From contig NZ_RXLQ01000001.1 of the NCBI RefSeq assembly GCF_003953935.1, forward strand, positions 284,121 to 348,120: 64,000 bases of DNA, given 5' to 3'. Source of the DNA: Massilia atriviolacea (lineage in GTDB: Bacteria > Pseudomonadota > Gammaproteobacteria > Burkholderiales > Burkholderiaceae_D). Position 1 is the first letter of the stretch. Each line of letters opens with the position of its first letter. The notes under the pieces were generated by a model. That model saw only the letters and a program-made list of their open reading frames with translations. It did not search any database and was not told the DNA's origin. The position numbers and the translations under genes are program-made. This document shows positions 1-64,000 of this stretch, piece by piece.

Positions 1-2
1 AC

Positions 3-1085
3 TTTTCGCGCTACGGCATCATCGGCGAGCATGCGCCGCTGCTCGACCAGGTGGTGGTATTCGTAGTGGCCGCGTTCGCGGAGCAGAAGTTCTATCCGGT
101 CTTCGCATTCCTGTTCGGCGCCGGTTTCGCGCTGCAGACGGGCGGACGGCATTTTCCGGGCCCGCAGCTCGAGCGCATCAAGACCACCTACCGCCGGCGC
201 ATCGCCTGGCTTCTGGGCTGCGGCGTGCTGCATGGCTCCCTGCTGTGGTTCGGCGACATTCTGACCGTGTACGCGATGTGCGGCTTCTGGCTGATGACGC
301 AGGCGGGGCGCAGGCTGGCCGACATCGTCGCCTCGCTCGGCCGCTTGGTCGCGCTCAATATCGCGGTGCTGTGCTTCATGGCTTACCTCACGCAGCAGTT
401 GATGACGATGCCGCCAGCGGCCGTGAGCTGGGGCGTGGACGAGATTGCGCGCACGCAGGCTGTCTACAGCCAGGGGACGCTGGCCGAGATCGCGCGCGAG
501 CGGCTGGATGACTTCTGGGGCAACCTTCTCAACTCGCTGTTCTTCCTGCCGAAGGTCGCGCTGCTGTTCCTGCTGGGGGTGGTCAGCGTGCGCCTGGGCT
601 GGCTCACGCGGCCCGGCCGCCATCGCGCATTCTGGGGCAGGGTGCTGCTGGCCGCACTGTGGGTGGGCGTACCGGTCAACCTGTGGTGGGGCTGGGCCGC
701 GCTGCGCGATGCGGTCGATCCCCATGCCGGCGGGGCGCTGGCGGCCTTTGTCTCGTTCCTGGTCGAAGTCGCCGGACCGCTGATGGCGGCCGGCTACGTG
801 GCCCTGGCGATGCGCGCGCCGGAGCGCGCGGTGGCATCCCTGGCGCACTGGCTTGCGCCGGTGGGGCGGATGGCGCTGACCAATTACCTGGCGCAGTCGG
901 TGCTGCTCGGCTTCCTGATCCAGGGGACGGGCCTGGGCCTGGGCGCGCGGCTGTCGCATGCCGGACTGCTTTGCCTGTGCGTGCTGCTGATGGCGGCGCA
1001 GGCGCTGTGGAGCCGCTGGTGGATGCAGCGCCACGCCCAGGGGCCGATGGAAGCGCTGTGGCGCCGCTTTGCTGCGGGGGCTTAG
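3..1085 (+). CDS. DUF418/YeiB-like membrane protein, 5' end cut by window edge
   Basis: The reading frame is open from the first complete codon of the window, so the true start lies upstream and only about 360 C-terminal residues are visible. The protein is very hydrophobic, with several predicted membrane helices. Near the C-terminus it carries the pattern typical of the DUF418 (YeiB) family, including LAPVGRMALTNYLAQS followed by a last hydrophobic helix and a basic tail. YeiB-like proteins are inner-membrane proteins of unknown biochemical function, sometimes proposed as transporters. A GTG at position 51 could serve as a start but falls in the middle of a conserved transmembrane region, so I read the gene as truncated by the window. 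The family call is fairly safe; the function is unknown. Confidence 0.8.
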   Translation, partial: FSRYGIIGEHAPLLDQVVVFVVAAFAEQKFYPVFAFLFGAGFALQTGGRHFPGPQLERIKTTYRRRIAWLLGCGVLHGSLLWFGDILTVYAMCGFWLMTQAGRRLADIVASLGRLVALNIAVLCFMAYLTQQLMTMPPAAVSWGVDEIARTQAVYSQGTLAEIARERLDDFWGNLLNSLFFLPKVALLFLLGVVSVRLGWLTRPGRHRAFWGRVLLAALWVGVPVNLWWGWAALRDAVDPHAGGALAAFVSFLVEVAGPLMAAGYVALAMRAPERAVASLAHWLAPVGRMALTNYLAQSVLLGFLIQGTGLGLGARLSHAGLLCLCVLLMAAQALWSRWWMQRHAQGPMEALWRRFAAGA

Positions 1086-1092
1086 CAGCGGC

Positions 1093-1470
1093 TCAGACGA
1101 CGCTCATGTGACCGGCCAGGATCTGCCACTGTCCGTCTGACGCCCGGCGCCACGTGCGGGTGCACCGCAGATCGAGGTTGAATGGCGCCTCGCCGAAGCT
1201 GCCGACCAGGCGCATGCGGGCCGAGATGACGCCGACCTGGCCGTCCGCCGTGACGAGGCGTTCGGCCGCCTCGATCGCGCGAAACTTCAGCAAGCCCGAA
1301 CGGTGCATGTCGAGGTCTTGCTGCTTGCCGATCACCTGGCCCATATGGGTGGTAAATTGCAAGTCGGGCGCGATCAGGCGGTCGAGCGCGTCGATGTCCG
1401 TGCCCAGCATGGCGTCCCGCAACTGTTCTTCCAGCCCGATGATGTGCTCTTGTGCCTGCGTATTGTCCAT
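1093..1470 (-). CDS. NTF2-like/DUF4440 protein
   Basis: A 125-residue soluble protein with the layout of the NTF2-like SnoaL/DUF4440 group: an N-terminal helix (EEQLRDAMLGTDIDALDRLI), the APDLQFTTHMGQVIGKQQDL segment, and a C-terminal strand ending RTWRRASDGQWQILAGHMS. Such cone-shaped folds bind small ligands or act as accessory domains; the specific ligand cannot be read here. The gene is convergent with the DUF418 gene (7-base gap) and lies downstream of the outer-membrane barrel gene on the same strand. There is no signal peptide, so it is probably cytoplasmic. Confidence 0.75.
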   Translation of the reverse strand: MDNTQAQEHIIGLEEQLRDAMLGTDIDALDRLIAPDLQFTTHMGQVIGKQQDLDMHRSGLLKFRAIEAAERLVTADGQVGVISARMRLVGSFGEAPFNLDLRCTRTWRRASDGQWQILAGHMSVV

Positions 1471-1495
1471 TGCGCGTCCTTGTGGATTGAATTCA

Positions 1496-2023
1496 TCAGA
1501 ACTGATAGCGAAATCCGGTCGAGACGACCGTCACCCTGGTTTTTGTCAGGCGCATCGCTTCGGCGTTGATCGACCAGTGCGGATTGAAATTGAAACGCAG
1601 GCCGCCGCCAATACTCGGATCGTTCTCGTTATAATCGTCCTTGCCCGACCAGTACGAGTGCATTTTAGTGCGCCCGATGCCGGCGCGGCCGGTCAGGCTG
1701 AATCGCCCGTCCAGCGCAATCGTGCCCGTGACCGCGATGCCGTAGTGCTGCTCCGGGTAGGCCGGCTCGTTGCGGCTGAAGCCATAGCCGAATTCGATGA
1801 AACTGAGCGAATGGCTGAACAGCTCGACGCCGATGTGTTTGTCGATCTGGTAGCCGGTACGAAGTCCGATCGACAGTTCATCGCGTTCGATCCGGTCGTT
1901 CGATGAAGATGCCTGGCCGACCTGGATACCGGCGTAGACGCCGGGACCGTTTTGTACCGCCAGTACCGGTGTGGAAACAACGGTGACGAGTGCGAGCAGC
2001 GCACTGCCGATTATCATTCGCAT
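1496..2023 (-). CDS. Outer-membrane beta-barrel protein, OmpA-like/porin-family fold
   Basis: A 175-residue protein with a clear Sec signal peptide (MRMIIGSALLALVTVVSTPVLA). It then has alternating amphipathic strands (GVYAGIQVGQ, LSIGLRTGYQID, GIAVTGTIALDGRFSLTGRAGIGR, PSIGGGLRFNFNPHWSINAEA) and a terminal aromatic residue (STGFRYQF), the usual C-terminal signal for BAM assembly. The size fits an eight-stranded barrel of the OmpA transmembrane type. There is no periplasmic peptidoglycan-binding domain. An AGGATAG ribosome site precedes the ATG. Its function could be structural or adhesive; no more can be said from sequence. Confidence 0.8.
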   Translation of the reverse strand: MRMIIGSALLALVTVVSTPVLAVQNGPGVYAGIQVGQASSSNDRIERDELSIGLRTGYQIDKHIGVELFSHSLSFIEFGYGFSRNEPAYPEQHYGIAVTGTIALDGRFSLTGRAGIGRTKMHSYWSGKDDYNENDPSIGGGLRFNFNPHWSINAEAMRLTKTRVTVVSTGFRYQF

Positions 2024-2228
2024 GGACTATCCTGAGTGGGTTTATGCGACGGCCTGAAGGTGATCGGCCATTGCTGGCCGGAATTATAAACGGAAACATG
2101 GCAAAAGTATCAATCATGCCATATGAATAAGATAGTCAAATCGCTCAGGGAACGTTTTTCAGTCTCCGATGCGGTGACAGGATCGGGGCCGGCGCGACCC
2201 GTTTAATCGCGCCGATTGGAAGGACTCC

Positions 2229-2810
2229 ATGAAGAAAATCGTTTCTCTGTTTCAACGTAATTACGACGGCGACCGCCAGGTACGCGACGACATCGTGCCG
2301 GGCGCCGAATGGGTGGCCGCCGGCGAGGGCGTGGCGACCCGCAAGTGGGACGGCATGGCGGTCTTGGTCGCCGATGGCGTCGTTTATAAACGCTACGACG
2401 CCAAGGCGGGACGCACGCCGCCTGCCGACTTCATGCCCGCCCAGCCGGCGGCGGACGAGGCGACCGGTCACTGGCCGGGTTGGGTTCCGGCGGTCGGGCC
2501 GGATTCGGCGCGCATCATCGAAGGCGTGGAGTGGGGCGCGCGCGAGTTGTTCGGTGGCGGGGCGGTTCCCGACGGAACGTATGAAGTGTGCGGCCCAAAG
2601 ATCGGCACGCGCCACGGCGCCAATCCCGAGCGCCTGACCGAACACATCCTGGTTCCGCATGGCAGGGATCAACTGCTCGACTGCCCGCGCAGCTTTGCCG
2701 CCCTGCGCGAGTACCTGAGCGAACACATTATCGAGGGCATTGTCTGGCACCACCCGGATGGGCGCATGGCCAAAATCAAGGCGAGCGATTTCGGCATCAA
2801 GCGCACGTAG
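2229..2810 (+). CDS. Small RNA-ligase-like nucleotidyltransferase (RLIG1/DUF5565-like)
   Basis: A 193-residue protein with the ordered motifs of covalent nucleotidyltransferases. Motif I is KWDG with the candidate adenylylated lysine K39, followed by the strand MAVLVADGVVYKRYD. A motif-III-like segment is GTYEVCGPKIG, motif IV is EGIVW (E169) and motif V is AKIK (K182, K184). This is a bare catalytic domain, without the C-terminal domains of DNA ligases or capping enzymes, and resembles the RNA ligase family that includes human RLIG1 (formerly DUF5565). Predicted reaction: ATP-dependent sealing of RNA ends, by analogy. An AAGGACTCC ribosome site precedes the ATG. It stands alone, divergent from the barrel gene, with no RNA-repair partner nearby. 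Confidence 0.72.
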   Translation: MKKIVSLFQRNYDGDRQVRDDIVPGAEWVAAGEGVATRKWDGMAVLVADGVVYKRYDAKAGRTPPADFMPAQPAADEATGHWPGWVPAVGPDSARIIEGVEWGARELFGGGAVPDGTYEVCGPKIGTRHGANPERLTEHILVPHGRDQLLDCPRSFAALREYLSEHIIEGIVWHHPDGRMAKIKASDFGIKRT

Positions 2811-2849
2811 CGGGCGGCCCCACCGGTTGGGTAGGCTGCAAGCGTTGGC

Positions 2850-3197
2850 TCAGCCCGTTGGCACGCGCATCGCACCGGCTGAAACGAGCGTTACGGTCGC
2901 CTTATACTGTGTATTCCCAAGCATAAACGACAGCCTGGCTTGAGGCGGATCGCTCGTTTTCATCAACTGCGTCGACACCGTCTGCGCATCGAAACTGGTT
3001 TTCAACCATTGCGCGAGATGCCCCGGTGTCATTGTGGGCGCTGCTCGCAAAATCCGGTTGATTGATCTGGCGTGCGCCGGGTTGTCGCGCTCTACCCGCG
3101 ACAACGCACTCGGCTCGTCGAGATTGACTGTATCGACCGCCGTCGCTGGCGCAACAATGACAAGCAATGTACAAAAAAATGCAAATAAAGTCCGCAT
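2850..3197 (-). CDS. Small secreted protein of unknown function
   Basis: I place the start at the ATG at 3197, because it gives a clean signal peptide (MRTLFAFFCTLLVIVAPATAV) and has an AGAGGGAT ribosome site just upstream; the frame is open further up but lacks both. The mature part is about 95 residues and is predicted periplasmic or exported. Visible stretches are DEPSALSRVERDNPAHARSI and LAQWLKTSFDAQ, then a strand-rich tail (ARLSFMLGNTQYKATVTLVS). I do not recognise a family. It is the last gene of a minus-strand run (4195, 3611, 3197) whose upstream part is noticeably more A+T-rich than the surroundings. Confidence 0.5.
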   Translation of the reverse strand: MRTLFAFFCTLLVIVAPATAVDTVNLDEPSALSRVERDNPAHARSINRILRAAPTMTPGHLAQWLKTSFDAQTVSTQLMKTSDPPQARLSFMLGNTQYKATVTLVSAGAMRVPTG

Positions 3198-3371
3198 AAC
3201 AAATCCCTCTGCGGCTACCCGGCACCGAGATCCGCATCGCACTGGTGTTCGACCGCTGCGCCCGCGCGAAGTTCAAAGCCGCATGCTGTTCGTCGCCATT
3301 CATGGGCACTTATGACATTTGCAGCCATCGCGCCGTTTATTTCCGGCGCAGCGAGGCCGAACCGATCGGGC

Positions 3372-3611
3372 TCAAGGCGGCGGTGCAGCAGAATCTTGCC
3401 CCGCCTGTTCCTGTGGCTGATTCCTCAGCCGATGGGCAATCAACTGCCAGACAGCCACGATAAACACAAAAACGGGCATCCAGTGCCTGACCACCGCCGG
3501 CATGTCGTTGATGTAGAATGTATTCAGCAAAAGCCAGAACATGCTACACACAACGAGGCCCACTGCGACAATAACAGCAGCATCGCGCCAAAATCGGCTG
3601 TCCGGTTTCAT
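3372..3611 (-). CDS. Small two-helix membrane protein, unknown
   Basis: A 79-residue protein with two hydrophobic helices, about residues 11-31 (AAVIVAVGLVVCSMFWLLL) and 44-60 (MPVFVFIVAVWQLIAH), a short loop between them, and a polar proline-rich tail (QEQAGQDSAAPPP). It begins 5 bases after the stop of the glycine-rich gene upstream, so the two are almost certainly co-transcribed. The size and two-helix layout resemble holins, small immunity proteins and membrane chaperones alike, so no function is assigned. An AAAGG stretch lies upstream of the ATG. Confidence 0.55.
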   Translation of the reverse strand: MKPDSRFWRDAAVIVAVGLVVCSMFWLLLNTFYINDMPAVVRHWMPVFVFIVAVWQLIAHRLRNQPQEQAGQDSAAPPP

Positions 3612-3616
3612 GGGGT

Positions 3617-4195
3617 TTATGCCTTTGCGATGGCCATTAAAGCGATCTTGCTTCCGCCGCCTGCATCGTCGCTGTGATTGTCGATGCCAGCACGCCCGAT
3701 TGCCTCGAACGGGTCTCTGAACACAGTATCGCCGGTCCCCGCAACATGATCACCAATCTCGGGCACGTACCACCACACGTCGCTTGGCGTCGAGCCAGGC
3801 CCTGGGTTGAATTTCCAGTGCTCATCTGGGAAGGCTGGCTTCACATAAAGGTGGCCGAGTTCGGACGGAATATTCACGATGATCCCAGTCGCATAGTCAA
3901 GATATTTGCTCACGGCGGGGATTTCTCCGATTATGCCTCCGATCTTCCAGCCTGCCACGCCAGCGGCAGCAACGCCGCCTATGGCGGCTCCATAGACCCC
4001 AAGGGCGGAACTGCCGGCCACGGGCCCCGCCTGCTGAACAACATGCGCGCCAAAACCGGCGCCAAGGGCTGCCCCGAGTCCAACGATATCCATTGCGCCA
4101 ATGTCTCCTTGATTTGGGCTGTCCGGTGCTTGTAGCATCAAGCGATTCAGCCGGGTTTCGATGTCCTGCAGATCGCCTCTGACGACGCTGTCCAT
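3617..4195 (-). CDS. Glycine-zipper-rich protein of unknown function
   Basis: A 192-residue protein in three parts. The first is a charged N-terminal helix (MDSVVRGDLQDIETRLNRLM). The second, about residues 35-92, is rich in Gly and Ala with repeated GxxxG spacing (GLGAALGAGFGAHVV, YGAAIGGVAAAGVAGWKIGG). The third is a polar C-terminal part (AFPDEHWKFNPGPG, SDVWWYVPEIGDHVAGTGD). Glycine-zipper segments occur in pore-forming peptides, bacteriocin-like toxins and membrane-inserting effectors, but there is no double-glycine leader and no signal peptide. A strong AAAGGAGG site sits before the ATG, suggesting good expression. With the small membrane protein 5 bases downstream it could form a toxin/immunity-like pair; that is inference only. 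Confidence 0.55.
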   Translation of the reverse strand: MDSVVRGDLQDIETRLNRLMLQAPDSPNQGDIGAMDIVGLGAALGAGFGAHVVQQAGPVAGSSALGVYGAAIGGVAAAGVAGWKIGGIIGEIPAVSKYLDYATGIIVNIPSELGHLYVKPAFPDEHWKFNPGPGSTPSDVWWYVPEIGDHVAGTGDTVFRDPFEAIGRAGIDNHSDDAGGGSKIALMAIAKA

Positions 4196-4743
4196 GATGC
4201 CTCCTTTGGGCCGCCGTGAAGTCGGCGGATAGGCGAATCATGAGCGAGCGACGTGCCAGGATTTTGAGGTAGCTCAATTCTGCGCCGCCGGCATGTCAGA
4301 ATTTCCGACGCTCCGGGCGCCCGGCTGCCCAGGTAGCCCGGCACTCGAGCAACTTCCCCGATCGCCGTACGCCGACATGCGGCTGACGTCCCGGCGCTGC
4401 CGCGCGCGTCGAACGCCTGCGGATTCCGATGCTGCGTGGACCAGGTGCGGCGGGATAGGCGGCGTCATCTCGACCGTTCTGCGTGCCGACCCAGACCGTC
4501 AACCGTGCGTTGCCCTGGTCCGAGAGGAGCGGCGCCATTGTGGGCTGCGGTTTGCCAGCCTTGCCGGCGATGACGATTAATCCGGCCGCGCCCGCCGCTC
4601 GAACCGCCCGGCCATGCGGCGTTTGAAACACCGCTGCAGGTCATTGTTTTTCAGCGTGCACTACAGTGGCCTGTAGTGGGTATTGTATAATGGCGCTTTC
4701 GCGCTTAAGCGCCTGATTCTATACACAAAACATACAAAAAAGC
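4196..4743. other. Intergenic region upstream of ybiT, no supported gene
   Basis: About 550 bases separate two divergently transcribed genes. Open frames on both strands here (for example 4296-4631 minus and 4293-4580 plus) have low-complexity, Arg/Pro-rich translations and no ribosome site, so I do not call them. The only clear structure is near the right end: a perfect inverted repeat and a TATAAT box, listed separately. Confidence 0.6.
4659..4691 (+). promoter_or_regulatory. Putative ybiT promoter with palindromic operator
   Basis: A perfect inverted repeat with 8-base arms (CACTACAG at 4659-4666, CTGTAGTG at 4671-4678, 4-base centre TGGC) lies directly upstream of a perfect TATAAT at 4686-4691. 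No good -35 hexamer is visible; the palindrome covers the place where it would sit. That is the expected position for a repressor operator or an activator replacing the -35 contact. The RNA could also fold as a hairpin. The bound regulator cannot be named. Confidence 0.4.
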
Positions 4744-6342
4744 ATGTTATCCACAGCAAATATCACGATGCAGTTCGGCGCCAAGCCGCTGTTTGAGAAC
4801 ATCTCCGTCAAATTTGGCGACGGCAATCGCTACGGCCTGATCGGCGCCAACGGCTGCGGCAAGTCGACCTTCATGAAGATCCTCGGCGGCGACCTCGAGC
4901 CGTCGGCCGGCACCGTCATGCTCGATCCGAACGAGCGCCTCGGCAAGCTGCGCCAGGACCAGTTCGCCTTCGAAGAAATGCGCGTGCTGGACGTGGTGAT
5001 GATGGGCCACACCGAGCTGTGGAACGCCATCTCCGAGCGCGACGCCATCTACGCCAATCCGGACGCGACCGACGACGACTACATGCACGCGGCCGAGCTC
5101 GAAAGCAAGGTTGCCGAATACGACGGCTACTCGGCCGAAGCGCGCGCCGGCGAACTGCTGCTCGGCGCCGGCGTCTCGATCGACCAGCACCAGGGCCCGA
5201 TGAGCGCCGTGGCGCCGGGCTGGAAGCTGCGCGTGCTGCTGGCCCAGGCCCTGTTCTCGAATCCGGACATCCTGCTGCTCGACGAGCCGACCAACAACCT
5301 GGACATCAACACGATTCGCTGGCTCGAAGACGTGCTCAACGACCGCAATTCGACCATGGTCATCATTTCCCACGATCGCCACTTCCTGAACCAGGTGTGC
5401 ACCCACGTGGCCGACATGGACTACGGCACCCTCAAGGTGTATCCGGGCAATTACGACGAGTACATGTTCGCCTCGACCCAGGCGCGCAACCAGCAACTGG
5501 CCAACAACGCCAAGGCCAAGGAAAAAGTCGCCGAGCTGCAAGACTTCGTGCGCCGCTTCGCCGCCAACAAATCCAAGGCGCGCCAGGCAACGTCCCGCGC
5601 CAAGCAGATCGAGAAGATCAAGGTCGACGACATCAAGCCGTCGTCGCGCGCCTATCCATTCGTGCGCTTCGAAGCCGAGAAGAAATTGCACCGCCTGGCG
5701 GTGGAAGTCGAAGGCATTTCCAAGAAGTACGACCGCCAGCTGTTCAAGAATTTCAGCATCATGGTCGAAGCGGGCGAGCGCATCGCCATCATCGGCGCCA
5801 ACGGCGCCGGCAAGACCACCTTGCTGCGCTCGATCGGCGCCGAACTGACCGGCCTGCAGCCGGACACCGGCCGCGTCAAGTGGGCGGAAAACGCCAACGT
5901 CGGCTACATGCCGCAAGATCCGACCGAAGACTTCGCCAGCGATGCCGTCCTGACCGACTGGATCGGCCAGTGGACCAAGGAAGGCGACGACGACCAGGCT
6001 GTGCGCTCGATCCTCGGCCGCCTGCTGTTCGGCGGCGACGACGTGAAGAAATCGGTGCGCGTGCTGTCCGGCGGTGAAAAAGGCCGCATGATGTACGGCA
6101 AGCTGATGCTCGGCCGTCACAACGTCATGCTGCTCGACGAGCCGACCAACCACATGGACATGGAATCGATCGAGTCGCTCAACATCGCACTCGAAAAATA
6201 CACCGGCACCCTGATTTTCGTGTCGCACGATCGCGAATTCGTCTCGTCGCTGGCCGACCGCATCCTCGAAATCAAGGAAAACGAAATCGTCGATTTCCGT
6301 GGCAACTACGAGGATTATCTGAAGAGCCAGGGCATCGACTAA
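4744..6342 (+). CDS. ybiT: ABC-F family ATPase YbiT
   Basis: A 532-residue cytoplasmic protein with two ABC ATPase domains joined by the ABC-F linker (P-site tRNA interaction motif; [13 protein letters not shown] through the charged helices to about residue 310). It aligns closely by eye with E. coli YbiT (530 aa), from the N-terminal [18 protein letters not shown] to the C-terminal [13 protein letters not shown]. Domain 1 has Walker [10 protein letters not shown] and Walker [12 protein letters not shown]; its signature is replaced by VAPGWKLR, which is normal for YbiT. Domain 2 has [17 protein letters not shown] and [14 protein letters not shown] proteins act on ribosomes, modulating translation rather than transport. 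Upstream of the ATG there is only an A-rich tract and no strong ribosome site. A stem-loop follows the stop. Confidence 0.95.
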
Positions 6343-6386
6343 GTCATGGGACGGGGCGCCAGGCGTCCCGTCGGCGCTGGAGCAGG

Positions 6387-6406
6387 GCGGGCACCGAGGT
6401 GCCCGC
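6387..6406 (+). terminator. Stem-loop between ybiT and nadA
   Basis: A perfect 8-base stem (GCGGGCAC/GTGCCCGC) with a CGAG tetraloop-sized loop follows ybiT, preceded by another imperfect hairpin at 6350-6372. Only a short T tract (TTT at 6413) follows, so this may be a weak intrinsic terminator or a leader structure for nadA. Confidence 0.4.
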
Positions 6407-6462
6407 GCGTCGTTTCACGGCGCCTTCCTGCAACGATTCCTCTCTTGTGAGATAGTACCGAC

Positions 6463-7596
6463 ATGAATATTCTCCCTATCAAAGCCGTCGAATACGAGCA
6501 TCCCCAGGCCGGCCAGAGCTGCACCGCCCAGGCCTGGGCGCGCACCCCGGCGGTCCCGTCCGCCGCCGAAAAAACCGCCCTCAAGGAGCGCATCAAGCGC
6601 CTGCTGAAGGAACGCGAAGCGGTACTGGTCGCCCATTATTACGTCGATGGCGACCTGCAAGACCTGGCCGAAGAAACCGGCGGCTGCGTTTCCGATTCAC
6701 TCGAAATGGCGCGCTTCGGCCGCGATCATCCGGCAAAAACGCTGGTCGTCGCCGGCGTGCGTTTCATGGGCGAAACGGCGAAGATCCTCAGCCCCGAAAA
6801 ACGCATCCTGATGCCTGACCTGGACGCCACCTGTTCGCTCGACCTGGGCTGCCCGGCCGACGAATTTTCGCGCTTTTGCGACGCCCATCCCGACCGCACG
6901 GTCGTGGTGTACGCCAACACCAGCGCCGCCGTCAAGGCGCGCGCCGACTGGATGGTGACCTCGTCCATCGGCCTCGACATCGTGGCCCACCTGCATGCGC
7001 AGGGCAAGAAGATCCTGTGGGCGCCGGACAAGCACCTCGGTTCCTACATTCAAAAGCAAACCGGCGCCGACATGCTGCTGTGGCAGGGCTCCTGTCTGGT
7101 GCACGACGAATTCAAGGGGATCGAACTCGACCTGCTCAAGGCCGAGCATCCCGAAGCGCGCGTACTGGTCCATCCGGAATCGCCCGCCAACGTGGTGGCC
7201 CTGGCCGATGTGGTCGGCTCGACGACCCAGCTGATCAACGCCGCGCAAACGATGGATGCCACCACCTTCATCGTCGCCACCGACAATGGCATCCTGCACA
7301 AGATGCGCGCCGCCGCGCCGGGCAAGCATTTCATCGAAGCGCCGACCGCCGGCAACAGCGCGACCTGCAAGAGCTGCGCGCACTGTCCGTGGATGGCCAT
7401 GAACGGCCTGCAAAACCTGGCCGATGTGCTCGAGAGCGGCAGCAACGAAATCCATGTCGACCCGCACGTGGGCAAGGAAGCCGTGCGCGCCATCGACCGC
7501 ATGCTCGATTTCGCCGCAGCAAAAAAAGCCAAAGCCTTGCCGACCAGTGCGTTGGCCAATGAAGCAACCCTGTTTTCCGGAGTGGGCCCAGCATGA
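6463..7596 (+). CDS. nadA: Quinolinate synthase NadA
   Basis: A 377-residue cytoplasmic Fe-S enzyme that condenses iminoaspartate with dihydroxyacetone phosphate to quinolinate, the second step of de novo NAD synthesis. It has the three Cys regions that bind the [4Fe-4S] cluster in the long (E. coli-type) Nad[22 protein letters not shown] and [13 protein letters not shown]. Substrate-binding stretches are [32 protein letters not shown] and [10 protein letters not shown]. The gene overlaps nadC by 4 bases (ATGA), so translation is coupled. NadB, which supplies iminoaspartate, is encoded at 18742-20358 on the other strand. A GAGATAG element is the only ribosome-site candidate, so the start rests mainly on the conserved N-terminus. 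Confidence 0.97.
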
Positions 7597-8459
7597 GTAA
7601 TCTACAGAATCCCTACGCCGTCTTCGACGAAGCGCTGCAAGCGGCCTTCGAATCGAACCTGCTGGCCGCCTTGCTGGAAGACGTCGGCAGCGGCGACCTG
7701 ACCGGCAAACTGGTGCCGGACGACACCCGCGTGCGCGCCCGCGTCATCGTCCGCGAAGAAGCCGTGCTCTGCGGCGGACCGTGGTTCGAAGGCGTGATGC
7801 TGGCCCTCGATCCGAGCATTGATGTCGACTGGCAATATGCCGAAGGCGACCTGATGAACGCCGGCAGCGTGGTCTGCACCATCGAGGCGCCGCCGCGCGC
7901 CTTGCTGACGGCCGAGCGCGCCGCGCTGAACTTCATGCAACTGCTGTCGGGCGTGGCGACCGTCACGCGCAGCTATGTGGACGTGGTCGAAGGCACCAAG
8001 GCCGCCATCCTCGATACGCGCAAAACCCTGCCGGGCCTGCGCCAGGCCCAAAAGTACGCGGTGCGTGTCGGCGGTGGCAAGAACCAGCGCATGGCTTTAT
8101 ACGACGGCATCCTGATCAAGGAAAATCATATCGCGGCCGCCGGCGGCGTGGCCAAGGCGCTGGCGGCCGCGCAGGCGCTCGACGCCGGCGTGTCGATCCA
8201 GATCGAAGTCGAAACCCTGGCCCAGTTGGGCGAAGCGCTCGATGCCGGCGCCACCTCGATCCTGCTCGATAATTTCGAGCTGGCGACGATGCGCCACGCG
8301 GTCGCGCTCAATGCCGGACGCGCGCTGCTGGAAGCGTCCGGTGGGGTGAATATGGAGAGTGTGCGGGCCATCGCCGAAACGGGCGTCGACCGCATTTCCA
8401 TCGGCAGCCTGACCAAGGACATCAAGGCCACCGATTTCTCGCTGCGGATTATTGACTGA
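7593..8459 (+). CDS. nadC: Nicotinate-nucleotide pyrophosphorylase (carboxylating) NadC
   Basis: A 288-residue cytoplasmic enzyme that converts quinolinate and PRPP to nicotinate mononucleotide with release of CO2, the third de novo NAD step. It shows the family fold order: the N-terminal domain ([18 protein letters not shown]), the central signature [36 protein letters not shown] holding the substrate-binding Arg, Lys and His residues, and the barrel end [26 protein letters not shown]. Its ATG overlaps the nadA stop, giving a two-gene operon. The 3' end overlaps the stop of the convergent lipocalin gene by 11 bases. Confidence 0.97.
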
Positions 8460-8973
8460 GCGGGGACTGGTCGACGTAGATCAGTTTCGATGTATCGAAA
8501 CCGAGCGCCTGGGCTTTATCGACCAGGCGCTTTTTTGTTGCCTCGTCCATGGTCGGGGTGCGCGACAAGAGCCATAAGTTGTCGCGATCGGGTCCGCTGA
8601 CGAGCGAATAGCCGTACTTGTCGCGATCGAGGTCGAACACGATATACGAGCCGTAAAAGGGACCGAAGAACGACACTTTCAGAAAGCCCACATCCGGCTT
8701 CTCGACAAAATACGCCTTGCCCTCCGACTGCTTCCATTCCTTTTTCTCGGCGTTATAGCCACGGTTGACGACCTTGATGCCGCCATCGTCGCGCAGGCTG
8801 TACTCGGCCGATACCCGGCTCAAGCCGCGTTCGAAAGAATGATCCAGGCGGGCGATTTCGTACCATTTGCCCAGATAGCGGGCCGAGTCGAAATTGGCGA
8901 CCGGTTCGATGCCCGGCGGCTTGGACACGCAGCCGGCCAGTACGAACGCCATCACAGCAAGCAATATTTTCAT
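8449..8973 (-). CDS. blc: Outer-membrane lipocalin lipoprotein, Blc family
   Basis: I choose the ATG at 8973 (MKILLAVMAFVLAGC), which has a GGAG ribosome site 6 bases away; a GTG four codons earlier is in frame but poorer. The lipobox LAGC gives a lipidated Cys at about residue 15. The mature part starts with the bacterial lipocalin hallmark FDSARYLGKWYEIARLDHSFERG (written with break: FDSARYLGKWYEIAR, then LDHSFERG) and ends with TPTMDEATKKRLVDKAQALGFDTSKL. Length (174 aa) fits Blc. Such proteins bind lysophospholipids or fatty acids at the outer membrane and are often induced under membrane stress. It is convergent with nadC and not obviously in an operon. Confidence 0.92.
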   Translation of the reverse strand: MKILLAVMAFVLAGCVSKPPGIEPVANFDSARYLGKWYEIARLDHSFERGLSRVSAEYSLRDDGGIKVVNRGYNAEKKEWKQSEGKAYFVEKPDVGFLKVSFFGPFYGSYIVFDLDRDKYGYSLVSGPDRDNLWLLSRTPTMDEATKKRLVDKAQALGFDTSKLIYVDQSPLSQ

Positions 8974-9042
8974 GGTGAACTCCACGCTAAGAATGTCGAG
9001 TTCGATTGTAGCCCAAGGGGTGGCCAGCCCCTTGCGCGATTG

Positions 9043-9399
9043 CTACAGCAGCGCGCCGAGTGCGAACGCGATCGCGCCGACCGCGCCCGCCGCCTGGGCC
9101 AGCCGCGCCACCCGCTGCGGGGCGTAGGTCAGCAGCAGTACCAGCGCGAGCGCCGCCGCGGTCATCCCGCCCAGCCAGACCAGCGGACCATGGCCGCCGC
9201 CCGCCTTGAGCACGGCAGCGGCCAAGGCCAGCGCCAGCGCGGCCGCGCCGGCCGCCTGCAGGCGCTGGCGCACGGCCGGCGGCGGCTCTTGCCCGCGTCC
9301 GTGCATGTCGGCGTAATGGCGGTCCATCGCCACGCTGAGCGCGCCGAAACCGGCGTGGCAGAGCGCGAACACCGCCACCATATACAAGGCGCCGCTCAT
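9043..9399 (-). CDS. DUF3325 small membrane protein, last gene of iron operon
   Basis: A 118-residue protein with three to four hydrophobic helices (ALYMVAVFALCHAGFGALSVAMD, AAALALALAAAVLKAGG, LVWLGGMTAAALALVLLLTY, LAQAAGAVGAIAFALGALL). The segment LSVAMDRHYADMHGR after the first helix fits the DUF3325 family, which is habitually encoded next to PepSY-TM proteins and siderophore receptors. The ATG at 9399 overlaps the stop of the PepSY gene by 4 bases, so it is translated from the same mRNA. The biochemical role is unknown; a subunit of an iron-reductase-type membrane complex is a reasonable guess. Confidence 0.8.
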   Translation of the reverse strand: MSGALYMVAVFALCHAGFGALSVAMDRHYADMHGRGQEPPPAVRQRLQAAGAAALALALAAAVLKAGGGHGPLVWLGGMTAAALALVLLLTYAPQRVARLAQAAGAVGAIAFALGALL

Positions 9400-11009
9400 G
9401 ATGCCGCCCCGATCCCGGCGCCGACCGCCGGCGTCCTGGCGTCCTTGGCCTTGCCACGGCCGAGCCGCAACGCGGCGTAGCCGAGCAGCAGCCCGAGTGC
9501 CAGGACCGTGATGTCGAACCACGCCACCGCACTCGGTCCCTTGAACAGGCTCACGCCGAGGTGCGAGGTCGTGGTGAAAGCATTCAATAGCGGGATCGCG
9601 CCGAACAGCAGCGCGCCGGCGGCCAGCTGCAAACGCCACATCGCGCGGTCCGGCTTGATCTGCGCCAGCAGCGCGGCAGCGCCCCAGGCGGCGAAGAAGA
9701 CGGCGATTTCATTGTCCGGGCGTTTGTCCATCCCGACCGGCAGCAGGCGATTGGCCCAGAAGTAGCAAGCCAGGGCGATCGGCAAGCCGGCAATCGCGCC
9801 GATGTTGAGCGCCTCCACCAGGCGCGTGCCGAAGCCGATGCGGGCGCCGGCCTTGAGCGCCTTGGCCTGCGACTGGCGGCTCTTGACCGCCCACAGGATC
9901 GCGCCGGTGGCCACCATCGCATACCCGGCCAGGCCGGAAATGAAGAACAGGGCGCGCAGCAGCGGCTCCGCAAAGCGCGCCACGTGCAGGCCGTACATCA
10001 CGCCGTGCGTCGCCGCCGGCGGCGCCAGCTGGTCGCCGGCGCTGGCCAGCAGCGCGCCGCTCACGCCGTCGAACTGCATGGCCGGCTGCTTGTACGACAG
10101 ATCGCGTGCGCTGGCGCGCGTGATCGAGATGCTGGCGTTGGCGTGGTTCGGATGATTGACCGTGATCGATCCGGCGTGGCCGTTGCCGCCCCAGTGGCGC
10201 TCGGCCTGTTCCAGCATCGGCCGCAGCGGCGCCAGCACGGCCGCTTCGCCCGGCTTCTTGGCCGGCTTGCCGGCGCTGGGGAAGACTTCCTCGGTAAACT
10301 TGTCGCGGTCGCCCCTGTACGCCACCTCGGCCGCACTGGGCATGTACATGAACATCAAGGTCACCAGGCCCGTGTAGGTGATCATCAGGTGGAACGGCAG
10401 CGCCAGTACCGCCGTCGCATTGTGCGCGTCGAGCCAGGAGCGCTGGCCCTTGTTGGGGCGGAAGGTGAAGAAGTCCTTGAAGATGCGCTTGTGCGTGATC
10501 ACGCCGCTGATGATCGACACCAGCATGAACATCGCGCAAAAGCCCACGATCCAGCGCGCCCACAGGGGCGACATGTAGTGCAGGTCGAAGTGCAGGCGAT
10601 ACAGGAATTGTCCGCCGCGGGTATCGCGCGGTTCGGCCAGCGCGGCGCCGGTGACCGGATCGATCAGGGCCGATTTGAGGCGCTGGCGTTTGCGCGGCGC
10701 GCCTTCCGGCGGTGGCGGCGCGGTCCAGGCGATGCGCACGGCCTCGTTGCGCGCGGTCGGCAGGTTGATGAACCAGCGCGGGGCATCCGGCGCGCGCGCC
10801 TGCAGCGCCTTGACCGCCATCTCGGCGGCGTCGACGCTGCTGGCCTTGTTCGCGGCCACGCCGTGCAGTTCCGGCTCCATCCAGAAGGTGATTTCTTCCT
10901 GATAGTAGCTGGCGGTGCCGCCGGCGAAGATCACCAGCAGGACCCAGCACGTCAACAGGCCGGACCAGGTGTGCAGCCAGGCCATCGACTGGCGGAGATT
11001 TTCTTTCAT
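9396..11009 (-). CDS. PepSY-associated TM protein, putative ferric-siderophore reductase
   Basis: A 537-residue inner-membrane protein. It opens with the family pattern MKENLRQSMAWLHTWSGLLTCWVLL, then has a periplasmic PepSY-like segment (PRWFINLPTARNEAVRIAW), further helices with conserved His residues (LYRLHFDLHYMSPLWARWIVG, DAHNATAVLALPFHLMITYTG), a second PepSY-like part (SITVNHPNHANASISIT) and a helical C-terminus with LHVARFAEPLLRALFFISGLAG. Conserved transmembrane His pairs suggest heme binding, and members of this family have been linked to iron reduction after siderophore uptake. The place in a Fur-type operon supports that role. Start and stop each overlap neighbouring genes by 4 bases. 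Confidence 0.88.
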   Translation of the reverse strand: MKENLRQSMAWLHTWSGLLTCWVLLVIFAGGTASYYQEEITFWMEPELHGVAANKASSVDAAEMAVKALQARAPDAPRWFINLPTARNEAVRIAWTAPPPPEGAPRKRQRLKSALIDPVTGAALAEPRDTRGGQFLYRLHFDLHYMSPLWARWIVGFCAMFMLVSIISGVITHKRIFKDFFTFRPNKGQRSWLDAHNATAVLALPFHLMITYTGLVTLMFMYMPSAAEVAYRGDRDKFTEEVFPSAGKPAKKPGEAAVLAPLRPMLEQAERHWGGNGHAGSITVNHPNHANASISITRASARDLSYKQPAMQFDGVSGALLASAGDQLAPPAATHGVMYGLHVARFAEPLLRALFFISGLAGYAMVATGAILWAVKSRQSQAKALKAGARIGFGTRLVEALNIGAIAGLPIALACYFWANRLLPVGMDKRPDNEIAVFFAAWGAAALLAQIKPDRAMWRLQLAAGALLFGAIPLLNAFTTTSHLGVSLFKGPSAVAWFDITVLALGLLLGYAALRLGRGKAKDARTPAVGAGIGAAS

Positions 11010-11311
11010 GGGACGTTCCGGTACAAAAGATAGACGATGGCGGCCATGCCGGCCGCCGGCAGCAGCAGGCCAAGCCAGGCGCGCGTGGCGCTGCGGGCGG
11101 CGAACACCCAGATCACGGCGCCGGTGTAGACGGCGAACGAGGACAGGGTGGCGGCGATGACGGCATCGGCGCGTCCGGTACCCAGCACGCGCGGCAGCAG
11201 CAGCGCGAGCAGGGCGCTGGCCGCCGCCGCCAGCGCATAGCCGCCGAGGATGGCGGCCAGCGCGCGCGATCCGACGCCCAGCCGGTAAGCGAGAGGGGCG
11301 GACAGGCGCAT
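11006..11311 (-). CDS. DUF3649 small membrane protein of iron operon
   Basis: A 101-residue protein with about three membrane helices. The start MRLSAPLAYRLGVGSRALAAILGGYALAAAASALLALLLP and the middle FAVYTGAVIWVFAARSATRAWLGLL fit the DUF3649 family (iron-transporter-associated membrane protein), which co-occurs with PepSY-TM and DUF3325 genes. Its stop overlaps the PepSY start by 4 bases and it begins 2 bases after the DUF4198 stop. It is probably an accessory subunit of the same membrane reductase or transport complex, but no reaction is known. Confidence 0.8.
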   Translation of the reverse strand: MRLSAPLAYRLGVGSRALAAILGGYALAAAASALLALLLPRVLGTGRADAVIAATLSSFAVYTGAVIWVFAARSATRAWLGLLLPAAGMAAIVYLLYRNVP

Positions 11312-11312
11312 C

Positions 11313-12041
11313 TTACGGCGTATTGACGTTCGGTTTGGCGGCCGGCGGCGGCGCGATGGCGGCGGCGCCGGTGCTCTGCACCATGCTCATGGTGGTGACG
11401 TAGTTGGCCACGTCGTAGGGCTTGCCGTCGCGCTGGCCGCCGCTCTTGTCGGTGTGGTGCGCTTCCAGCACGTAGGTGCCTTTCCACGGCATGGCGAAGC
11501 TGACCAGGCCTTGCTCATCGCTCTGCGCTTCCTTGGCCCAACCCGATTGCGCCACCACGCCGACCTTGGTTTTGGCCAGCGGCTTGCCCTGGTAGCTCAG
11601 CTGGAACTGGCCCGGTTTGCCGGTCGGGACGATGTCGAGCGTCAGGCGGGCCTGCTGCGCGGCGCTGCCGTTGACCAGGCGCGCGGCCGGAGTCCAGATC
11701 GAGCGCACCACCGTGTCGCCGGTCTTCTTTTCGAAAGCCGGGTAGTTCGCTTCTTCGGCCACGATGCTCTGGCCCTCGGCGGCGCGCGCCGACAGCACGA
11801 AGGCGCCGGCGGTTTTGTCGAGTTTCAGTTTGCGGTCGGCGCCGGCGCCGATCAGGGTGGCGCTCGGCGCGACGAATTTGTCGAGCAGGCCGGGCGAGGC
11901 TTCGCGCAGGTTTTCACCGAACTCGCCGAAGTAGACGGAGGCGGTCTTGCCATCCTGTTCGATCCAGATCTGGTGCGCGTTCGCGCTGGCAAAGGCGCCG
12001 CACAGCAGCGTGGCGAGGAGGGTGCTTGCGTAGTGTTTCAT
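11313..12041 (-). CDS. DUF4198 periplasmic protein, iron/metal-uptake associated
   Basis: The ATG at 12041 gives a signal peptide (MKHYASTLLATLLCGAFASANA) and has an AAGGA ribosome site 6 bases upstream. The mature protein starts HQIWIEQDGKTASVYFGEFGENLRE, the typical N-terminus of the DUF4198 (NikM-like, cobalt/nickel-associated) family, where the N-terminal His can bind metal. Later strands form an Ig-like carboxypeptidase-regulatory fold (PLAKTKVGVVAQSGW, QGLVSFAMPWKGTYVLEAHHTD). Length 242 aa. It lies 17 bases after the receptor gene stop and 1 base before DUF3649, so it is in the iron operon; a periplasmic metal or siderophore chaperone role is inferred. Confidence 0.82.
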   Translation of the reverse strand: MKHYASTLLATLLCGAFASANAHQIWIEQDGKTASVYFGEFGENLREASPGLLDKFVAPSATLIGAGADRKLKLDKTAGAFVLSARAAEGQSIVAEEANYPAFEKKTGDTVVRSIWTPAARLVNGSAAQQARLTLDIVPTGKPGQFQLSYQGKPLAKTKVGVVAQSGWAKEAQSDEQGLVSFAMPWKGTYVLEAHHTDKSGGQRDGKPYDVANYVTTMSMVQSTGAAAIAPPPAAKPNVNTP

Positions 12042-12058
12042 GGTTGTCCTTGTTGTGA

Positions 12059-14245
12059 TTAGTATTGATAACGCAGGTTGGCCGATACCGAACGCGGCTC
12101 GCCGTAATAGCCGCCGTTGTAGAACCCCACGCGGCGGTAGTAAGTCTTGTCGAGCAGGTTGTTGATGTTGATCCCGGCCGACAGCTGGCGCGTGATCTGG
12201 TAGCGGGCCATCAGGTTGAGCAGCGTGTAGGCGGCCTGGCTGGTGCGCACCTTGCCGGTCGGCGCGGTGGCCGTGGTGTAGATTTCGCTCTGCCAGTTCA
12301 CGCCGCCGCCGATCGTCACATCGCGCCATGCGCCCGGCAGGCGCCAGGTGCTGGTGATGCGCACCATGTCGCGCGGCTGGATCGTGTTGACCAGAACATC
12401 CTTGGCATTGCGCGAGGTGCTGCGCGTGACGCCGGCCGACAGCTGCCAGCCCGGCATCGGCGTGCCCGCCACTTCGGCTTCCACGCCGCGGCTCTTGGTG
12501 CCCTTGCCGGTCGAGACGTACGGACGGCTGCCATCGGGCAGCAGCACGCCCTGCGGCACCGAGCTGTCTTCCTCGCCCAGGTTATCCTGCTTGGCTTCGA
12601 ACACGGCGACGGCGGCATTCAGGCGGCCGCCGAAGAATTCGGCCTTCACGCCCGCTTCCACATTGCTGCCGGTGACCGGGTCGAGGAAGTTGTTGTTCTT
12701 GTCCTTGTAGTTCTGCGGCTTGAACAAGTCGCTGTAGCTGGCGTACAGCGAGGTCGCCGGCGCCAGGTCGAACACCACGCCCGCATACGGCGTCAGCACG
12801 TCCTTCGATTCGTAGCGCCCGGTGGCGTTGACAAAACCGCCGCTGGTGTTGAAGTTGTCGGTGCGCGTCTTCCAGGTGCTCAGGCGCGCGCCGGCAATCA
12901 CCTGCAGCGGATCGGCCAGGCGCAGGCGCGTGGCCAGGTAGGCGCCCGATTGCTCGGTCACCGCCGCGCTGCTCGCGCCGGTGCGCCACGATTTCGGCTG
13001 CGGCACCTTGCCGGTCCAGTTGCGGAAGTCCGGAATCGTCAGCGGGAACGGCAGCGGGTCTTCAATCGCCATCGCGGGACTGACGCCGTCGCGGCGCCAG
13101 CCGTTCCAGCCGGCCACCAGCTCGTGCTTGCGTCCGAACAGATGGAAGGCGCCGGTCGCGTACAGGTCCAGGTTGTCCTGCGTTTCCTCATACGGGAAGA
13201 CGTTGGTCCACACGGACAGCCCGGTGCCGTCGCGGTTCGGATAGCCGCTGCCGCCGTAGAACAGCGCGCCGTCGGAGGTGGAATCGAGCCGGTTGTACGA
13301 GACCTTGACCTTCCAGTCGTCGTTGATGCGGTGTTCGAGGTTGGCGTACGCATTGCGGTAGGTGCGCTCCCAGCTGCTCCACTCGGCCGCCACATTGAAT
13401 GAGCGCGGCAGGTTGGCCGGGGTGCCGTCGCTGAAGAACAGCGGCGTGGTGCCCCAGGTCGTGCCTTTGGGCGTGTTGTGCTGGTAGTCGACGCCCACGG
13501 TCAGCAGGCTGTCGCGGCCCAGGTCCGCCTCGACCATGGCGCCGGCGACGATCTTGCGCTCCTTGTACAGGTCCAGGTGCGAATGGCGGTTCTGCACCAC
13601 GCCGGTCAGGCTGCCGCGCACGCTGCCTGACGCATTCAGGGGCGCCGAGATGTTGGCCTGCACGCGCCGCATGTCCCACGAACCGACGTTGACCGAGGCC
13701 GAACCGCTCAATTCGCGCGTCGGGCGCTTGTGCACCATGTTGATCGTGGCCGACGGGTCGCCCGCGCCGGTTACCAGGCCGGTGGCGCCGCGCACCACTT
13801 CGATGCGCTCGTACAGGGCGGTGTCGAACAGGGCGCTGTTGCCCGAGCTGTAGTTGGCGGCCACGCCGTCCACCTGGAAGTTACTGATCGAGAAGCCGCG
13901 CGACGAAAAGCCGGTGCGCTCGCTATCGTTTTCCTGCACCGTGATGCCGGGCGTTTGCACCAGCACGTCGGCGATGCTGGTCAGGTTCATGTCGTCCATG
14001 CGCTGGCGCGTGATGACGGTGACCGACTGCGGCGTTTCGCGCAGCGACAGGTTGAAGCGGGTGGCGGTGCTGGCGGCGCGCGCGCCGTACGAGGTGCCGT
14101 CGTTCTTGTCGCCGTGGATTTCGACCACGCTCACGGGCGCGTCGTCGGGCGCCGCTTCAGGGGCGGCGGCATGGGCCGCGCCGGCGATGGAAAGCAGCAG
14201 CGCCGAGCGGACTGCCAATGCAAGGGGATGTAAGGTCATGTTCAT
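12059..14245 (-). CDS. TonB-dependent siderophore receptor, FpvA/FhuE-like
   Basis: A 728-residue outer-membrane receptor. It has a signal peptide (ALLLSIAGAAHAAA), a plug domain (LSLRETPQSVTVITRQRMDD, SRGFSISNFQVDGV, ALYERIEVVRGATGLVTGAGDPSATINMV; quoted in parts) and a 22-strand-type barrel ending LRYQY. The RGFSISNFQVDGV form of the plug apical loop is typical of FpvA/FhuE-class receptors for hydroxamate or mixed siderophores. There is no extra N-terminal signalling (STN) domain, so no surface-signalling role is expected. It starts 10 bases after the stop of the other receptor, sharing its Fur-controlled promoter. The exact siderophore cannot be told. Confidence 0.9.
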   Translation of the reverse strand: MNMTLHPLALAVRSALLLSIAGAAHAAAPEAAPDDAPVSVVEIHGDKNDGTSYGARAASTATRFNLSLRETPQSVTVITRQRMDDMNLTSIADVLVQTPGITVQENDSERTGFSSRGFSISNFQVDGVAANYSSGNSALFDTALYERIEVVRGATGLVTGAGDPSATINMVHKRPTRELSGSASVNVGSWDMRRVQANISAPLNASGSVRGSLTGVVQNRHSHLDLYKERKIVAGAMVEADLGRDSLLTVGVDYQHNTPKGTTWGTTPLFFSDGTPANLPRSFNVAAEWSSWERTYRNAYANLEHRINDDWKVKVSYNRLDSTSDGALFYGGSGYPNRDGTGLSVWTNVFPYEETQDNLDLYATGAFHLFGRKHELVAGWNGWRRDGVSPAMAIEDPLPFPLTIPDFRNWTGKVPQPKSWRTGASSAAVTEQSGAYLATRLRLADPLQVIAGARLSTWKTRTDNFNTSGGFVNATGRYESKDVLTPYAGVVFDLAPATSLYASYSDLFKPQNYKDKNNNFLDPVTGSNVEAGVKAEFFGGRLNAAVAVFEAKQDNLGEEDSSVPQGVLLPDGSRPYVSTGKGTKSRGVEAEVAGTPMPGWQLSAGVTRSTSRNAKDVLVNTIQPRDMVRITSTWRLPGAWRDVTIGGGVNWQSEIYTTATAPTGKVRTSQAAYTLLNLMARYQITRQLSAGININNLLDKTYYRRVGFYNGGYYGEPRSVSANLRYQY

Positions 14246-14255
14246 TGACGGATGC

Positions 14256-16460
14256 TTAAAAAGTGTAGCGGGCGGTCAGGGCGACGGCGCGGCGTTGGCC
14301 GTAGAAGCAGTCGCCGCGCGCGAGGCAGGTCGAAATCTGGACTTTGTCGGTCAGGTTGGTGACGTTGAGCGCCACCCGCAGCGGACCGCTGCTGTACGAG
14401 AGCATGGCGTCGAGCAGGGTGATGTCGGGCGTTTCGAGCTGGTCGAGGCCGTCCATCGAGGAGCCGAGGTAGCGCACGCCGGCGCCGGCCGAAAAGCCGT
14501 CCTGCTGCGCGACCGAGAAGCGGTGCGTCAGCCAGGCCGACACATTGTGCTTGGGGATGCCGCTCAGGCGCTTGCCCTTGTCGGCGCCGTTGCTGCGCGA
14601 GACGGTGGCGTCGGTGTAGGCGTAGCCGGCGGTCCAGTCCCAGTCGCGTCCCAGGTTGCCGGCGCTTTCCAGTTCCAGGCCGCGCACGTGCACTTCGCCG
14701 ATCTGGATGCTGTTGAGCGGATTGGCCGGGTCGGCGGTCTTGCGGTTGGTGTCGCGCAGGTCGTAGACGGCCAGGGTGGTCATCAGGTTGCGGCCCGGGG
14801 GCTGCCATTTCAGGCCGGCTTCCCACTGTTCGCCGCGCTGCGGTTCGAACGCCTTGCCGCCCAGGTCCACGCCGCCGAGCGGCAGGAACGATTCGGCGTA
14901 GCTGACATACGGCGACCAGCCGCCGTCGGCCAGGTAGAGCAGGCCGACGCGCTTCGTATTCGCGCTATCGTCGGTGCGCGCGCTGGCGCGGCCTTCGACA
15001 TCGTTGGTCACGCCGTCGTGGCGCAGGCCGAGCACCGCGACCCAGTGCGGGCCGTACTTGACCTGGTCCTGCAGGTAGTAGCCGTTCTGGCGCAGATTGG
15101 TGGTCGGCAGGTGGGCCAGCGATGCCGGGCGGGTGTAGTTGCCGTACACCGGCGCGTACACGTCCAGCGGCGCGGCCACGCCACGCCCGCTGGCCTGGCG
15201 CGTTTCGACGCGCTGCACATCGGCGCCGAACAGGATCGTGTGCTGCAGCGGACCGGTGGCCAGCTTGGCTTCCAGCTGGGTGTCGACCAGCAGGGTCTCC
15301 AGATTGTTCAGGTTCTGCGTCAGGTCGCGGTTGATGGTGCGCTGGTCGGCGTTGAACACCGGGCGCGCCGGCCGGCCGGTCGCCGCAACGGCGGTGAAGC
15401 TGGTGTAGGCGCTGCGGTAATCGACTTCGCTTTTGGTCTTGCGCATGGTCTGGCGCAGGCTCAGGGCATCGTTGAAGCGGTGGCTGAACAGGTAGCCGAG
15501 CGCTGTCTGCTCGGTGTCGTAGGCGTCGTAACCCGGCTCGCCGGTGAACAGGCTGGTCGGAATCTGGCCGTATTTGGTCGGCAGCAGGGTGCCCTGCCAT
15601 GGGAAGAAGCCGATCATCGAGCCGCTCTGGTCTTCCTGGCGCAGGGCCAGCAAGGTGAGCGAGGTATTCGCGTTCGGCGCCCAGGTCAGCGAGGGGGCGA
15701 TCAGCTTGCGGTCGTCGTCGACCATGTTCACCTGCGTGCCGCTGTTGCGGCCCACGGCGACCAGGCGCGCCAGCCAGTGGCCGTCCTTGTCCAGCACCTG
15801 GTTGATGTCGAGCGAAACCTGCTTGCGGCTGTTGCTGCCGATTTGCACCTGCACTTCGCGTTGCGAGGTCGCCATCGGCCGCTTGGAGACCAGGTTGACC
15901 ACGCCGCCGATGCCGCCCTGGCCGTACAGGACCGACGACGGCCCGCGCAGCACTTCGACCCGTTCGAGCGTGTACGGATCGGGGCGGGTGGTGTTGTAGG
16001 TGCCGAAGTTCGACTGCACGCCGTCCTGCAGCATGGCCGGATTGCCGCCGCGCGAGGTGACCGAATCGACCCGGCTGTCGAAGTAGCTCGATACCAGTCC
16101 GGCGCTGTAGTTCAGGGTCTGGCGCAGGGTCTGCGCGCCCTGTTCCTCGAAACGCTCGCGCGGAATCACGCTGATCGACTGCGGGGTTTCGATCAGCGGG
16201 GTGTCGGTCTTGGTGCCGGCGCCGCTGCGGCGCGCGACGTAGCCGTTGTCTTCCTTCTTGCCGTCGACGGTGATGACCGGCATGGCGACAGCGGCGGGGG
16301 CGTCGTCGGCCGCCTCGCCGGCGTAGGCCAGGGAAGCGGGAGCGGCGAGCGCGGCGAAGATGAGGGCGGAGCGGACCGCTGCGGCCAGCGGAAGGGGATT
16401 ACAGTGCGCGGCGCCGGCATACGCCGGGCCGACAGGTGCGTAGTGCGCCATGGGAACCAT
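14256..16460 (-). CDS. TonB-dependent siderophore receptor, FhuA/FoxA-like
   Basis: A 734-residue receptor and first gene of the iron operon. The N-terminus has a long signal region (SALIFAALAAPASLAYA), then a plug (TPLIETPQSISVIPRERFEE, SRGGNPAMLQDGVQ, LERVEVLRGPSSVLYGQGG) and a barrel ending RYTF. The late Cys pair STCLARGDCFYGQRR matches the conserved C-terminal disulfide loop of FhuA/FoxA-type ferric hydroxamate receptors. The ATG four codons in (16451) has the better AGGA spacing, so the start could be there. A Fur box overlaps its promoter. It differs clearly from the neighbouring receptor, so the two probably accept different siderophores. Confidence 0.9.
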   Translation of the reverse strand: MVPMAHYAPVGPAYAGAAHCNPLPLAAAVRSALIFAALAAPASLAYAGEAADDAPAAVAMPVITVDGKKEDNGYVARRSGAGTKTDTPLIETPQSISVIPRERFEEQGAQTLRQTLNYSAGLVSSYFDSRVDSVTSRGGNPAMLQDGVQSNFGTYNTTRPDPYTLERVEVLRGPSSVLYGQGGIGGVVNLVSKRPMATSQREVQVQIGSNSRKQVSLDINQVLDKDGHWLARLVAVGRNSGTQVNMVDDDRKLIAPSLTWAPNANTSLTLLALRQEDQSGSMIGFFPWQGTLLPTKYGQIPTSLFTGEPGYDAYDTEQTALGYLFSHRFNDALSLRQTMRKTKSEVDYRSAYTSFTAVAATGRPARPVFNADQRTINRDLTQNLNNLETLLVDTQLEAKLATGPLQHTILFGADVQRVETRQASGRGVAAPLDVYAPVYGNYTRPASLAHLPTTNLRQNGYYLQDQVKYGPHWVAVLGLRHDGVTNDVEGRASARTDDSANTKRVGLLYLADGGWSPYVSYAESFLPLGGVDLGGKAFEPQRGEQWEAGLKWQPPGRNLMTTLAVYDLRDTNRKTADPANPLNSIQIGEVHVRGLELESAGNLGRDWDWTAGYAYTDATVSRSNGADKGKRLSGIPKHNVSAWLTHRFSVAQQDGFSAGAGVRYLGSSMDGLDQLETPDITLLDAMLSYSSGPLRVALNVTNLTDKVQISTCLARGDCFYGQRRAVALTARYTF

Positions 16461-16511
16461 CCTGAGATAAAGTGCAATGGCTGGCTGTTGATGCGATGGC
16501 TGGCTATTGAA

Positions 16512-16526
16512 TGAGAATTATTCTCA
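16512..16526 (-). promoter_or_regulatory. Fur box
   Basis: A perfect 7-1-7 palindrome, TGAGAATTATTCTCA, closely matching the core of Fur-binding sites. It lies directly downstream of a good minus-strand promoter and 50 bases before the first receptor gene, where bound Fur-Fe2+ would block RNA polymerase. It predicts iron repression of the whole six-gene operon down to 9043. Confidence 0.85.
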
Positions 16527-16555
16527 ATTATAGCGGTTTGATTTCAATCCGGCAA
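16527..16555 (-). promoter_or_regulatory. Sigma-70 promoter of the iron operon
   Basis: On the minus strand a perfect TATAAT (16532-16527) sits 17 bases from TTGCCG (16555-16550), a fair -35 match. The transcription start would fall inside the Fur box. Confidence 0.65.
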
Positions 16556-16562
16556 TGGTGCT

Positions 16563-17387
16563 TTATGCTAAACGGATATGCAGGGCGGGCAGGGCGCTCT
16601 CGGCGCTGGCTTCGAGCTTGAGCGCGAGCAGGTCGTCGGCCCGGGTTTTGCCCAGGTTGATGGCGGCGATCGGCTTGCCGCTGGCGGCCGCCATGCGGCA
16701 GAAGCGATATCCGGAATACACCACCAGCGAAGAGCCGACGACCAGCAGGGCATCGGCCGCCTCCATGCGCGCGAGCGCCTCGCGCGTGACGGCGGCCGGC
16801 ACGCCGTCGCCGAAAAACACCACGTCCGGTTTCAGCGTGCCGCCGCAGTGGACGCAGTACGGCAGGTGGAATTCGGCCAGCGCGTCCGGCTCCAGGTGGG
16901 CGTCGCCGTCCGGTGCGGGCGTGGCCACGGCGCCGGCCAGCGCCGGATTGGCTTCGACCAGCTGCCCCTGCACGAAACTGCGCGGAAAGCTGGCGTGGCA
17001 GTCCAGGCAGACCACCTTGTGGATGTTGCCGTGCAGTTCAAGGACATCGGCGCTGCCGGCGCGCTGGTGCAGGCCGTCGACATTCTGCGTCATCAGCGCG
17101 CCCAGCCTTCCCGCCGCCTGCAGGCCGGCCAGGGCGGCGTGACCGGCGTTGGGCGCGGCGGCCGACAGGGCAGGATAGCCGACCATGCTGCGCGCCCAGT
17201 AGCGCTTGCGCACCGCCTCGAGCTTGCGGAATTCCGGGCCCTGGACCGGCGTTTTGCCGCGCCGCACGCCGTCGCGGTCGCGGTAGTCGGGGATGCCGGA
17301 CGCGGTGCTCATGCCGGCGCCGCTCAAGACCAGGATGCGCCGGTGGCGCCCGACAAAGCCGGCCAGGGCGTCGCCGTCAGCCGTCAT
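16563..17387 (-). CDS. NAD-dependent protein deacylase, sirtuin (SIR2) family
   Basis: A 274-residue cytoplasmic sirtuin that removes acyl groups from lysine using NAD. It has the full motif set: the NAD-binding loop GAGMSTASGIPDYRDRDG, TQNVDGLHQRAG, the catalytic HGN (ELHGNIHKVVCLDC), two zinc-binding Cys pairs CLDC and CVHC, KPDVVFFGD and VGSSLVVYSG. I start it at the ATG at 17387 (MTADGDALAGFV); it overlaps the upstream PPC gene by 11 bases. The zinc knuckle spacing is long (about 50 residues), typical of one class of bacterial sirtuins. NAD synthesis genes flank the area but are not in its transcript. Confidence 0.93.
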   Translation of the reverse strand: MTADGDALAGFVGRHRRILVLSGAGMSTASGIPDYRDRDGVRRGKTPVQGPEFRKLEAVRKRYWARSMVGYPALSAAAPNAGHAALAGLQAAGRLGALMTQNVDGLHQRAGSADVLELHGNIHKVVCLDCHASFPRSFVQGQLVEANPALAGAVATPAPDGDAHLEPDALAEFHLPYCVHCGGTLKPDVVFFGDGVPAAVTREALARMEAADALLVVGSSLVVYSGYRFCRMAAASGKPIAAINLGKTRADDLLALKLEASAESALPALHIRLA

Positions 17388-17778
17388 GGGAATGCACCAC
17401 CAGTTCGTCGAAGCCGGAGGCGGCGTCCGGCTCGCGCGTGAAGCGGTGCGCGGGCAGCAGGGCGACCAGGATTTCGGCCGTGGTGCGGATGGTGCAGCCG
17501 GCCAGCACATGGCCGCCCACGACGCGTCCGGCCGCATCGGCCAGCGCCATGTGCAGGTGCGGGCCGTCCGGCGACAGCGAGCCGGCCAGGGTCAGGATTT
17601 CGATGTCGCCTTCGACTTCGGTCGCGTCGGAGGCACCGGCCAGGCGCAGGCGCGCGCCGCGCAGGCTGCCGATGCCCTGCAAAACGAAGCCGGCCGCCGC
17701 GCCCTGATCGGCCAGCACGCCGGCCAGGGCGGCGCGCAAGTCCTGGCCCGGTTGCAGTCGGAGGGGAAGTGTCTTCAT
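17377..17778 (-). CDS. PPC/DUF296 domain protein
   Basis: A 133-residue protein matching the PPC (plants and prokaryotes conserved, DUF296) domain: LRLQPGQDLRAALAGVLAD, GFVLQGIGSLRGARLRL, the metal-binding-type cluster GPHLHMALADAAGRVVGGHVL, and a tail TREPDAASGFDELVVH. In plants the domain sits in AT-hook DNA-binding proteins; stand-alone bacterial versions form trimers and are of unsettled function. The sirtuin start lies inside its 3' end, so the two are co-expressed. Annotation as DNA-binding by name alone would be unsafe here, because there is no AT-hook. Confidence 0.85.
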   Translation of the reverse strand: MKTLPLRLQPGQDLRAALAGVLADQGAAAGFVLQGIGSLRGARLRLAGASDATEVEGDIEILTLAGSLSPDGPHLHMALADAAGRVVGGHVLAGCTIRTTAEILVALLPAHRFTREPDAASGFDELVVHSHDG

Positions 17779-17788
17779 GCGCCCGATT

Positions 17789-18694
17789 CTACCCGGCCTT
17801 GCGGCGCGACGAGAACACGATCCCGCCGACGATCAGCGCAAACGCCGCTCCGTGGTACAGGTGCGGCAGTTCGCCCAGGAAAGCGGACGACATCATGGCT
17901 GCGAACAGCGGGGTCAGGTTGCTGAAGAAGGCGCCTACGTTCGGTCCCGCGCGCTGCACGCCGGCCCCCCAGCAGCGAAAGGCGATGATGGCCGGGCCGA
18001 TGGCCACGTACATCAGGGCGGCGGCGACGGTCCAGCTCCAGTGGACGGATACAGCGCCGCCGGTCCATTCGACTCCGGCGAATACGCCCGACCACAGCAC
18101 GCCGTAGATGACCTGGGCCAGCAAGAAGGCGGCCCAGTCGGCGCGTACGGCGGGCGGATCGTTGTGGCGCGTCAGCAGCCAGCTATAGAAGGACCAGGCG
18201 ATGGTCGCCAGGATCATGTACAGGTCGCCGGCGACCAGGCGCATCGCGGCCAACTGCTGCCAGTCGCCCCGGCACAGCACCACCAGCACGCCGGCGATCG
18301 ACATGGCGGCGCCGACGACCTGCTGGCGCCCGACCTTCACGCCGAAGAACAGGGCGCCGATGGCCAGCATCCAGACCGGCATGCCGGCCGCCACCAGGGT
18401 GACGTTGATCGGGGTGGAGCTCTGCAGCGCCAGGTATTGAAGGGAGTTATACAGGCCGATGCCGAGCAGGCCCAGAAGCGCGAAGCGGCGCCAGTTGGCG
18501 CGCAGGGCGTCGCTGGCGAACAGGCGCCGTCCCAGCGGCAGCAGGATCAGCATGGCGATCGACCAGCGCAGCAGGTTGAGCGTCATCGGCGGCACCGCCT
18601 CGCGCACCAGGCGGCCGACGATGGCGTTACCTGCCCACAGAAGCGGGGGCAGGGTCAGCAAACCGATGGTGGAGGGAGACAGTCTCTGGTTCAT
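17789..18694 (-). CDS. EamA/DMT-family transporter
   Basis: A 301-residue inner-membrane protein with ten predicted helices in two EamA repeats (first PLLWAGNAIVGRLVREAVPPM to VLVVLCRG, second GDLYMILATIAWSFYSWLL to LIVGGIVFSSRR). This is the drug/metabolite transporter layout; family members export amino acids, nucleosides or other metabolites. The start MNQRLSPSTIGLL begins 47 bases after the nadB stop on the same strand and 10 bases before the PPC gene, so the run nadB-eamA-PPC-sirtuin may be one transcript. The substrate is not readable. Confidence 0.9.
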   Translation of the reverse strand: MNQRLSPSTIGLLTLPPLLWAGNAIVGRLVREAVPPMTLNLLRWSIAMLILLPLGRRLFASDALRANWRRFALLGLLGIGLYNSLQYLALQSSTPINVTLVAAGMPVWMLAIGALFFGVKVGRQQVVGAAMSIAGVLVVLCRGDWQQLAAMRLVAGDLYMILATIAWSFYSWLLTRHNDPPAVRADWAAFLLAQVIYGVLWSGVFAGVEWTGGAVSVHWSWTVAAALMYVAIGPAIIAFRCWGAGVQRAGPNVGAFFSNLTPLFAAMMSSAFLGELPHLYHGAAFALIVGGIVFSSRRKAG

Positions 18695-18741
18695 GAGTCG
18701 CCGTCGTTCGCGCCGAGAGCCGCCTTGGCGCGGGACCGACG

Positions 18742-20358
18742 TTAACGGCGTGGAGGAGTGAGCACGCTCGGCAAGGCTTTCGGCAGCGTATTCGGATAGT
18801 CGCGGCTGAAATGCAGGCCACGGCTTTCGCGCCTCGTCAGCGCGCTGTTGACGATCAGCGACGCCACGTCGACCAGGTTGCGCAGTTCCAGCAAATCGTG
18901 CGTGATGCGGAAGTTGCGGTAGTACTCGTCGATTTCTTCCTTGAGCAGCGCGATGCGGTGCTGGGCGCGCTCCAGGCGCTTGGTGGTGCGCACGATGCCG
19001 ACGTAATTCCACATGAAGCGGCGCAGTTCGTCCCAGTTGTGGGCGATGACGACTTCCTCGTCGGCGTTGGTGACGCGGCTTTCGTCCCAGGCCGGCAGGT
19101 CGCGTGCTTCGCCTTTCGGCATGGCGGCGATGTCGTGCGCGCAGGCGCGACCGACCACCAGGCATTCGAGCAGCGAATTGCTGGCCAGGCGGTTGGCCCC
19201 GTGCAGGCCGGTGCAGGCCGTTTCGCCGACCGCGTACAGGCCCGGGACATCGGTGCGCCCGGCCAGGTCGGTGACGATGCCGCCGCAGGTGAAGTGCACG
19301 GCCGGCACCACCGGAATCGGTTCCCTGGTGATGTCGATGCCCAGTTCCAGGCAGCGCGCATAAATGGTCGGGAAGTGCTCCTTGAGGAATTCCGGCGACT
19401 GGTGGCTGATATCGAGATTGACGTAATCGAGGCCGCGCTTTTTCATCTCGAAGTCGATGGCGCGCGCCACCACGTCGCGCGGGGCCAGTTCGCCACGCTC
19501 GTCGTGCATCGGCATGAAGCGCGTGCCGGCGGCGGCGCCGGCTTCGGGCGGCAGCTTGAGCAAGCCGCCTTCGCCGCGGATCGCTTCGGTGATCAGGAAG
19601 GACTTGGCGTACGGGTGGTACAGGCAGGTCGGGTGGAACTGGATGAATTCCATGTTCGAGACGCGGCAGCCGGCGCGCCAGGCCATGGCGATGCCGTCGC
19701 CGGTCGCGGTATCCGGATTGGTCGTATATAAATACACCTTGCCGGCGCCGCCGGTGGCCAGCACCGTGTGCTCGGCCTCGAAGGTGAGCACCTTGCCGGT
19801 TTTTTCGTCCTGCACGTACAGGCCGTAGCAGTGCGGCTGGCCGGCGCTGGCGGCGGCCGGCTTCGGTCCCACCTTGTCGGAGGTGATGACGTCGATGGCG
19901 CAGTGCTGCTCGAACAGGGTGATGTTCGGATGCGCGCGCACCTTCTGTTCGAGCGTGACCTGGACCGCGTGCCCGGTGGCGTCGGCCGCGTGGATGATGC
20001 GGCGCTGGCTGTGGCCTCCCTCGCGGGTCAGGTGAAAGCCCATTTCGGCGCTCGGGTCGCGCGTGAACGGCACGCCCTGGTCGATCAGCCATTCGATCGC
20101 TTCGCGCCCGTGTTCGACGATGAAGCGGGTGGCCGCCTCGTCGCACAGGCCGCCGCCGGCGACCAGGGTGTCGTCGATGTGCTGGGCGTGGCTGTCGCCC
20201 GAGTCCAGCACCGCGGCGATGCCGCCCTGGGCCCAGTTGCTGGCTCCGTCGAGCAGGGCCCGTTTGGAGATGATGGCCACGGTGCGCGTCTGCGCGAGAT
20301 GCAGGGCAACCGACAGACCGGCCAGTCCGCTGCCGACAATAGCGACGTCAAATTTCAT
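18742..20358 (-). CDS. nadB: L-aspartate oxidase NadB
   Basis: A 538-residue flavoenzyme that oxidises L-aspartate to iminoaspartate, the first step of de novo NAD synthesis. The N-terminal FAD-binding loop is [15 protein letters not shown]; the fumarate-reductase-type core follows ([37 protein letters not shown]; active-site Arg and His regions), then [37 protein letters not shown] and a helical C-terminal domain ([20 protein letters not shown]). Its product feeds NadA and NadC, encoded 10 kb away on the other strand. It is divergent from the EPS sugar-transferase gene. Confidence 0.96.
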
Positions 20359-20492
20359 GTTAGGTGAGTAATTGATAGCGAAGCATCACTATAGTCTATT
20401 TGGGTGCAGCGCGTCTGGCCTTCCGGAAATGCCCAAAATTCCTTGTTTCCAGTCAATACCTTTTGTGCTTCTGTAAGCGATTATCTAGCACG

Positions 20493-20509
20493 CCGTGCCG
20501 TGGGCACGG
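20493..20509 (+). other. Leader stem-loop upstream of EPS sugar transferase
   Basis: A 7-base perfect stem (CCGTGCC/GGCACGG) with a 3-base loop sits 31 bases before the GTG start. It could influence translation or transcription of the EPS gene; no flanking T tract is present. Confidence 0.3.
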
Positions 20510-20540
20510 ACGCGGCAGGCATTGCTCGCATGGGGGAAAC

Positions 20541-21932
20541 GTGATCCGGATCTTCAGTCACTACGTATCCAAGATGGCCTTCGTGCTGCTCTTGCTCGAA
20601 CTGTTGATGTTGCTCGCATCGGCCAGCGTGGCCTCGGTGCTGTGGTTTTCCGACCAGCATGGCAATTTTCGGGCCGATAACCTCTACCTGTCTTCCCTGA
20701 CCTTCGCCCTGGTCATCATTTTCAGCATGAGCGCCCTCGGGATGTACCAGCATGGCTCGCGCGAGGGCATCCGCACCACCCTGATCCGCATCATGCCCTC
20801 GTTCGCGCTCGGTTTCGCACTGCTGTCCGCGCTGATCGCGGTGCGTCCGGAGATCTATTTCGGGCGCGGCATCAGCAGCGCGATCTTCGCCATCGGCGCC
20901 ACCGCCGTGGTGCTCACGCGCCTGGTGGTGTTCAAGTCGGCCGAGTCGGCCCTGCTCGAAGCGCGCCTGATGTTCGTCGGCAGCGGCCCGCTGGCGCGCG
21001 AATGCATGGACCTGGCGCACAGCAAGATCGGCCTGCACCAGTTCAGCGTGGTCGGCTGCGTGCCGATCGCCGGCGAAGACAGCTGCGTGCCGACCTCCCA
21101 GCTGCTGCCGCTGGGCGAGTCGCTGCTGGCCATGGCGCGCCGCTACGAGGCGCGCGAGCTGGTGGTGACGGTGACCAACCGGCGCAGCAAGGAGTTTCCG
21201 GTGCGCGAGCTGCTGGCCTGCGCCCTGGGCGGGGTGCGCGTGATCGACGCCGCCACGTTTTTCGAGCGCGAAGCGTGCCAGATCCGGCTCGACTCGCTGC
21301 AACCGAGCTACCTGATATTCGGCGGCGGTTTCGACCAGAGCTTCTGGCGCGCCAGCGTCAAGCGCAGCTTCGACCTGCTCGCCAGCGGCTTGATCGCCGT
21401 GGCCGCGCTGCCGGTGATGCTGGCGGCGGCGGCCGCGATCCGCTGCGAGGATGGCGGGCCGGTGTTCTACCAGCAGGAGCGGGTCGGCAAGGATGGCGCG
21501 ATCTTCAATGTGCTCAAGTTCCGCAGCATGCGCAAGAACGCCGAGGCGCTCGGGGTGCCCACCTGGGCTGCCGCCGACGATCCGCGCATCACGCGCGTCG
21601 GGCGCTACCTGCGCAAGCTGCGCATCGACGAGCTGCCGCAGATGCTCAATGTGTTCCGGGGCGAGATGAGTTTCGTCGGCCCGCGCCCGGAGCGCGCCTT
21701 TTTCGTCGACCAGCTGGCGCGCGATATCCCTTACTACAACGTCCGCCACAGCATCAAGCCGGGCGTGACGGGCCTGGCCCAGGTGCGCTACCAGTATGGC
21801 GCCTCGGTCGAAGACGCGATCCAGAAACTGCAGTACGACCTGTACTACGTGAAGAACAACAGCCTGTTCCTCGATCTGCTGATCCTGATCGATACGGTGC
21901 AGGTGGTTTTGTTGGGCAAGGGAAGCCGCTGA
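20541..21932 (+). CDS. EpsB-type undecaprenyl-phosphate sugar transferase, PEP-CTERM/EPS system
   Basis: I start at GTG 20541 because GGGGGAA sits just upstream and the resulting N-terminus IRIFSHYVSKMAFVLLLLE matches the EPS-associated family (TIGR03013 type). The 463-residue protein has an N-terminal set of four helices, a Rossmann-like soluble domain (LMFVGSGPLARECMDLA), one more helix, and a C-terminal bacterial sugar transferase domain (KRSFDLLASGLIAVAALPVM, FYQQERVGKDGAIFNVLKFRSM, RKLRIDELPQMLNVFRGEMSFVGPRPE). It attaches the first sugar phosphate to undecaprenyl phosphate at the inner membrane, starting EPS repeat-unit assembly. prsR follows 31 bases later. Confidence 0.93.
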   Translation: MIRIFSHYVSKMAFVLLLLELLMLLASASVASVLWFSDQHGNFRADNLYLSSLTFALVIIFSMSALGMYQHGSREGIRTTLIRIMPSFALGFALLSALIAVRPEIYFGRGISSAIFAIGATAVVLTRLVVFKSAESALLEARLMFVGSGPLARECMDLAHSKIGLHQFSVVGCVPIAGEDSCVPTSQLLPLGESLLAMARRYEARELVVTVTNRRSKEFPVRELLACALGGVRVIDAATFFEREACQIRLDSLQPSYLIFGGGFDQSFWRASVKRSFDLLASGLIAVAALPVMLAAAAAIRCEDGGPVFYQQERVGKDGAIFNVLKFRSMRKNAEALGVPTWAAADDPRITRVGRYLRKLRIDELPQMLNVFRGEMSFVGPRPERAFFVDQLARDIPYYNVRHSIKPGVTGLAQVRYQYGASVEDAIQKLQYDLYYVKNNSLFLDLLILIDTVQVVLLGKGSR

Positions 21933-21963
21933 AGGCGACCCGTCTCTTACAAGGAGCTGCGAC

Positions 21964-23319
21964 ATGGGCAAAAAGAAGCTGTTGGTGGTCGAGGATGACA
22001 AGGGTCTGCAAAAGCAGCTGCGCTGGAGCTTCGACGGCTACGAGGTGCTGATCGCCGAAGACCGCGAGAGCGCGCTGGCGCAGCTGCGCCGCCACCGGCC
22101 GGCCGTGGTCACGCTCGACCTGGGCCTGCCGCCCGACCCGGACGGCGCCGCCGAGGGACTGGCGACCTTGCAGGCGCTGCTGGCGGAGGCCCCCGACACC
22201 AAGGTGATCGTCTTGTCCGGCAACCAGGAACGCGCCCACGCGCTCAAGGCGATCGGGATGGGCGCCTACGATTTCCACCAGAAGCCGTTCGACGCCGACA
22301 CCCTGAAGCTGGTGGTGGAGCGCGCCTACTACCTGCACGCCATGCAGGAAGAGAACCAGCGCATGCTGCAGATCGGGGCGGACTCGCCGCTGGCGCGCAT
22401 CGTCACGCGCGACCCGGCCATGCTGCGCCTGTGCCGCAGCGTCGAAAAGCTGGCGCCGTCGTCGGCCACCGTGATGCTGCTGGGGGACTCGGGCAGCGGC
22501 AAGGAGCTGTTCGCGCGCGGCCTGCACGACCTGTCGGCGCGCCACGACAAGCGCTTCGTGGCGATCAACTGCGCCGCGATTCCCGCCGACCTGCTCGAGA
22601 GCGAATTGTTCGGCCACGAAAAAGGGGCGTTCACCGGCGCCGGCCAGCAAACCCTGGGCAAGATCGAAATGGCCCAGGGCGGCACCTTCTTCCTCGACGA
22701 AATCGGCGACATGGCGATGGCGCTGCAGGCCAAGCTGCTGCGCTTCGTGCAGGAGCGCGTGATCGAACGGATCGGCGGGCGCAGCGAAATCGCGATCGAC
22801 GCGCGCATCGTCTGCGCCACCCACCAGGATTTGCCGAAGCTGGTGCGCGAGGGGCGCTTTCGCGAGGACCTGTACTATCGCCTGAGCGAAGTGGTGCTGG
22901 CCATTCCGCCGCTGCGCGAACGGGTCGGCGACGCCGTGCTGCTGGCGCACCATTTCAAGCACCAGGCCAGCCTGATGGAACGGCGCCACGTGCCGGCCTT
23001 GACCGAAGACGCGGTGCTGGCGATCGAGCAGTACGGCTGGCCGGGCAATGTGCGCGAGCTGGAAAACTGCATCCGGCGCGCGGTGATCATGGCGGAAGGG
23101 CCGCAGATCTGCGCGCGCGACCTTGGCCTGGGCGGCGTGCCGCAGGCGGACGCCCCGGTCAACCTGCGCCAGGTGCGCGACGCCGCCGAATACAAGGTGA
23201 TGGTGACGGCGCTGGCGCGCACCAACGGTTCGATCGTCAAGGCGGCCGAGCTGCTGGGGGTCAGCCGGCCGACCCTGTACGACCTGATGCACCATCACGG
23301 GATCCGGATATCGCCCTGA
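21964..23319 (+). CDS. prsR: Sigma-54-dependent response regulator PrsR
   Basis: A 451-residue NtrC-type activator. The receiver domain (about 1-125) has the acidic pocket VVEDDKGLQ and the phospho-acceptor D52 (TLDLGLPP). The AAA+ domain has Walker [15 protein letters not shown] near residue 173, the sigma-54 contact loop [10 protein letters not shown] near 220, and Walker [13 protein letters not shown]. The C-terminal Fis-type helix-turn-helix is [22 protein letters not shown]. This is the PEP-CTERM-system regulator class (TIGR02915 type), in which kinase PrsK phosphorylates PrsR to turn on PEP-CTERM protein genes with RpoN. No prsK is present here, but a sigma-54 promoter is seen before the PEP-CTERM gene at 33059. 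Confidence 0.93.
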
Positions 23320-23334
23320 ACGGGGCGATGCGCC

Positions 23335-23997
23335 TCACCAGGAAGCGATCCAGTTGGCGCTGACCTCCGCCACCTCGTCTCGCCACGCACGGCTGGCGAA
23401 GGTGCGGCCGGCGCCGGCGATGGTGACGCATTTGCAGCGCAGCGCATGGCGCGCGATCAGGGCGGGCAACTGCTGCGCCGCCGCATCCTGGCCGCCCAGG
23501 ATCAGCAGCGCGGCGCCGTCGAAACCGGCCAGGCCGGCCAGCACGCGCTGCGCCAGCATGTCCGGCGCGGCGTCGGCGCGCGGCGCGAGCCAGGGATTGA
23601 GCAGCACCACGCCGGCCACGCGGGCCTCGGCTTGCGCGTAGCGCAGGGCGGCCATGGCGGCGTCGCCAAGGCCCCACAGCACCAGCTCGCGCAGCTCCGG
23701 GACCTGGGCGAAGAAGGCGCGGATGGCGGCATCGACATCGTCGGCTAGGGCGTCGATGGTGCGCGCTTCGCCCTCGCTGTCGCCCATGCCGCGGTGGTCG
23801 AAACGCAGCACCGGGATGCCGCGCCCGGCCAGCACCCGCGCCAGCAGCGTGAAATGGCGGTGCTGGCCGATGCGGTATTGCGGACCGCTGGTGACGACCA
23901 GGACGCCGCGCGCCAGCGGGCGCTCGGGCAGGTCGAGGATGCCGATCAGGGAATTGCCCTGGCAGCTGAACTGGACTGCGCGTTGTTCGGCAAACAT
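23335..23997 (-). CDS. Exosortase-A-associated alpha/beta hydrolase 1
   Basis: A 220-residue alpha/beta hydrolase of the exosortase A system (hydrolase 1 type). It starts MFAEQRAVQFSCQGNSLIGILDLPE, has the oxyanion strand GVLVVTSGPQYRIGQHRHF, the turn FDHRGMGDSEG and a nucleophile elbow reading LWGLGDAAMAAL. I see no Ser at the expected elbow position, where this family, as I recall it, has Cys. Activity is therefore uncertain. The start overlaps the stop of hydrolase 2 by one base (TGATG), so the two are translationally coupled. The substrate in EPS metabolism is unknown; lipid-linked or acylated sugar intermediates are possible. Confidence 0.85.
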   Translation of the reverse strand: MFAEQRAVQFSCQGNSLIGILDLPERPLARGVLVVTSGPQYRIGQHRHFTLLARVLAGRGIPVLRFDHRGMGDSEGEARTIDALADDVDAAIRAFFAQVPELRELVLWGLGDAAMAALRYAQAEARVAGVVLLNPWLAPRADAAPDMLAQRVLAGLAGFDGAALLILGGQDAAAQQLPALIARHALRCKCVTIAGAGRTFASRAWRDEVAEVSANWIASW

Positions 23998-24854
23998 CAG
24001 CGTTCCCCCATGAAGACGGCGCTGGTGGCGTCGAGCAGCGCCGGGCAATCGGCGATGTCGTTGGCGCCCCAGAACGGCCGCCCCTCGATCGGGTGGAAAT
24101 GCAGGGTGGCCCCGCGCGCGTTCCAGCGGCGCGCGATGCGGGCGGCGCTGGCGGCCAGGCGCAGCGGCGCCGGCGAGCCGCTGGCGAACCAGTGCACCTG
24201 GCAGGGCGGCAGCGGCAGCGCCGCCGCGTCGCAGGCATCGATGGCATGCGCCAGCGGCGCGGCCAGTTCGTAGCCGCCGACTTCGAGCATGCCGCGCGTC
24301 CTCAATGCGGCGCGCAGCTGGCCGGTGGTGCCCAGGGTGGCCGGGTCGCCCGGGTCGCTGGCGCGCATGCGCGCCGCCAGGTCCTGGCGCAGGAACTGGT
24401 TGATGCAGGTGTGCCCGTTGAGGAAGGGCTGCCACAGGATGATGCCGTCGACCTGCATCCCGCAGGCGGCGTCGAGGGCCAGCAAGCCGCCCAGGCGCAC
24501 GCCCCACAGGTGCATCGGCCCGCTGCCCGCGCGCTCGCGCAGCCATGCGCGGGCGCTGGCAAGGTCGCGTTTCCAGATGTCCCAGCGTGCCACGCTCAGG
24601 TCGCCGCAACTGTCGCCGCAGCCGAACAGGTCGATCTGCAGCACCGCGTAGCCGGCCGCCGCGAAGCGCCGCGCCTGCAGGCTGGCCATGCGGCGCGCCT
24701 TGTTCATTTCGTCGGCGAAGGGATGGACGTACAGGATCGCCCCGCGCGCGGGCACCTGCGGCGCGGGCGCGTGATACAGGCTGAAACGGGTGCCGGGATC
24801 GACATCGAAGAAAAACGGATACACGCGCGGTAGCGGCAGCAGGGGCGCATTCAT
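23997..24854 (-). CDS. Exosortase-A-associated alpha/beta hydrolase 2
   Basis: A 285-residue protein of the hydrolase 2 type: RVYPFFFDVDPGTRFSLYH, AILYVHPFADEMNKARRM, then LQIDLFGCGDSCGD and an elbow LWGVRLGGLLALD, in which Arg stands where a Ser nucleophile would be. Later parts ILWQPFLNGHTCINQFLR and ARRWNARGATLHFHPIEGRPFW fit the same group. I chose the ATG at 24854, with AGGAG 11 bases upstream; the frame is open further up without a good start. It leads a two-gene operon with hydrolase 1. It is divergent from the acyl-CoA ligase gene, with a notable hairpin in the shared upstream region. Confidence 0.86.
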   Translation of the reverse strand: MNAPLLPLPRVYPFFFDVDPGTRFSLYHAPAPQVPARGAILYVHPFADEMNKARRMASLQARRFAAAGYAVLQIDLFGCGDSCGDLSVARWDIWKRDLASARAWLRERAGSGPMHLWGVRLGGLLALDAACGMQVDGIILWQPFLNGHTCINQFLRQDLAARMRASDPGDPATLGTTGQLRAALRTRGMLEVGGYELAAPLAHAIDACDAAALPLPPCQVHWFASGSPAPLRLAASAARIARRWNARGATLHFHPIEGRPFWGANDIADCPALLDATSAVFMGER

Positions 24855-24993
24855 GGTGGTCGGATCTCCTGTACGGACCCCGGTCTCGGCCCGGGTCGCA
24901 AGATTACGGGCGCGCTGGTGATGCCATGCACGGTTCCGTCGCCCCTGTCGTGTCCGCGGAACCGGTTTCATTAAACACCCCCGACAGAGCGGC

Positions 24994-25024
24994 CTCTTGA
25001 GCGGGCACAAGCTCAAGAGTGCCC
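24994..25024. promoter_or_regulatory. Paired inverted repeats with pseudoknot potential between divergent EPS genes
   Basis: A perfect 9-base inverted repeat (CTCTTGAGC 24994-25002, GCTCAAGAG 25011-25019) has an 8-base centre GGGCACAA. The GGGCAC in this centre is complementary to GTGCCC at 25019-25024. As RNA this can form a second, partly overlapping stem (H-type pseudoknot or two alternative hairpins); as DNA it offers two nested palindromes. It lies 87 bases before the ligase ATG and 140 bases from the hydrolase 2 start. The regulator, if any, is unknown. Confidence 0.4.
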
Positions 25025-25110
25025 GGGCCTTGTTTGATACGGGTCAAGGACAGCGCCGCCGTTTTTCCTGACCATAGATTCCCACTGGAAACAAACTAAT
25101 CGAGGACACC

Positions 25111-26682
25111 ATGCCCCAGCTCGTGCACGAACTCATCACGGAGGCGGCCCGCCGCACGCCGCAGGGCCTGGCCTTGCGCTATCTCGACAACAGCCTCGCG
25201 TATGCCGAGCTGGCGCAGGGGGTCGAGGTTGCGGCGCAGGGCTTGCTGGCCCTGGGGCTGGAGCGCGGCGAGCGGGTCGCGATTTTTCTCGACAAGTGCG
25301 AGGAAGCGGTGCTGGCCATGTTCGGCGCGGCCGCCGCCGGGCTGGTGTTCGTGCCCGTCAATCCCCTGCTGAAAGCGGGCCAGGTCGGCCATGTGCTGCG
25401 CGACAGCGGCGCCCGCGTGCTGCTGACCTCGCCCGGCCGGCTGGCGGCGCTCGAGCTCGAACTGGCGCAGTGCCCGGGCCTGCGCTGCGTACTGCAGACC
25501 GGGCGCGAGGATGGCATGCTGCCCGGGCTGGGCGTGCTCGGCTGGGACGGCTGGCTGCGGCGCGCCGCCGCCGGCCCTGCGCGCGCGGCGCATCGGCGCA
25601 TCGAAAGCGACATCGCGGCCCTGTTGTACACCTCGGGCGGGAGCGGCGCGCCCAAGGGCGTGGTGCTGTCGCACCGCAACCTGGTGGCGGGCGCGGCCAG
25701 CGTGTCCGGCGAACTCGGGCACACGGCGCAAGACCGCATCCTGGCGCTGCTGCCGTTCAGCCTGGCTTACGGCCTGAGCCAGCTGACCGGCGCCTTTGCC
25801 GCCGGCGCCGCCGTGGTGCTGATGAATCCACTGTTGACGCGCGATATTCCGGCCCTGGCCGCGCGCGAACGCATTACCGGCCTGGCCGCGCTGCCGCCGC
25901 TGTGGATCCAGTTGGCCGAGCTGCACTGGGAAGCGGCCGGCAGCCTGCGCTACCTGACCAGTTCCGGCGGGACCTTGCCGCGCGCCACCCTGGACGCGCT
26001 GCGGCGGCGCCTGCCGCAGGCACGCATGTACCTGATGTTCGGGATGACCGAGGCGTTCCGCTCGACCTGCCTGACGCCCGAGCAGCGCGCGCTGCGTCCC
26101 GATTCCATCGGCAAGGCGATCGCGAATGCCGAGGTGCTGGTGCTGCGGCCGGACGGCCAGCCGTGCGCGCCGGGCGAGCCGGGCGAACTGGTGCATCGCG
26201 GACCGCTGGTGGCGCTCGGCTACTGGAACGACGCGGCGCGCAGCGCCGAGCGCTTCCGCCCCTTGCCCTCGCGCGACGGCGCGCCGCTGGCCGAACTGGC
26301 GCTGTGGACCGGGGATACGGTGCGCATCGACGAGGAAGGCTATCTGTACTTTCTCGGGCGCAGCGACGAGACCATCAAGACCGGCGGCTACCGGGTCAGT
26401 CCGAGCGAGATCGAGGACGTGCTGTACGCGACCGGGCTGGTGGAGGAAGCGGCGGCGCTGGGGCTCGATCATCCGGTGCTGGGACAGTCGATCGCGCTGG
26501 CGGTGACGGCGCGCTCCGGCTGCCCGCTGGAGCCGGCGGCGCTGCTGGCGGCTTGCCGCGCCAAGTTGCCGGCTTACATGATGCCGCTGCTGGCGCAAGT
26601 GCGGGCGGCGGCCTTGCCGCGCAGTCCCAACGGCAAGTTCGACCGGCGCCTGCTGGCCGCGCAGATGGCGGGCGCGGCCTGA
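25111..26682 (+). CDS. Acyl-CoA ligase (AMP-forming), exosortase-A-system associated
   Basis: A 523-residue adenylate-forming enzyme. It has the P-loop-like motif LLYTSGGSGAPKGVVLSH near residue 171, LTSSGGTLPRATLD, MFGMTEAFRSTCL, then WTGDTVRIDEEGYLYFLGRSDETIKTGGYRVSPSEIE and the catalytic Lys region LPRSPNGKFDR at the end. It would activate a carboxylic acid as acyl-AMP and load it on CoA or a carrier protein. The association with exosortase A loci (TIGR03098 type) is known but the acid is not. In many such loci an acyl carrier protein gene lies beside it; none is visible here. A GAGGACACC ribosome site precedes the ATG. Confidence 0.92.
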   Translation: MPQLVHELITEAARRTPQGLALRYLDNSLAYAELAQGVEVAAQGLLALGLERGERVAIFLDKCEEAVLAMFGAAAAGLVFVPVNPLLKAGQVGHVLRDSGARVLLTSPGRLAALELELAQCPGLRCVLQTGREDGMLPGLGVLGWDGWLRRAAAGPARAAHRRIESDIAALLYTSGGSGAPKGVVLSHRNLVAGAASVSGELGHTAQDRILALLPFSLAYGLSQLTGAFAAGAAVVLMNPLLTRDIPALAARERITGLAALPPLWIQLAELHWEAAGSLRYLTSSGGTLPRATLDALRRRLPQARMYLMFGMTEAFRSTCLTPEQRALRPDSIGKAIANAEVLVLRPDGQPCAPGEPGELVHRGPLVALGYWNDAARSAERFRPLPSRDGAPLAELALWTGDTVRIDEEGYLYFLGRSDETIKTGGYRVSPSEIEDVLYATGLVEEAAALGLDHPVLGQSIALAVTARSGCPLEPAALLAACRAKLPAYMMPLLAQVRAAALPRSPNGKFDRRLLAAQMAGAA

Positions 26683-26692
26683 CTGTCCCGGC

Positions 26693-27586
26693 TTAGCCGC
26701 GTGCGAACAGATTGCCGGCCATGCGCATGAGAAACGCGCCGCTGCCGCCTTCGCAAGGAGTCAGGCGCGGCAGGGCGAACAGGTCGCTGCCGCTGCGGGC
26801 GGCGCCGCGCGCCGAACCGACCGCCGCCTCGAAACCCTGGGCGCGCAGCATCAGGCCGTGGCGCTGTTCGAAATCCTGGCCCGGCTTGCCGCTGGGATAG
26901 GCGAACAGGCGCACCGGGGCCCGGATCAGCGCTTCGATGCGCTGCCGGCCTTCGGCGATTTCGGCGCGCGCGGCGGCGTTGGACAGGCTCGAAAGCACCG
27001 TGTGGTGCAAGGGATGGGCGCCGATGCCCATGCCGGCGCGGTGCAGGGCCAGCAGCTGGTCGGAACTCATCATGGTTGGAGTCGGGCGGCGCGCCATCGA
27101 CAGGGCGCGCGCCAGGCGTTCGGCCGGCGGCAGCAGGCGCAGCGCGGCCAGCAGCATCTCGATCACGGCGCGGCGGCGCAGCGGGCAGCCGATATCGTAG
27201 CTGGCAAAGCCGCTGCGGCCCAGGTTCAGGCGTTCTCCCGGGGCGTTGCGCACCACTTCGGTGACGATGTCGCTCCAGGTGCAGCCGCCGTCGAGGTAGC
27301 TCGCGGCCACGAAGAAGGTGGCCGGTACGCCGTAGCGCTGCAGCAGGGGCAGGACGACCGAGGCGTGCTCGGCGTAGCCATGGTCGAAGGTCAGGCAGGC
27401 GGCGCGCGCCGGCAGCGTGCCCTCGGCCAGGTGGGTGACGGCGCGCGCGAGCGGCATCAGGCGGAACCAGCGGCGCAGCAGGCGCAACTGCTGCTCGAAA
27501 CGGCGCGCGTGCAGGGATTCGGGAAACAGCGGGTCGGGCGCGGCATGGACGCGCTGATAGACGAGGATCGAAAGGGGGACGCGCAT
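26693..27586 (-). CDS. Polysaccharide deacetylase (NodB-like) with altered metal site
   Basis: A 297-residue protein with the NodB fold order. Motif 1 reads CLTFDHGYAEH, motif 2 GIGAHPLHHTVLSSL with the two metal His residues four apart, and motif 3 RLFAYPSGKPGQDF. In the usual motif 1 (TFDDG) the first Asp is the base and the second binds the metal; here the second is His. The N-terminus SILVYQRVHAAPDPLFPESLHARRFEQQL is typical of EPS-linked deacetylases that trim N-acetyl groups from polysaccharide. There is no signal peptide, so it probably acts in the cytoplasm or is exported another way. It is convergent with the acyl-CoA ligase gene (10-base gap). Confidence 0.85.
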   Translation of the reverse strand: MRVPLSILVYQRVHAAPDPLFPESLHARRFEQQLRLLRRWFRLMPLARAVTHLAEGTLPARAACLTFDHGYAEHASVVLPLLQRYGVPATFFVAASYLDGGCTWSDIVTEVVRNAPGERLNLGRSGFASYDIGCPLRRRAVIEMLLAALRLLPPAERLARALSMARRPTPTMMSSDQLLALHRAGMGIGAHPLHHTVLSSLSNAAARAEIAEGRQRIEALIRAPVRLFAYPSGKPGQDFEQRHGLMLRAQGFEAAVGSARGAARSGSDLFALPRLTPCEGGSGAFLMRMAGNLFARG

Positions 27587-27767
27587 GGGTTTTTCTTTGG
27601 CGAAACTAGTTGACTTGCCTCAATGAAGCCCCGGTGCCCGTCGGTACACTGGACTTTTAATGTGAAGCAATACTAAATCAGCGCGGGTGGCGACTTGTTG
27701 AGCATTCTCATGCCGCCCGCCTTGCCCGTGCCCCAGGGCCCGGCCCGTTTTCACCATGGAGGCGTAC

Positions 27768-28844
27768 ATGCGAATCGGAATTCTGTCTTATCCCATGTTG
27801 TTCGAGCGCGAGGATGGCGTCCAGCAGCAGGTGCGCGAAACCATCCGCGCCCTGGTCGCGCTGGGCGCGCAGGAAGGGTCGCCGGTCGCCGTCGAGCTGG
27901 TCAATCCGTATGCCAGCCGCCTCGACGAGTACGACCTGATCCACGTCTTTTCGGCCACCCACGGTAACCAGCGCCTGGTGGAACTGGCGGTCGAGCAGGC
28001 CATCCCGGTGGTGCTGACGCCGCTGATTGCCGCCGGCTGGAACCGCGCCACCGGCACCAGCGCGCGCGCAGGCGACCATCGGCTGGGCAACCTGACCTCG
28101 TGGAATGTGCAGTCCGGCTACGCCCAGACCCGGCGTGCCCTGCAGCAGGCCAGCCTGATCGTGGCGCTCGGGGAAGCCGAGAAGCAAGCCATCGGCGCCG
28201 GCTTCCTGATCGATGGCGAGCGGGTGCGGGTGTTGCCGAATGGCGTCAACCCGGCGCTGCTGGCGGCCGATGGCGAGCTGTTTCGCAAGCGCACCGGCAT
28301 GAACGGCCCGTTCGCCCTGATGGCCGGGCCGATCTCGCCTTACCAGAACCAGTTGCCGATGGCCCAGGCGATGGCGGCGCTGTCGCTGCCGATGGTGCTG
28401 GTGGGCGAGGCCGGGGAGCGCGACCAGGCGTACCTGCGCGAATTGCGCGGCGTGCGCGGGCTCACTTGTCTGGGCGCGCTGCGCCAGGATGAAGCGATGC
28501 TGACCAGCACCTACGCGGCGGCGGCACTGTGCATCGCACCCGGCGACGGCCAGGGGGCGCCGCTGGCGCTGCGCGATGCGCTGGCGGCCGGCACGCCGCT
28601 GCTGATCGCGCGCGAGTCGCCCTTCAGCCTGCCTGGCGGCGAGTTCGCGCTGGCCCGGGTCGACTGGGACGATACCGACGCCCAGCAGCGCGCGGTGCTG
28701 CGCCTGCTGGTATCGCCGCCGCCGCGCGAGCAGGTGCGCGCCCTGGTGCGCGGCGACAGCTGGGAGCGGGTGGCGCGGCAGGTGCTTGCCTGCTACGCGC
28801 AGGTGCACCGGGCGCGGCACGGGCGCCAGGCGGCGCTGGCCTGA
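27768..28844 (+). CDS. GT4-like glycosyltransferase with degenerate EX7E motif
   Basis: A 358-residue protein with a GT-B fold: the N-terminal Rossmann part MRIGILSYPMLFEREDGVQQQV, DEYDLIHVFSATHGNQRLV, and the C-terminal part VRVLPNGVNPALL, PFALMAGPISPYQNQLPMAQA, GLTCLGALRQDEAMLTSTYAAA. The region that normally holds the two Glu of EX7E reads GDGQGAPLALRDALAAG, so the first Glu is lost and the second is Asp. It may be catalytically altered. I use the ATG at 27768, because GGAGG lies 6 bases upstream and overlaps an earlier in-frame ATG at 27756. It stands alone on the plus strand within the EPS region. Confidence 0.78.
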   Translation: MRIGILSYPMLFEREDGVQQQVRETIRALVALGAQEGSPVAVELVNPYASRLDEYDLIHVFSATHGNQRLVELAVEQAIPVVLTPLIAAGWNRATGTSARAGDHRLGNLTSWNVQSGYAQTRRALQQASLIVALGEAEKQAIGAGFLIDGERVRVLPNGVNPALLAADGELFRKRTGMNGPFALMAGPISPYQNQLPMAQAMAALSLPMVLVGEAGERDQAYLRELRGVRGLTCLGALRQDEAMLTSTYAAAALCIAPGDGQGAPLALRDALAAGTPLLIARESPFSLPGGEFALARVDWDDTDAQQRAVLRLLVSPPPREQVRALVRGDSWERVARQVLACYAQVHRARHGRQAALA

Positions 28845-28854
28845 GCCATGCCGG

Positions 28855-30039
28855 CTAGGGATGCGCGGATGGTCCCGGGCAACCGCCGTCCGGGTGCGCC
28901 AGCGCGTCGTACACGCGCAGGTAGCCGCGCGCCATTTCGGGCAGGCTGTGGTTGGCGATGACCTGGCTGCGCGCGCGCATGCCGTGGCGCGCCGCCATGT
29001 CGGGAATCCGGCAATAGTCGGCGATGGCGGCGGCCATCAGGTCGGGCGCGCGCGGCGGCACCAGGATGCCGGTAAAGCCCGGATGCACGAGCACCGGATT
29101 GCCGCCCACGGCGGTGGCCACCACCGGCAGCCCGGTCGCCATCGCTTCGAGGATGGTATTCGAACTGCCTTCGGCCAGCGAGGGCAGCACGAACACGTCC
29201 ATGGCGCGCAGCAGCTGGGCGATATCGCTGCGTTCGCCCGGCAGCCAGGCGCGGTGGGCGGCGCCGGCGCGGGTCAGGGTTTCCATGCAGGCGGCGCGCT
29301 GCGGCCCGTCGCCCACGATCAGCAGGCGCATGCGCTGGTGCGCAGGGTGGGGCGAGGCGATCAGGCGCAGGAACGCTTCGACCAGGGTGCCGTAATCCTT
29401 GATTTCCTCCATGCGGCCGACGCTGCCGATGACGAAGGCATTGTCCTGCATGAAGCCGGCCGGGCCGACCGCGGCCGGTGGGCCGAGGCGCGGATGGAAC
29501 TGGATGCTGTCGACCCCGTTCGAGATGTGCGAGACTTTTTCCGGTTCGGCGCCGACGCTGTCGATCAGCCAGTGTTCGAGGTCGGCGCTGACGGCGATGA
29601 AATGGCCGATCAGCGGGCGCAGCAGGCGGCGCAGCAGCTTGTACTTCAGGCGCTTGCCGTACAGGTCGCTCATATCGCGGCCATGTTCGCCGTGCACGCG
29701 CAGCTTGACTCCGGCCAGCGCGGCCACCAGCTGGCCCTCGATGCCGCACAGGTTGCGCGTGTGGATCAGGTCCGGCTGCAGGGTGCGCAGGGCGCGGAAC
29801 AGGCGCAGGTAATGGCCCCAATCCTTGCCTTCGCGCTTGTTCAGGCTGATGATCTCGACCCCGCGCGTCTTGATGTGCGCGTGGTAATCCGAATAATCCT
29901 TGAGGCAGACGATGGCGTGCCGGTAGCGCTCGGGCGGCATGTGCTTGATCAGGTTGATCAAACCGTTTTCGAGACCGCCGACGTCGAGCTGATGGATCAG
30001 ATGCACCACGAGGCGCGGCGGTTCAAGGGAAGTAGTCAT
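28855..30039 (-). CDS. GT4 sugar transferase, PEP-CTERM/EpsH1 system associated
   Basis: A 394-residue glycosyltransferase of the TIGR03088 type. It starts MTTSLEPPRLVVHLIHQLDVGGLENGL (read as MTTSLEPPRLVVHLIHQ, LDVGGLENGL), followed by HTRNLCGIEGQLVA, HGEHGRDMSDLYGKRLKYK, ISNGVDSIQFHP, IGSVGRMEEIKDYGTLVEA and the donor-binding EX7E motif EGSSNTILEAMATGLP. The ATG at 30039 has GGAG 6 bases upstream; the frame continues upstream only through the repeat array, which is not coding. It transfers a sugar from a nucleotide donor to the lipid-linked EPS unit. It is downstream of the kinase gene on the same strand, with the 64-bp repeat array between them. Confidence 0.92.
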   Translation of the reverse strand: MTTSLEPPRLVVHLIHQLDVGGLENGLINLIKHMPPERYRHAIVCLKDYSDYHAHIKTRGVEIISLNKREGKDWGHYLRLFRALRTLQPDLIHTRNLCGIEGQLVAALAGVKLRVHGEHGRDMSDLYGKRLKYKLLRRLLRPLIGHFIAVSADLEHWLIDSVGAEPEKVSHISNGVDSIQFHPRLGPPAAVGPAGFMQDNAFVIGSVGRMEEIKDYGTLVEAFLRLIASPHPAHQRMRLLIVGDGPQRAACMETLTRAGAAHRAWLPGERSDIAQLLRAMDVFVLPSLAEGSSNTILEAMATGLPVVATAVGGNPVLVHPGFTGILVPPRAPDLMAAAIADYCRIPDMAARHGMRARSQVIANHSLPEMARGYLRVYDALAHPDGGCPGPSAHP

Positions 30040-30362
30040 GGTCGACTCCGCAAAGGTTAATCGAACGAACTGAAACAATCCGGGTGTCCACCCCGATGCC
30101 AGGTCTTGTCCACCCCGGTGCCAGGTCTGACAATCGGACACGAACCGAACCGTACTGCCTGTCGAGCCCGTGTCCACGCTGGTGCCAGGTCTGACTTTCA
30201 GACACGGACGGGACCGTACTGCCCGTCGAGTCCGTGTCCGATTGTCAGACCTGGCACCGGGGTGGACACGGACCGGGCCGCAAAATCGGTCGAGTCCGTG
30301 TCCGATTGTCAGACCTGACACCGGGGTGGACACGGGCTCGTCTGCGCGCGAGCTGGCGCCGG
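30040..30362. other. Gene-free stretch between kinase and glycosyltransferase, filled by repeats
   Basis: This 323-base gap holds the repeat array described separately (30084-30334). Open frames that run through it on both strands are caused by the repeats' regular period and show repeated, low-complexity translations (for example LTIGH, DCQTWHRGG), so they are not called as genes. Confidence 0.75.
30084..30334. repeat. 64-bp tandem array with 38-bp core in both orientations
   Basis: Four copies of a 38-base core start at 30105, 30169, 30233 and 30297, exactly 64 bases apart. A partial fifth copy at 30084-30106 abuts the first. The core is bounded by inverted ends, CGTGTCC and GGACACG. The first two copies read one way (GTCCACCCCGGTGCCAGGTC, then TGACAATCGG) and the last two are its reverse complement (GATTGTCAGACCTGGCACC, then GGGGTGGAC). 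The three 26-base spacers all keep one orientation and share a pattern (ACCG near the start, GTCGAG near the end). The parts therefore form a 64-base tandem unit whose core has been flipped. It looks like a CRISPR array at a glance but is not one. Confidence 0.85.
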
Positions 30363-31157
30363 CTAGTCGTAGTAGCCGTGGTAGTCGCCGCCGTTGAAGG
30401 CGCGCGCCTTGTTGCAGATGAGGTCGACGCGGGCGCAGTTGTCGAGCCGCAGCAGCGCTTCCTTGACTTCGCGCTGGGTCGTCGTCTCGGATTCGACCAC
30501 CATCACGACCTGGCCCATCTGGGCCGCCAGGACCGCCGCTTCGGTGGTCAGGAGCAAGGGCGGCGAGTCGAAGATCACGATCCTGTCGGGATAGCGGTTG
30601 GCTATCTCGGAGAGCAGCTTGCTCATCGCCTGGCTCGCCAGCAGCTCCGTTGCATGCTTGTTGTTGCGGCCCGCCGGCAACAGGCTCAGGGTGGGGATGT
30701 TGGTCTTGAGGATCACGTCCGACAGGCTCAGGTCGTCATTGAGCAGGATGTCCATCAAGCCCAGCCCCGGCGCCAGGCCCAGCGTGCGCAGCACCGACGG
30801 GCGCGCGACGTCGGCGTCGACCAGCAGCACGGTGTGGTCCTTTTCCATGGCGATGCTCATCGCCAGGTTGATCGCGCAGTAGGTCTTGCCTTCGCCGGGA
30901 AGGGCGCTGGTGACGACGATCAGGTTGCCGTGCCGTACCCCGCCCGAGACCGCCGCGCGCGCATTGCGCAACAGCGGCCGCTTGATGATGCGGAAGTCCT
31001 CGGCCACGCTGGTGCGCCCGCCGTCGTGCGTCACCATGCCCATCTGCTGCAGGCGCGCCAGGTTGATGTCGACCTCGCGCAGCGGCTCCGCATGCGGGAT
31101 GGCCGCGGGCGCGTCGGGGCCGTTCGGCGCGGCGGCCGGAATGAGGGAATTGTCCAT
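30363..31157 (-). CDS. XrtA-system tyrosine autokinase (BY-kinase)
   Basis: A 264-residue cytoplasmic BY-kinase of the TIGR03018 type, the ATPase half of a Wzc-like pair. It has Walker A SALPGEGKTYCAINLA, Walker A' LLVDADVARPSV, Walker B VIFDSPPLLLTTEA and a C-terminal Tyr cluster GGDYHGYYD for autophosphorylation. The preceding domain starts REVDINLARLQQMGM and SVAEDFRIIKRPLLRNA, as in PEP-CTERM/EPS kinases. I start at ATG 31157, with AGGGAG upstream. It begins 17 bases after the stop of the chain-length determinant, its membrane partner. Cycles of phosphorylation would set EPS chain length and export. Confidence 0.93.
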   Translation of the reverse strand: MDNSLIPAAAPNGPDAPAAIPHAEPLREVDINLARLQQMGMVTHDGGRTSVAEDFRIIKRPLLRNARAAVSGGVRHGNLIVVTSALPGEGKTYCAINLAMSIAMEKDHTVLLVDADVARPSVLRTLGLAPGLGLMDILLNDDLSLSDVILKTNIPTLSLLPAGRNNKHATELLASQAMSKLLSEIANRYPDRIVIFDSPPLLLTTEAAVLAAQMGQVVMVVESETTTQREVKEALLRLDNCARVDLICNKARAFNGGDYHGYYD

Positions 31158-31174
31158 GTTGTACTCCCTGGGGC

Positions 31175-32704
31175 TCAGCCCGTGAGAAATCCGGATGCCA
31201 TGACCGCGCCGTACAGGCCGAGCAAGGCGGTGAAGGCGCCGCCGAGCAGGTATTGCCCGCGGCGCAGTTTGTGGCGTTCGGCATCGTTCCAGCTCATCGA
31301 CACCGTCCCGAGCACGTTCAGTCCGGTGATCTCGCGCAACGCGCTCGGGCTCACGAAGGTCGGACGCACCTGGCTCATCAGCAGCGCCGCGCCCAGGCCG
31401 GCGCACAGGGCGATCAGCAGCACGCCGCTGTGGAACAGGCGCCGGTTGGGCCCGACCGGCGAGATCGGCATGGTCGGCGGATCGATGATGCGGAAAGTCA
31501 TCATCTCGGTCGAGGAACTCAGGTCGCCCGAGATCCTGGCCGACTCGCGCCGGGCGATCAGCTTTTCATAGTTGTCCTTGTTGATTTCATAGTCGCGGTT
31601 GAGGCGGGCCAGCTGCGACTCGACTTCCGGGACGGCATTGCTCTGCTCGCGCAGGCGTTCGTGGCGCACGCTGTATTCGTGCACCCGCACGCGCATCGCG
31701 GCCACCTTGGCGTCGGCTTCGGTCAGCGCCACCTTGAGCTGCTGCAGCATGGGACTGTAAAAGCGCCCCGGGTCGGCGTCGCGCGCGGCCAGTTTGCTTT
31801 CCTCGATCTTGCGCGCTTCGAGCTGGGCCAGCAGGCGGCGCGCGCCGACCACGTCGGGATGCAGGTCGGTGTATTGCAGGCGCAGGGTGTCGAGATTCTT
31901 GTTGATGGCGGCGATGCGCGCGTCGATGTCGGGATTGACGATGGCGCGCGGGCGCGGATCGGCCCCGGCCGGAAGCGGATCGCCATTGATGCGCGCCTGG
32001 ATTGCGATGCGCGCCTGCTCCGCTTCGAGCAGGTCGATGCGCGCGGTGCTGAGCGCGTCGCTGGCGATGGCCAGCTGGGCGCTGTAATCGACGCCCTGGC
32101 GCGGCAGCAGCGCGCTGTTGCGCAGCTTGAATTCCTTGACCGTGTTTTCGGCCGCCACCAGGCGCTGTTCGTAGCTCTTGATCTGCTCGTCGATGAAGCG
32201 GATGGCTTGCTGCGAGTCGGCCTTCTTGCCTTTGAAGCTGCCTTCGAGGAAGATGGTCAGCAGCGATTGCACCACGTCGTGCACCTGCCTGGGGTTGTCG
32301 CCTGCGTAGCTGATCGAGTAGATATCGTTGGTGCTGGTGCCGGAAATCTTCAGGCGCAGGGCCAGCTCGTCGATCTGGTGTTCGCGCTGGCGCGCGCTGG
32401 TGGCGTCGACGTCGAGGTCGACCATGCGCAGCACGCGTTCCAGGTTCGGCCGGCTGAGCAGGGTGCGGCTCATGATCGATACCTGCTGCTGTACGTTCGG
32501 AATGCTGGTCATGCCGGCCATCAGCGGCTTGAGGATGCTCTGGGTGTCGACAAACACGCGCGCCGAACTCTGGTAATCGTTCGGCAGGCGCAGCACCACC
32601 ACCCAGCCCACCCCTGCCACGACCCACATGGTGCCGATGGCGAGCCAGCGATATTTCCAGATGCCCCGTACATGCAGCAGCAACTGGCTGATGAAGTCCT
32701 CCAT
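31175..32704 (-). CDS. XrtA-system polysaccharide chain-length determinant (Wzz/GumC-like)
   Basis: A 509-residue inner-membrane protein of the TIGR03007 type. The N-terminal helix (WLAIGTMWVVAGVGWVVVLRL) is followed by the Wzz domain (NDYQSSARVFVDTQSILKP), a long periplasmic coiled-coil (about residues 150-410, with AAENTVKEFKLRNSALLP and LYSPMLQQLK-like heptads), the PxxP segment before the second helix (DPPTMPISPVGPNRRLF) and two late helices (LLIALCAGLGAALLM, GAFTALLGLYGAVMASG). The ATG at 32704 is chosen since the wider frame lacks a good start; GGAGA is 10 bases upstream. It works with the tyrosine kinase 17 bases downstream. Confidence 0.92.
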   Translation of the reverse strand: MEDFISQLLLHVRGIWKYRWLAIGTMWVVAGVGWVVVLRLPNDYQSSARVFVDTQSILKPLMAGMTSIPNVQQQVSIMSRTLLSRPNLERVLRMVDLDVDATSARQREHQIDELALRLKISGTSTNDIYSISYAGDNPRQVHDVVQSLLTIFLEGSFKGKKADSQQAIRFIDEQIKSYEQRLVAAENTVKEFKLRNSALLPRQGVDYSAQLAIASDALSTARIDLLEAEQARIAIQARINGDPLPAGADPRPRAIVNPDIDARIAAINKNLDTLRLQYTDLHPDVVGARRLLAQLEARKIEESKLAARDADPGRFYSPMLQQLKVALTEADAKVAAMRVRVHEYSVRHERLREQSNAVPEVESQLARLNRDYEINKDNYEKLIARRESARISGDLSSSTEMMTFRIIDPPTMPISPVGPNRRLFHSGVLLIALCAGLGAALLMSQVRPTFVSPSALREITGLNVLGTVSMSWNDAERHKLRRGQYLLGGAFTALLGLYGAVMASGFLTG

Positions 32705-33058
32705 ATCGTGTTGGTCTCCGTAAGTCGGGCGGCGATCGGAAGCGACACTGCCAGCTTCACTACTCGTTCGATTATATGTCCGTGGAAACTTGTGGTTCCC
32801 GCTGATCAGTGACGCGTTGATTGGCGTCAAAATTAAAAAGCGCATGGGCGCGGCGCCTGTCCGCACCAAAAAAACTGCCCGGTCAGGCGCGCTCCTGACC
32901 GGAAAAATGGCGGCTGACTGCGAGCCGCGCATCAGGGTCCTCCGGGGCGGTCCGACGCCCGCATCCCCAGCCGGCGCCGACCGCGCAGCAGCGGCTGCGG
33001 GCCCTGGATCGGCCGGGAACGGCACGGCCATCTTGTTCTTCTTGTCTTCATGGCCGGC
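32705..33058. other. Gene-free region upstream of chain-length determinant
   Basis: About 350 bases without a convincing gene; the plus-strand frame 32790-33062 has no ribosome site and an Ala/Pro-rich translation. On the minus strand a perfect TATAAT lies at 32776-32771, 67 bases before the chain-length determinant start, but no matching -35 hexamer; GGAACC stands 17 bases upstream of it. This is a possible promoter for the three-gene EPS operon ending at 28855. Confidence 0.4.
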
Positions 33059-34000
33059 CTAGTTGCGGCGCCGCGCCATCAGCGACATGCCCAGCAGGCC
33101 GAGGCCGAAGATCGCCAGGCTGCCCGGTTCCGGCACCGCGACCGTATCCTGCAGGGCATTGGCGAGGGTGGTCTGGTTGATGGTCAGCTGGTAGGTTTCC
33201 GACGCCTTGAGCATGGGCGTGGTGGCCGTGAAGCTGAGCTTGCCGGGGTTGTAGGTCGACATGCCGGGGAAGCTGTCGGTGCGGCTGACGTTGCCGTAGC
33301 CGTTGAGCTCACCCGGCTGGTAGGCGAACACCATCTGGCCGGTCTGCAGGTTCATGATGTTCACGCTCCACGACAGGCGCGCGATGGCGTTCGTTTCCAT
33401 GCCGCTACCGGTGCTGGCATAGGCCTGGGTGAACGGCGTGCCGTCGAAGGCGAAGGTGATGCTTTCACCCACCCCGAGCATGAAGTTGAACGCGGTCGAG
33501 GTGCCGACGTCGGAGTCGCCGGCGGCCTCGCCATCGTTGGCGAGGGAAGCGTCGGCGCGGGTTTCGGCGCGTACGCCGGCCTGCTGGGCCCCGATGCTCA
33601 TGGCGCTGCCGGTCATGTTCTGGTCGGCGTAGCCGAAGGTGCCCGGCACCGGCGGCGTCCCGGAAAAGGCGGTGAAATTGTTTTCCGCGCGCGGCGGATT
33701 GGGCAGGCCGACGAACTGGTGCGCCACATCGGGACCGGTGCCGCTCAGGATGCCGCGGTTTTGCGGGATCGCGGTCGACGCGACGCCGTTCAGGGAGGCG
33801 GTGGCATGGGCCGAGTTGGTGCCGTCGAGCATCGTGAAATCCGTCGACTTGAAGGCAGCACCGCTGGAATGGAGCAGGCGGAAATTGTCGATCACGAGGA
33901 CGGCCTGGGCAAACGCATCGGCGCGCGCGCCGTTCATGGCGGCCAGGCAGAGACCGGCAATCGCCGCATGTTTCATCAGGGATGTCGGGACTAGTTTCAT
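33059..34000 (-). CDS. PEP-CTERM sorting-domain protein
   Basis: A 313-residue exported protein. The signal peptide is MKLVPTSLMKHAAIAGLCLAAMNGARA; the C-terminus has the tripartite sorting signal VPEPGS, hydrophobic helix LAIFGLGLLGMSLMA, and basic RRRN. The body is a beta-rich, Ser/Thr/Gly-rich exoprotein (FKSTDFTMLDGTNSAHATASLNG, GESITFAFDGTPFTQ). It would be cut and released or anchored by an exosortase, and may be part of floc or biofilm matrix. I start at ATG 34000 with GGAGAG 6 bases upstream. A sigma-54 promoter lies about 70 bases before it, which fits control by PrsR. Confidence 0.93.
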   Translation of the reverse strand: MKLVPTSLMKHAAIAGLCLAAMNGARADAFAQAVLVIDNFRLLHSSGAAFKSTDFTMLDGTNSAHATASLNGVASTAIPQNRGILSGTGPDVAHQFVGLPNPPRAENNFTAFSGTPPVPGTFGYADQNMTGSAMSIGAQQAGVRAETRADASLANDGEAAGDSDVGTSTAFNFMLGVGESITFAFDGTPFTQAYASTGSGMETNAIARLSWSVNIMNLQTGQMVFAYQPGELNGYGNVSRTDSFPGMSTYNPGKLSFTATTPMLKASETYQLTINQTTLANALQDTVAVPEPGSLAIFGLGLLGMSLMARRRN

Positions 34001-34305
34001 AGTTAACTCTCCGGTGGGGATCAGGTGGGGTAGCGTCGACAGCTGGCGGCGCCGCCGTGCCAACCCTGTATGCAGCAAGCGTGCCAGCACGAATTCATCT
34101 GTGTAATCAACGACTTGCGAATTCGAGCTCAGCAGTCTTGATGGGTGCTGGCAGGCATGCAAAATTTCCCGACGTCGCGCGTTTGTCGCAGAACAATGTC
34201 TTGTCCGACTGTGCGAACTTCCGTCCCGATGGCCCTGTCTGACCTACACAACTTTGCGTGCGGACCGACAGGCGGACTGCGCGATCACGTGGAAGGATGA
34301 CAACC
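34001..34305. other. Divergent control region between PEP-CTERM and acyltransferase genes
   Basis: Just over 300 bases without a gene. It contains the sigma-54 promoter listed separately for the PEP-CTERM gene. On the plus strand I find no convincing promoter for the acyltransferase: a TGG/GC pair near 34142-34158 has sigma-54 spacing but poor flanks. Confidence 0.5.
34071..34086 (-). promoter_or_regulatory. Sigma-54 (RpoN) promoter for PEP-CTERM gene
   Basis: On the minus strand the sequence TGGCACGCTTGCTGCA fits the -24/-12 consensus TGGCAC-N5-TTGCA: the -24 element is perfect, the -12 element CTGCA differs at one base, and the GG and GC pairs have the exact 10-base spacing. Transcription would start near 34060, giving a leader of about 60 bases to the ATG at 34000. 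Confidence 0.7.
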
Positions 34306-35046
34306 ATGTTTCAAGACGAGCTACCGATTGCAACGTTCGAAATGCCGGCCTGCCTGCGCGCGCCGCAACCGTGCGCGACGCCGCCGGCGTTGCCCGAGCC
34401 CGGGCGGGAGATGCAGGTTTTCCATATCCGCCTGGCCAATTCGGCCGGGCGGCGCGAGGCTGCCAGCCTGCTGATCCGCAAGATGTATGGCTGGCGCGGT
34501 TACGCCTTCGAGCCCAGTCTGCAACACGATCCGAACAAGGTGACCCTGTATGCCGAGACCGGCGGCGAACTGGTCGGTACCATGAGCTTGTGCCTGGACA
34601 GCGAATTCGGCCTGCCGGCCGATGACAATTTTCGCGACAGGCTCGATGCGCTGCGCAGCCAGGGCCGGCGCCTGTGCGAGCCGTCGCGCCTGGCGATCGA
34701 CAAGGGCGTGAGCAAGCGCGTGTTCGCCGCACTGATTCATATTTCTTACCTGTATTCGCACAAGCTGCACGGGTTCAGCGATTACGTGATCGAAGTCAAT
34801 CCGCGCCATGTGATGTTCTACAAGCGCATGCTCGGTTTCAGCGATTTCGGCGGCGAGCGTCCGTGCAGCCGGGTCGGGGCGCCGGCGGTGCTGCTGCGCC
34901 TGCCGCTCGACCAGATGGGCGTGCAGATCCGCAAATGGGGCGGCCTGATGGAGCAGCATGGCGACGAGCGCTCCTTCTATCCCTATTTTTTTCCGCTGTG
35001 GGACGAGCCGGGCATCAGCGCGCGCCTGCGCGGCGGACATGACTGA
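34306..35046 (+). CDS. PEP-CTERM/exosortase-associated acyltransferase (N-acyl amino-acid synthase-like)
   Basis: A 246-residue protein of the FeeM/TIGR03694 type, a GNAT-fold enzyme that joins long-chain acyl groups from acyl-ACP to amino acids (tyrosine in the characterised FeeM). Visible pieces are MQVFHIRLANSAGRREAASLLIRKMYG, LYAETGGELVGTMSLCLDSE (acceptor/donor core), LCEPSRLAIDKGVSKRVFAALIH, DYVIEVNPRHVMFYKRMLGF and LLRLPLDQM. I start at ATG 34306, 9 bases after GGAAGG; two earlier in-frame ATGs are less well placed. It is 12 bases before an FAD-dependent oxidase gene, so the two likely form a pathway. The real amino acid acceptor is unknown. Confidence 0.85.
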   Translation: MFQDELPIATFEMPACLRAPQPCATPPALPEPGREMQVFHIRLANSAGRREAASLLIRKMYGWRGYAFEPSLQHDPNKVTLYAETGGELVGTMSLCLDSEFGLPADDNFRDRLDALRSQGRRLCEPSRLAIDKGVSKRVFAALIHISYLYSHKLHGFSDYVIEVNPRHVMFYKRMLGFSDFGGERPCSRVGAPAVLLRLPLDQMGVQIRKWGGLMEQHGDERSFYPYFFPLWDEPGISARLRGGHD

Positions 35047-35058
35047 CACGGGGGGGCG

Positions 35059-36729
35059 ATGCGGATTCTCGATGAGCAGATATGCCGACACGGCGGGCCG
35101 GACGGCGCCGCGCTCGGGCAAGACCGGGTGCTGGCCGCCTTGCGCGCCATCGTCGGCCATGCGCATGCCAGCGCGGAGCTCGACGCGCTGCGGCGCTACC
35201 GCTGCAGCACCGCCGCGCGCGCCACCACGCCGCTGGCGGTGGTGGCGCCGGCCACCGAGGCCGAGGTGGTGGGCGTGGTGCGGCTGGGCGCGGAGCTGGG
35301 CTTGCCCCTGTATCCGCTCAGCACCGGCCGCAACTGGGGATACGGCGACGCCTGCGCGGTGGGCGAGGCCCAGCTGATCGTCGACCTGGGACGGATGAAC
35401 CGGATCGTCGCCGTCGATGCCGAGCTCGGCTATGCGGTGATCGAGCCCGGCGTGACCCAGCAGCAGTTGTCGGACTATTTACAGGCCGAGAAACTCGACT
35501 GGTGGATCGACTGCACCGGCGCCGGTCCCGACACCAGCTTCATGGGCAATATCCTGGAACGGGGCTTCGGCCACTCGCCGTATGGCAACCGCCTGCAGCA
35601 CGTTGCCGGCATGCGGGTCGTGCTGGCCAGCGGCGAGGTGCTCGAAACCGGCTTCGGGCACTATCCGGGCGCCCGCGCGACGCACCTGTTTCCTTACGGC
35701 GTGGGGCCGTTCATCGATGGCATGTTCACCCAATCGAACTTCGGCATCGTGACGCGCATCGGCATCTGGCTGATGCCGGCCGCCGATTGCGTGAACCATT
35801 TTCTGTGCACGGTGTCTGAACATGAGGAGATCGCTGCGGTGGTCGACGCGTTGCGTCCGCTGCGCATGAATGGCACCTTGCGCAGCATTGTTCATATCGG
35901 TAACGATCTGCGCGTGATTTCGGGCGGACGCGTGTTTCCGCGTTCCTTGGCGCCGGACCGGTCCTGCCTGCCGCCGGACGTGCGTGGCACCCTGCGCGCG
36001 GCGGCGGCGGTCGGCGCGTGGACCGTGTCGGGCGCGCTGCATGGCAGCGCCGCGCAGGTGGCGGCGGCGCGTGCGGCGCTCAAGAACGCCCTGCGCGCGA
36101 CGCGGGCGCGCACGGCGTTCTTGAGCGAACGCAAGCTGCGCTGGGGTGGGATGCTGGCACGCCTGCTCGGTACGTCGCGCGCCGGACAGCGCCTGCGCGC
36201 GCAGGTCGCGCTCGGCGAAGCGCTGCTCGCGATGAATCGGGGCAAACCGAACGGGCGCTTTCTCGCGGGCGCCTACTGGCGGCGGCGCGCGGCGCTGCCG
36301 GCCGGATTTCCGCACCGGGCCGACCCGGCGCAGGACAATTGCGGCATGTTGTGGATCTCGCCGGTGCTGCCCATGCGCGGGGCCGACGTGATGGCGTTGC
36401 ATGCGCTGGTCGAACCGCTGTTCGCCGTGCATGGTTTCGATCTGTTTGTCACGTTCAGCATGATCAACGAGCGCGCGCTCGGTGCGGTGTTGACGATTGC
36501 CTACGACAAGGAGGATGCGGATGAAGCGGGGAGCGCCATGGCGTGCTACCAGGCGGTATTCGACAGCGTGATGGGCGCCGGCTATATTCCCTATCGGGTC
36601 GGCAACCAGTCGATGGGGCAGCTCGACCCGCACGGCGATGTGTACTGGAAAACGGTGGCGCGGATCAAGGCTGCGCTCGATCCCGCCGGCATCATTGCGC
36701 CGGGACGTTACGAGCCGGGGCGGGCGTAA
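35059..36729 (+). CDS. FAD-linked oxidase, vanillyl-alcohol oxidase/4-cresol dehydrogenase type
   Basis: A 556-residue flavoprotein with a PCMH-type FAD domain (VAPATEAEVVGVVRLGAELGLPLYPLSTGRNWGYGDAC, here read in parts; VDLGRMNRIVAVDAELGYAVIEPGVTQQQL) and a C-terminal cap domain ending GDVYWKTVARIKAALDPAGIIAPGRYEPG. The STGRNWGYGD loop and the DTSFMGNILERGFGHSPYGNR segment are those of the 4-cresol dehydrogenase flavosubunit. Such enzymes oxidise para-substituted phenols at the benzylic carbon. Because it follows an N-acyl amino-acid synthase by 12 bases, an N-acyl-tyrosine-like phenol is an attractive substrate, but this is inference. No cytochrome partner gene is adjacent. Confidence 0.85.
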   Translation: MRILDEQICRHGGPDGAALGQDRVLAALRAIVGHAHASAELDALRRYRCSTAARATTPLAVVAPATEAEVVGVVRLGAELGLPLYPLSTGRNWGYGDACAVGEAQLIVDLGRMNRIVAVDAELGYAVIEPGVTQQQLSDYLQAEKLDWWIDCTGAGPDTSFMGNILERGFGHSPYGNRLQHVAGMRVVLASGEVLETGFGHYPGARATHLFPYGVGPFIDGMFTQSNFGIVTRIGIWLMPAADCVNHFLCTVSEHEEIAAVVDALRPLRMNGTLRSIVHIGNDLRVISGGRVFPRSLAPDRSCLPPDVRGTLRAAAAVGAWTVSGALHGSAAQVAAARAALKNALRATRARTAFLSERKLRWGGMLARLLGTSRAGQRLRAQVALGEALLAMNRGKPNGRFLAGAYWRRRAALPAGFPHRADPAQDNCGMLWISPVLPMRGADVMALHALVEPLFAVHGFDLFVTFSMINERALGAVLTIAYDKEDADEAGSAMACYQAVFDSVMGAGYIPYRVGNQSMGQLDPHGDVYWKTVARIKAALDPAGIIAPGRYEPGRA

Positions 36730-36902
36730 GCGCGCTTGCGCCACGCGCCATCGACCGCAGGCGGCGCGGCGCGGATGCGGCGCGAGCACGGGCACGCCAG
36801 CTGTAGCGGCCGGCACGCCAGGAGCAAGCATGGCGCGGAGACCTCACGCCGGCCGGAACAACAGGCGCTCCGGCCGCCAGGCGGAAACGCCAGCCAGGGC
36901 GT

Positions 36903-36950
36903 CCATGCGAAGCGCCCAGCTGCCCAAGGCGCCCATGCGAAGCGCCCAGC
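36903..36950. repeat. Short 30-bp-period direct repeat
   Basis: An 18-base word (CCATGCGAAGCGCCCAGC) occurs at 36903-36920 and again at 36933-36950, in the 245-base gap between the convergent oxidase and PrsT genes. No function is apparent. Confidence 0.5.
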
Positions 36951-36974
36951 GGCGGGATCGCGCTGGCCGCCGCT

Positions 36975-39758
36975 CTACAAGGTGCGCAGCAGCGCGGCGG
37001 CCTGTTCATGATGGGCCGAACGCTGCGGTTGCGCCAGCAAGCGTTCGAGTTCGCGCCGCGCCGCCCGTTTGTCGCCCGAGCGCGCAAGCGCCGTGCCCAG
37101 GTGGAAGTGGATGTTGCCCGCGGCCGGCGCCAGGGAATTGGCTTTGCGCAGCAAGGGCAGGGCGCGCGCCAGGTTGCCGCGCTCGACATCGATCCAGCCG
37201 AGCGTGTCGAGCACGGCCGGGTTGCCTGGCGCGAGCGCGTGCGCACGCTCGGCGTACGCCAGGGCGCGCGCATCGCCCGCCTGCTGGCAAGCCCAGGCAA
37301 GGTCGTTGAGCGCAATAACGTTGTCGGGATCGGCGTTGAGCACCGCTTCCAGATGGGCGATGGCGCCCTTGTGGTCGTTCGCGACCAGCTTGCTGCTGGC
37401 GTAGTAAAGGCGTGCGGGCACGTCGGCTGGATGCTCCCTGAACCAGGCGGCCATGCGCGCATCCGCCTCGGCGCTGCGGCCGAGCGCCCTGAGGGCGCCG
37501 TTGATCTGGATCAGCAAGGCGCCGTCGGGCTTGCGGGAAAAGGCGCGTTCCCATGCGCCGAGCGCCGCAGCGTGCTGGCCCTGGGCGGCGTGGACGTCGC
37601 CTTCGAGCTTGTAGCCGCTCGCCGACGCCGGTGCGCGCTGCTGGGCGTCCAGGGCGACGCTACGCGCTTCGGCGTAGTTCTTTTGCCGCAGCAGGATGTT
37701 GATCATGGTCATCTGGGCTTCGAACGAGGCGGGCTCGATGGTGAGCGCCTGGCGCAGCAGGGCCAGCGCGGCGCCATCATCCTGCTTTTCGCTATGCAGG
37801 CTGGCCATCCGCAGCAGCGGCGCGGGCGAGGCCGGGAGCAGGGCCGCAAGGCGGCCGTAGGCCTCGATGGCGGCGTCCAGGTCCTGCTTGAGCACGTGGG
37901 CCTGGGCGAGCATCGCCGCCGCTTGCGGATTCGACGGATTGGCCGTCTGCAGCGTGCGCGCCAGCCGCAGGGCTTTGTCCTTGCTGCCCGCGCGGGCATA
38001 CAGGTCGGCAAGCCGTAAACCGAGCGGCAGGGAGTCTGGCTCGATCTGGCGGGCGCGCTCGAGCAAGGCGACGGCGTCGGCGGCCCTGCCTTCGCGTTGC
38101 GCCAGGCCGGCCAGCGCGTCGAGCAGCGCGGTGTTGCGCGGCGCCTTCCGCAGCGCCGCTTCGTAGCGCTGGCGGGCAGCGGCCGGCTTGCGTTCGACCA
38201 GGTCGAGTTGGGCGAGATTGGCGAGCGCGGGCAGGTAGAGCGGTTCCAGCAGCAAGGCCTTGTCGAAACTGGCCCGGGCCAGACGGGCATCGCGCCGCGC
38301 CAGGTGGATGCCGCCTTTCAGGTTCTGGACCAGCGGATTGTCGCCGCGCCGTTCCATGTCCTGCACAGCGGCGAGCGCCTTGTCGGGCTTGTTGGCGCGC
38401 AGATGCGCCATGACCAGCAGCAAACCGGTGCGCGGCCCGCCGGCGTCGAGCGCCGAGGCACGTTCCAGTTCCGCCAGCGCGCGTCCCGTGTCGCCGCTGC
38501 CCAGGCGGCTCAATGCCAGCGAGGTGTGCAGGGCGGCGCCGTCCGGAGCGAGCGCCAGCGCTTGTTCGAAGAGCACGCTGGCCGCGTCAAAGCGGCGCGC
38601 GCGCAAGTTCGCTTCACCGGCCAGCGTCAGGAGTTCGACATCGGCGGGATACCGGGCCAGCAAGGGGGTGAGCAGCGCGAGCGCGGACTGGGGAGCGTCG
38701 GCGCGCACGTGCAGGGCGCTCATCAGCTTGGTGGCATACAGGTCGCCGGGATAGGCTGCAAGAAACTTCTGCAAGTGCTGTTCCGCCTGTCCCGTCGCGC
38801 CCAGCCCCGACTGCACCGCGCCGGCGAGCAGGATGGCGGGGTAGTAGTCCGGCGCCACGCGCAGCACCTGCTGCAGCGATGCCAGGGCGGATTTCAGCTT
38901 GTGCTCGCGGAAGTCGACCATGGCGTCGGCGTACAGCACCGCGAGCGAGGCGCCGCCCAGCTTGCGGGCGGCGGCGATCGCCTGGCGCGCGTCGCTGAAA
39001 CGCGCGCCATCGATGTGCAGCGTGGCCACGTCGAGCCGGGCTTGCACATTGTAAGGTTGCAAGGCCAGGATGCGCTCGTGCGCGGCCAGTGCCTCTGCCG
39101 GCCGGCCGGCGGCCCGCCGCAAGTCGGCATGGAAACGCAGGCACTCGACGTCGTCGGGATGGGCGGCCAATGCCCGCGCGACCAGGGCGGCGGCCTCGGC
39201 GTCCCGGTTACCGTCCAGCGCGATGCGGGCCAGGCCGAGCAGGGCCTCCGGCAGGTTCGCTTGCAGGCCGAGCGCCTGCGCGAACAGCGCGTCGGCCCGC
39301 GCCTTGTCGCCGCTGCCGAGATGGGCGTTGGCGCGCAGGGCCAGGATGGCGGGAAGCTCGGCTGCCGGGGCCGCCGGGCCGATTTCGGCCAGCACGCGCT
39401 CGTGCTGGCCCTGCATCAGCATGGCCCTGCCCAGCAGCAGTTGCAGTCCCGGCGCGGCCGCGCCGAGTTGGCGCGCGCGCCGCAATTCCTTGTCGGCCGA
39501 GGGCGCGTCGCCTTGCGCCAGATAGACCTCGCCCAGCAGAAGGCGGGCGTCGCGGTGGGCGCCATCCAGCTGGATCGCATTCTTGAGCACGATCACCGCC
39601 GCCCGCAAATCCCCGTTGGCCCTGTGCCGGCGGGCCTCGGCCACCAGGGCGGCGGGGTCGCCCGACTTGCATGCGCCGAGCACGGCGGCAAAGAGCAGGG
39701 CAAGGGCGATGGCGGCCGCAGCCAAGGGACGCGGCAAGCGGGAAATCGTACGGGACAT
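36975..39758 (-). CDS. prsT: PEP-CTERM-system TPR lipoprotein PrsT
   Basis: A 927-residue periplasmic or outer-membrane lipoprotein. From the ATG at 39758 (AGGAG 7 bases upstream) comes a signal peptide with lipobox VLGAC at about residue 30, then about twenty TPR units in tandem (for example LVAEARRHRANGDLRAAVIVLKNAIQL, AGSKDKALRLARTLQTANPSNPQAAAMLA; quoted only in part). This is the TIGR02917-type protein found with exosortase systems, thought to organise export or processing of EPS or PEP-CTERM proteins. It is convergent with the oxidase gene and divergent from the epimerase gene. It is one of the markers that ties this window to an XrtA system. Confidence 0.92.
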   Translation of the reverse strand: MSRTISRLPRPLAAAAIALALLFAAVLGACKSGDPAALVAEARRHRANGDLRAAVIVLKNAIQLDGAHRDARLLLGEVYLAQGDAPSADKELRRARQLGAAAPGLQLLLGRAMLMQGQHERVLAEIGPAAPAAELPAILALRANAHLGSGDKARADALFAQALGLQANLPEALLGLARIALDGNRDAEAAALVARALAAHPDDVECLRFHADLRRAAGRPAEALAAHERILALQPYNVQARLDVATLHIDGARFSDARQAIAAARKLGGASLAVLYADAMVDFREHKLKSALASLQQVLRVAPDYYPAILLAGAVQSGLGATGQAEQHLQKFLAAYPGDLYATKLMSALHVRADAPQSALALLTPLLARYPADVELLTLAGEANLRARRFDAASVLFEQALALAPDGAALHTSLALSRLGSGDTGRALAELERASALDAGGPRTGLLLVMAHLRANKPDKALAAVQDMERRGDNPLVQNLKGGIHLARRDARLARASFDKALLLEPLYLPALANLAQLDLVERKPAAARQRYEAALRKAPRNTALLDALAGLAQREGRAADAVALLERARQIEPDSLPLGLRLADLYARAGSKDKALRLARTLQTANPSNPQAAAMLAQAHVLKQDLDAAIEAYGRLAALLPASPAPLLRMASLHSEKQDDGAALALLRQALTIEPASFEAQMTMINILLRQKNYAEARSVALDAQQRAPASASGYKLEGDVHAAQGQHAAALGAWERAFSRKPDGALLIQINGALRALGRSAEADARMAAWFREHPADVPARLYYASSKLVANDHKGAIAHLEAVLNADPDNVIALNDLAWACQQAGDARALAYAERAHALAPGNPAVLDTLGWIDVERGNLARALPLLRKANSLAPAAGNIHFHLGTALARSGDKRAARRELERLLAQPQRSAHHEQAAALLRTL

Positions 39759-40009
39759 GGCGTTTCTCCTGATGCGCCAGCGCACTGGCATCTTGCCTAG
39801 GGTAGGGAGTCGGCGCAGCAGGTCATTGTGTCGCGTCAATATTCTTCATCTGTGGAAATGGCGCGCCGATCGGCATGATGTTGCTCAGAATCAAAAATTT
39901 TCCTGGCCATGCTCCGTAGAATTTCCTGAGATGCCGGCGTGCCTGACGCCGGCTGGCCGATCGTTGCACCCTGGCCGATGCGCCCTGGTGCTGTCTGCAC
40001 TGCCTGGAG

Positions 40010-41077
40010 ATGTCGATGCAAAGCCCCCCCGAAAACAGCGCTTACCAGCTGGCCTTGTCCGGCCTGCGCGAGACGCGACACCACTGGCTGATCACGGGCG
40101 TGGCCGGTTTTGTCGGCTCGAATCTGCTGGAAACCCTGCTCGGCCTGGGCCAGCGCGTGACCGGCCTGGATAATCTGATGACCGGGTACCGCGCCAACCT
40201 GGCGCAGGTGCGCGCCGTGGTGCCGGCCTCGGCCTGGGCGCGATTCGACTTCATCGAGGGCGATATCCGCTGCCTCGACAGTTGCCGGCGCGCCTGCCAG
40301 GGCGTCGATATCGTGCTGCACCAGGCTGCGCTCGGATCGGTCGGGCGCTCGATCGCCGATCCGATCCTTACCAGCGACGTCAACCTGATCGGCTTCCTGA
40401 ACGTGCTGGTGGCCGCGCGCGACGCCCGCGTGCGGCGCCTCGTCTACGCGGCGTCGAGCGCCGCCTACGGCGACCATCCCGACCTGCCCAAGGTGGAAGA
40501 GCACATCGGCCGGCCGCTCTCGCCGTATGCGCTGACCAAACACGTCAATGAAGTGTATGCCGACATGTTCGCCCGCTGTTACGCGACCGATGCCATCGGC
40601 TTGCGCTACTTTAATGTGTTCGGCCCGCGCCAGGACCCGCGCGGCGACTACGCGGCCGTGATTCCGCAGTGGTTTGACGCCATGATCCACAACCGCCCGC
40701 TGCGCATCAACGGCGATGGCGACAGCAGCCGCGATTTCTGCTTCATCGACAACGTGGTGCAGGCCAATCTGCTGGCCAGCCTGGTCGACGACCGCGCGGC
40801 GGTCAACCAGGTCTATAACGTGGCGGTGAACGCGCGCACCACCCTGAACGAGCTGTTCGCGATGATGCATGGGCTGCTGGCCGGCCGCTTTGCCCATCTG
40901 GACGGTTACCGGCCGGAATACGGCGCATTCCGGGCCGGCGACGTGCGCCATTCGCAAGCCGATATTTCGAAAGCGGCACGCCTGCTCGGCTACCAGCCGA
41001 CGCACCGCCTGGAAGACGGCTTGAAGGAAGCGCTGGACTGGTATGTGGCGCATCTGGGGACCTCACGATCCCGCTGA
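40010..41077 (+). CDS. NAD-dependent UDP-sugar 4-epimerase, WbpP/TviC-like
   Basis: A 355-residue extended SDR enzyme. It has the Rossmann motif [29 protein letters not shown], the catalytic YxxxK in [11 protein letters not shown] with the paired Ser region [16 protein letters not shown], and substrate parts [34 protein letters not shown]. Alignment by eye is best with WbpP/TviC, which interconvert UDP-GlcNAc and UDP-GalNAc or their uronic acids. It would supply an amino-sugar donor for the EPS. A CTGGAG site precedes the ATG. It stands on its own at the right end of the EPS region. Confidence 0.9.
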
Positions 41078-41177
41078 GCCATGCTGTGCCATACGTTCGC
41101 TTGCGCACAGAAGCACATGGGTATTACGATTACGATACAGTTTCTTAATAACCTAGAACTGCGTGAAGGAAAAGCCC

Positions 41178-41681
41178 ATGTCAGCATATAACCATTCCGA
41201 TCAAGTGGCTGAGTTGAAGTCCAAGATCAAGTCGATTCGCTTCGCCATGTTCACCACCGTTAACGAGCAGAACCGCCTGGTCAGCCGTCCGATGACCAAC
41301 CAGGAAACCGATGCCGACGGCAACCTCTGGTTCTACACCTCGACCGATACCGAACTGTGGGAAGACATCGTTTCCCGTCCGGAAGTCAATGTCAGCTTCG
41401 CCGAACCGGACGACCACACCTACGTGTCGGTCAGCGGCCGCGCCGAGCGCATCGTCGACCGCGCCAGGATCAAGGCCATGTGGAACCCGGCGGTCCAGGC
41501 CTGGTATCCGCACGGCCCGGATGATCCGCATGTCGTGCTGGTGCGCGTGGTGTCTTCCAGCGCCGAATACTGGGATTCGAACGCCGGCAAGGTGGTCAGC
41601 CTGTTCGAGATGGCCAAGGCCGTCCTCACCGGCTCCACGCCCGAGGTGGAACCGGGCGAACACGGCACGATCAAGCTCTGA
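41178..41681 (+). CDS. Pyridoxamine-5'-phosphate-oxidase-fold protein, general stress type
   Basis: A 167-residue split-barrel flavin-binding protein (general stress protein 26 type). It shows VAELKSKIKSIRFAMFTTVNE, LVSRPMTNQETDADGNLWFYTSTDTELW, VNVSFAEPDDHTYVSVSGRAE and the late YWDSNAGKVVSLFEMAKAVLTG. Members bind FMN, FAD or F420 and many act in redox or stress responses rather than B6 synthesis. I start at ATG 41178, as AAGGA precedes it; a GTG at 41163 is in frame but overlaps that site. It is 14 bases before the DUF445 gene on the same strand. Confidence 0.88.
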   Translation: MSAYNHSDQVAELKSKIKSIRFAMFTTVNEQNRLVSRPMTNQETDADGNLWFYTSTDTELWEDIVSRPEVNVSFAEPDDHTYVSVSGRAERIVDRARIKAMWNPAVQAWYPHGPDDPHVVLVRVVSSSAEYWDSNAGKVVSLFEMAKAVLTGSTPEVEPGEHGTIKL

Positions 41682-41695
41682 TCCCGCCCCGCTCC

Positions 41696-42931
41696 GTGCG
41701 TGAAAGCGAACAGCAGGCAGGGTTGACGCGCATGCGCCTGATCGCCACCGGCCTGCTGGTGGCGATGGCGCTGGTGTTCGTTGCCGCGCGCCTGCTCGAG
41801 CCGCGCCACGCGGCCTTCGCTTTCGTGGCCGCGTTCGCGGAAGCGGCCATGGTCGGCGCGATTGCCGACTGGTTCGCCGTGACCGCCCTGTTCCGCCACC
41901 CGCTGGGCTTGCCCATCCCGCATACCGCCATCATTCCGACGAATAAGGAAAAGATCGGCGAGAACCTGGGCAATTTTCTCGAAACGAATTTCATGAGCTA
42001 CGAGGTGGTGCATGCCGAACTGGTGCGCATCGACTTCGCCGGCTCGGCCGCGCACTGGCTGGCTCAGCCGGACAACAGCCGCGCCGTGGCCGACCAGGCT
42101 GTCAGCGCGGTACCGGTGCTGCTGCGCATGATCGACGACAAGGATGCCGCCGGTTTCCTGCGCGAAGCGCTGTCGGGGGCCTTGCAGGACGTCAAGCTGG
42201 CGCCGATCCTGTCACAGGTGCTCTCGGTGCTGGTGGCGGGACGCCAGCATCATGTGCTGCTGGAGCGCTTGCTGGAACTGGTGTCCGGCGCGCTGGAGGC
42301 GCACCGTCCGTACATCCGCCAGAAGGTGCACGATCATAGCCCGCGCTGGTTGCCGCGCGCCATAGACGAAAAATTCTACGAGCGCCTGATGGAAGGGGTG
42401 CACAATACGCTGGAAGAGATCCGCGGCGAAGACAGCGAATGGCGCGTCCGTTTCCAGGCCGCCACCGAAGAGCTGATCGACAATCTCGCGCATTCGCCGG
42501 AATACGAGGAAAAACTGCGTGCCCTGCTCGAAAGCAGCCTGAATCATCCGCTGTTCCGCACCTATGTGGGCCAGGTGTGGGAAGATGTGCGCGACCGCTT
42601 GCTGGCCGATGCCGAGTCGGACGATTCGCAGCTGTCGGCCCATCTGCAAACGGCCTTGCAGGCCTTCAGCCGCGCACTGGAGCGCAATCCGGCGATCCAG
42701 ACGCGCATCAACGACTGGCTGCGCACCTTCGCGGCCGAGACCATCGTCGCCAAGCGCGAGCTGATCATCGCCCTGGTGCGGCGCGTGATCCGCAGCTGGG
42801 ATGCGGAAACCATTTCGCGCAAGTTCGAGCTGCATGTGGGGCGCGACCTGCAATATATCCGCATCAACGGCACCATCGTCGGCGGACTGGTCGGGCTGAC
42901 GCTGCATTGCGTTTCGCTGTTGTTCACCTGA
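41696..42931 (+). CDS. DUF445 (YjiN-like) membrane protein
   Basis: A 411-residue protein with an N-terminal helix pair (RLIATGLLVAMALVFVAARLL, FAFVAAFAEAAMVGAIADWFAVTALFRHPLG), the conserved HTAIIPTNKEKIGENLGNFLETNF segment of DUF445, a long helical soluble domain, and one last helix (NGTIVGGLVGLTLHCVSLLF). The function of the family is unknown; it is widely found in proteobacteria. I use the GTG at 41696; an ATG 12 codons later is also possible. The gene is convergent with the DUF3999 gene. Confidence 0.87.
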   Translation: MRESEQQAGLTRMRLIATGLLVAMALVFVAARLLEPRHAAFAFVAAFAEAAMVGAIADWFAVTALFRHPLGLPIPHTAIIPTNKEKIGENLGNFLETNFMSYEVVHAELVRIDFAGSAAHWLAQPDNSRAVADQAVSAVPVLLRMIDDKDAAGFLREALSGALQDVKLAPILSQVLSVLVAGRQHHVLLERLLELVSGALEAHRPYIRQKVHDHSPRWLPRAIDEKFYERLMEGVHNTLEEIRGEDSEWRVRFQAATEELIDNLAHSPEYEEKLRALLESSLNHPLFRTYVGQVWEDVRDRLLADAESDDSQLSAHLQTALQAFSRALERNPAIQTRINDWLRTFAAETIVAKRELIIALVRRVIRSWDAETISRKFELHVGRDLQYIRINGTIVGGLVGLTLHCVSLLFT

Positions 42932-42952
42932 GCGCTGCCGCAAGCGGCCGTT

Positions 42953-44398
42953 CTATCTCATCTGCCTGATCAGGCGCCACGCCATGAAACCGAGCACGCC
43001 GACGCCGGCCAGCAGGGCGCCCCACAGGGCGAACAGGCGCATGCGCGCGGCGGCGGCGGCTTGTTCCGCCGCCCCAGGCCCGTCCGACACAGCGGCCGTG
43101 CGCGTTTCCAGCGGCCCGGCCACCGCGTTGCCGAGGCTTGCAATTTCCGCCGCGCTGAACCCGGGCGCGACCTGCGTCAGGTCCACGGCGGCCGGCCTGG
43201 CGTCGGCCCGTCCGAAGGCCAGCCGGTAGGGCGGCTTGCCGTTGGCCAGGAAGACCAGCGTGGACGGCGTCCAGGCCAGGCGCAGGCGCGGCGCAGCCAC
43301 GCCGGCCGCTTGCGTCCGCAGCACCCACTCGGCCCGGTGCGCCGGTGGAATGCTGATCTCGCCCGAGGCGCGGCGCTTGCTGCCCTGGGTCAACTGATAG
43401 AACGTCGCGGCCGCCAGCGGTGCAAAGTGCCAGGTGCTGGCCTTGCCTGCCTGGCGGTCGGGCAATTCCACGTAATGGCCGAGCTGGGCCGGCACCACCG
43501 CGTTCTGCTCGCCCAGGTCGAGGCCGATGCGCTGCACGGGAATCGCCAGCGAGGCCGGATACACATGGTCTCCTGGGAAGCGCCCCGGTCCGGGCTCGAT
43601 CACCAGGCGTTCCAGCTGCGGCGCGACCCAGGTATCGAGGGGCGACTCGGCGGTGATCGACGCGAAGCGCAGCGGCCTGCCCTGGCGCCAGCTCAGGCGC
43701 GCATAGCGAAAGGCGCGCGCGTCGAATTCCATGCGGGCGCTGGCCAGGGTTTCCTTGCGCTCGTTGACCAGCCAGGACAGCTCGCTCTCGCCGACCGCGT
43801 CCCAGCGCGTGAGATCGTCGCTCACTTCCAGCGCCACGCGCGCACTGTAGCCGCTCACGCCGGCAGGCAAGCTGAAGCGCAGCGCATCGATGGCGGCGGT
43901 GGTGGCGGCCGCGCCGAGGTCGAGCACCAGCGTGTCGATGCCATCGGCCGCCTCCGGCGCGGCCGGCCGCGTGCTTGTGCTGACCGACAGCACCGTGCCA
44001 TCGCCGGAGCGCCGCACGTCGATGTCCATCTCGCCCACGGGCCCGGCCGGGCGCGCCGCCCGCACCCCGAACAGGCGCACCGGCAGGTCGCGCCGCGACC
44101 GCTCGGGCCGTGGCATCGGTTCCTGCAAGCTGAACGGCAACTTGTTGCCTAGCGCATCGAACAGGCGCACATCGCGCAAGTCCGCCGTGCGGGCGTGCAG
44201 GTACACGTCCTTGGGAAGGCGCAACTGGACCACCGACTCCCTGCCGCCGACGGTGAGGGGCAAGGCGTAACGGTAGTCTGCCGGCACGTCGCTGGCCGGG
44301 GCCTTGGCCGCCGCCAGGGGAGAAGCTGTGGCAGCCAGCGCCGCCAGGCACAGCGCAGCCAGGGATAGGTTCGACATCGGCATGGATCCTTGGTTCAT
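42953..44398 (-). CDS. DUF3999 periplasmic/membrane protein
   Basis: A 481-residue protein with a signal peptide (LSLAALCLAALAATASPLAAA), a large beta-rich extracytoplasmic region (DYRYALPLTVGGRESVVQLRLPKDVYLH; SEAD-type strands with RDVRLFDALGNKLPF and VALEVSDDLTRWDAVG, like discoidin-type domains) and a single C-terminal helix (LFALWGALLAGVGVLGFMAWRLI). This fits DUF3999, which is nearly always paired with DUF2339, as here: the start ATG overlaps the DUF2339 stop by 4 bases. Function is unknown; a role in cell envelope polysaccharide handling is a guess. Confidence 0.85.
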   Translation of the reverse strand: MNQGSMPMSNLSLAALCLAALAATASPLAAAKAPASDVPADYRYALPLTVGGRESVVQLRLPKDVYLHARTADLRDVRLFDALGNKLPFSLQEPMPRPERSRRDLPVRLFGVRAARPAGPVGEMDIDVRRSGDGTVLSVSTSTRPAAPEAADGIDTLVLDLGAAATTAAIDALRFSLPAGVSGYSARVALEVSDDLTRWDAVGESELSWLVNERKETLASARMEFDARAFRYARLSWRQGRPLRFASITAESPLDTWVAPQLERLVIEPGPGRFPGDHVYPASLAIPVQRIGLDLGEQNAVVPAQLGHYVELPDRQAGKASTWHFAPLAAATFYQLTQGSKRRASGEISIPPAHRAEWVLRTQAAGVAAPRLRLAWTPSTLVFLANGKPPYRLAFGRADARPAAVDLTQVAPGFSAAEIASLGNAVAGPLETRTAAVSDGPGAAEQAAAAARMRLFALWGALLAGVGVLGFMAWRLIRQMR

Positions 44399-47300
44399 TG
44401 CGCCGCCACTGGCGGCGCTGTTTCTTGTTGCGTTGGGAACGGTGCAATATAGCCGATCACGACCATCAGCAAGCCGACCCCGACAAAGCTGACGATGCGC
44501 GCCACCCCGCCGACAGCCGACAGGTCGACCAGGAACAGCTTGCCGACCACCAGCCCGAGCAGCACCGCGCCGACCACCCATTGCTTGCGCGACGCCTGTT
44601 GTGCCGCGCGCCACATCAGCAGCAGCGCCGACACGCTCCACACCAGCGACAGCATGGCCTGGATGAACTGCGAGCCGAACAGCTGTTCAAAGTCATACGG
44701 GATGCCCAGATAATGCGCCGCCGTGCGCAGCAGCATCAGGTTGAACCAGGCGTAGCCGGCCCAGGCCAGCGCCGTGGGTACGCGCGCCAGCGGCAGGCGG
44801 TCCGCCCCGCTGCGCGCATCAGCCAGGCACATGCGGTAGCAGGCCACCGCCAGCACCATGGCGAAGCCGCTGGTCAGGTCGAGCGGATTGAGCACGGGCA
44901 GATAGGGCAGCGGCGTCATGGCGCCATCCTGGCTCAGGTTCCACACGGCAGCCAGCAACAGCGACCAGCCGGTCGCCAGCGGAATCAGCACGCCGCGGTG
45001 CCAGGCGGCGACCGGCGCCGCAGGCCATTTGGCGGCGCGCGCGCGGCCGATCATCCACATGATGGCGAGCATCATCAGCCAGGCCGGGATGAAGCGCGCC
45101 CAGCTGCCGCTGGTCTGCCAGCCGGCCATGCCGAGCAGCAGGGCGTCGGCGTCGTCGACGCCATACAGCCAGCGCGATACGGCGATCGAGACGGCCGGCC
45201 AGATCATCAGCCACGGGCCGGCGGTGCGCACCGTGTGCAGGGCTTGCAGCCAGGGCTCGACCACGGCCCAGCCATTGGCCGGCCAGCGCCTGAGCATGTA
45301 TTCCGAGCTCAGCCATAGACAGGCCAGCGCCAGGCCGGCTTCGAGCGACACCGTGTCGCCGCCGTACAGGAGCGCCAGGATCCAGACGCTGGCCGCCAGC
45401 AGGCCGGCCCAGGCGACGGCGCTCAGCCAGCGCAACGCCGGCCAGGCCAGGCGCTGTGCGGCCGCCGCGAAGGCCAGCGCCGACAAGGCCAGTGCCACGC
45501 CGTAGGCCGACACGGCGGCGCCGTCGGGCGTGCCGCCGCCGCCGATCAGCTGGTAGCGGCGGTTCAGCCATGCGCACAACACCATCAGTACCGGCCCGTA
45601 CCACCACGCGGCCGACCACAGCAGCATGGCTTGCGACAGTGCCGGCTGCTGCGGCTGCGGCCCGCGCTGCATGGCCCAGCTGCTGAAGATGGCGCCGGCA
45701 AAGATCAGCAGCGCGGCCAGGAAGGGCGTGTCGAACAGGTTCTTGTCCTGGGTCCATGCGAGCAGCAGCATGACGCAGATCAGCAGCGCAAGCAGGGCGC
45801 CCGTCACCGCCTGCACGATCAGCGCCAGGGTGCGCGCCAGCGGCCACTGCATGCGCCTGGCGACGAGCGCGAGAAGCGCCGATGCCGCCAGCGCGCTGGC
45901 GGCCAGCAGGCTGGTCAGGACGCCGCCGTCGGTACGCAGAATCGCTTCGGTCCAGGCGCCGGCGACCAGCCAGATCGCCGCCACCGTCAGGAAGGCGCCG
46001 GCCAGCCAGGCCGGCAGCGGCGACGGCAGGTCGGCGGCGCGGGCGCGGAAATTGGTGGCCATCAGGAAAGCGGTTCCGGTCAGCAGCAGGAAGCCGAGCC
46101 ACAGATTGGCATCGGCCGCGTCGCTCATGCCGGTCGTGGCCGCAAGGAAGGCGATCCAGGCGCCGGCCTGCACCAGCAGCCCGAAGGCGCAAGTGAGGGC
46201 CTGGCGCTGGCGCAGGCCGACCCAGACCACGCCGGCGCCTTCCAGCGCCCAGGCGGCCGAGGTCCAGCGTCCGTCCAGGGCGAAAGGCAGGGCCAGCGTG
46301 CCGAAGACCAGGCCCATGGCCAGGAAGGATTCGACCAGCAGCCTGAAGTTCTGTTTGCCGCGCCGCCACATGAGCAGGGCGACGGTGGTATAGAACAGGC
46401 CCAGGCCGAGCGCCGAGAATGCCACCCCGAATCGGCTGTCCTTGACCATGCCGTACTGCAGGCCGAAGGCGACCAGCGGCACGCCGAACACCAGGGTGGC
46501 GTCGACGTAGTTTTTCAGCGCCGGCGCCTGGCGCGTGGCGTAGGCAATCGCGATGGCGACGTAGAAGAGCACGAACAGGATCAGGAACAGCTGCGTCGAC
46601 AGATAGTGTTCTGGCGCGTAACGCAACACGCCCCAGGCGCTGCCGATGACGAAGGTGAAGGCGAAGCCGATCAGGTTGAGCGTGCGCCAGGCGCGCTTGA
46701 AGGCAATGCCGAGGATGCCGGCGTTTAGCAAGCTGTAGTAGGAGAACAGCGCGATATGGCTGCCCTGGCCGGTGGAGGTCATGACCGGCGCCAGGAAGCC
46801 GCCGGAAATGCCGAACACGGCCAGCCAGAAGGCATTTTGCAGCACTGCCAGCAGGCAGGTGAACAAGGTCAGGGCGAACAGCAGGCCGAACGCCATGCCG
46901 CTTGGAATCAGTCCGTAGATCCGGAACGCGCCGAAGGTGACCAGCATCAGGATGCCCAGGGCCGCGCCCTGGACCGGCAGGCCGATGCCGCGCCGGCTGT
47001 CGCGGATACGCCAGCCCCACACCAGCAAGGCGATGTCGGCAATGACGATGCCGGCCAGGCGCAGTTCGATCGGCACGACGGTGCGTTCGGCCGCGTATTT
47101 GAGCAGGAAACTAACGCCGATAAACAGGATCAGCAAGCCGAGCTTGGCGACCAGGTTGCCGGTGAACAGCCATGTCTTGGCCGCCATGAACCACGTGCGG
47201 GCGGCGCTGTCGCGCTGCGGGCGCGGAGTAGGGCGCGGAGCAGGGCGCGATGGGGCAGGCGCTGCCTCGGCAGGCTGGGGCGGCAGGGGCGCGACGGCCG

Positions 47301-47622
47301 GCGCCGCGCGAGCCGGTGCCGCAGCTGGGGCAGCTGGGGCGGCGGGGGCAACTGGGGCGGCGGGCGGGACAGGCGGTGTCGGCGGCGCGATGGGGGCGGA
47401 AGCGGCATGCGCCGCATTGCGCGCCAGGCTAGGCTGTACGGGCGCTGGCGTCGCTTGCGCGCCCGGCGGGCGCCGGCCCGCGTCGTCCCTGAGCTGCGCG
47501 ACTTGCGAGCGCAGGTCGGCGAGCTGGCTTTCCAGCGCATCGGCGCGCCGTCGAAATGCCTTGCGCGCACTGAGGAAGTGCGCGTAGAAGGCGACCGATA
47601 GCAATAACAAAAAGACGTCCAT
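44395..47622 (-). CDS. DUF2339 giant polytopic membrane protein
   Basis: A 1075-residue protein with an N-terminal anchor (MDVFLLLLSVAFYAHFLSA), a short coiled coil (RRADALESQLADLRSQVAQLRD), a Pro/Ala-rich linker of over 100 residues, and then about 25 or more membrane helices to the C-terminus. The start of the membrane region, WLFTGNLVAKLGLLILFIGVSFLLKYA (read as FTGNLVAKLGLLILFIGVSF), is the hallmark of DUF2339. I place the start at ATG 47622 with AAGGA 7 bases upstream. It is coupled to the DUF3999 gene. No biochemical role is known for the family. Confidence 0.88.
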   Translation of the reverse strand: MDVFLLLLSVAFYAHFLSARKAFRRRADALESQLADLRSQVAQLRDDAGRRPPGAQATPAPVQPSLARNAAHAASAPIAPPTPPVPPAAPVAPAAPAAPAAAPARAAPAVAPLPPQPAEAAPAPSRPAPRPTPRPQRDSAARTWFMAAKTWLFTGNLVAKLGLLILFIGVSFLLKYAAERTVVPIELRLAGIVIADIALLVWGWRIRDSRRGIGLPVQGAALGILMLVTFGAFRIYGLIPSGMAFGLLFALTLFTCLLAVLQNAFWLAVFGISGGFLAPVMTSTGQGSHIALFSYYSLLNAGILGIAFKRAWRTLNLIGFAFTFVIGSAWGVLRYAPEHYLSTQLFLILFVLFYVAIAIAYATRQAPALKNYVDATLVFGVPLVAFGLQYGMVKDSRFGVAFSALGLGLFYTTVALLMWRRGKQNFRLLVESFLAMGLVFGTLALPFALDGRWTSAAWALEGAGVVWVGLRQRQALTCAFGLLVQAGAWIAFLAATTGMSDAADANLWLGFLLLTGTAFLMATNFRARAADLPSPLPAWLAGAFLTVAAIWLVAGAWTEAILRTDGGVLTSLLAASALAASALLALVARRMQWPLARTLALIVQAVTGALLALLICVMLLLAWTQDKNLFDTPFLAALLIFAGAIFSSWAMQRGPQPQQPALSQAMLLWSAAWWYGPVLMVLCAWLNRRYQLIGGGGTPDGAAVSAYGVALALSALAFAAAAQRLAWPALRWLSAVAWAGLLAASVWILALLYGGDTVSLEAGLALACLWLSSEYMLRRWPANGWAVVEPWLQALHTVRTAGPWLMIWPAVSIAVSRWLYGVDDADALLLGMAGWQTSGSWARFIPAWLMMLAIMWMIGRARAAKWPAAPVAAWHRGVLIPLATGWSLLLAAVWNLSQDGAMTPLPYLPVLNPLDLTSGFAMVLAVACYRMCLADARSGADRLPLARVPTALAWAGYAWFNLMLLRTAAHYLGIPYDFEQLFGSQFIQAMLSLVWSVSALLLMWRAAQQASRKQWVVGAVLLGLVVGKLFLVDLSAVGGVARIVSFVGVGLLMVVIGYIAPFPTQQETAPPVAAQ

Positions 47623-47707
47623 CCAATTTTCCTTGGCTTGCAAACCTGGCAATTTGCATACTATCAGTCCCAAGGGAAACCGCTACCGGCAGATCGTTGG
47701 TCGCCTT

Positions 47708-48205
47708 TTACGCGTCCTTCAGTTTCAATTCCCAGTACCCGACGTCGATCCAGCGCCCGAATTTGAAGCCGCTGTCGCTGAAATGCGCGACCTTCCTGAA
47801 GCCGAACTTTTCGTGCAGCGCCACGCTGGCCGGGTTCGGTTGGGCGATGCCGCCGATGACCATATGAAAGCCGTCATCGGCCAGGCGCGCCAGCAAAGCG
47901 GTGTACAGTGCGGCGCCGTGGCCCTTGCCGCCGTTGCCGGGTTGCAGGTAAACCGAGCTTTCGACGGCAAAGCGGTAGGCGCGGCGCGCGCGCCATTTGG
48001 TGGCGTAGGCATAGCCGACGAGGGTGTCGCCCTCGGTCAGGACCAGGAAGGGGTGGCCGCCGCCCTGGATGTCCGCGATGCGGCCAGCCATGGTGTCGGC
48101 GCTGACGCTTTCTTCTTCGAACGAAATGGTGGTCGTGAGGATGTAGTGGTTATAGATGGCGACAATGTCGGCCGCGTCGGCGGCGCTGGCATCACGAATG
48201 TTCAA
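47708..48205 (-). CDS. GNAT N-acetyltransferase, phosphinothricin-acetyltransferase-like
   Basis: A 165-residue acetyltransferase: IRDASAADAADIVAIYNHYILTTTISFEEE, LVGYAYATKWRARRAYRFAVESSVYL, the acetyl-CoA loop QPGNGGKGHGAALYTALL, GGIAQPNPASVALHEKFGFRKV and FGRWIDVGYWELKL (quoted in parts). These match the PAT/YncA group, which acetylates phosphinothricin-like compounds or methionine analogues. I propose a TTG start at 48205: it gives the family N-terminus NIRDASAADA and has GGAGT 6 bases upstream, whereas an in-frame ATG at 48289 adds 28 unrelated residues. It is divergent from the glutaminyl cyclase gene. Confidence 0.82.
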   Translation of the reverse strand: MNIRDASAADAADIVAIYNHYILTTTISFEEESVSADTMAGRIADIQGGGHPFLVLTEGDTLVGYAYATKWRARRAYRFAVESSVYLQPGNGGKGHGAALYTALLARLADDGFHMVIGGIAQPNPASVALHEKFGFRKVAHFSDSGFKFGRWIDVGYWELKLKDA

Positions 48206-48341
48206 GCAGGACTCCCATGGCGAGTGATCGATTTTTCGGCAGCGCCCGTGCTTGCGGCGCCGTGCTGGCACAATTGTATTAGTATTCATGCCTTGAGAAA
48301 CGGTCAGACGGCTGTTTCATCGATCCGACCCGAGGTGTTAT

Positions 48342-49115
48342 TTGAAGAGATTGACCATTTTGGCCGCCGCTTTGCTGTTGGCCGGCGCCGGCGCGGCGCA
48401 GGCTGCGATTCCCGTGTACGGCTTCATCGTCAAGAACAGCTATCCGCACGATCCGGACGCGTTCACCCAGGGCTTGTTCTATAGCGACGGCGTTTTGTAC
48501 GAAAGCACCGGCCTGAACGGCAAGTCCTCGGTCCGCAAGACCGACCTGAAAACCGGCAAGGTGCTGATGAAGACCGATATCGCGGCCGACTACTTTGCGG
48601 AAGGCATTACCGATGTCGGCAACACCATCGTCGGCCTGACCTGGACCTCGCGCGTCGGCTTCGTGTTCGACAAGGCAACGCTGAAGATGAAGCAGACGTT
48701 TTCGTATCCCGGCGAAGGCTGGGGGCTGGCCAGCAACGGCAGCGATGTGTTCATGAGCGACGGCACCGCCGTCATTCGCGTGCTCAATCCCGGGACGCTG
48801 GCGGAAGTGCGCCGCATCCAGGTCACGGCCGAGGGCAAGCCGATCGACCGCCTTAACGAAATGGAATGGATCGACGGCGAGCTGTATGCGAATGTGTGGG
48901 GTTCGGACGTGATCGCGCGCATCGACCCCGCCAGCGGCAAGGTGGTCGGCTGGATCGACCTGGCCGGCCTGCTGGACGAAAAAAGCCGCGCCGGCGCGAC
49001 GGTCGATGTCCTCAACGGCATCGCCTACGACAGCAAGAAAAAGCGCCTGTTCGTCACCGGCAAGCTGTGGCCGCGGCTGTTCGAGATCGAACTGGTGCGG
49101 CGCCAGGCGCGCTGA
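48342..49115 (+). CDS. Glutaminyl-peptide cyclotransferase (bacterial, beta-propeller type)
   Basis: A 257-residue exported enzyme with a TTG start and a signal peptide (LTILAAALLLAGAGAAQA). The mature part is the five-bladed propeller of plant/bacterial glutaminyl cyclase: YPHDPDAFTQGLFYSDGVLYESTG, LTWTSRVGFVFDKATL, GEGWGLASNGSDVFMSDG, INxLNEMEWI-like (RLNEMEWIDGELYANVWGSD) and VLNGIAYDSKKKRLFVTGKLWPRLFEI. The NEMEW and NGIAYD motifs carry the acidic catalytic residues. It turns N-terminal Gln into pyroglutamate on periplasmic peptides or proteins. It is convergent with the MNIO gene. Confidence 0.92.
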   Translation: MKRLTILAAALLLAGAGAAQAAIPVYGFIVKNSYPHDPDAFTQGLFYSDGVLYESTGLNGKSSVRKTDLKTGKVLMKTDIAADYFAEGITDVGNTIVGLTWTSRVGFVFDKATLKMKQTFSYPGEGWGLASNGSDVFMSDGTAVIRVLNPGTLAEVRRIQVTAEGKPIDRLNEMEWIDGELYANVWGSDVIARIDPASGKVVGWIDLAGLLDEKSRAGATVDVLNGIAYDSKKKRLFVTGKLWPRLFEIELVRRQAR

Positions 49116-49127
49116 GGCCGGCGCCCG

Positions 49128-50564
49128 TCAGCGGCCTTGCGGCTCGATGGTCAGCGCAAATTCGCCATGGTCGGCAAAATCGGGCATGCGCGCGTGGCGC
49201 AGGGCCATCAGCAGGGGCAGCGGCGAACAGGTGAAGCGCACGGTTTTCCGCTGCGCGTACATGCGCACCTGGTGCGACGCCAGTTCGAAGGCCAGCACCT
49301 CGCCCAGATGCGGTATCGGGAGCGCCTGGGCGCGCAGGAACTCGGCGAAATTGAGCGCTTCCTCGGTCGCAAACGGCTCGGGCGGGCGGGTTTTCCAGAA
49401 TGCCCGCAGCAGCGACAAAAAGGCCGGCTCGCCCAGGCTCAGGACGATCAGGCGGTAACTGAGCGTCATCGAATCGACCACGGTCCCGCTGCGCACCGCC
49501 GCGACCAGCTGGCGCAATACCGCCACGCCATTGTCGGCGTCGAATATCGGCGCAAACGGCGCGTCCGGATCGCGTTCCAGCACGCGCGCGGCCAGCGCGC
49601 GTTCCCATTCGACCGGCGACGGCAAGGCTGTAGCGCAGGGCGCGGGGGGGCAGCCTGTCGCGCGTGGGGCGCATGCCACCTGCAGCGTCTTCTTGCGCGA
49701 GTCCCACAGGCGGCGCAGGTCGAGCAGTTGCGCCGTCAACTGGCCCTGGGCGATGTCGCGCGCCGGCATATAGGCGGGAACGATTTCGAAGATCAGCGCC
49801 TTCACGTTGGGCAGCCGTGGCAGCACCGCCTGCGCCAATTGCATCAGCTCCGGCGGCACCAGTCCGGAATGGGCGTCGAGATAATAGCCGTCGAGATAGT
49901 CGCCGCCGGCCAGATGGACTTCGCACACGCGTTCGAGCGGCATGTCGTCGAGCGCGGCCAGCACGCCCTGGCGGCCATTGCGCTCGTTGCACCACAGATT
50001 ATGCAAGTCGAGCAGGATGGCGCAATCGGCTTCCTCGGCGATCGCCCCGAAAAACGCGCCGTCCGACATTTCGCCAGGCACCGGGCGCAGGTAGTTGACG
50101 CCGGTTTCGAACGCGAACGGCACCGGCAACTGCCTGCTCAAGGCGCGGATATTGGCCGCCGCCAGCGCCACGGTGTGCGCGCTTTGCAGCGGAGGCAGCA
50201 AAAAGCCGGTATTGAAAACGCCGCCGGCGCCGTCGACGCGCGAAAAACTCAGGTGCTCGCTGGCCCAGGAAGCGTCCAGCGCCTCGATGACATCGACGAA
50301 CAGCGCCACCTGGTCCGGCTCGGGCGCCACGCTGCCGCCGACCGGGAATCCCACGCCATGCACGAGTTTCGGATGCGGATCGGCGCACAGCTGCGCCAGT
50401 GCGGCGCCATTGACGGCGTACGGCACGCCGGCGGCCGCCGATTTGAACCACAGCGGCTGGGGCTCGATTTCGATCACGTCGATCAGGTCGTGCGCGGCTT
50501 CGATGAACGCTTCGAGGCCGGGCAGGCAGACCATGCCGACGCCTGACTCGGGCAGCTCGCGCAT
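49128..50564 (-). CDS. MNIO (DUF692) enzyme fused to a DUF2063-like partner domain
   Basis: A 478-residue protein. Residues 1 to about 280 form a DUF692 TIM barrel, the multinuclear non-heme iron oxidative (MNIO) fold, with candidate metal ligands in HGVGFPVGGS, SEHLSFSR, FETGVNYLRP, LLDLHNLWCNE, EVHLAGGDYLDGYY and LDAHSG. Several deviate from the common forms (SDHL, ENP, LIEWD), suggesting a subclass. Residues about 310 to 478 resemble the DUF2063/BufC-type partner domain (FLRAQALPIPHLGEVLAFELASHQ). MNIOs modify Cys or other residues of ribosomal peptides. The ATG at 50564 is 1 base after the stop of the small Cys-bearing protein, its likely partner or substrate. Confidence 0.85.
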   Translation of the reverse strand: MRELPESGVGMVCLPGLEAFIEAAHDLIDVIEIEPQPLWFKSAAAGVPYAVNGAALAQLCADPHPKLVHGVGFPVGGSVAPEPDQVALFVDVIEALDASWASEHLSFSRVDGAGGVFNTGFLLPPLQSAHTVALAAANIRALSRQLPVPFAFETGVNYLRPVPGEMSDGAFFGAIAEEADCAILLDLHNLWCNERNGRQGVLAALDDMPLERVCEVHLAGGDYLDGYYLDAHSGLVPPELMQLAQAVLPRLPNVKALIFEIVPAYMPARDIAQGQLTAQLLDLRRLWDSRKKTLQVACAPRATGCPPAPCATALPSPVEWERALAARVLERDPDAPFAPIFDADNGVAVLRQLVAAVRSGTVVDSMTLSYRLIVLSLGEPAFLSLLRAFWKTRPPEPFATEEALNFAEFLRAQALPIPHLGEVLAFELASHQVRMYAQRKTVRFTCSPLPLLMALRHARMPDFADHGEFALTIEPQGR

Positions 50565-50565
50565 G

Positions 50566-50826
50566 TCAGGGCGAAAGCGGGTCTTGCGCCAGCCCGCTTG
50601 CCTGCACCGACAAGCTGGCATCGACGACGAAACGGCGCTGGATATCGTAGCGGATATCGAAGCCCGAGGTGCAGGCCGGGCAGCCGAGCTGCCCGAGCAG
50701 CTCTTTCTGGACGCGCTGGAACTGGTCCAGGTCGAAGTAGACCTGGCTCGGCAGCGAAACGCTGACGGCCCGGGTGGCGGGCTGTGCAGCCAGGGTGGTA
50801 CGCAGATCGACGGCGTTGCTATCCAT
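50566..50826 (-). CDS. Small Cys-motif protein, candidate MNIO substrate or partner
   Basis: An 86-residue protein with no signal peptide. The N-terminal 30 residues are polar, followed by a helix (VYFDLDQFQRVQKELLGQL), a CxxC motif in LGCPACTSGFDIRYDIQ, a strand RRFVVDASLSV and a short tail. It is co-translated with the MNIO enzyme (stop and start separated by 1 base) and has AGGAG 9 bases before its ATG. Known MNIO substrates are small Cys-containing peptides encoded next to the enzyme, which makes this a candidate precursor; a structural partner or recognition protein is the alternative. I know of no characterised homologue. Confidence 0.75.
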   Translation of the reverse strand: MDSNAVDLRTTLAAQPATRAVSVSLPSQVYFDLDQFQRVQKELLGQLGCPACTSGFDIRYDIQRRFVVDASLSVQASGLAQDPLSP

Positions 50827-51365
50827 GACGTGGCGCTCCTGTGGTATGGGTGATTGGAAAGTTTCCTCGGGAAATGCGTCGCATTGTCCCCGGCAGCGCC
50901 GTCCCAGGCGTTAATGCTGAGGCTGTCTGCTGCCTAAAGTATAGGCATCCCCCTTCACCCAACCGGCATCATGTGCACGGACTTTGCGCGGCATCAAAGG
51001 CTGGTGCGGAACGTCTTTGATGCGCGACACTTTGGCTGCAGTTAGCGATGCTGGCCGGTGTCGCGCTTGACCGAGGCGCGCCGCAGGACCGCCCAGGCCG
51101 GCACGCCTGGCCCAGTGTGAGGCTGTTGGTGCTGCCGAGGTCGCTTCCGACGATCTTTGCGCCTGTCCTTCGAACCTTTCAACCCAGTACGAACAGCTGA
51201 AAACGCTGTCCGATGTCGTGCGCAAACGGCCAGCTTGGGGCCGCGCCGCGCCCTGAGATGGCGAAATTGCAATTATTTTGCGACACCGTGAGTATTGGAT
51301 AGAATTTCTTCGTGTATTTATGTCACGCTGGTGTTGCTGCGCGGATCATCCGCGAGGAGGGCGCG
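50827..51365. other. Divergent region between MNIO pair and binding-protein gene
   Basis: About 540 bases without a supported gene; the minus frame 50911-51225 has a biased, repeat-like translation and no ribosome site. It contains a perfect 9-base inverted repeat (GCATCAAAG 50991-50999, CTTTGATGC 51015-51023) with a 15-base loop, extendable by three more pairs past one bulged base. A plus-strand promoter for the binding-protein gene is listed separately. Confidence 0.5.
51278..51305 (+). promoter_or_regulatory. Putative promoter of binding-protein/kinase operon
   Basis: TTGCGA (51278-51283) and TAGAAT (51300-51305) are separated by 16 bases; five of six bases match in the -10 and four of six in the -35 element. 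The predicted start near 51312 leaves a leader of about 55 bases to the ATG at 51366, which has GAGGAGG before it. Confidence 0.4.
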
Positions 51366-52397
51366 ATGGCGGGAACAGTTCCGACGCACGTTTACCGGTA
51401 TGCGCTGGCAGCGTTGCTGGCGCTCGTCCTGGCGGGAACGCTGTGGCTGTGGCTGCGCCAGCCGCGCGCGTCCGGCCACCCGCCCGCCGCATATACGCTG
51501 ACCATCGCGTCGAACTCGGCGTACGTCGGCACCTGCCCCGTCACGGTGGCCTTCGGCAGCGGGTATTTCAGGCAGGAGGGGGTGGCGGCCCGGCTGCAGA
51601 CCCACCTGACCGGAAAAGGGGCGCTGGCGGCGGCGCTGTCCGGACAGGCCGACCTGGCGACGACCGCCGATATCCCGATCATGTTCGCGGCCATGCAAAA
51701 CATGCCGGTGTCGGTGGTGGCGACCTTTTTCAAGACCGAACACGATCACGGCCTGGTGGCGCGGCGCGACAGCGGGATCGCCAGCCTGGCCGACCTGAGA
51801 GGCAAGCGGATCGGCGTCACCCTGGGCACCTCGGCCCATTTCGTGCTCGACGGTTTCCTCAGCCGCCAGCATCTGGCTGCGCACCAGGTGACGGTGGTCG
51901 ACATGAAGCCGGAACGCTTCGCCGCCGCGCTCGGCGCCGGCGAGGTCGATGCCGTGTCGACCTGGGAACCCTTCCTCGACTCGCTGCTGGGCGCGCTGGG
52001 CAAGAACGGCGCGCTGTTCCATGCGGACGACATCTACGAAATCCCCTACAGCCTGGCCGGCAGCCGTGCCTACGTCGCCGCCAACCCGGAGTTGATGCGG
52101 CGCGTCTTGCGCGCCCTGCAGCACGGCGTGCGCGATTGCCGCGAACGGCCCGAGCAGGCGCGCGCCGTGATGGGCGCCGTGCTGGGCACCGACGGCGGCG
52201 CGTGGCGCGCGCGCTGGCCGCGCCCGGGCTTCAGGCTGACGCTCGACCAGGGCTTGATCCTGGCGCTCGAGGACCAGTCGCGCTGGGCCGTCGCGAACGG
52301 GCTGGCCGCGCCCGGCGAGACGCCGAATTTCCTCGACAATATGTATCTCGACGCCCTGGTCCAGGTGGCCCCAGCGGCGGTCACCGTGGTTCGCTGA
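51366..52397 (+). CDS. NitT/TauT-type substrate-binding protein, membrane-anchored
   Basis: A 343-residue periplasmic binding protein of the SsuA/NMT1-like type. The start at ATG 51366 is supported by GAGGAGG. The N-terminus YALAALLALVLAGTLWLWLRQP looks like an uncleaved anchor rather than a lipobox. Fold markers are LTIASNSAYVGTCPVTVAFGSGYFRQEG, LAAALSGQADLATTADIPIMFAAMQN, LADLRGKRIGVTLGTSAHFVLDGFL, GEVDAVSTWEPFLDSL and NFLDNMYLDAL. No permease or ATPase gene is near; instead two hybrid kinases follow (first 10 bases away). It probably reports ligand to the kinase rather than feeding a transporter. Confidence 0.87.
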   Translation: MAGTVPTHVYRYALAALLALVLAGTLWLWLRQPRASGHPPAAYTLTIASNSAYVGTCPVTVAFGSGYFRQEGVAARLQTHLTGKGALAAALSGQADLATTADIPIMFAAMQNMPVSVVATFFKTEHDHGLVARRDSGIASLADLRGKRIGVTLGTSAHFVLDGFLSRQHLAAHQVTVVDMKPERFAAALGAGEVDAVSTWEPFLDSLLGALGKNGALFHADDIYEIPYSLAGSRAYVAANPELMRRVLRALQHGVRDCRERPEQARAVMGAVLGTDGGAWRARWPRPGFRLTLDQGLILALEDQSRWAVANGLAAPGETPNFLDNMYLDALVQVAPAAVTVVR

Positions 52398-52406
52398 GGA
52401 GCGGCG

Positions 52407-54917
52407 ATGAAGATTGCAACCCGCCTTAAACTGATCGGCCTGTTCTGCGCCATCGTGGTCGCCCTGGTGGCGGCCATCCTGCTGTCGACCACGAACCAGG
52501 TGCGGCGCGAGCTGAACAAGAACCAGGCGGCCGACGAGGTGCTCAACGCGGTGACCGCCCTGCGCTACCTGTCCCTCGAATACGGCTTGCGCAGCGAACG
52601 CCGGGTGTTTGCCCAATGGCGCCTGCGCAGCGCATCGCTGGCCACGCTGCTGGCCTCCGACACGACCTTCAGCGGCGCCGAGGACGCGGCCAGCATGGCC
52701 TCGCTGCGCACCAGCTTCGCCAGCGTCGGCCGCCTGTTCTCGCAGCTGGTGGCCTCGCGCGCCCAGCCCGCCGACGCGGTCTCCGACGAACTCGCTTCGC
52801 GCCTGACCGGGCAAATCTCGGGCAAGACCCAGGCCATGATCGCCGACGCCATGGCCCTGGCGGAACGCAGCCGCCAGGGCGTGCTGGCTGCGCAGCAGCG
52901 CGAGATCGCCGCCGTGGCGGCCTTCGGAGCGGTGGTGCTGGCCACGATCGTGGCCAGCAGCCTGCTGACCTTTCGCAGCCTGGTGGGCCCGCTCGAGCGC
53001 CTGCGCGAAGGCACCAGGAAGGTCGGCGCCGGCGATCTCGATTTCAAGCTGGGCTGGCACGGCCGCGACGAACTGGGCGAACTGGCCAGCGCCTTCGACG
53101 GCATGACCGAAAAACTCAAGCAAAGCACGGTCTCGCGGCGCGAGCTGAGCGCCGCCAACCTGGCCTTGCAGGCCGAGATCGCCGAACGGGCGCAGGCCGA
53201 AAACAAGGTCCGATCCCAGCTCGCACGCTTGAGTCTGCTGCAACACATCACCCGCTCGGTGGGCGAACGCCAGGACATGCGCAGCATTTTCCAGGTCGTC
53301 ATCCGCAGCCTGGAAGAGCAGCTGCCGGTCGATTTCTGCTGCATCTGCCTGTACCGGCAAGGCAGCGCGGCGCTCCAGGTCAGTTGCGTGGGCTTGCGCA
53401 GCGCCGCCCTGGCCGAGGAGTTCGCGATGCGCGAGCATGCCCGCATCGAAGTCGGCCAGAACGGCCTGTCGCGCTGCGTCGCGGGCGAACTCGTGTACGA
53501 ACCGGACGTGGCCGAGGTGCCGTTTCCGTTTCCGCAACGGCTGGCCGGCGGCGGCCTGCGCGCGCTGGTGATGGCGCCACTGCTGGTCGAGTCGACCGTG
53601 TTCGGGGTGCTGGTGACGGCGCGCGTGGCGCCGTCGAGCTTCAGCAGCGGCGAATGCGAATTCCTGCGCCAGCTGAGCGAGCATGTGGCGCTGGCCTCCA
53701 ACCAGACCGAACTCCATGGCGCGCTGCAGCGCGCCTACGAAGACTTGCGCCAGAGCCAGAAGACGGCGGTGCAGCAGGAGCGCCTGCGCGCGCTCGGGCA
53801 AATGGCCAGCGGCATCGCGCACGACATCAACAATGCGATTTCGCCGGTGGCGCTGTACACCGAGTCGCTGCTCGAAACCGAGCCCGGCCTCAGCGACAGG
53901 GCGCGCGCCAGCCTGGAAGTGATCAAACGCGCCATCGACGACGTGGCTGCGACCGTGGCGCGCATGCGCGAATTCTATCGCCAGCGCGAAACCCGGGTCC
54001 ACCTGGGCCAGGTCGACGCCAACCGCCTGATGCAGGAAGTGGCCGACCTCACGCGCGCGCGCTGGAGCGACATGCCGCAGCAACGCGGCATCGTGATCGA
54101 ACTGTGCCGGCGCTTCGAGGCCGGCCTGGCGCCGCTGCCGGGCATCGACAGCGAAATTCGCGAGGCGCTGACCAACCTGGTCTTCAACGCGGTCGACGCC
54201 ATGCCCGACGGCGGCACCCTGACCCTGGCCACGCGCGGCGTGGCCGGCAGCGCCGGCGCGCAGGCCGAGGTCGTGCTGGAAGTGGGCGACAGCGGCGTCG
54301 GCATGGACGAGGATACCCGGCGCCGCTGCCTGGAACCGTTTTTCACGACCAAGGGCGAGCGCGGCACCGGACTCGGCCTGGCGATGGTGTACGGCATGGT
54401 CGAACGCCACGGCGCCCGCATCGACATCGAATCGGTGCGCGGCCAGGGCACCACCATGCGCCTGGCCTTCTCGCTGCCGGACACGCCCGCCGCCGCCGCG
54501 GCGCCGGGGGCGCCGGCGCGCAGGAAGGCGCCGCTGCGCATCCTGACCGTGGACGACGATCCGCTGGTGCAAAAGGCGCTGCGCACGGTGCTCGAAAGCG
54601 ATGGCCACCAGGTGCTGGCGGCCGACGGCGGCCAGGCCGGCATCGACCAGTTCCGCAGCGCCTTGCAGGACGGTGCGCCGTTCGCCCTGGTCATCACCGA
54701 CCTCGGCATGCCGCATGTGGACGGACGGCGCGTGGCCGCCGCCGTCAAGGCCATGGCGCCGCACACGCCGGTGATCCTGCTGACCGGATGGGGACAGCGC
54801 ATCGCCAACGACGAGGACTTGCCGGCCGACGTGAACCTGGTCATCAGCAAGCCACCCAAGCTGCACGAATTGCGCGAGGCGCTGGCCGCGTGCGTACCCG
54901 ACGGAGACGATGCGTGA
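52407..54917 (+). CDS. Hybrid sensor histidine kinase (HAMP-GAF-HK-REC)
   Basis: An 836-residue membrane kinase. TM1 is LIGLFCAIVVALVAAILL near residue 18; a periplasmic helical domain of about 130 residues follows, then TM2 (FGAVVLATIVASSLLTF), HAMP (VGPLERLREGTRKVGAGDLD), a coiled coil, a GAF domain (about 275-430) and the NtrB/HWE-like dimerisation helix with phospho-His H472 in ASGIAHDINNAISP. The ATPase has N (LTNLVFNAVDAMPDGG), G1 GDSGVGMDED and G2 GERGTGLGLAMVYG. The C-terminal receiver has D764 or so in VITDLGMPHVDG. It overlaps the next kinase by 1 base (TGATG). Confidence 0.92.
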   Translation: MKIATRLKLIGLFCAIVVALVAAILLSTTNQVRRELNKNQAADEVLNAVTALRYLSLEYGLRSERRVFAQWRLRSASLATLLASDTTFSGAEDAASMASLRTSFASVGRLFSQLVASRAQPADAVSDELASRLTGQISGKTQAMIADAMALAERSRQGVLAAQQREIAAVAAFGAVVLATIVASSLLTFRSLVGPLERLREGTRKVGAGDLDFKLGWHGRDELGELASAFDGMTEKLKQSTVSRRELSAANLALQAEIAERAQAENKVRSQLARLSLLQHITRSVGERQDMRSIFQVVIRSLEEQLPVDFCCICLYRQGSAALQVSCVGLRSAALAEEFAMREHARIEVGQNGLSRCVAGELVYEPDVAEVPFPFPQRLAGGGLRALVMAPLLVESTVFGVLVTARVAPSSFSSGECEFLRQLSEHVALASNQTELHGALQRAYEDLRQSQKTAVQQERLRALGQMASGIAHDINNAISPVALYTESLLETEPGLSDRARASLEVIKRAIDDVAATVARMREFYRQRETRVHLGQVDANRLMQEVADLTRARWSDMPQQRGIVIELCRRFEAGLAPLPGIDSEIREALTNLVFNAVDAMPDGGTLTLATRGVAGSAGAQAEVVLEVGDSGVGMDEDTRRRCLEPFFTTKGERGTGLGLAMVYGMVERHGARIDIESVRGQGTTMRLAFSLPDTPAAAAAPGAPARRKAPLRILTVDDDPLVQKALRTVLESDGHQVLAADGGQAGIDQFRSALQDGAPFALVITDLGMPHVDGRRVAAAVKAMAPHTPVILLTGWGQRIANDEDLPADVNLVISKPPKLHELREALAACVPDGDDA

Positions 54918-56545
54918 TGCAGGAACAAGCCGAGCCGAGCAACGCCGCGATCCGGATCCTGGTCGCCGACGATGAACAGAACCATGTGCGCGCGCTGTGC
55001 GACACGCTCGGCGCGCAGGGCTATGCGATGAGCGGCTGCACCAGTGCGGCGCAGGCGCTGGAGCTGCTGCGCCAGGGGCGCTTCGAGCTGCTGCTGGCCG
55101 ACCTGGTCATGCCGGGCACGGGCGGCATCGCCCTGGTGCGCGAGGCGCGCGCGCTCGACCCGGACCTGGCCTGCATCATCATGACCGGCGAAGGCAGCAT
55201 TGCCTCGGCGGTCCAGGCCATGCAGGTCGGCGCCCTCGACTACATTCTGAAGCCGTGCCGGCTGGCGGCCATCCTGCCGGTGCTGGGCCGCGCCATCGAA
55301 ACGCGCCAGCTGCGCATCGATAACGCCACCCTGGAGCGGCAGGTGCGCCAGCACGCCGCCGAACTGGCCGCCATGAATGCGGACCTTGAACGGGCGCGGC
55401 GCGAAGCCGAGCGCGCCAGCGCCATGAAATCGGCCTTCCTGGCCACCATGAGCCACGAATTGCGCACCCCGCTCAACGCCATCCTCGGCTTCGCCCAGAT
55501 CCTCAATTCGGACAGCCTGCCATCGACGCCGGTTCAGAAGAAGGTGTTCGTCGGCCACATCCTGCAGGCCGGCAAGCACCTGCTGGCCCTGATCAATGAA
55601 GTGCTGGACCTGGCCAGGGTCGAATCGGGCGCCCTGAGTGTGACCATGGAGCCGGTGGCGCTGGCGCCGGTGCTGGCCGAATGCCAGGCCCTGATGGCGC
55701 CGCTGGCGGACCGGCACAAGGTCGCGCTGTGCTTTCCCGCCCCCGGCCCTGTGCATCTGCTGTGCGACCGCCTGCGCCTGAAACAGGTGCTGATCAATAT
55801 CCTGTCGAATGCGATCAAGTACAACCGCGAACACGGCTGCGTCACGGTCGGCTGCGACACCGGCGCCACCGGCGCGGTGCGCATCGCGGTGCGCGACACC
55901 GGCGCCGGCCTCGATCCGGGACAGCTGGCGCAGCTGTTCGAGCCGTTCAACCGCCTCGGACGCGAGGCCGGCACGGAAGAGGGAACCGGGATCGGCCTGG
56001 CGCTGACGCGCCACCTGGTGCAACTGATGGGCGGAACCATCGAGGTCGAGAGCGTGCCCGGGGCCGGCACCACGTTCCGGGTCGCGTTCGCCCCGTGCGC
56101 GCCGGCGGCGCGGGCCGCCAGCGGGGCCGGCGCCGGCCCCGCGCGCGCGGCGCAGCCGGTGAGCACGCTGCTGTACATCGAGGACAATCCCGCCAGCCTG
56201 TGCCTGGTGGAAGAAATCGTGCGCCCGCGCGCAGACCTGCGCCTGCTGTCGGCGCGCGACGGGCAAAGCGGCATCGCGCTGGCGCGCCGCCATCTGCCGC
56301 AGCTGATCCTGGTCGACATCAACCTGCCCGGGATCGACGGCTATGCAATCCGGCGCGCCCTGCTGGAGGACCCGCAAACGGCCGGCATTCCCGTCATCGC
56401 CGTCTCGGCGCGCGCCATGCCGGACGATATGGCGCTCGGCAAGGACGCCGGCTTCTACTGCTATCTCACCAAGCCGCTCGACATCGACGTGTTCGTTTCC
56501 GTCGTCGAGCGCGCGCTGGGCGAGCGGGCCGGGGCGCCAGGCTAG
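54917..56545 (+). CDS. Hybrid histidine kinase with two receiver domains (REC-HK-REC)
   Basis: A 542-residue soluble kinase. The N-terminal receiver (RILVADDEQNHVRALCDTL) has acceptor D62 in LLADLVMPG; a coiled coil (ERQVRQHAAELAAMNADLERARREAERA; read in parts) leads to HisKA with H180 in FLATMSHELRTPLNAILG, then the ATPase (IKYNREHG, RDTGAGLDPGQLAQLFEPFNR, GTGIGLALTRHLV) and a second receiver with D467 in ILVDINLPGIDGYA. It lacks membrane helices, so it likely takes phosphoryl groups from the upstream kinase. No output domain or response regulator gene follows. The 3' end overlaps the stop of the convergent ureohydrolase gene. Confidence 0.92.
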   Translation: MQEQAEPSNAAIRILVADDEQNHVRALCDTLGAQGYAMSGCTSAAQALELLRQGRFELLLADLVMPGTGGIALVREARALDPDLACIIMTGEGSIASAVQAMQVGALDYILKPCRLAAILPVLGRAIETRQLRIDNATLERQVRQHAAELAAMNADLERARREAERASAMKSAFLATMSHELRTPLNAILGFAQILNSDSLPSTPVQKKVFVGHILQAGKHLLALINEVLDLARVESGALSVTMEPVALAPVLAECQALMAPLADRHKVALCFPAPGPVHLLCDRLRLKQVLINILSNAIKYNREHGCVTVGCDTGATGAVRIAVRDTGAGLDPGQLAQLFEPFNRLGREAGTEEGTGIGLALTRHLVQLMGGTIEVESVPGAGTTFRVAFAPCAPAARAASGAGAGPARAAQPVSTLLYIEDNPASLCLVEEIVRPRADLRLLSARDGQSGIALARRHLPQLILVDINLPGIDGYAIRRALLEDPQTAGIPVIAVSARAMPDDMALGKDAGFYCYLTKPLDIDVFVSVVERALGERAGAPG

Positions 56546-57372
56546 TCTCCCGAGTCGGGCAGCAGGCGCTCGATCAGGGCCAGGCAGGCGCGCGCGGCCT
56601 GGCCATCCTCGTCCTGCTCGGCATGCCATGCCGAGACCGACAGGGCCACCAGCCGGTAGCCGCGCAGGCGGTCGAACAGCTGCGCCATCTGTTCCAGGCG
56701 CGGCCCGCCGGGCACGTGGTATTTCAGGGCCGGCATGCGCAGCGGTTCGTCGAGCACGTCGGTATCGAAATGCACGTACAGGCTTTCCTGCGGGTGCAGA
56801 TGGGACAACACCGCGTCCAGCGGGCAGTGCACGATGGCGGAGCGGCGCAGGGCCTGGTCCTCGCCCGGGTCGAGGTCGCGCGCGTCGGAGAGCACCACGC
56901 GCCGTTCGGGATAGGGGCGCACGCCGAGCGCGTTGCGCAAGGAGGCGATGGCGTCGCGCTGCTCGCCGCGCCGGTCCGGGCGTCCGACCAGCATCGCCAG
57001 CGGCATGCCACCCAGGTACTGGGTCTGGGTCGTGCCCCAGGTGTGGAAGTCGCCGTGCGCATCGAGCCACAGGATGCGGCGCGGCGCGCGGCCGGCCTGC
57101 TGCAGTCCGGCCAGCATGCCCATGGCCGAGACGCAGTCGCCCGCCAGGCTGCACGGGAAGTGGCCGTCCCGGAGCACGCCGCGCACCGCCGCCGCCAGGC
57201 GCGCATAGACCGCTTCCATGCTGCGCAATTGCTGGTCCTTGGCGACGATGCGCTCGGGCCCCGGATCGGCCGCGCTGACGACCTGCCATGGCTGGCCGCG
57301 CAGCGGCGCCACGCGGCGCAAGCCGTCGCGCCGCTGCCCCATCAGGTAGGGAACGAGCAGGGGCTTGATCAA
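56542..57372 (-). CDS. Arginase/ureohydrolase superfamily protein with Cys in a metal motif
   Basis: A 276-residue protein with the ureohydrolase fold: motif 2 LDAHGDFHT, motif 3 VHFDTDVLDE, and GPERIVAKDQQLRSME. Motif 1 reads SLAGDCVSAMG, with Cys where arginases have the metal-binding His (GGDHS). It may bind only one metal or have another reaction; agmatinase, formiminoglutamase or arginase activity cannot be told apart. I propose a TTG start at 57372 (GGAAAG 6 bases upstream, overlapping the sulfotransferase stop by 4 bases). It is last in the operon methyltransferase-sulfotransferase-ureohydrolase. Confidence 0.82.
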   Translation of the reverse strand: MIKPLLVPYLMGQRRDGLRRVAPLRGQPWQVVSAADPGPERIVAKDQQLRSMEAVYARLAAAVRGVLRDGHFPCSLAGDCVSAMGMLAGLQQAGRAPRRILWLDAHGDFHTWGTTQTQYLGGMPLAMLVGRPDRRGEQRDAIASLRNALGVRPYPERRVVLSDARDLDPGEDQALRRSAIVHCPLDAVLSHLHPQESLYVHFDTDVLDEPLRMPALKYHVPGGPRLEQMAQLFDRLRGYRLVALSVSAWHAEQDEDGQAARACLALIERLLPDSGD

Positions 57373-58616
57373 CGCCAGCTTTCCGCGTCTTGCCGGTATC
57401 CCAGCTGGTCCATGGTGCGCGCCACCGCCACCCGGCGCGCCATCGGCATCAGCAGGGCCGCGCGCTTGTGCCAGCGGCACGGGGCCGGATCGGCGGTGGC
57501 CATGGTCACCGGCAGCGGCCCCGGCGCCGGCGCCAGGGCGAGTCCGAGCCAGCGCCCGAGCGCGTCGAGGACGCCGCCGGGATCGTCGAGGAAGTCTTCG
57601 AAGGCGATCCGGTGCGCGCGCACGCCGCTGTCGAGAATGGCGCGGTGGCAGGACAGCCACTGGTTCAGGCAGACCTCTTCCAGGCGCGCGCAGGTGAAGG
57701 CCGGCCAGTTGGGCGGGAGGTCGAACTTCCACCAGCGCCGCCCGAACGCGCGGCGCCGCGAATAGCCGCCGATACGCAGGCGCACGCCGGCGCGCGCCAT
57801 GTCGTGGGCGAAGAAGCCGGTCGGCGACAGCCAGCCGTCCATCAGGCCGTTGACGCTCTGGGCGAAACCGCGGCTCAGGTGCACATAGCGCACCTCGGCC
57901 TGCGGAAACAATTGCTGGTACAGGCCGGGCCGGTAGGCATCGGAGGGGGTCTTGAACAGCAAGACCTTGGTGTGCGCATCGTCCCCGGTAAAGCGGCGCC
58001 GCAGCGGGTCGGGCTGGACGAAGGGCGGTTCCTCGAGTTTGGCCGCTTCGGCGAACGGGCTGCACTTTCCGGGCCCGGCCGCGCCGTCGTAATAGTCGAT
58101 GCGCCAGTCGCTGTGCCGAAACACGCGTTCGAGCACGGCTTGCGCGGCAGCGCGCGCGCTGGGGCGGGCGGCGCCGTGGCAGGCCTCGTCCAGGGCCTGC
58201 TCGACCGCGCGCCGCAGTTGCGCGTACGGCGCCGGCGCTGCGAACAGCGCCGGGAACTGCAGCAGCATGCGCTTGCACCAGCGCGCCGCCAGTTCGGCGC
58301 GCGGCGCCCATGCGGGGCACGCCACGGTCAGCCCATCGAAGACATTGTCGGCCAGCGCATCGGGATTGCGCAGGCGCCCCAGCGCGTCGCTGGCGCACGC
58401 GGGGTCGTGCCCGAAGCCGTTGCCGCAAAGTGCCAGGAAGGGTTCCATTTCGCCTTCCAGCGCGGCGATGTCGGGATGGCGGCTGAGCGCGTCCTTGAAC
58501 ACGGTCGAGCCGGAGCGGGAACTGGTCAGTATCACGAGCACGCGCCGTACCCGCCCGCGCCAGGGCGCCGGCGGCACGGCGCGCAAGGCATTGACCTTCG
58601 CCAGCAAACGCTCCAC
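57369..58616 (-). CDS. Sulfotransferase-family protein
   Basis: A 415-residue protein with a PAPS-binding P-loop at the N-terminus (LTSSRSGSTVFKDALSRHP) and a 3'-phosphate region VRYVHLSRGFAQSVNGLMDGW, then HRIAFEDFLDDPGGVLDALGRWLG, as in sulfotransferases that modify small molecules or glycans. The middle is longer than in typical members. I start at GTG 58616, 5 bases after the methyltransferase stop; no ATG is available and the ribosome site is poor, so re-initiation is likely. The acceptor is unknown; sulfation of a polysaccharide or lipid is possible, given the EPS genes in the window. Confidence 0.82.
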   Translation of the reverse strand: MERLLAKVNALRAVPPAPWRGRVRRVLVILTSSRSGSTVFKDALSRHPDIAALEGEMEPFLALCGNGFGHDPACASDALGRLRNPDALADNVFDGLTVACPAWAPRAELAARWCKRMLLQFPALFAAPAPYAQLRRAVEQALDEACHGAARPSARAAAQAVLERVFRHSDWRIDYYDGAAGPGKCSPFAEAAKLEEPPFVQPDPLRRRFTGDDAHTKVLLFKTPSDAYRPGLYQQLFPQAEVRYVHLSRGFAQSVNGLMDGWLSPTGFFAHDMARAGVRLRIGGYSRRRAFGRRWWKFDLPPNWPAFTCARLEEVCLNQWLSCHRAILDSGVRAHRIAFEDFLDDPGGVLDALGRWLGLALAPAPGPLPVTMATADPAPCRWHKRAALLMPMARRVAVARTMDQLGYRQDAESWR

Positions 58617-58621
58617 CGGCG

Positions 58622-59314
58622 CTACGCCGAGGCTGCGGGCTTGATCAGGAATACGTGAAACTGACGCTCCTCGGCCTCGCCGGGGACACTGCTGGCGAGC
58701 AGGCGCACGCGCATGCCGGCCTGCCTGGCCAGGCGCCTGACCAGGTCGACCTCGCCGAAATTGGCGTGCGCAAAGTACACGCGCCCGCCCGGCTTGAGGT
58801 GGGCGCCCACCTGTTCGAAAAAACGGGTATTGGTCTGGAAGCCGGTATCCCACTGGGAGCGCGCCACCACATCGGGCGCGGGCTTGTTGCGAAAAGGCAG
58901 GTTGGCGGTGATGACATCGAAGCGCTCGTCGCCCACCTCGTCGAACAGGTCGGAACGGCGCACTTCCATCACGCTGTCGACGCCGTGCTGGCGCGCGTTG
59001 CGGCGCGCGCTGCGGATGGCGGCGGGATTGATGTCGACCGCCAGCACCCGGCTGGCCCCGCCGAGGCCGGCGAAGACGGCGATCACGCCGGAGCCGGTAC
59101 CGACATCGAGCACGCTCTGGCCGGGCGCGATGCGCATCGCGCGCACCAGCGGCTGGCTGTCCAGGAATGGCCAGAAGGTGTCGGGGTAGACATGAAACGC
59201 CTTGCCCAGGTAGGTGATGGTGCGTCCCGCGCCGGGGACCGATTTGAACCCCTGCTGGCGCTTGCGCTGCCACTGGTCGATCTTGACTGTGCTGACGGGC
59301 GTTGACGTTTGCAT
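58622..59314 (-). CDS. Class I SAM-dependent methyltransferase, PrmC/HemK-like
   Basis: A 230-residue methyltransferase: SAM motif VLDVGTGSGVIAVFAG, acidic end of strand 2 VLAVDINPAAIRSARRNA, and a NPPY-like catalytic loop TANLPFRNKP (Leu in place of the first Pro). The late strand pair RVYFAHANFGEVDLVRRLA and HVFLIKPAA completes the fold. PrmC-type enzymes methylate Gln in release factors, but the loop change and shorter N-domain make this a separate group. First in a three-gene minus-strand operon. The substrate is unknown. Confidence 0.85.
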   Translation of the reverse strand: MQTSTPVSTVKIDQWQRKRQQGFKSVPGAGRTITYLGKAFHVYPDTFWPFLDSQPLVRAMRIAPGQSVLDVGTGSGVIAVFAGLGGASRVLAVDINPAAIRSARRNARQHGVDSVMEVRRSDLFDEVGDERFDVITANLPFRNKPAPDVVARSQWDTGFQTNTRFFEQVGAHLKPGGRVYFAHANFGEVDLVRRLARQAGMRVRLLASSVPGEAEERQFHVFLIKPAASA

Positions 59315-59687
59315 GGCACGATCCCGAAGTTCGAGGTGTCATCATGCTAACGCACGCGCATCGACAAGGCAAGCTCTGCGCTAGTGGGCGTGCCGGAACC
59401 GCACAGTGCCGCACGCCGGCCAGCGTAATCGATGTGTCGAGGGCGGACGCGCCCGGGCGATGCGGTCCCCGTCCGGGTCGTGAGCTGAGGCAAAGCGAAA
59501 AACGCCGCTCCAGGTGATCCGGCAGCCCGGGGCAATTCTCGCCTGCCGGCCGAAGCGCGCACGTGCATCACTTTTTCGAATAAGGGGAGAAAGGATACTC
59601 GGAGGCGCCGCCGCCAGCGGGAGCATGCTGGCGTACCGGCGGCGCCGGGCGACGCCACGGTACGCCAGCGGCAAGGCCGGGTCGACC
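59315..59687. other. Gene-free gap between PEP-CTERM protein and methyltransferase
   Basis: About 370 bases with no supported gene. Its right part holds a strong stem-loop (59627-59669), listed as a terminator for the PEP-CTERM gene. The rest shows no clear promoter for the methyltransferase operon. Confidence 0.5.
59627..59669 (-). terminator. Stem-loop downstream of PEP-CTERM gene
   Basis: A perfect 12-base inverted repeat (GCTGGCGTACCG, 59627-59638, and CGGTACGCCAGC, 59658-59669) with a 19-base centre that can pair further (GGCG/CGCC). It starts 19 bases after the stop of the gene at 59688 on the minus strand. There is no U tract, so it may act as a factor-aided terminator or 3'-end stabiliser. 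Confidence 0.55.
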
Positions 59688-60284
59688 TTACGACACTGCC
59701 CGACCCTGCCGGCGCCGGGCGGCCGCGCCGAGCAAGGTCAGGCCGCCCAGCAGCATTGCGTAGCTTGCCGGTTCCGGCACCGGGGCCATGACGCCCGACG
59801 TCATGTCGAGGCTGACGTTGCGGGTGTGGAGCTGCCATCCCTGGTAGTCCCAGGCGTTGGTGTACATGCGAACGGTGACGCCGGCGTTCCATTGGGCGCT
59901 GTCGAGTGCGGCATTGAGGCCGGCGAAGTCGCCTTGATTGGCGGTGAGGGAGTAGTTATCCGTCTTCCAGCTGTGGTTGGCACCGGCGACGTGCAGGGTG
60001 TACAAGGCGGTCTCCCCGGCAAACAAACCGACGTACACGCCATTGGTCGGGTCCTGGCCGCCCCATCCCTGATCCATCAAGGTCACCGATGTATTGAGGC
60101 CGAGTATGTCGCCGACCGTCGACTGGAGCGAGAAGCGACCGATTTCGAACTGTCCGCCATTGACCCATGCGACCTGGTCCGTTCCGGGGGAGGTGAGGGT
60201 GTATGTAGCCGCTGCCGCCGACAGCGGCAGATTCAGTGCTGCCACAGCGAGTCCGATGCATAGCTTGTTCAGATACGGCTTCAT
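59688..60284 (-). CDS. PEP-CTERM sorting-domain protein, second copy in window
   Basis: A 198-residue exported protein: signal peptide MKPYLNKLCIGLAVAALNLPLSAAAA (read in parts), a beta-sandwich-like body (YTLTSPGTDQVAWVNGGQFEIG, WGGQDPTNGVYVGLFAGETALYTLHV) and the C-terminal tag VPEPAS, helix YAMLLGGLTLLGAAA, then RRRQ. An AGGAGG site precedes the ATG at 6 bases. It lies 26 kb from the first PEP-CTERM gene. I see no sigma-54 promoter before it; TTGACA at 60381-60376 on the minus strand has only a poor -10 partner. It would be processed by the same exosortase. Confidence 0.92.
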   Translation of the reverse strand: MKPYLNKLCIGLAVAALNLPLSAAAATYTLTSPGTDQVAWVNGGQFEIGRFSLQSTVGDILGLNTSVTLMDQGWGGQDPTNGVYVGLFAGETALYTLHVAGANHSWKTDNYSLTANQGDFAGLNAALDSAQWNAGVTVRMYTNAWDYQGWQLHTRNVSLDMTSGVMAPVPEPASYAMLLGGLTLLGAAARRRQGRAVS

Positions 60285-60832
60285 GTCTGCCTCCTAAAGT
60301 GTGCGCCACATGGCGGTACGAGTATGGGGCGCAGCGACCTTGTTAAAGCATTGATAATTGCAATCGATATTCAGCTGTCAATACAGGGGCGAGCGACGAC
60401 CTTCCTCATAAAATATGAACCTTGCCGAGCAACCCTATTACATAAGAAGGTGATATTGGCAATTGCTCCCTGGCGGACGATTTGCTTGCTTTATCACCCG
60501 AACGAACATCGAAAGCAATGTATGTGTCGATTCATTACGTATTGGATTTCCGCTTAGCAAAAGCACGAACAGAAAATAAGAGCGATTTGTGTCGTTATTC
60601 GGCCTCAGTAATTATGCGCAGGGGCAGTCAATGAATAATCACCTTGACGTCGATACCGGGATGATGCTGTCGAAGGTCTCGGAATAGTCCATTCAGTCCT
60701 TGCGATTGTTCCGGCATCGCTGCGGCCAACGGCCAGCCCGCGATGTCGATTCGCTCCGGGCTGCGCAGCCGCGACGGCCGCCAGCGTGCCTGACGGCGCA
60801 GGCGTGGCTGGCGCCTGCGCCGGATAACAGGA
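60285..60832. other. Gene-free region between czcA end and PEP-CTERM start
   Basis: About 550 bases, with an A+T-richer centre (60390-60600), no credible coding frame, and a strong terminator hairpin at its right end. The plus frame 60324-60557 has no ribosome site and a non-biased composition, so it is not called. Confidence 0.55.
60795..60821 (-). terminator. Terminator-like hairpin after czcA
   Basis: A perfect 10-base stem (GGCGCAGGCG/CGCCTGCGCC) with a 7-base loop, 11 bases after the czcA stop on the minus strand. GC-rich stem without a clear U tract. Confidence 0.5.

Positions 60833-64000
<3,168 letters not shown>

Follow-up and report, generated by a model that had tools for sequence, protein, structure and literature searches.

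Small cysteine-loop proteins encoded beside a fused MNIO enzyme: a conserved enzyme-substrate candidate from Massilia atriviolacea

The window, a stretch of 64,000 nucleotides from the 7.36 Mb genome of Massilia atriviolacea, carries on its minus strand two genes encoding a small cysteine-containing protein and an MNIO enzyme. The small gene (50566..50826; 86 aa) begins with an ATG preceded by AGGAG 9 bases upstream, and the enzyme gene lies directly 3' of it on the same strand, running from an ATG at 50564 to its stop at 49128 and encoding 478 aa that begin with MRELPESG. A single base separates the small gene (end 50566) from the enzyme gene (start 50564), in agreement with the preliminary description of this locus. 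The mechanically called ORF of the enzyme begins at 50621 and would overlap the small gene, but close enzyme relatives align from the internal ATG at 50564, not from 50621. The flanking long genes, encoding a glutamine cyclotransferase (48342-49115) and an NMT1-type binding protein (51312-52397), are both on the opposite strand, so the pair stands alone. The closest named enzymes are those of Massilia rubra, M. aquatica and M. mucilaginosa (87-88% identity), and a second MNIO is encoded elsewhere in the genome beside a DUF2282 bufferin-type precursor. The features are as follows.

50566..50826, minus strand: small protein, putative substrate (adjamnio-7 type), 86 aa, no signal peptide seen
50662..50685, minus strand: GCPACTSG loop, residues 48-55, predicted loop with invariant G48, C52, S54 and G55
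50671-50673, minus strand: Cys52 codon, proposed target, part of the GCPACTSG loop
49128..50564, minus strand: MNIO enzyme with fused partner domain, 478 aa, stop included
49689..50564, minus strand: MNIO barrel, residues 1-292
49131..49616, minus strand: DUF2063-like helical partner domain and short strand-helix-strand tail, residues 317-478

The enzyme matches PF05114 at residues 53-258 (127.1 bits against a cut-off of 25; E 9.2e-37), and the same family is found at E 0.01 in all 38 rows of the enzyme alignment (A1). Its predicted structure is the MbnB/TglH barrel fold with iron-binding residues, and the metal-site residues are conserved, with H69, H104, E153, H188, N189, H217, D230, H232 and E260 invariant in every row of A1. 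The preliminary description had regarded several metal-ligand motifs as unusual, a view that survives only in part: SEHL also occurs in this genome's own bufferin-type MNIO and DLHN in TglH, while FETG and DAHSG do differ from the bufferin-type MNIO and TglH comparators, although FEN replaces FET/VET in 6 of the 38 aligned relatives.

The barrel and a DUF2063-like partner domain form one chain. The direct match of residues 320-410 to PF09836 (DUF2063) is below threshold (19.1 bits; cut-off 27.2), and this family is found at E 0.01 in 7 of the 38 A1 rows. Profile-profile comparison with partner proteins (hhalign) gave a probability of 93.1% (score 52.9; P 3.3e-7), or 91.9% under other settings (score 41.6; P 9e-8), against scores of 13.0 for a reversed control and 28.3 for the best of 40 block shuffles. 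The domain thus falls short of PME-type 1, which requires PF09836 over its cut-off, and shows the DUF2063-like kinship of PME-type 2. In the structure model of the enzyme, the helical partner domain is followed only by a strand-helix-strand element (440-473). Antoine et al. (2025; PMC12452194) state that a complete RRE is absent from many PME-type 2 proteins and that partners of this type are encoded by ten MNIO clusters circled in Fig. 5. Fusion of a partner-like domain, as initially described, is upheld, but its presentation as a special trait was overstated because a DUF2063 fusion is also found in this genome's bufferin MNIO. That second pair (locus L001; contig 10 of the M. atriviolacea assembly, G000) resembles the present one in its MNIO-DUF2063 chain and in the small Cys protein encoded upstream, but its enzyme scores far higher against both PF05114 (330.3 versus 127.1 bits) and PF09836 (72.1 versus 19.1), and its precursor, unlike the small protein studied here, belongs to DUF2282 and has an N-terminal signal-like stretch (judged by eye). 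In other genomes of the genus, too, DUF2063 is seen to be preceded by an in-frame continuation of 305-322 residues.

Other known systems differ in how the partner is provided. TglI of the TglH-TglI system (pearlin, 3-thiaglutamate; 23% identity) is a separate chain, unlike the fused partner here. The Tgl precursor is modified at a C-terminal Cys, whereas the Cys proposed as target here lies in an internal loop. MovX, from a methanobactin-like system of Vibrio, is also a single-chain fusion: according to the Discussion of PMC12452194, this MNIO carries an additional domain that may take over the task of the partner. That domain is a winged helix, in contrast to the DUF2063-like domain of the present enzyme.

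The shared enzyme superfamily would also allow a copper peptide system of the bufferin or methanobactin type, a reading that we consider extremely improbable. The enzyme reaches 99.9 bits against the NCBIfam BufB model (cut-off 310) and 10.7 against MbnB (cut-off 325), and membership of either family fails on these cut-offs; the preliminary description had likewise set both aside. The Sec signal peptide expected of a bufferin precursor is not seen in the small protein, neither a DUF2282 nor an EGKCG precursor is present, and a separate bufferin pair exists in the same genome. The enzyme also stays below the cut-offs for HvfB (73.5 versus 360), ChrH of chryseobasin (44.6 versus 600) and ApyH of aminopyruvatide (93.7 versus 400).

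The small protein matches no Pfam or NCBIfam family over cut-off. No signal peptide is seen in it on inspection by eye, as stated at the outset, and a crude hydrophobicity screen flags only 1 of 58 relatives. Its structure model (pLDDT 76.7) comprises a strand, a helix, a loop carrying the motif and further strands, with the loop predicted between helix 33-47 and strand 57-62, and comparison of this model with solved folds gave no convincing match. Relatives were collected through the enzyme, the best 80 of 116 from a scan of the collection being kept. Since one of two peptide patterns was required of every relative, the 80 are not a random sample; the small-protein profile was begun from nine members and enlarged on the same 80 loci. 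Small proteins were found at 75 of these loci; their loop motif is G-[C/H]-x-x-C-x-S-G, realised in the window as GCPACTSG (residues 48-55). Of the 75 loci, 67 have one or more CxxC domains, four have HxxC alone and four have neither (L018, L038, L060 and L082). The second Cys of the motif is kept in 73 of the 75, being lost only in L018 and L038, and G48, C52, S54 and G55 are invariant in all 52 rows of the small-protein alignment A2, which comprises the window and 51 of the 58 single-domain loci. Seven loci are omitted from A2: L018 and L082, which deviate from the motif, and L046, L047, L048, L070 and L090. L038 and L052 are excluded from the 58 single-domain members. Five of these 58 (L034, L054, L060, L062 and L096) possess a single Cys, which is always the second Cys of the motif. 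Its retention in 73 of 75 loci and its standing as the sole Cys in five members make this residue, Cys52 in the window, the likeliest modification target as judged from sequence.

The pairing of enzyme and small protein is real and wide. At the 75 loci the small protein is encoded directly upstream on the same strand, which bears out the co-occurrence anticipated in the preliminary description and the view of enzyme and CxxC protein as a conserved two-gene unit. The five remaining loci begin at a contig end (L065) or have truncated or out-of-frame enzymes (L069, L076, L083 and L088). The 80 loci span what we assign to Pseudomonadota, Actinomycetota, Acidobacteriota, Bacteroidota, Chloroflexota and Cyanobacteria. 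Whole genomes give the same picture: 35 of 37 contain one small-protein match or two adjacent ones and none elsewhere, the two exceptions being those of L076 and L088, and in all 34 genomes checked beside the source genome the place of the small protein is the enzyme locus. Among 60 genomes (own included), seven encode the enzyme and the same seven the small protein; in a set of 369 from the class, again counting the source genome, the enzyme occurs in two (E 1e-60), both with the small protein, and a third small-protein match is marginal and lacks the enzyme. Pairing in 75 of the 80 relatives and in seven of seven enzyme-bearing genomes out of 60 is not a matter of chance. It had been proposed that the precursor idea would fail if enzymes occurred without an adjacent CxxC protein; this is not the general situation, as 75 of 80 are paired and the other five are at an edge, broken or truncated, yet 8 of the 75 paired loci lack CxxC (four with HxxC, four with neither). 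Among neighbouring ORFs of at least 90 aa no other conserved family was found, and no conserved exporter, protease or regulator gene was found beside the pair. At L083, an 84-aa ORF at about 5240-5494 adjoins the broken cyanobacterial enzyme; it carries SCPACSSG in an otherwise different sequence and looks like a peptide precursor with the same core motif.

These distributions also bear on another possibility, in which the enzyme happens to share its operon with an ordinary CxxC protein, of redox or zinc-binding type, that is never modified. Such a protein would account for the CxxC found at 67 of 75 loci; it would not be expected to lack any orphan copy in the 37 genomes or to retain one Cys only in 5 of 58 single-domain members. 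Moreover, S54 and G55 are as invariant as Cys in A2, and to our knowledge zinc or redox CxxC sites need no such Ser or Gly. This explanation therefore appears quite improbable.

As a place the locus is new, but its family is already published as a putative precursor kind: Antoine et al. (2025; PMC12452194) describe adjamnio-7 as putative CxxC precursors lacking signal peptides beside MNIO cluster 7, with WP_078758616 of Novilysobacter spongiicola as an example. The window pair shares these traits, with a small CxxC protein that lacks a signal peptide and is encoded just before the MNIO gene. One of our loci, L021, comes from Lysobacter spongiicola DSM 21749, which has two MNIO loci. By its name we take this organism to be the same species as N. 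spongiicola. Because its other MNIO locus encodes an EGKCG protein with a signal peptide, the L021 small protein, 44% identical to that of the window in A2, would by elimination be WP_078758616. The available text of PMC12452194 contains no mention that we found of a fused partner or of single-Cys and HxxC members, and no measured modification of, or experiment on, the family was found in the literature searched, where a single paper uses the term adjamnio.

A second published cluster is likely to belong to the same family. Occurrences at the 75 loci are single in 60 and double in 15, with 14 of the doubles in one ORF; these tandem members have 140-161 aa and 4-6 Cys, with CxxCC in 12 of 14. 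Table 2 of PMC12452194 gives adjamnio-IV as 119-146 aa with 5-6 Cys and CxxCC, in the gene order adjamnio-IV then MNIO, which fits the tandem members. That paper lists adjamnio-IV as a separate cluster; our reading is that it is likely a doubled adjamnio-7 domain. The second domains of tandem members (e.g., L072, L085, L091-L093 and L095) often read GHxxCATGCD, in which His replaces the first Cys and an extra Cys stands four residues past the second; a Cys at that later place is also found in the small proteins of M. frigida and of another Massilia genome (G010). Two separate small-protein genes precede one enzyme gene in G227 (L127 and L129) and in L031.

Considered together, the pair is a genuine conserved enzyme-substrate candidate, and the small protein is probably altered by the enzyme. 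The comparisons establish the pairing, the fusion, and the conservation of the loop and of the metal-site residues; what we infer concerns substrate status, the target residue, the chemistry and the function of the pair. It is likely, in our estimation, that the two-gene unit is a self-contained protein-modification pair, including Cys52 oxidation, a cytosolic product and a use in metal binding. The small protein would fold into the predicted strand-helix-loop-strand domain and be bound by the DUF2063-like portion of the fused chain, and the multi-iron barrel would oxidise the second Cys of the G-[C/H]-x-x-C-x-S-G loop, as the genetic evidence suggests. The modified small protein would remain in the cytosol, since no signal peptide is seen and no conserved exporter, protease or regulator gene was found. 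Metal binding by the modified loop would be the likeliest use, by analogy with other cysteine-acting MNIOs, and is the weakest step. A broader formulation is more tentative and to our mind slightly less probable than its negation: the fused MNIO-partner enzyme would act on one loop Cys of a small protein that is folded, cytosolic and subject to neither export nor trimming; instead of a secreted natural product it would yield a permanently modified protein carrying its own metal or redox site, and adjamnio-7 and adjamnio-IV would form one family with single or doubled domains in at least six phyla.

Several observations speak against a simple precursor, namely apparently decaying Massilia copies, L038 (where the enzyme frame is open and the small protein lacks the Cys loop) and conservation of the whole domain. 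Many RiPP precursors consist of a leader and a variable core; conservation over the entire domain of about 55 residues, unlike that layout, counts against the modified-precursor reading. Pairwise dN/dS was calculated for six Massilia copies. With M. frigida left aside, the small gene gives 0.22-0.45 and the enzyme 0.14-0.23, and the small gene is under purifying selection in five of the six copies compared. Pairs that include M. frigida give 0.60-0.93 for the small gene and 0.16-0.20 for the enzyme; against its nearest relative, the enzyme stands at 0.16, still constrained, and the small gene at 0.93, near neutrality, and CPAW replaces CPAC. In G010, which is outside the dN/dS table, the small gene is 56% and the enzyme 82% identical to the window, and the small-gene frame continues past the usual stop with CPAC retained. 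From these values and changes, it appears that in two Massilia lineages the small gene is decaying before the enzyme does, and unless this decay is recent, no other finding weighs as heavily against an enzyme that serves only this substrate.

The same lineages, in which the enzyme is kept, would suit a helper role, in which the small protein supplies the enzyme with iron, electrons or another client and the Cys loop is a metal or thiol site. Conservation over the whole domain and its predicted fold agree with such a role, and the HxxC variants resemble an exchange of one metal ligand for another. However, the helper's role in known MNIO systems is already filled here by the fused DUF2063-like domain, no other conserved client gene was found nearby among ORFs of at least 90 aa, and the single-Cys members leave no thiol pair. 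A helper function is thus unlikely, albeit less so than the other alternatives weighed above, and modification of the small protein remains the preferred reading.

If the small protein is indeed modified, the pair would constitute a minimal MNIO system of one enzyme chain and one substrate, minimal in that no separate partner, exporter or protease gene was found beside it. It would then provide an easy test bed for how an MNIO chooses a Cys in a folded protein, with the single-Cys members pointing to one residue, the second Cys, and it would indicate that the use of MNIO chemistry extends beyond exported peptides to the interior of the cell. To the published family the present analysis adds a partner domain within the enzyme chain, linkage strictly at one place, a set of single-Cys members that points to the second Cys and the likely union of adjamnio-7 and adjamnio-IV; the two Massilia copies that appear to be decaying call for caution.

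A further feature concerns the beginning of some small proteins. The string LNPQPLPP, not found in the literature searched, opens those of unrelated bacteria (at about L058:9752, L064:9749, L067:1659 and L087:3180) and also occurs in the linker of L051 (9731) and, as the variant NPQPDPP, in that of L084 (7400); L086 has LNTQPIPP. Within the roughly 1.77 Mb of DNA scanned the motif is confined to these small proteins, and it could be a recognition tag.
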